Shown piece after piece: positions 1 to 12,311 of a stretch of 12,311 nucleotides of DNA. Position numbers and translations under genes: made by a program. The notes under the pieces are model-generated. The model was not told the origin of the DNA, did not search any database, and saw only the letters and a list, made by a program, of their open reading frames with translations. Source of the stretch: Deltaproteobacteria bacterium RIFOXYA12_FULL_61_11 (lineage in GTDB: Bacteria > Bdellovibrionota_F > JAHFAK01 > YA12-FULL-61-11); assembly GCA_001799195.1 (NCBI GenBank), contig MGSU01000099.1:1-12311 (forward strand), in the 5' to 3' direction. Each line of letters opens with the position of its first letter. Positions within the stretch are counted from its first letter, which is position 1.

Positions 1-1083
1 AACGAAGGAGAGGGGATTGTTGATCTCGTGGGCGAGGCCGGCGGCGAGCTGCCCGAGGGTGGCCATTTTCTCTTGCTGCACCAATTGCAATTCGGTGTCT
101 TGCAGCTCTCGCAGCGCGCGGCCCAGTTCGAGGTTGGCCAAGCTCAGCTCTTCGGAGCGTCGGGTGACCTCTTCTTCTAGTAATATATTGAAATTTTTCA
201 TCTTGTTGTAGAGCCAAGCATAGTCGATGGTCACCGCGAGTTGAGCGGCGAGGGTTTCGACCTGGCTCTGTTCTTCGAGGCTCAGGGGTTTTTTCCGTTC
301 CAGGCAGAGGATGCCCTTGACCCGGTTCTCGGCGATCATGGGGGTGAGGAGGAGTTCTCCTTGGACCCTACCGAAGAGGTCGCGGGGGAGGTTGGCGCGG
401 AGTTCGTCTCTCGGGGAGAGCCGCAGGGTGCTGCGCTCGCGGGTGAGCTGCCACAGGGGTTGCAGTCCGCGGGGCATGGTCAGGGTCGGTGGGGTCAGGG
501 GTTGGCCGTGGACCGAGAAGCGTTTGACGTAGAAATCCTGGTTGTCGTCGGCGAGGAAGAGCAGGAAGAGGTGATCGGGCGAGAACAAGGCGGTGACGTG
601 ACGCATGGTCAGGTCGCACAAGTTCTCCAGCCCGGTGTCCGTGGCCACCGAGCGACCGATCGTGCTGGCGGCTTCGAGCAGCCGTTGCGGTGCATTCGGG
701 ACCAGAGGGACGTGTGCGTTGAGCAGGGCGAGGGCGTTGGAGAGCAACGCGACGAGCTCGTGACCGTCGAGCCGCGCCAGGAAGAGGTGTTCGGGAGGAG
801 GTTCGGTATGTACCAGATCGCGCAACGTGTTGAAGATCATCGTTCCCGGTTGGGGTTTCCCCGGGAGATGCACAGGGTCTTCTCCCTCGTGGGCTTGGAG
901 CAGTGCGCCGTCGAGCAGAACCAGGTCGAAGGGAGCCAACCCGGGAGGCGCTCCGAGGGCGACGGCCCGGCCGAGGTGCCGGTCCGTGATGAAGACCAGG
1001 TCGCAGCGGGAACGCAGCCGTCCATGCACTTCCTTGACGACGTTGACGGGAAGGCGGTGGCTGATGAGGGCGAGCCTTCGCAT
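1..1083 (-). CDS. Sensor histidine kinase with GAF-like domain (partial, C-terminus outside window)
   Basis: The reading frame is open for 361 codons and runs off the left edge, so the catalytic ATPase domain is not seen. Residues 1-135 match no domain I know. Residues about 140-285 look like a GAF sensor domain (starts near LLEAASTIGRSVA, ends near AVTIDYAWLYNK). Residues about 286-345 are a charged coiled coil. Then comes a HisKA H-box, GLAHEINNPLSF, with the predicted phosphorylated His at residue 352 (bases 28-30). The kinase should autophosphorylate and pass phosphate to an unseen response regulator. No membrane segment is visible, so it is probably cytoplasmic. The ATG at 1083 lies 26 bp after the tpl stop codon on the same strand, which suggests cotranscription. 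No good Shine-Dalgarno precedes it, so the exact start is uncertain. The class is sure; the signal sensed is unknown. Confidence 0.9.
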   Translation of the reverse strand, partial: MRRLALISHRLPVNVVKEVHGRLRSRCDLVFITDRHLGRAVALGAPPGLAPFDLVLLDGALLQAHEGEDPVHLPGKPQPGTMIFNTLRDLVHTEPPPEHLFLARLDGHELVALLSNALALLNAHVPLVPNAPQRLLEAASTIGRSVATDTGLENLCDLTMRHVTALFSPDHLFLLFLADDNQDFYVKRFSVHGQPLTPPTLTMPRGLQPLWQLTRERSTLRLSPRDELRANLPRDLFGRVQGELLLTPMIAENRVKGILCLERKKPLSLEEQSQVETLAAQLAVTIDYAWLYNKMKNFNILLEEEVTRRSEELSLANLELGRALRELQDTELQLVQQEKMATLGQLAAGLAHEINNPLSFV

Positions 1084-1109
1084 AGTGCGGTACTCGACGA
1101 GCCGGCGGT

Positions 1110-2741
<1,632 letters not shown>

Positions 2742-3190
2742 TTATTGCCGTTGGTGGACGGCGCGTCGAGAGGGTGAGCATGGCCGGGAGCACGTCCTCT
2801 GCACTTTTGGAGGGGCTTGTGGATGAAGGGCTTGTCGATTTTTTCGGATTTTCCGGTTGCAACGGGCAGGGGCCTGGGCTATAGCACACCCATCCCACGC
2901 ACCCGACGCGGTTGACCCTCGGGGAGCAGGTCCCACCTGGTCCATAGCGGTACCGTCGTCGAACGAGGGCATGACAGATCCGGGCGATCGACGGGATTGC
3001 CGGTATCGGAAACTGAAGAACCCAGAGGCAGGATCACGAAGGAACAATGGCGGTGCAAGGCGGTTTTTTCGCGGTACATGTAGGGCAATCTACGTTGTTG
3101 CGAGCACGTGCGATGTACTGCGGCAAGATGTCAAACCGCTGCTGTTACCCGAGCCCGGATCCTGCTTCCCACGTCTAAGGAGGAGAGAGC

Positions 3191-5518
3191 ATGACCACGC
3201 ACCTCGACGAATACGAGCAGGACCAGGAGGGAAACCAGGAGAGTTTCCTCGGTCTCTTGGGCCAACCCAATGCCCGGCGCACGGCCGATTCGCCGCGCCT
3301 CACCTCCAATGCCCGCCGGGTCTTGGAGAAACGATATCTGCTCAAGGATTCCCAGAACAACCTCATCGAGGATCCCGAGACCCTGTTCCGCCGGGTTGCC
3401 TACACCGTAGCCCAGGCAAGTCGGGCCTTCCCGGGTGAAGACGCCGAGCAGGACGCCGTGGTATTCGAGGCCATGATGCGCAATCTCGAATTCCTGCCGA
3501 ACTCGCCGACGCTCATGAATGCCGGGAAGCCCCTGGGTCAACTCTCGGCCTGCTTCGTCCTCCCGGTGCCGGACTCCCTCGACGGGATCTTCGAGACGCT
3601 CAAACAGGCCGCCATGATCCACAAGACCGGTGGGGGCACCGGCTTCTCCTTCTCGCGGCTGCGACCGAAGAATTCCCTGGTCCGCACCACCAGCGGTGTG
3701 TCCAGCGGTCCCTTGTCCTTTATACAGGTCTTCGACTCCGCTACCGAGGCGGTGAAACAGGGAGGAACCCGTCGCGGCGCGAACATGGCGATCCTGAGGG
3801 TCGACCACCCGGACATCCTGGAATTCATCAAGAGCAAATGGGAAGACGGGAAGATCAATAATTTCAACATTTCTGTGGCCGTGACGGCCGAATTCATGCG
3901 GGCGCTGGAGCACGGCGGCACCTATGACCTGGTCCATCCGCAGACCCGCGAAGTGGTTCGCAGTCTCAAGGCCCGGGATGTCTTCGAGACCCTGGTCGAC
4001 GCGGCTTGGAAGAACGGGGAACCGGGGATCGTGTTCCTCGATCGCATCAACGAGGCCAACCCCACCCCGGCCCTGGGCGACATTGAAAGCACCAATCCCT
4101 GTGGAGAGCAGCCGCTCCTGGCCTACGAATCCTGCAACCTGGGTTCGATCAATCTCTCCAAGATGATGACGTGGAACGAGGGGACCCGCGAGGTGGACTG
4201 GGCGCTCCTGCGCCGGACTACCCGCAACGCGGTCAAGTTCTTGGACAACGTCATCGAGGTCAACAACTATCCCCTGGCCGAGATTCGGGAACTGACCCGC
4301 GGCAACCGCAAGATCGGTCTCGGGGTGATGGGTTTCGCCGATCTGTTGTTCCAACTCGGCTTGCCGTACGACAGTGAGAACGCCCTGCAGGTTGCCGAGG
4401 ATCTGATGCAGACCATCGAGGAGGAAGGACGGGCAGCCTCGGCCGAACTCGGGCACTCTCGCGGCAATTTCGCCAATTTCGAGAAGAGCGTGTACCCGGG
4501 GCGCGAGGTCCCTGCCATGCGCAACGCCACGGTGACCACCATCGCGCCGACCGGTACCATCAGCATCATAGCCAATACCACTTCCGGGATCGAACCCGTC
4601 TTCGGCCTCTCCTACAAGCGCAACGTCCTCGAGGGCGAGACCCTCTTCGAGGTGAACCCGTGGTTCGAACGGGCGGTCAAGGAACGTGGCCTCTACACCG
4701 ATGTGCTCATGGACAAGGTTGCTGCCCAGGGGAGCCTGCGCTCGTTGTCCGAGCTTCCCGACGATCTCAAGAGGGTGTTCGTCACGGCCCACGACATTAC
4801 CCCGGATTGGCATGTCCGCATGCAGGCCGCCTTCCAGAAACACACAGACAACGCGGTGTCCAAGACGGTCAATTTCCCCAACAACGCTCGCCGCGATGAT
4901 GTCGGTGAGGTGTTCCTCAAGGCCTACCACCTCGGCTGCAAGGGCGTTACCGTGTATCGCGATGGTAGCCGGGTTAAGCAGGTACTCCAGCGCATCGCCG
5001 AGGAAAAGAGCCCCGAACCCACCTCCCAACAGATCGTCATGCCGCTCAACCGACCTCGGCCGGCGGTGACCAGCGGTACGACCCGCAAGATCAAGACCGG
5101 TTGCGGCAGTATTTATGTGACGATCAACGTTGACGAGAGCGGTCAACCGTTCGAGTTGTTCACGACGATGGGCAAGGCCGGGGGCTGTGCTTCGTCGCAG
5201 GCTGAGGCGATCAGCCGGCTGATCAGCTATCTCTTCCGGACCGGGGCGAATCCCGAGATCGTGTTCCAACAGCTCCGCGGGATCAGTTGTCATCGCTTGA
5301 GCTGGGACCAGGGCAACAAGGTGCTTTCGTGCGCCGATGCTATCGGTCAAGCCCTGGAGAAACATCTCCACAGGACGCAGGGAGTCACGCCCCCCTTGCC
5401 GGCCGAGACTCAGCAAGCCATTGTCGGCGGTGGGGCTTGTCCTGAATGCGGCAGCGTGATCGAGCGCGAGAGCGGTTGTGCGACCTGCCGGACCTGCGGC
5501 TACTCCGAGTGTAGCTGA
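3191..5518 (+). CDS. nrdJ: Adenosylcobalamin-dependent (class II) ribonucleoside-diphosphate reductase
   Basis: This 775-residue enzyme reduces ribonucleotides to deoxyribonucleotides with coenzyme B12, independently of oxygen. The radical-site finger loop reads STNPCGEQPL, with N302, C304 and E306. The redox cysteines are C121 (LSACFVLPV) and C315 (YESCNLGSINL); the 11-residue C304-C315 spacing matches Thermotoga maritima NrdJ (C322-C333). Typical core blocks include NSPTLMNAG, KTGGGTGFSFSRLRP, GTRRGANMA and the phosphate-binding TIAPTGTISIIA. A TSCPD domain spans about 625-730, followed by a Cys-rich tail from about 749 (CPECG, then CATCRTCGYSEC) that probably reduces the active-site disulfide. 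No N-terminal ATP-cone is seen, so dATP inhibition through a cone is not expected. The start is supported by AAGGAGGAG five bases upstream of the ATG. The gene is probably monocistronic: the next gene starts 81 bp later with its own ribosome binding site. Confidence 0.96.
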   Translation: MTTHLDEYEQDQEGNQESFLGLLGQPNARRTADSPRLTSNARRVLEKRYLLKDSQNNLIEDPETLFRRVAYTVAQASRAFPGEDAEQDAVVFEAMMRNLEFLPNSPTLMNAGKPLGQLSACFVLPVPDSLDGIFETLKQAAMIHKTGGGTGFSFSRLRPKNSLVRTTSGVSSGPLSFIQVFDSATEAVKQGGTRRGANMAILRVDHPDILEFIKSKWEDGKINNFNISVAVTAEFMRALEHGGTYDLVHPQTREVVRSLKARDVFETLVDAAWKNGEPGIVFLDRINEANPTPALGDIESTNPCGEQPLLAYESCNLGSINLSKMMTWNEGTREVDWALLRRTTRNAVKFLDNVIEVNNYPLAEIRELTRGNRKIGLGVMGFADLLFQLGLPYDSENALQVAEDLMQTIEEEGRAASAELGHSRGNFANFEKSVYPGREVPAMRNATVTTIAPTGTISIIANTTSGIEPVFGLSYKRNVLEGETLFEVNPWFERAVKERGLYTDVLMDKVAAQGSLRSLSELPDDLKRVFVTAHDITPDWHVRMQAAFQKHTDNAVSKTVNFPNNARRDDVGEVFLKAYHLGCKGVTVYRDGSRVKQVLQRIAEEKSPEPTSQQIVMPLNRPRPAVTSGTTRKIKTGCGSIYVTINVDESGQPFELFTTMGKAGGCASSQAEAISRLISYLFRTGANPEIVFQQLRGISCHRLSWDQGNKVLSCADAIGQALEKHLHRTQGVTPPLPAETQQAIVGGGACPECGSVIERESGCATCRTCGYSECS

Positions 5519-5586
5519 ACCGCGCCCAGTCGATCAGCGTTCTTTTCTTCTCCTTCACTTCATGCTACGGTCGCCCCGGATCTCAT

Positions 5587-5593
5587 GGAGGAG
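5587..5593 (+). promoter_or_regulatory. Ribosome binding site deciding the propeller-gene start
   Basis: GGAGGAG lies six bases before the ATG at 5600. An in-frame ATG at 5585 overlaps this site and would add MEECS ahead of the signal peptide; the position of the Shine-Dalgarno sequence makes 5600 the better start. Confidence 0.7.
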
Positions 5594-5599
5594 TGCAGC

Positions 5600-6715
5600 A
5601 TGAGCACGTTCTTGGGTCTGCTCTTGCCCCTGCTCGGCGCGAGCGTCTTCTTCCCGGCCTCGGCCTTCGACCATCACCAGTTCGAACAGGCGGTACTCGC
5701 CGTGCTCGAGCGCGGCGACCAGACCGCGCCGCGCGAATTGCAGCTCTCGGGACACTTCAAGGCTACCTTGCAGGTGCTGGTGCGGGGAGATGTCTCCAGT
5801 CCGCGCATCTCCGGGGACGGCAACACCGTCGCTTGGAACCAGTACTTCCCCGACGAGCAGCGCACCAGCGTGCTGCGCCTTCGCGAAGGGCGTATCGAAC
5901 GCATGTCCTCCCCGACCTATCACGCCATGTGGCCCGATCTCTCGCACGACGGCAAAGTCATGGCCTGGACTGCGACCCCCCGCGGTTCGGACTGGGACAT
6001 CGAGCGTTGGGAACAGGGAAAAACCCGCGTGGTGGCCGGAACCGTCGGACTGAACGAATACTCCTTGCGCCTCTCCGGCGACGGCAGCACCATTGTCTAC
6101 GACCGCGATCAGCACGGCAAGTTCCTGATCTTCGACATCTTCGTCGTTCGCGAACCCGACGCTCAACCTGTTCCGGTGGCCACCAATCCCTCGCTCGACG
6201 AGGCCTTCCCCTGGGTCTCCCACGACGGGAGCCTGCTCTTCTGGCGGGAACTGCGCCGGGTTGACGGCAAGGGAGTCCAGGAGTTCTACCGGCTCGAGCA
6301 CGGCAAACGGGTGCCCACCCTGGTCGATGGCGCGGTCAACTACCAGCCTTCGATCGACCGCGATGCTCGCCGGCTGCTCTTCGCTTCCAACAAGGTCGAT
6401 CAGGGCGGGATCTACTTGATGCGCGACCTCGATCCGGCTTCCATCGAGGAAGTGGCCGAGGACGAAGGCACCTTGCAGTGGTATCCGGTCCTCTCAGCGG
6501 ACGGCGGCACCATGGCTTGGAGCGACAAGGTCGAGAACCCGGAGGCCGGCCTCAACATCTGGGCCGCTCGCGGCGGTAGGTCCGCGCCGGTGCTGCGGCA
6601 CGACGGTAGCCTCCTGGCCATGCCCTCGCTCTCGGCCGACGGTCGTAAATTGGTCTTCCTCGATCTGACGATCAGTCACGATCATGTCCTCTATCTGGTC
6701 GAGTTCCAGGACTGA
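5600..6715 (+). CDS. Exported PD40/TolB-type beta-propeller protein
   Basis: The 371-residue product starts with a hydrophobic signal-peptide-like segment (FLGLLLPLLGASVFF, then ASA near residue 22), so export to the periplasm is likely; the n-region lacks a positive charge, which is unusual. Seven PD40-type beta-propeller motifs can be read: SPRISGDGNTVAW (67-79), WPDLSHDGKVMAW (111-123), LRLSGDGSTIVY (156-167), FPWVSHDGSLLFW (203-215), QPSIDRDARRLLF (249-261), YPVLSADGGTMAW (295-307) and MPSLSADGRKLVF (341-353). These resemble TolB and the N-terminal propeller of prolyl oligopeptidases, but no peptidase domain follows and no catalytic motif is seen. It is most likely a binding or scaffold protein of unknown partner. 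It is too short to be full TolB and lacks the Tol-Pal context. The stop codon lies inside a direct repeat shared with 8203-8223. Confidence 0.8.
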   Translation: MSTFLGLLLPLLGASVFFPASAFDHHQFEQAVLAVLERGDQTAPRELQLSGHFKATLQVLVRGDVSSPRISGDGNTVAWNQYFPDEQRTSVLRLREGRIERMSSPTYHAMWPDLSHDGKVMAWTATPRGSDWDIERWEQGKTRVVAGTVGLNEYSLRLSGDGSTIVYDRDQHGKFLIFDIFVVREPDAQPVPVATNPSLDEAFPWVSHDGSLLFWRELRRVDGKGVQEFYRLEHGKRVPTLVDGAVNYQPSIDRDARRLLFASNKVDQGGIYLMRDLDPASIEEVAEDEGTLQWYPVLSADGGTMAWSDKVENPEAGLNIWAARGGRSAPVLRHDGSLLAMPSLSADGRKLVFLDLTISHDHVLYLVEFQD

Positions 6716-6723
6716 GGCCCTTC
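6703..6723 (+). repeat. Direct repeat, left copy (contains the propeller-gene stop codon)
   Basis: The sequence GTTCCAGGACTGAG followed by GCCCTTC recurs at 8203-8223 with 20 of 21 bases identical (one G/C difference). The repeat covers the last three codons and stop of the propeller gene. The two copies are exactly 1500 bp apart and bracket the transporter gene. Confidence 0.85.
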
Positions 6724-6748
6724 TTTCCTCCCCCACCAGCAGCCGGAG

Positions 6749-6769
6749 CGTCAGGAAGCTCCCCCGACG
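6749..6769. terminator. Possible bidirectional hairpin between convergent genes
   Basis: Between the convergent propeller and transporter genes, CGTC...GACG with inner GGA/TCC can form an interrupted stem around AGC. No clear T-run follows on either strand, so a terminator role is only suggested by position. Confidence 0.2.
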
Positions 6770-6813
6770 GTTGTGTCTCGGGTGCCGCGCCTGGGCTCAA
6801 GGCTCTCCCCGGG

Positions 6814-8121
6814 TCAGGATATTCCGAGGACGGTCCTGAAACCGAAGAGGGAAACGAACAACGAGAACCAGCCGAGCGACCAGAGGAGGTAGATCAGACC
6901 GAACAGCAGCAGGAACCCCAGCCCAGCCCACGAGAGGATGGTCAACCAGGTTCTCGGCCGGTAGTCGTCCGGGACGTGTCCGAGACGGACGACTCGGTGG
7001 TTGAGCCAGGCGCAGAACGGTGCAGACAGGAAGGCCAAGACCGTGGCAGTGTCAACCAGGGTGACCATGCGACGGTCGAACCAGCCGATCACGGCGAGGG
7101 AGAATGCGGCCAACAGGGCCAGGTAGGCGAAGTAGAGCAACGTGCCCGTCGAGCGGTCCTGCCTGCCGCGCAGCAAGCCGGTACAGGCTTCGAGGGTCCT
7201 GGAGTATCCGTCGAAGGCCGTGAGCGTGGTGCTGAACATGGTCAGGAAGGCGACCAGGGAAATCAGGACCGTGCTCCAGGCGCCAAGGGTGCGCGCGTAG
7301 AGATCGACGAGTTGGGCCGAAAAAGCTACTCCGGAGGCCGCGAAATGTTCGTCTCGGCCGTACATAACCAGGGCGCCGAGGGCGAGGAAGAAGCAGGCGA
7401 GGACTGCGGTCGTGCAGTACCCGAAGTGGAAATCGAGGAGGGTCTCGCGTAGCGTCGGCCGGTGTCGGGTTTGTTCTTGCCGGGCAAGAGCCCACAGCGA
7501 GGACCAGGCCGAGATGTCGATCGGCGCCGGCATCCAGCCCATGAGGGCGATGACGAAGGTGAAACCGGCGAGCGTGGAGAAGGCGGAAGCCGACGGTTCG
7601 AAGGAGGCAGGACGGGGCTCTCCGACGGCGAGGAGCACGGCGGTCACGGTCAGCACCGACAAGGCCCCGACCATGACTTTGATCGAGCCGTCGAGGAGGG
7701 GGTAGCGTCCGAGGACGAGGATCACGGCCACGAGGCTCAGCAGAACGCCGCTGAGGAGGAGTGGTGCTACCTCCCAGTGGAGGAGGTTGCCGAGCAGACC
7801 AGCGTTGACCATGGTCACCGCGGCCAGGTTCGTTACCGCGGAAATACTGGCGATGAAGGTGAACCCGTACAAGGCCCAACCGCCGAGGCGGCGGTACCCC
7901 TGGAGGAGGCTCTCGCCCGTGGCCGCGGTGTAGCGGTGGGCGGCCTCGAAGAAGGGATATTTGGCGAGGTTGATCAGCAGGATGATCCCCAAGAGCGAGA
8001 AGCCGTACTCCGCGCCGGCTCGGGTCGACTGGACCAGGTGGGAACCACCGATGGCAGCGCCGGCGAAGAGGATGCCCGGACCCATGGCCTTGAGCCACGA
8101 GGTACCGGAGGGGGTGTCCAT
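6814..8121 (-). CDS. NRAMP-family divalent metal transporter, atypical
   Basis: This 435-residue integral membrane protein has about 11 hydrophobic segments. The opening GPGILFAGAAIGGSHL (residues 14-29) matches the NRAMP first helix in style, and GWMPAPIDISAW (195-206) sits where the sixth-helix metal site lies. Classical NRAMP proteins carry DPGN in helix 1 and a Met-Pro-His type motif in helix 6. Here the DPGN aspartate and asparagine are absent and the helix-6 motif is MPAP followed by D202. The family is therefore likely, but manganese or iron transport cannot be assumed; the substrate might be magnesium, another divalent ion or something else. I chose the ATG at 8121 because the homology starts just after it and a weak GAGG lies five bases before it; the in-frame extension to 8394 reads as non-coding. 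The gene is GC-rich like the host and lies between two copies of a 21-bp direct repeat. Confidence 0.78.
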   Translation of the reverse strand: MDTPSGTSWLKAMGPGILFAGAAIGGSHLVQSTRAGAEYGFSLLGIILLINLAKYPFFEAAHRYTAATGESLLQGYRRLGGWALYGFTFIASISAVTNLAAVTMVNAGLLGNLLHWEVAPLLLSGVLLSLVAVILVLGRYPLLDGSIKVMVGALSVLTVTAVLLAVGEPRPASFEPSASAFSTLAGFTFVIALMGWMPAPIDISAWSSLWALARQEQTRHRPTLRETLLDFHFGYCTTAVLACFFLALGALVMYGRDEHFAASGVAFSAQLVDLYARTLGAWSTVLISLVAFLTMFSTTLTAFDGYSRTLEACTGLLRGRQDRSTGTLLYFAYLALLAAFSLAVIGWFDRRMVTLVDTATVLAFLSAPFCAWLNHRVVRLGHVPDDYRPRTWLTILSWAGLGFLLLFGLIYLLWSLGWFSLFVSLFGFRTVLGIS

Positions 8122-8202
8122 GAGGGCCTCGAGAGGAGTGGCACAGGGTGCTGATGATAGCAGGCGCACACCTGGCAGGCAATCCCCGAGCTTCAGGAGG
8201 TG

Positions 8203-8223
8203 GTTCCAGGACTGAGCCCCTTC
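8203..8223 (+). repeat. Direct repeat, right copy (upstream of the transporter gene)
   Basis: This is GTTCCAGGACTGAGCCCCTTC, identical to 6703-6723 except for one base. It lies about 80 bp upstream of the transporter start codon, outside any gene I accept. Confidence 0.85.
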
Positions 8224-8367
8224 GTTGTTCTCCCTCGACCTCGCTGCAAGGTTCGGGAGTGCGGCTTCGCTGCTTGCCGTCGAATCGACCCGATGGTACT
8301 CTGTCCTTTCTTGGAGTGAGGTGGTTGTGAAGGCAGCGTGGGGAAATCGAGTCCGACGTGGGTCCCC

Positions 8368-8700
8368 ATGACAACAAGGAAGCATTTCTGGCAACTATCT
8401 GGAACCACGTTATTATTGCTAACCTTATTAAACGAGATACTTATCGTACTCCCCGGTTATCTCTTCGATTTCACAGGTAGTTGTATTAAATTAACACCAT
8501 TTTCAACATTGTTTGCATTGATGGCATTTGCTTTTGGACTTGTTTACCCAACATTATCATTCGCCTTATTTGTGACGGGTCTGATTCGAGTTGCTGTTTC
8601 AATATCTAGTAGAAATGATATCTTTTCCTCACTATTGATCATGTCAACCAATGGTTTGCTTATTGTAGTAATTATCTTAGATAATTGTGGTAGTGTATGA
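8368..8700 (+). CDS. Small AT-rich membrane protein, unrecognised
   Basis: The 110-residue product (MTTRKHFWQLSG...) has about three hydrophobic segments: residues about 14-31 (LLLLTLLNEILIVLPGYL), a long one at about 46-70 with a proline in the middle (FALMAFAFGLVYPTLSFALFV), and about 92-105 (STNGLLIVVIILD). I recognise no family. GC content is about 36%, against roughly 60% or more in the flanking genes, so it was probably acquired. The ATG at 8368 coincides with the start of AT-rich sequence; an in-frame GTG at 8338 would add ten residues. Neither start has a good Shine-Dalgarno. The stop overlaps the start of the next small ORF. It may be a real small membrane protein (for example an immunity- or toxin-like one), but that is speculation. 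Confidence 0.5.
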   Translation: MTTRKHFWQLSGTTLLLLTLLNEILIVLPGYLFDFTGSCIKLTPFSTLFALMAFAFGLVYPTLSFALFVTGLIRVAVSISSRNDIFSSLLIMSTNGLLIVVIILDNCGSV

Positions 8701-8866
8701 AATTAATGATGGTAATGTACATCTCGGGTACTGCACGTCTTGGTATGATTGGAGTGTTTGGGAAATAACCCCTGACGGCATCCAAACGCTTCGCCGTTCC
8801 TGGTCCAACCAACCTCCAATACAAGCAGAGCTTTTCTATGATGAGTTGGACACCTTTCAGCACTGA
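8693..8866 (+). CDS. Small unrecognised ORF overlapping the preceding membrane ORF
   Basis: The frame reads 57 codons from a GTG: VYEINDGNVHLGYC, then a Trp/Tyr-rich centre and ELFYDELDTFQH at the end. The composition (acidic, five Trp, balanced) looks like a genuine soluble protein rather than random translation. The GTG overlaps the end of the upstream ORF by eight bases, as in translationally coupled pairs, but there is no Shine-Dalgarno. It could also be the 3' remnant of a longer gene whose 5' part was lost, because an in-frame stop (TAG, 8678-8680) lies close upstream. No family is recognised. Confidence 0.35.
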   Translation: MYEINDGNVHLGYCTSWYDWSVWEITPDGIQTLRRSWSNQPPIQAELFYDELDTFQH

Positions 8867-8908
8867 AAACTCTGCTAGGTGCATTGTCTTCAGGGCAACA
8901 TCAGGTTC

Positions 8909-8937
8909 TTGTCAACCTTCTTTAACCTTGATATCAT
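8909..8937 (+). promoter_or_regulatory. Candidate sigma70 promoter upstream of the HD-GYP gene
   Basis: TTGTCA (8909-8914) and TATCAT (8932-8937) each match the sigma70 consensus at five of six positions with the optimal 17-bp spacing. Transcription would run toward the HD-GYP gene with a leader of about 220 bases. AT-rich acquired DNA produces such matches by chance more easily than the GC-rich flanks. Confidence 0.35.
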
Positions 8938-9046
8938 AGGAGAATTCGTCCTCCTTGCCTTCCGTCGCAATCTCGGCTATACCTCTTCCCAGGTTCACAA
9001 AGGCCGAATCACTGTGGTTCTCAACTACCTGTGCCTGCGAGTACAT
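8912..9046 (-). CDS. Possible 44-residue minus-strand ORF
   Basis: From the ATG at 9046 the frame reads MYSQAQVVENHSDSAF, then VNLGRGIAEIATEGKEDEFS and a short DIKVKEG end. The balanced, acidic, helical-looking composition is more protein-like than a random frame, and the frame stays open upstream to 9262. There is no good Shine-Dalgarno and I recognise no family. It may be a small gene, a 3' remnant of a degraded gene, or chance. Confidence 0.25.
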   Translation of the reverse strand: MYSQAQVVENHSDSAFVNLGRGIAEIATEGKEDEFSYDIKVKEG

Positions 9047-9061
9047 GGTCAACTCACTGCT

Positions 9062-9110
9062 GCGGCGAACGCTCCTTTCATCGCGCCGCTTGCCAGAGGC
9101 GTTAGCCCGC
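9062..9110. repeat. Imperfect inverted repeat of unknown role
   Basis: The arms GCGGCGAACGCTC (9062-9074) and GAGGCGTTAGCCCGC (9096-9110) pair imperfectly around a loop of about 21 bases, with extra unpaired bases on the right arm. AAC in the left arm and GTT in the right arm give it some resemblance to an integron attC site, but it is shorter than usual and the right core GTTAGCC departs from GTTRRRY. Confidence 0.3.
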
Positions 9111-9166
9111 TTCTGTATGTACAAACCAACAGTGGTAGATAAGCGGGACACAGGGGAAGCGTCACT

Positions 9167-10849
9167 ATGCCAAGGCATACTCATCAACCACACAATAAAA
9201 ACGATACGATGGAAAAACGGGCGGCTGAGTTGGCCGTTGCCAACCGAGAACTTGCCTTTCAAAATGAAGAGAAGGAAAAACGGGCGGCGGAATTAGTCAT
9301 TGCCGATCAAGAGCTTCTCTACCAGAACAAAGAGAAGGAAAAACGGGCGGCGGAATTAGTCATTGCCAACCAAGAACTTCTCTTTCAAAACGAAGAGAAG
9401 GAAAAACGGGCGGCGGAGTTGGTCGTTGCCAACCAAGAACTTCTCTTCCAAAACGAAGAGAAGGAAAAACGGGCGGCGGAGTTGGTCGTTGCCAACCAAG
9501 AGCTTCTCTTTCAAAACAAAGAGAAGGAAAAACGGGCGGCGGAATTAGTCGTTGCCAACCAAGAGCTTCTCTTTCAAAACAAAGAGAAGGAAAAACGGGC
9601 GGCGGAATTAGTCGTTGCCAACCAAGAGCTTCTCTTCCAGAACGAAGAGAAGGAAAAACGGGCGGCGGAATTGGTCGTTGCCAACCAAGAACTTCTCTTT
9701 CAAAACGAAGAGAAGGAAAAACGGGCGGCGGAATTAGTCGTTGCCCATCAAGAAACTGTCCGCCGCCTGAAAAACATCCAGGCTTTGCAGAAAATCGATC
9801 AAGCCATCGCAGGCAGCCTCGACTTAGACCTTACTTTGAACGTCATCCTCGAACAAGTCAAAACTCAGTTGAATGTCGATGCCGCCGCTGTTTTGCTACT
9901 CAACCAACACACCCAAATATTTGAATTCAAAGCGGGGCTTGGCTTTCGAAGTAAAGCCATTGAGCGTTCACGCCTGCGGCTAGGTGAGGGATATTGCGGT
10001 CGCGCTGCGTTGGAACGAAGGACGGTGAGCATCCCTAATCTGCTCGAGAATAGCTCCCAATTCGACCGCGCTCAGCTTCTTGCTGACGAAGGTTTTGTAA
10101 CGTATTTCGGAGCCCCTCTCATTGCCAAAGGCCAGGTGAACGGAGTGCTAGAAATCTTTCATCGCCTGCCACCTGCACCTGACGAGAACTTGTTGGATTT
10201 CTTGCTGATACTGGCCGGGCAAACGGCTATTGCAGTGGATAGCGCCAGTCTTTTCATTGAATTAAAACGCTCCAACGCTCAACTGTTCGCGGCGTATGAT
10301 TCCACCATTGAAGGCTGGTCACATGCGCTGGATTTGCGCGATAAAGAGACTGAAGGCCACACCCTGCGCGTTACGGAAATGGCGTTGAAACTTGCACGCG
10401 CGGCGGGAATTACCGAAGAAGAGTTGGTACACGTACGGCGCGGTGCGCTCTTGCATGATATTGGTAAGATGGGTGTACCAGACTACATTCTTCTCAAACC
10501 AGGTAAACTAACAGACGAAGAATGGGTAGCCATGCGTCAGCATCCTACCTTTGCCTTTGAATTACTCTCTCCCATTGCGTACCTTCGCTCCGCGTTGGAC
10601 ATCCCTTACTGCCACCACGAAAAGTGGGACGGAAGCGGTTATCCACGCGGGCTGAAAGGTGAGCAAATTCCACGGACAGCACGTCTCTTCGCGATCATTG
10701 ATGTTTGGGATGCCCTCCTCTTTGATCGCCCGTATCGTCAGGGTTGGTCGGAAGAAAGGGTCCGTGAACATATCCGATCACTTACCGGAACGCATTTTGA
10801 CCCCGAGGCCGTAGCATTGTTTTTTCGTGCGGTACATGGAAAGCCGTAA
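9167..10849 (+). CDS. Coiled-coil/GAF/HD-GYP cyclic-di-GMP phosphodiesterase
   Basis: The 560-residue protein has three parts. Residues 15-200 are nine tandem 21-residue repeats of the type EKEKRAAELVVANQEL, predicted to form one long charged helix or coiled coil. Residues about 205-345 are a GAF domain (LQKIDQAIAGSLD to AGQTAIAVDSASLF). Residues about 360-556 are an HD-GYP domain with H430-D431 (HDIGK), MRQHP, H483-H484 and the signature HHEKWDGSGYPRGLKG (GYP at 491-493), plus D in AIIDVWDAL. All metal ligands appear present, so it should hydrolyse c-di-GMP to pGpG or GMP in response to a GAF-bound ligand. No membrane segment or receiver domain is seen. The ATG at 9167 is chosen because AGGGGA precedes it by nine bases; an in-frame ATG at 9209 lacks such a site. 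GC is lower than in the flanking genes. Confidence 0.93.
   Translation: MPRHTHQPHNKNDTMEKRAAELAVANRELAFQNEEKEKRAAELVIADQELLYQNKEKEKRAAELVIANQELLFQNEEKEKRAAELVVANQELLFQNEEKEKRAAELVVANQELLFQNKEKEKRAAELVVANQELLFQNKEKEKRAAELVVANQELLFQNEEKEKRAAELVVANQELLFQNEEKEKRAAELVVAHQETVRRLKNIQALQKIDQAIAGSLDLDLTLNVILEQVKTQLNVDAAAVLLLNQHTQIFEFKAGLGFRSKAIERSRLRLGEGYCGRAALERRTVSIPNLLENSSQFDRAQLLADEGFVTYFGAPLIAKGQVNGVLEIFHRLPPAPDENLLDFLLILAGQTAIAVDSASLFIELKRSNAQLFAAYDSTIEGWSHALDLRDKETEGHTLRVTEMALKLARAAGITEEELVHVRRGALLHDIGKMGVPDYILLKPGKLTDEEWVAMRQHPTFAFELLSPIAYLRSALDIPYCHHEKWDGSGYPRGLKGEQIPRTARLFAIIDVWDALLFDRPYRQGWSEERVREHIRSLTGTHFDPEAVALFFRAVHGKP
9211..9754 (+). repeat. In-frame 63-bp tandem repeat array (nine copies, last one partial)
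   Basis: Copies begin at 9211, 9274, 9337, 9400, 9463, 9526, 9589, 9652 and 9715, exactly 63 bp apart. Adjacent copies are nearly identical; those at 9463 and 9526 differ at 2 of 63 positions. The first copy and the last are the most diverged. Each unit encodes 21 residues, that is three heptads, so copy gain or loss keeps both reading frame and heptad register. Confidence 0.97.
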
Positions 10850-10924
10850 GCCCCACGGGGGGGCGCGGCTAGAATGTGCTAGAAAGCCAAGCAGGGATCA
10901 AAGTACAGTTTCTGAGGGTAGCAA

Positions 10925-12311
10925 TCAGTAGACCCGCAGTTCGTAGATTCTGGCGACGTTCGAACCATGAGTCGCGTCGATCATGACCCGAACCTTGGTG
11001 GTGGACACCGGGGTGAACGTGTGGCTCCGATGGCGGAAGAGGTTGTCTTTGATGGTCGCAACGGTGCTGTACGCACCATTCACCATGGTTTGGACCCGGT
11101 AGTCGCGGATCATCTCGGGATTTCCCGGCATCGGGTTCTCCTGACCCTCGAGCAAGGATTCGAAGTACAGCTCTACGCGTTCGACCTGGGTACTACGGGG
11201 CAGGGTTACCTCCAGCCATTGGGGTAAGCTCTTGGAGGGATCCGAGGCCCACTTGTTCCAAGCATAGAGGCGGTTGGTGCACGTCTCCCCGCAATTGTTC
11301 GGCGCATGGTTACCGATATTGTAGCGTTTGCCGTTCGCGGCGTTCTGGGGATACCAACTCTCGATTCCGTCAGGACTGAAATACACGGCGTAGAAACCGT
11401 CGTACACCGTGAAGGTGATGCCGTCGCCCGACGATACTCGGTACGCGTTGTCGAGGGTATTGGTCATCAGACTGATACTCAGGTCGGGGTGCTTGTCGAG
11501 GAAGAACCAGATGTATTCGTAGGCCGCGATATCGGTCTGCACCTTGAATTCGACCCAGTTCGCTCCGGGCGGCACACTGGCGGTGACGGCTTTGAGGTCA
11601 GTGCGCGAGGAGGTAGTGCGGGGCAGGTGCTCTCCGCGCAGGTGGAGGGTAAGGCTCCGCGCTTCGGCCGAGGCGTTGCGCAAATGGCAGAAGATGCTGT
11701 CGATGCGCTTGTTCACGGCGAGGTAGACCTGACCCTTGTGGTACACCCCCATCGGGTGGGCGGTGTCGCCGAGGGTGAGGTTCGAACGATTGAGGACGAT
11801 CGCGGGTTTGCTGCTCGACGCCGAGAAGATACCACCGAGAGCGAGGTCAGAGGGATCGGCATTGGAAAGTCCGGGTATCAGGGCATCCTCACGGAGGAGC
11901 AACTGCTGCAATTCGCCGAGGTGTTGAGCCCGCACCTGCCGGGGAGAAAGACCGTACTTCTTGCACAGCGAGGCTGCGGCGCCGATGGCTTGCCCCATGG
12001 TGGCATTGGTGACCATGACCCGAGTGGAGCCCAACGCCTCGCGCGTGGCCGAGAGATTCCTCCCCGCCATCATGAGGTTAGAGAGGTCTTTTGAATAGAG
12101 GGCGCCAAAGGGAATGGAATAGGGTTGGACGTACTCGTGGGTGCAGGGCCACTCGTTGTGCAGCTTGGTGTTGAAGAAGAAGCCCTCTGCGGGATGGACG
12201 TCGATAGGCCAGCCGCCCACGGCCACACGGTCGTCGAAGAGCCTTGCCTGCCGGATATCCTCGGCCTGTAAGAGGACATCCCCGATAATCCTCCGGGATT
12301 CGCGTTTACCG
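10925..12311 (-). CDS. FAD-dependent oxidoreductase with C-terminal discoidin-like domain (partial, N-terminus outside window)
   Basis: The frame is open to the right edge (461 codons seen), so the N-terminal FAD-binding Rossmann motif is not visible. The visible part begins with GKRESRRIIGD, then VAVGGWPIDVHPAEG, PYSIPFGALY, NLMMAGRNLSATREALGS and MGQAIGAAASL. These are the characteristic blocks of the FAD_oxidored family (PF12831), whose members are flavoproteins of mostly unknown substrate, often in carbohydrate-rich accessory regions. A middle beta-rich region follows. The last 115 or so residues (from about WNKWASDPSKS to the end ARIYELRVY) look like an F5/8 type C (discoidin) carbohydrate-binding domain, which suggests a secreted or surface enzyme acting on a glycan or bound to one. 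The gene converges with the HD-GYP gene, 75 bp between stops. The oxidoreductase family is confident, the substrate unknown. Confidence 0.85.
   Translation of the reverse strand, partial: GKRESRRIIGDVLLQAEDIRQARLFDDRVAVGGWPIDVHPAEGFFFNTKLHNEWPCTHEYVQPYSIPFGALYSKDLSNLMMAGRNLSATREALGSTRVMVTNATMGQAIGAAASLCKKYGLSPRQVRAQHLGELQQLLLREDALIPGLSNADPSDLALGGIFSASSSKPAIVLNRSNLTLGDTAHPMGVYHKGQVYLAVNKRIDSIFCHLRNASAEARSLTLHLRGEHLPRTTSSRTDLKAVTASVPPGANWVEFKVQTDIAAYEYIWFFLDKHPDLSISLMTNTLDNAYRVSSGDGITFTVYDGFYAVYFSPDGIESWYPQNAANGKRYNIGNHAPNNCGETCTNRLYAWNKWASDPSKSLPQWLEVTLPRSTQVERVELYFESLLEGQENPMPGNPEMIRDYRVQTMVNGAYSTVATIKDNLFRHRSHTFTPVSTTKVRVMIDATHGSNVARIYELRVY

Follow-up and report, generated by a model that had tools for sequence, protein, structure and literature searches.

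Does a tandem-repeat helix at the start of a signalling protein act as a length-based switch, or is it a rod whose length can change with little consequence for the domains behind it? The window, the whole 12,311-nucleotide stretch of DNA analysed here, carries an array of 63-bp units ahead of the GAF and HD-GYP domains of one protein, and an earlier note had read it as a recently expanded signalling helix whose copy number could tune c-di-GMP signalling. The reading that we favour, with some reservation, is that the array forms an N-terminal helical rod, most likely a parallel dimeric coiled coil that preserves register, and that its length drifts without serving as a switch.

The repeat array and the protein that carries it

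Tandem Repeats Finder, run on the whole window, detected a sole array (9211-9754, period 63, 8.6 copies, 91% matches, no indels), and translation resolves it into nine units in frame at the start of a 560-residue ORF, with the Pfam domains behind it (Table 1), as the earlier note had described. The reading frame is open from 9143, with an ATG at 9167 behind AGGGGAAG and an alternative ATG at 9209.

Table 1 Position of the repeat-bearing gene, its parts and its surroundings in the window
Feature	Position	Strand	Description
Low-GC stretch with the gene	8300..10860	.	0.38-0.54 GC; probable acquired segment
Gene for 560-aa protein	9167..10849	+	13-residue N-tail, nine 21-aa repeats, GAF, HD-GYP
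Predicted single uninterrupted alpha-helix	9197..9811	+	Residues 11-215; AlphaFold2 of tract
Nine in-frame 63-bp units	9206..9772	+	21 aa each, consensus EKEKRAAELVVANQELLFQNE, residues 14-202, phase EKxKRAAEL...
GAF domain	9821..10237	+	Pfam PF01590, E 1.9e-16; residues 219-357; Foldseek matches are GAF structures
HD-GYP phosphodiesterase domain (HD_5)	10325..10807	+	Pfam PF13487, E 3.1e-32; residues 387-547

Interior units 3-8 share 92-97% nucleotide identity and deserve their description as nearly identical, whereas identity to the remaining units is 65-84% for unit 1 and 65-79% for unit 9; identical DNA occurs in no two units, and the longest exact repeat is 89 bp. Diverged edge units around a similar middle are the usual shape of arrays that exchange units internally. 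Changes among the interior units are indeed mostly silent (mean dN 0.017), but with a mean dS of 0.24 the "very low" synonymous divergence that had been claimed is too strong. Since the interior units differ to this degree, they are not freshly copied, and with edge units that are far more diverged the expansion is not a very recent one. Mean pS is 0.20 in the window array, compared with 0.28 to 0.80 in seven other arrays of the same family.

Each interior unit also contains, once, a 24-nt near-perfect inverted repeat with a 9-bp stem, for example CTTCTCTTTCAAAACAAAGAGAAG (window 9314-9715). The hairpin beats nearly all synonymous recodings (0 to 0.12% are as stable, in a post hoc test on units that are not independent), and it might favour slippage. 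We rejected it as a feature of the family, as it is strong in the window array only and weaker in other arrays.

Behind the array, the HD, HDxGK and HHE..DGxGYP motifs of the HD-GYP domain are intact. Among 40 aligned sequences the invariant columns are H398, H430, D431, H459, H483, H484, D488, G489, G491, Y492, P493 and D512, and the motif residues are H430-D431-x-G433-K434, H483-H484-E485 and D488-G489-x-G491-Y492-P493; with these HD-GYP motifs the window protein is a predicted c-di-GMP phosphodiesterase. The closest solved structure to its GAF-HD-GYP core, PDB 4mcw (E 1.2e-49), is also the top Foldseek match. PmGH-type phosphodiesterases (PDB 4mcw, 4mdz, 4me4) have this core in common with the window protein, but their solved chain of 369 residues covers the core only (query 207-555) and leaves the repeat tract unmatched.

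Structure prediction agrees with the earlier expectation of a continuous helix: AlphaFold2, given the tract with a tract-only alignment, predicts one helix (Table 1) with pLDDT of about 95 over most of it, and by arithmetic (1.5 Å per residue) the 189-residue tract would make a rod of ~28 nm. The full-length model has two helices with a break at residues 132-141, where pLDDT is below 50; we regard the break as a modelling artefact, because the tract-only model is unbroken and the sequence of that unit equals its neighbours. Conservation across the family has a period of 3.5 residues, which holds 76% of spectral power and was matched in strength by 0 of 50,000 permutations, and the unit length of 21 is three times seven; in hydropathy this period is missing (permutation p 0.59-0.69). 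The description of each unit as three heptads therefore holds for length and conservation and fails for hydropathy, and the unit departs from the textbook a/d hydrophobic zipper. Given the strong 3.5-residue period in conservation, a heptad-based interface is nevertheless likely, though it is no plain leucine zipper. The hydrophobic residues I10, I11 and F18 are spread over several faces of the unit; those on other faces could make additional contacts, and the tract may bind other proteins.

A 21-residue repeat family, its constraint and its copy number

Judged by sequence, the unit is a member of a recurrent, unnamed family of 21-residue helical repeats. It is present in 14 of the 247 genomes of L012's phylum, which is read here broadly as Bacteroidota, and one genus of that phylum has it in 20 of 61 species; IMG/VR contigs carry it as well. 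Chloroflexota (201 genomes) and the phylum of the Pseudodesulfovibrio MAG L018 (247 genomes) each gave one weak match that is not the repeat proper, with identities in the range of 39-49%, and 386 genomes spread over the domain gave the repeat's own genome and one weak match. Across 224 units in 32 ORFs, the spacing within arrays is 21 residues, with 2-20 copies and one 25-residue step (in L149), and four positions are near-invariant (L9 in 223 units, L16 in 218, A12 in 216 and E15 in 210). The hosts, mostly from Bacteroidota, are histidine kinases, PAS-kinases, one chemotaxis-type protein and another HD-GYP protein. By Pfam, the tracts lie ahead of HisKA, PAS, MCPsignal or HD-GYP domains; several Bacteroidota proteins have the tract between two signalling domains, and in 26 of 56 tract ORFs it starts within 50 residues of the frame start. 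In Bacteroidota, several proteins of one genome carry the unit.

In the scanned proteins, neither Pfam nor NCBIfam offers a credible match to the unit, and its sequence goes unmentioned in the open literature searched (subscription papers lay outside the search), so annotation pipelines probably overlook it. The Pfam families PH_SLA1 and CMV_1a_C were rejected for the tract as compositional, since their matches fall inside tracts of unrelated proteins. Among individual hosts, in L146 (1828-3450) twelve units precede a methyl-accepting chemotaxis signalling domain, and the only other Pfam match is compositional. The proteins of L138, L139, L140 and L147 are short, combining the tract with a dimerisation segment like that of kinases (HRVRQP-type motif) but lacking an ATPase domain, and a similar lipoprotein-like gene lies downstream of three of them. 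In L153 (3102-4115), a TAA stop shortly after the seventh unit splits a tract-kinase gene whose frame resumes beyond it. In L089 (7101-7141, an IMG/VR contig), one unit is apparently 11 bp short relative to its neighbours, which splits the frame; this seems to be either a real mutation or an assembly error.

Selection acts on the unit at the protein level. The near-invariant sites use all six leucine, all six arginine and all four alanine codons, and between arrays identity is 0.43 at the third codon position compared with 0.77 at the first and second. In L182/L183, the closest ortholog pair with arrays, dN/dS (by a simple counting method, at a dS near 1 that is close to saturation) is 0.022 in the tract compared with 0.067-0.068 in the remainder of the kinase, making the rod more constrained than the kinase that carries it. 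The same two arrays have nine colinear units each at a dS of about 0.8-1.1; the units correspond one to one, including VKEK in unit 7 and QTG in unit 8, and at third positions tract and flank have only 67% and 68% identity. Arrays can therefore persist unchanged for long, with the age of this split only roughly gauged, since a dS near 1 approaches saturation.

Length nevertheless varies in the wider kinase family, where 11 orthologous PAS-tract-PAS-kinases have 6, 8, 7, 5, 9, 9, 6, 9, 5, 6 and 12 units. In every pair shown the difference in tract length is a multiple of 21, and the part behind the tract keeps to 671-687 residues, which bears out the earlier idea that length can change with frame and heptad register preserved. 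Internal spacing was 21 by direct count, and a 21-residue grid served to count the units of the orthologs; the comparison therefore bears mainly on junctions, and L144 and L145 (one genome) were excluded from it because they have another tract-PAS junction and shifted anchors. One genome per species was compared, all data on copy-number change come from Bacteroidota kinases, and copy numbers in these genomes need caution because assembly can collapse tandem repeats (PMC6868369). Copy number also differs between near neighbours in the tree, most of whose inner branches are weak. We conclude that, over the timescale of species, kinase tracts lengthen and shorten in whole units.

Probable foreign origin of the gene

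The gene stands apart in composition, with a GC3 of 0.52 compared with 0.78-0.85 in five neighbouring genes, inside a low-GC stretch of ~2.5 kb. One tract was found in the window genome (342 contigs, 87% complete), and the tract is absent from 97 other genomes drawn as relatives and from the sole other genome of the organism's phylum in the collection. The simplest reading is that the gene is foreign and arrived by transfer. Against plasmids, the repeat as a query had no match, and the island DNA matched with its HD-GYP part alone (66-69% identity), without a link to a mobile element; no tRNA was found near the island.

The core starts at the same place in GAF-HD-GYP relatives, among them proteins of Chloroflexi, Bacillota and Nitrospirota, and none of the 80 that were read carries the repeat. 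In 79, what precedes the core is other sequence, by eye mostly PAS- or GAF-like, followed by a short linker; the 80th, L046, is truncated by its contig end. A Pfam search upstream of the array returned no match to a sensor-domain remnant. Taken at its simplest, this comparison suggests that the tract took the place of a sensor domain in a GAF-HD-GYP protein. Two neighbouring features were also recorded. An AT-rich stretch (window 8338-8700) adjoins the probably acquired gene and contains a 120-residue hydrophobic ORF without a Pfam family, and on the minus strand at 10925-12310 lies a gene, cut by the contig end, for an FAD-dependent oxidoreductase with an F5/8 type C (galactose-binding) domain.

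Proposed function of the rod

We propose a model in which a 21-residue helical unit was grafted before a GAF-HD-GYP phosphodiesterase, where relatives carry a sensor. A parallel dimeric rod would hold the GAF-HD-GYP pair together and would space or dock it, and recombination between the 63-bp repeats would gain and lose units. As one unit corresponds to exactly three heptads, adding or removing one would keep the register of the downstream domains, and for this reason length would be tolerated and would drift between species instead of switching. Phytochrome-linked cyclases offer a parallel, since their linkers keep the coiled-coil pattern when lengths change by multiples of seven, and they show that steps of this kind occur commonly and can coexist with regulation (PMC9587094). 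The linkers of PadC-type phytochrome-diguanylate cyclases resemble the tract in that homolog lengths come in heptad multiples, but they are single, short and placed between sensor and output, with no tandem repeat or near-invariant unit (PMC9587094).

The length-based contingency switch of the earlier note, in which the number of units would shift rapidly inside a population and determine phosphodiesterase output, earns little credence from these data. In-frame 63-bp repeats with an 89-bp exact repeat are substrates for recombination, congeneric orthologs do differ in copy number, and in E. coli the helix repeats of tolA contract at 6.9e-5, RecA-dependently, and alter stress tolerance (PMC3477136). 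However, L182 and L183 have each held nine colinear units over a dS of about 1, the interior units of the window array at dS 0.24 are not fresh copies, and heptad-preserving steps should keep the phase of the output. TolA domain II does share in-frame repeats in a long helix, with 8-16 copies among isolates (PMC3477136), but TolA links a membrane anchor to a periplasmic domain and its variation, unlike that of the tract, is within species and measured. Since the TolA repeats vary within species and modulate stress tolerance (PMC3477136), tuning by length may, by analogy, still occur. That the array is a product of assembly or binning, with a wrong copy number or a chimeric contig, is hardly credible: the assembly is of metagenome type, in 342 contigs, and the composition of the gene is unlike that of its neighbours, but ordinary reads can span the longest exact repeat of 89 bp, unit-specific differences fix the order of the units, and the contig has an equal high-GC composition on both sides of the gene.

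Two further readings give the tract a more specific role. S-helices are single segments of ~40 residues with an ERT signature, polar at R and T (PMC1592074), and an S-helix that was amplified in tandem and continues to relay signals to GAF or HD-GYP would account for several features of the tract. Both are helical segments whose conservation has a heptad period, next to HisKA, PAS, GAF or HD-GYP domains (PMC1592074), with conserved unit positions of the tract following the heptad; the unit core R-x-x-E-L-x-x-A-N-x-E-L resembles S-helix-like linkers such as TRRSEELSLANLEL, and the tract lies between two signalling domains in several Bacteroidota proteins. We consider this distinctly unlikely all the same. 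The ERT signature is absent, its place being taken by K4-R5-A6 (R in 197, A in 206 and T in 7 of 224 units), and the best E value of a tract HMM against S-helices was 0.44, which is not significant; a separate profile test had only 9 usable ERT segments to draw on. The tract runs to 20 tandem units and is often N-terminal, and one member is fused to an MCP domain, a fusion that S-helices avoid (PMC1592074). The window protein has no sensor domain ahead of the tract, other family members being mixed in this respect; because only about 13 residues precede the tract and the ERT signature is lacking, the earlier term "signalling helix", in the sense of a relay from sensor to output, finds no support here. 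The tract may work like an S-helix where it lies between domains, but we do not file it as a member. An unlikely but broader alternative is a shared assembly module, in which the near-invariant unit surface, outward hydrophobic residues included, joins tract proteins to one another or to a common partner and so co-localises kinases, chemotaxis-type proteins and c-di-GMP enzymes. The unit seems to be conserved beyond the demands of an ordinary coiled coil, dN/dS of the tract is 0.022 compared with 0.068 for the kinase, several proteins of one genome share the unit in Bacteroidota, and nearly half of the tract ORFs (26 of 56) begin with the tract close to the frame start. The window genome, at 87% completeness, has only one tract, however, so a partner tract is not needed there. 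On this doubtful but sequence-compatible view, the unit would be a transferable brick for signalling assemblies whose copy number sets reach with register undisturbed; if true, one shared surface would unite unrelated kinases, chemotaxis-type proteins and c-di-GMP phosphodiesterases.

The register-preserving rod that we prefer bears on a general question. Coiled-coil linkers are common in signalling proteins, and steps of seven are known to be what counts in their length. The orthologous kinases provide a natural series in which one family has 105 to 252 rod residues in 21-residue steps, with flanks nearly unchanged. Because this series exists and the rod is more constrained than the kinase, whether coiled-coil length matters when register is kept can be tested directly on natural kinase variants. 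The window itself also holds, on the minus strand at 1-1083, a GAF-containing protein, cut by the contig end, that runs into a kinase-like EKMATLGQLAAGLAHEINNPL segment; the S-helix-like linker TRRSEELSLANLEL of this truncated protein resembles the repeat unit.
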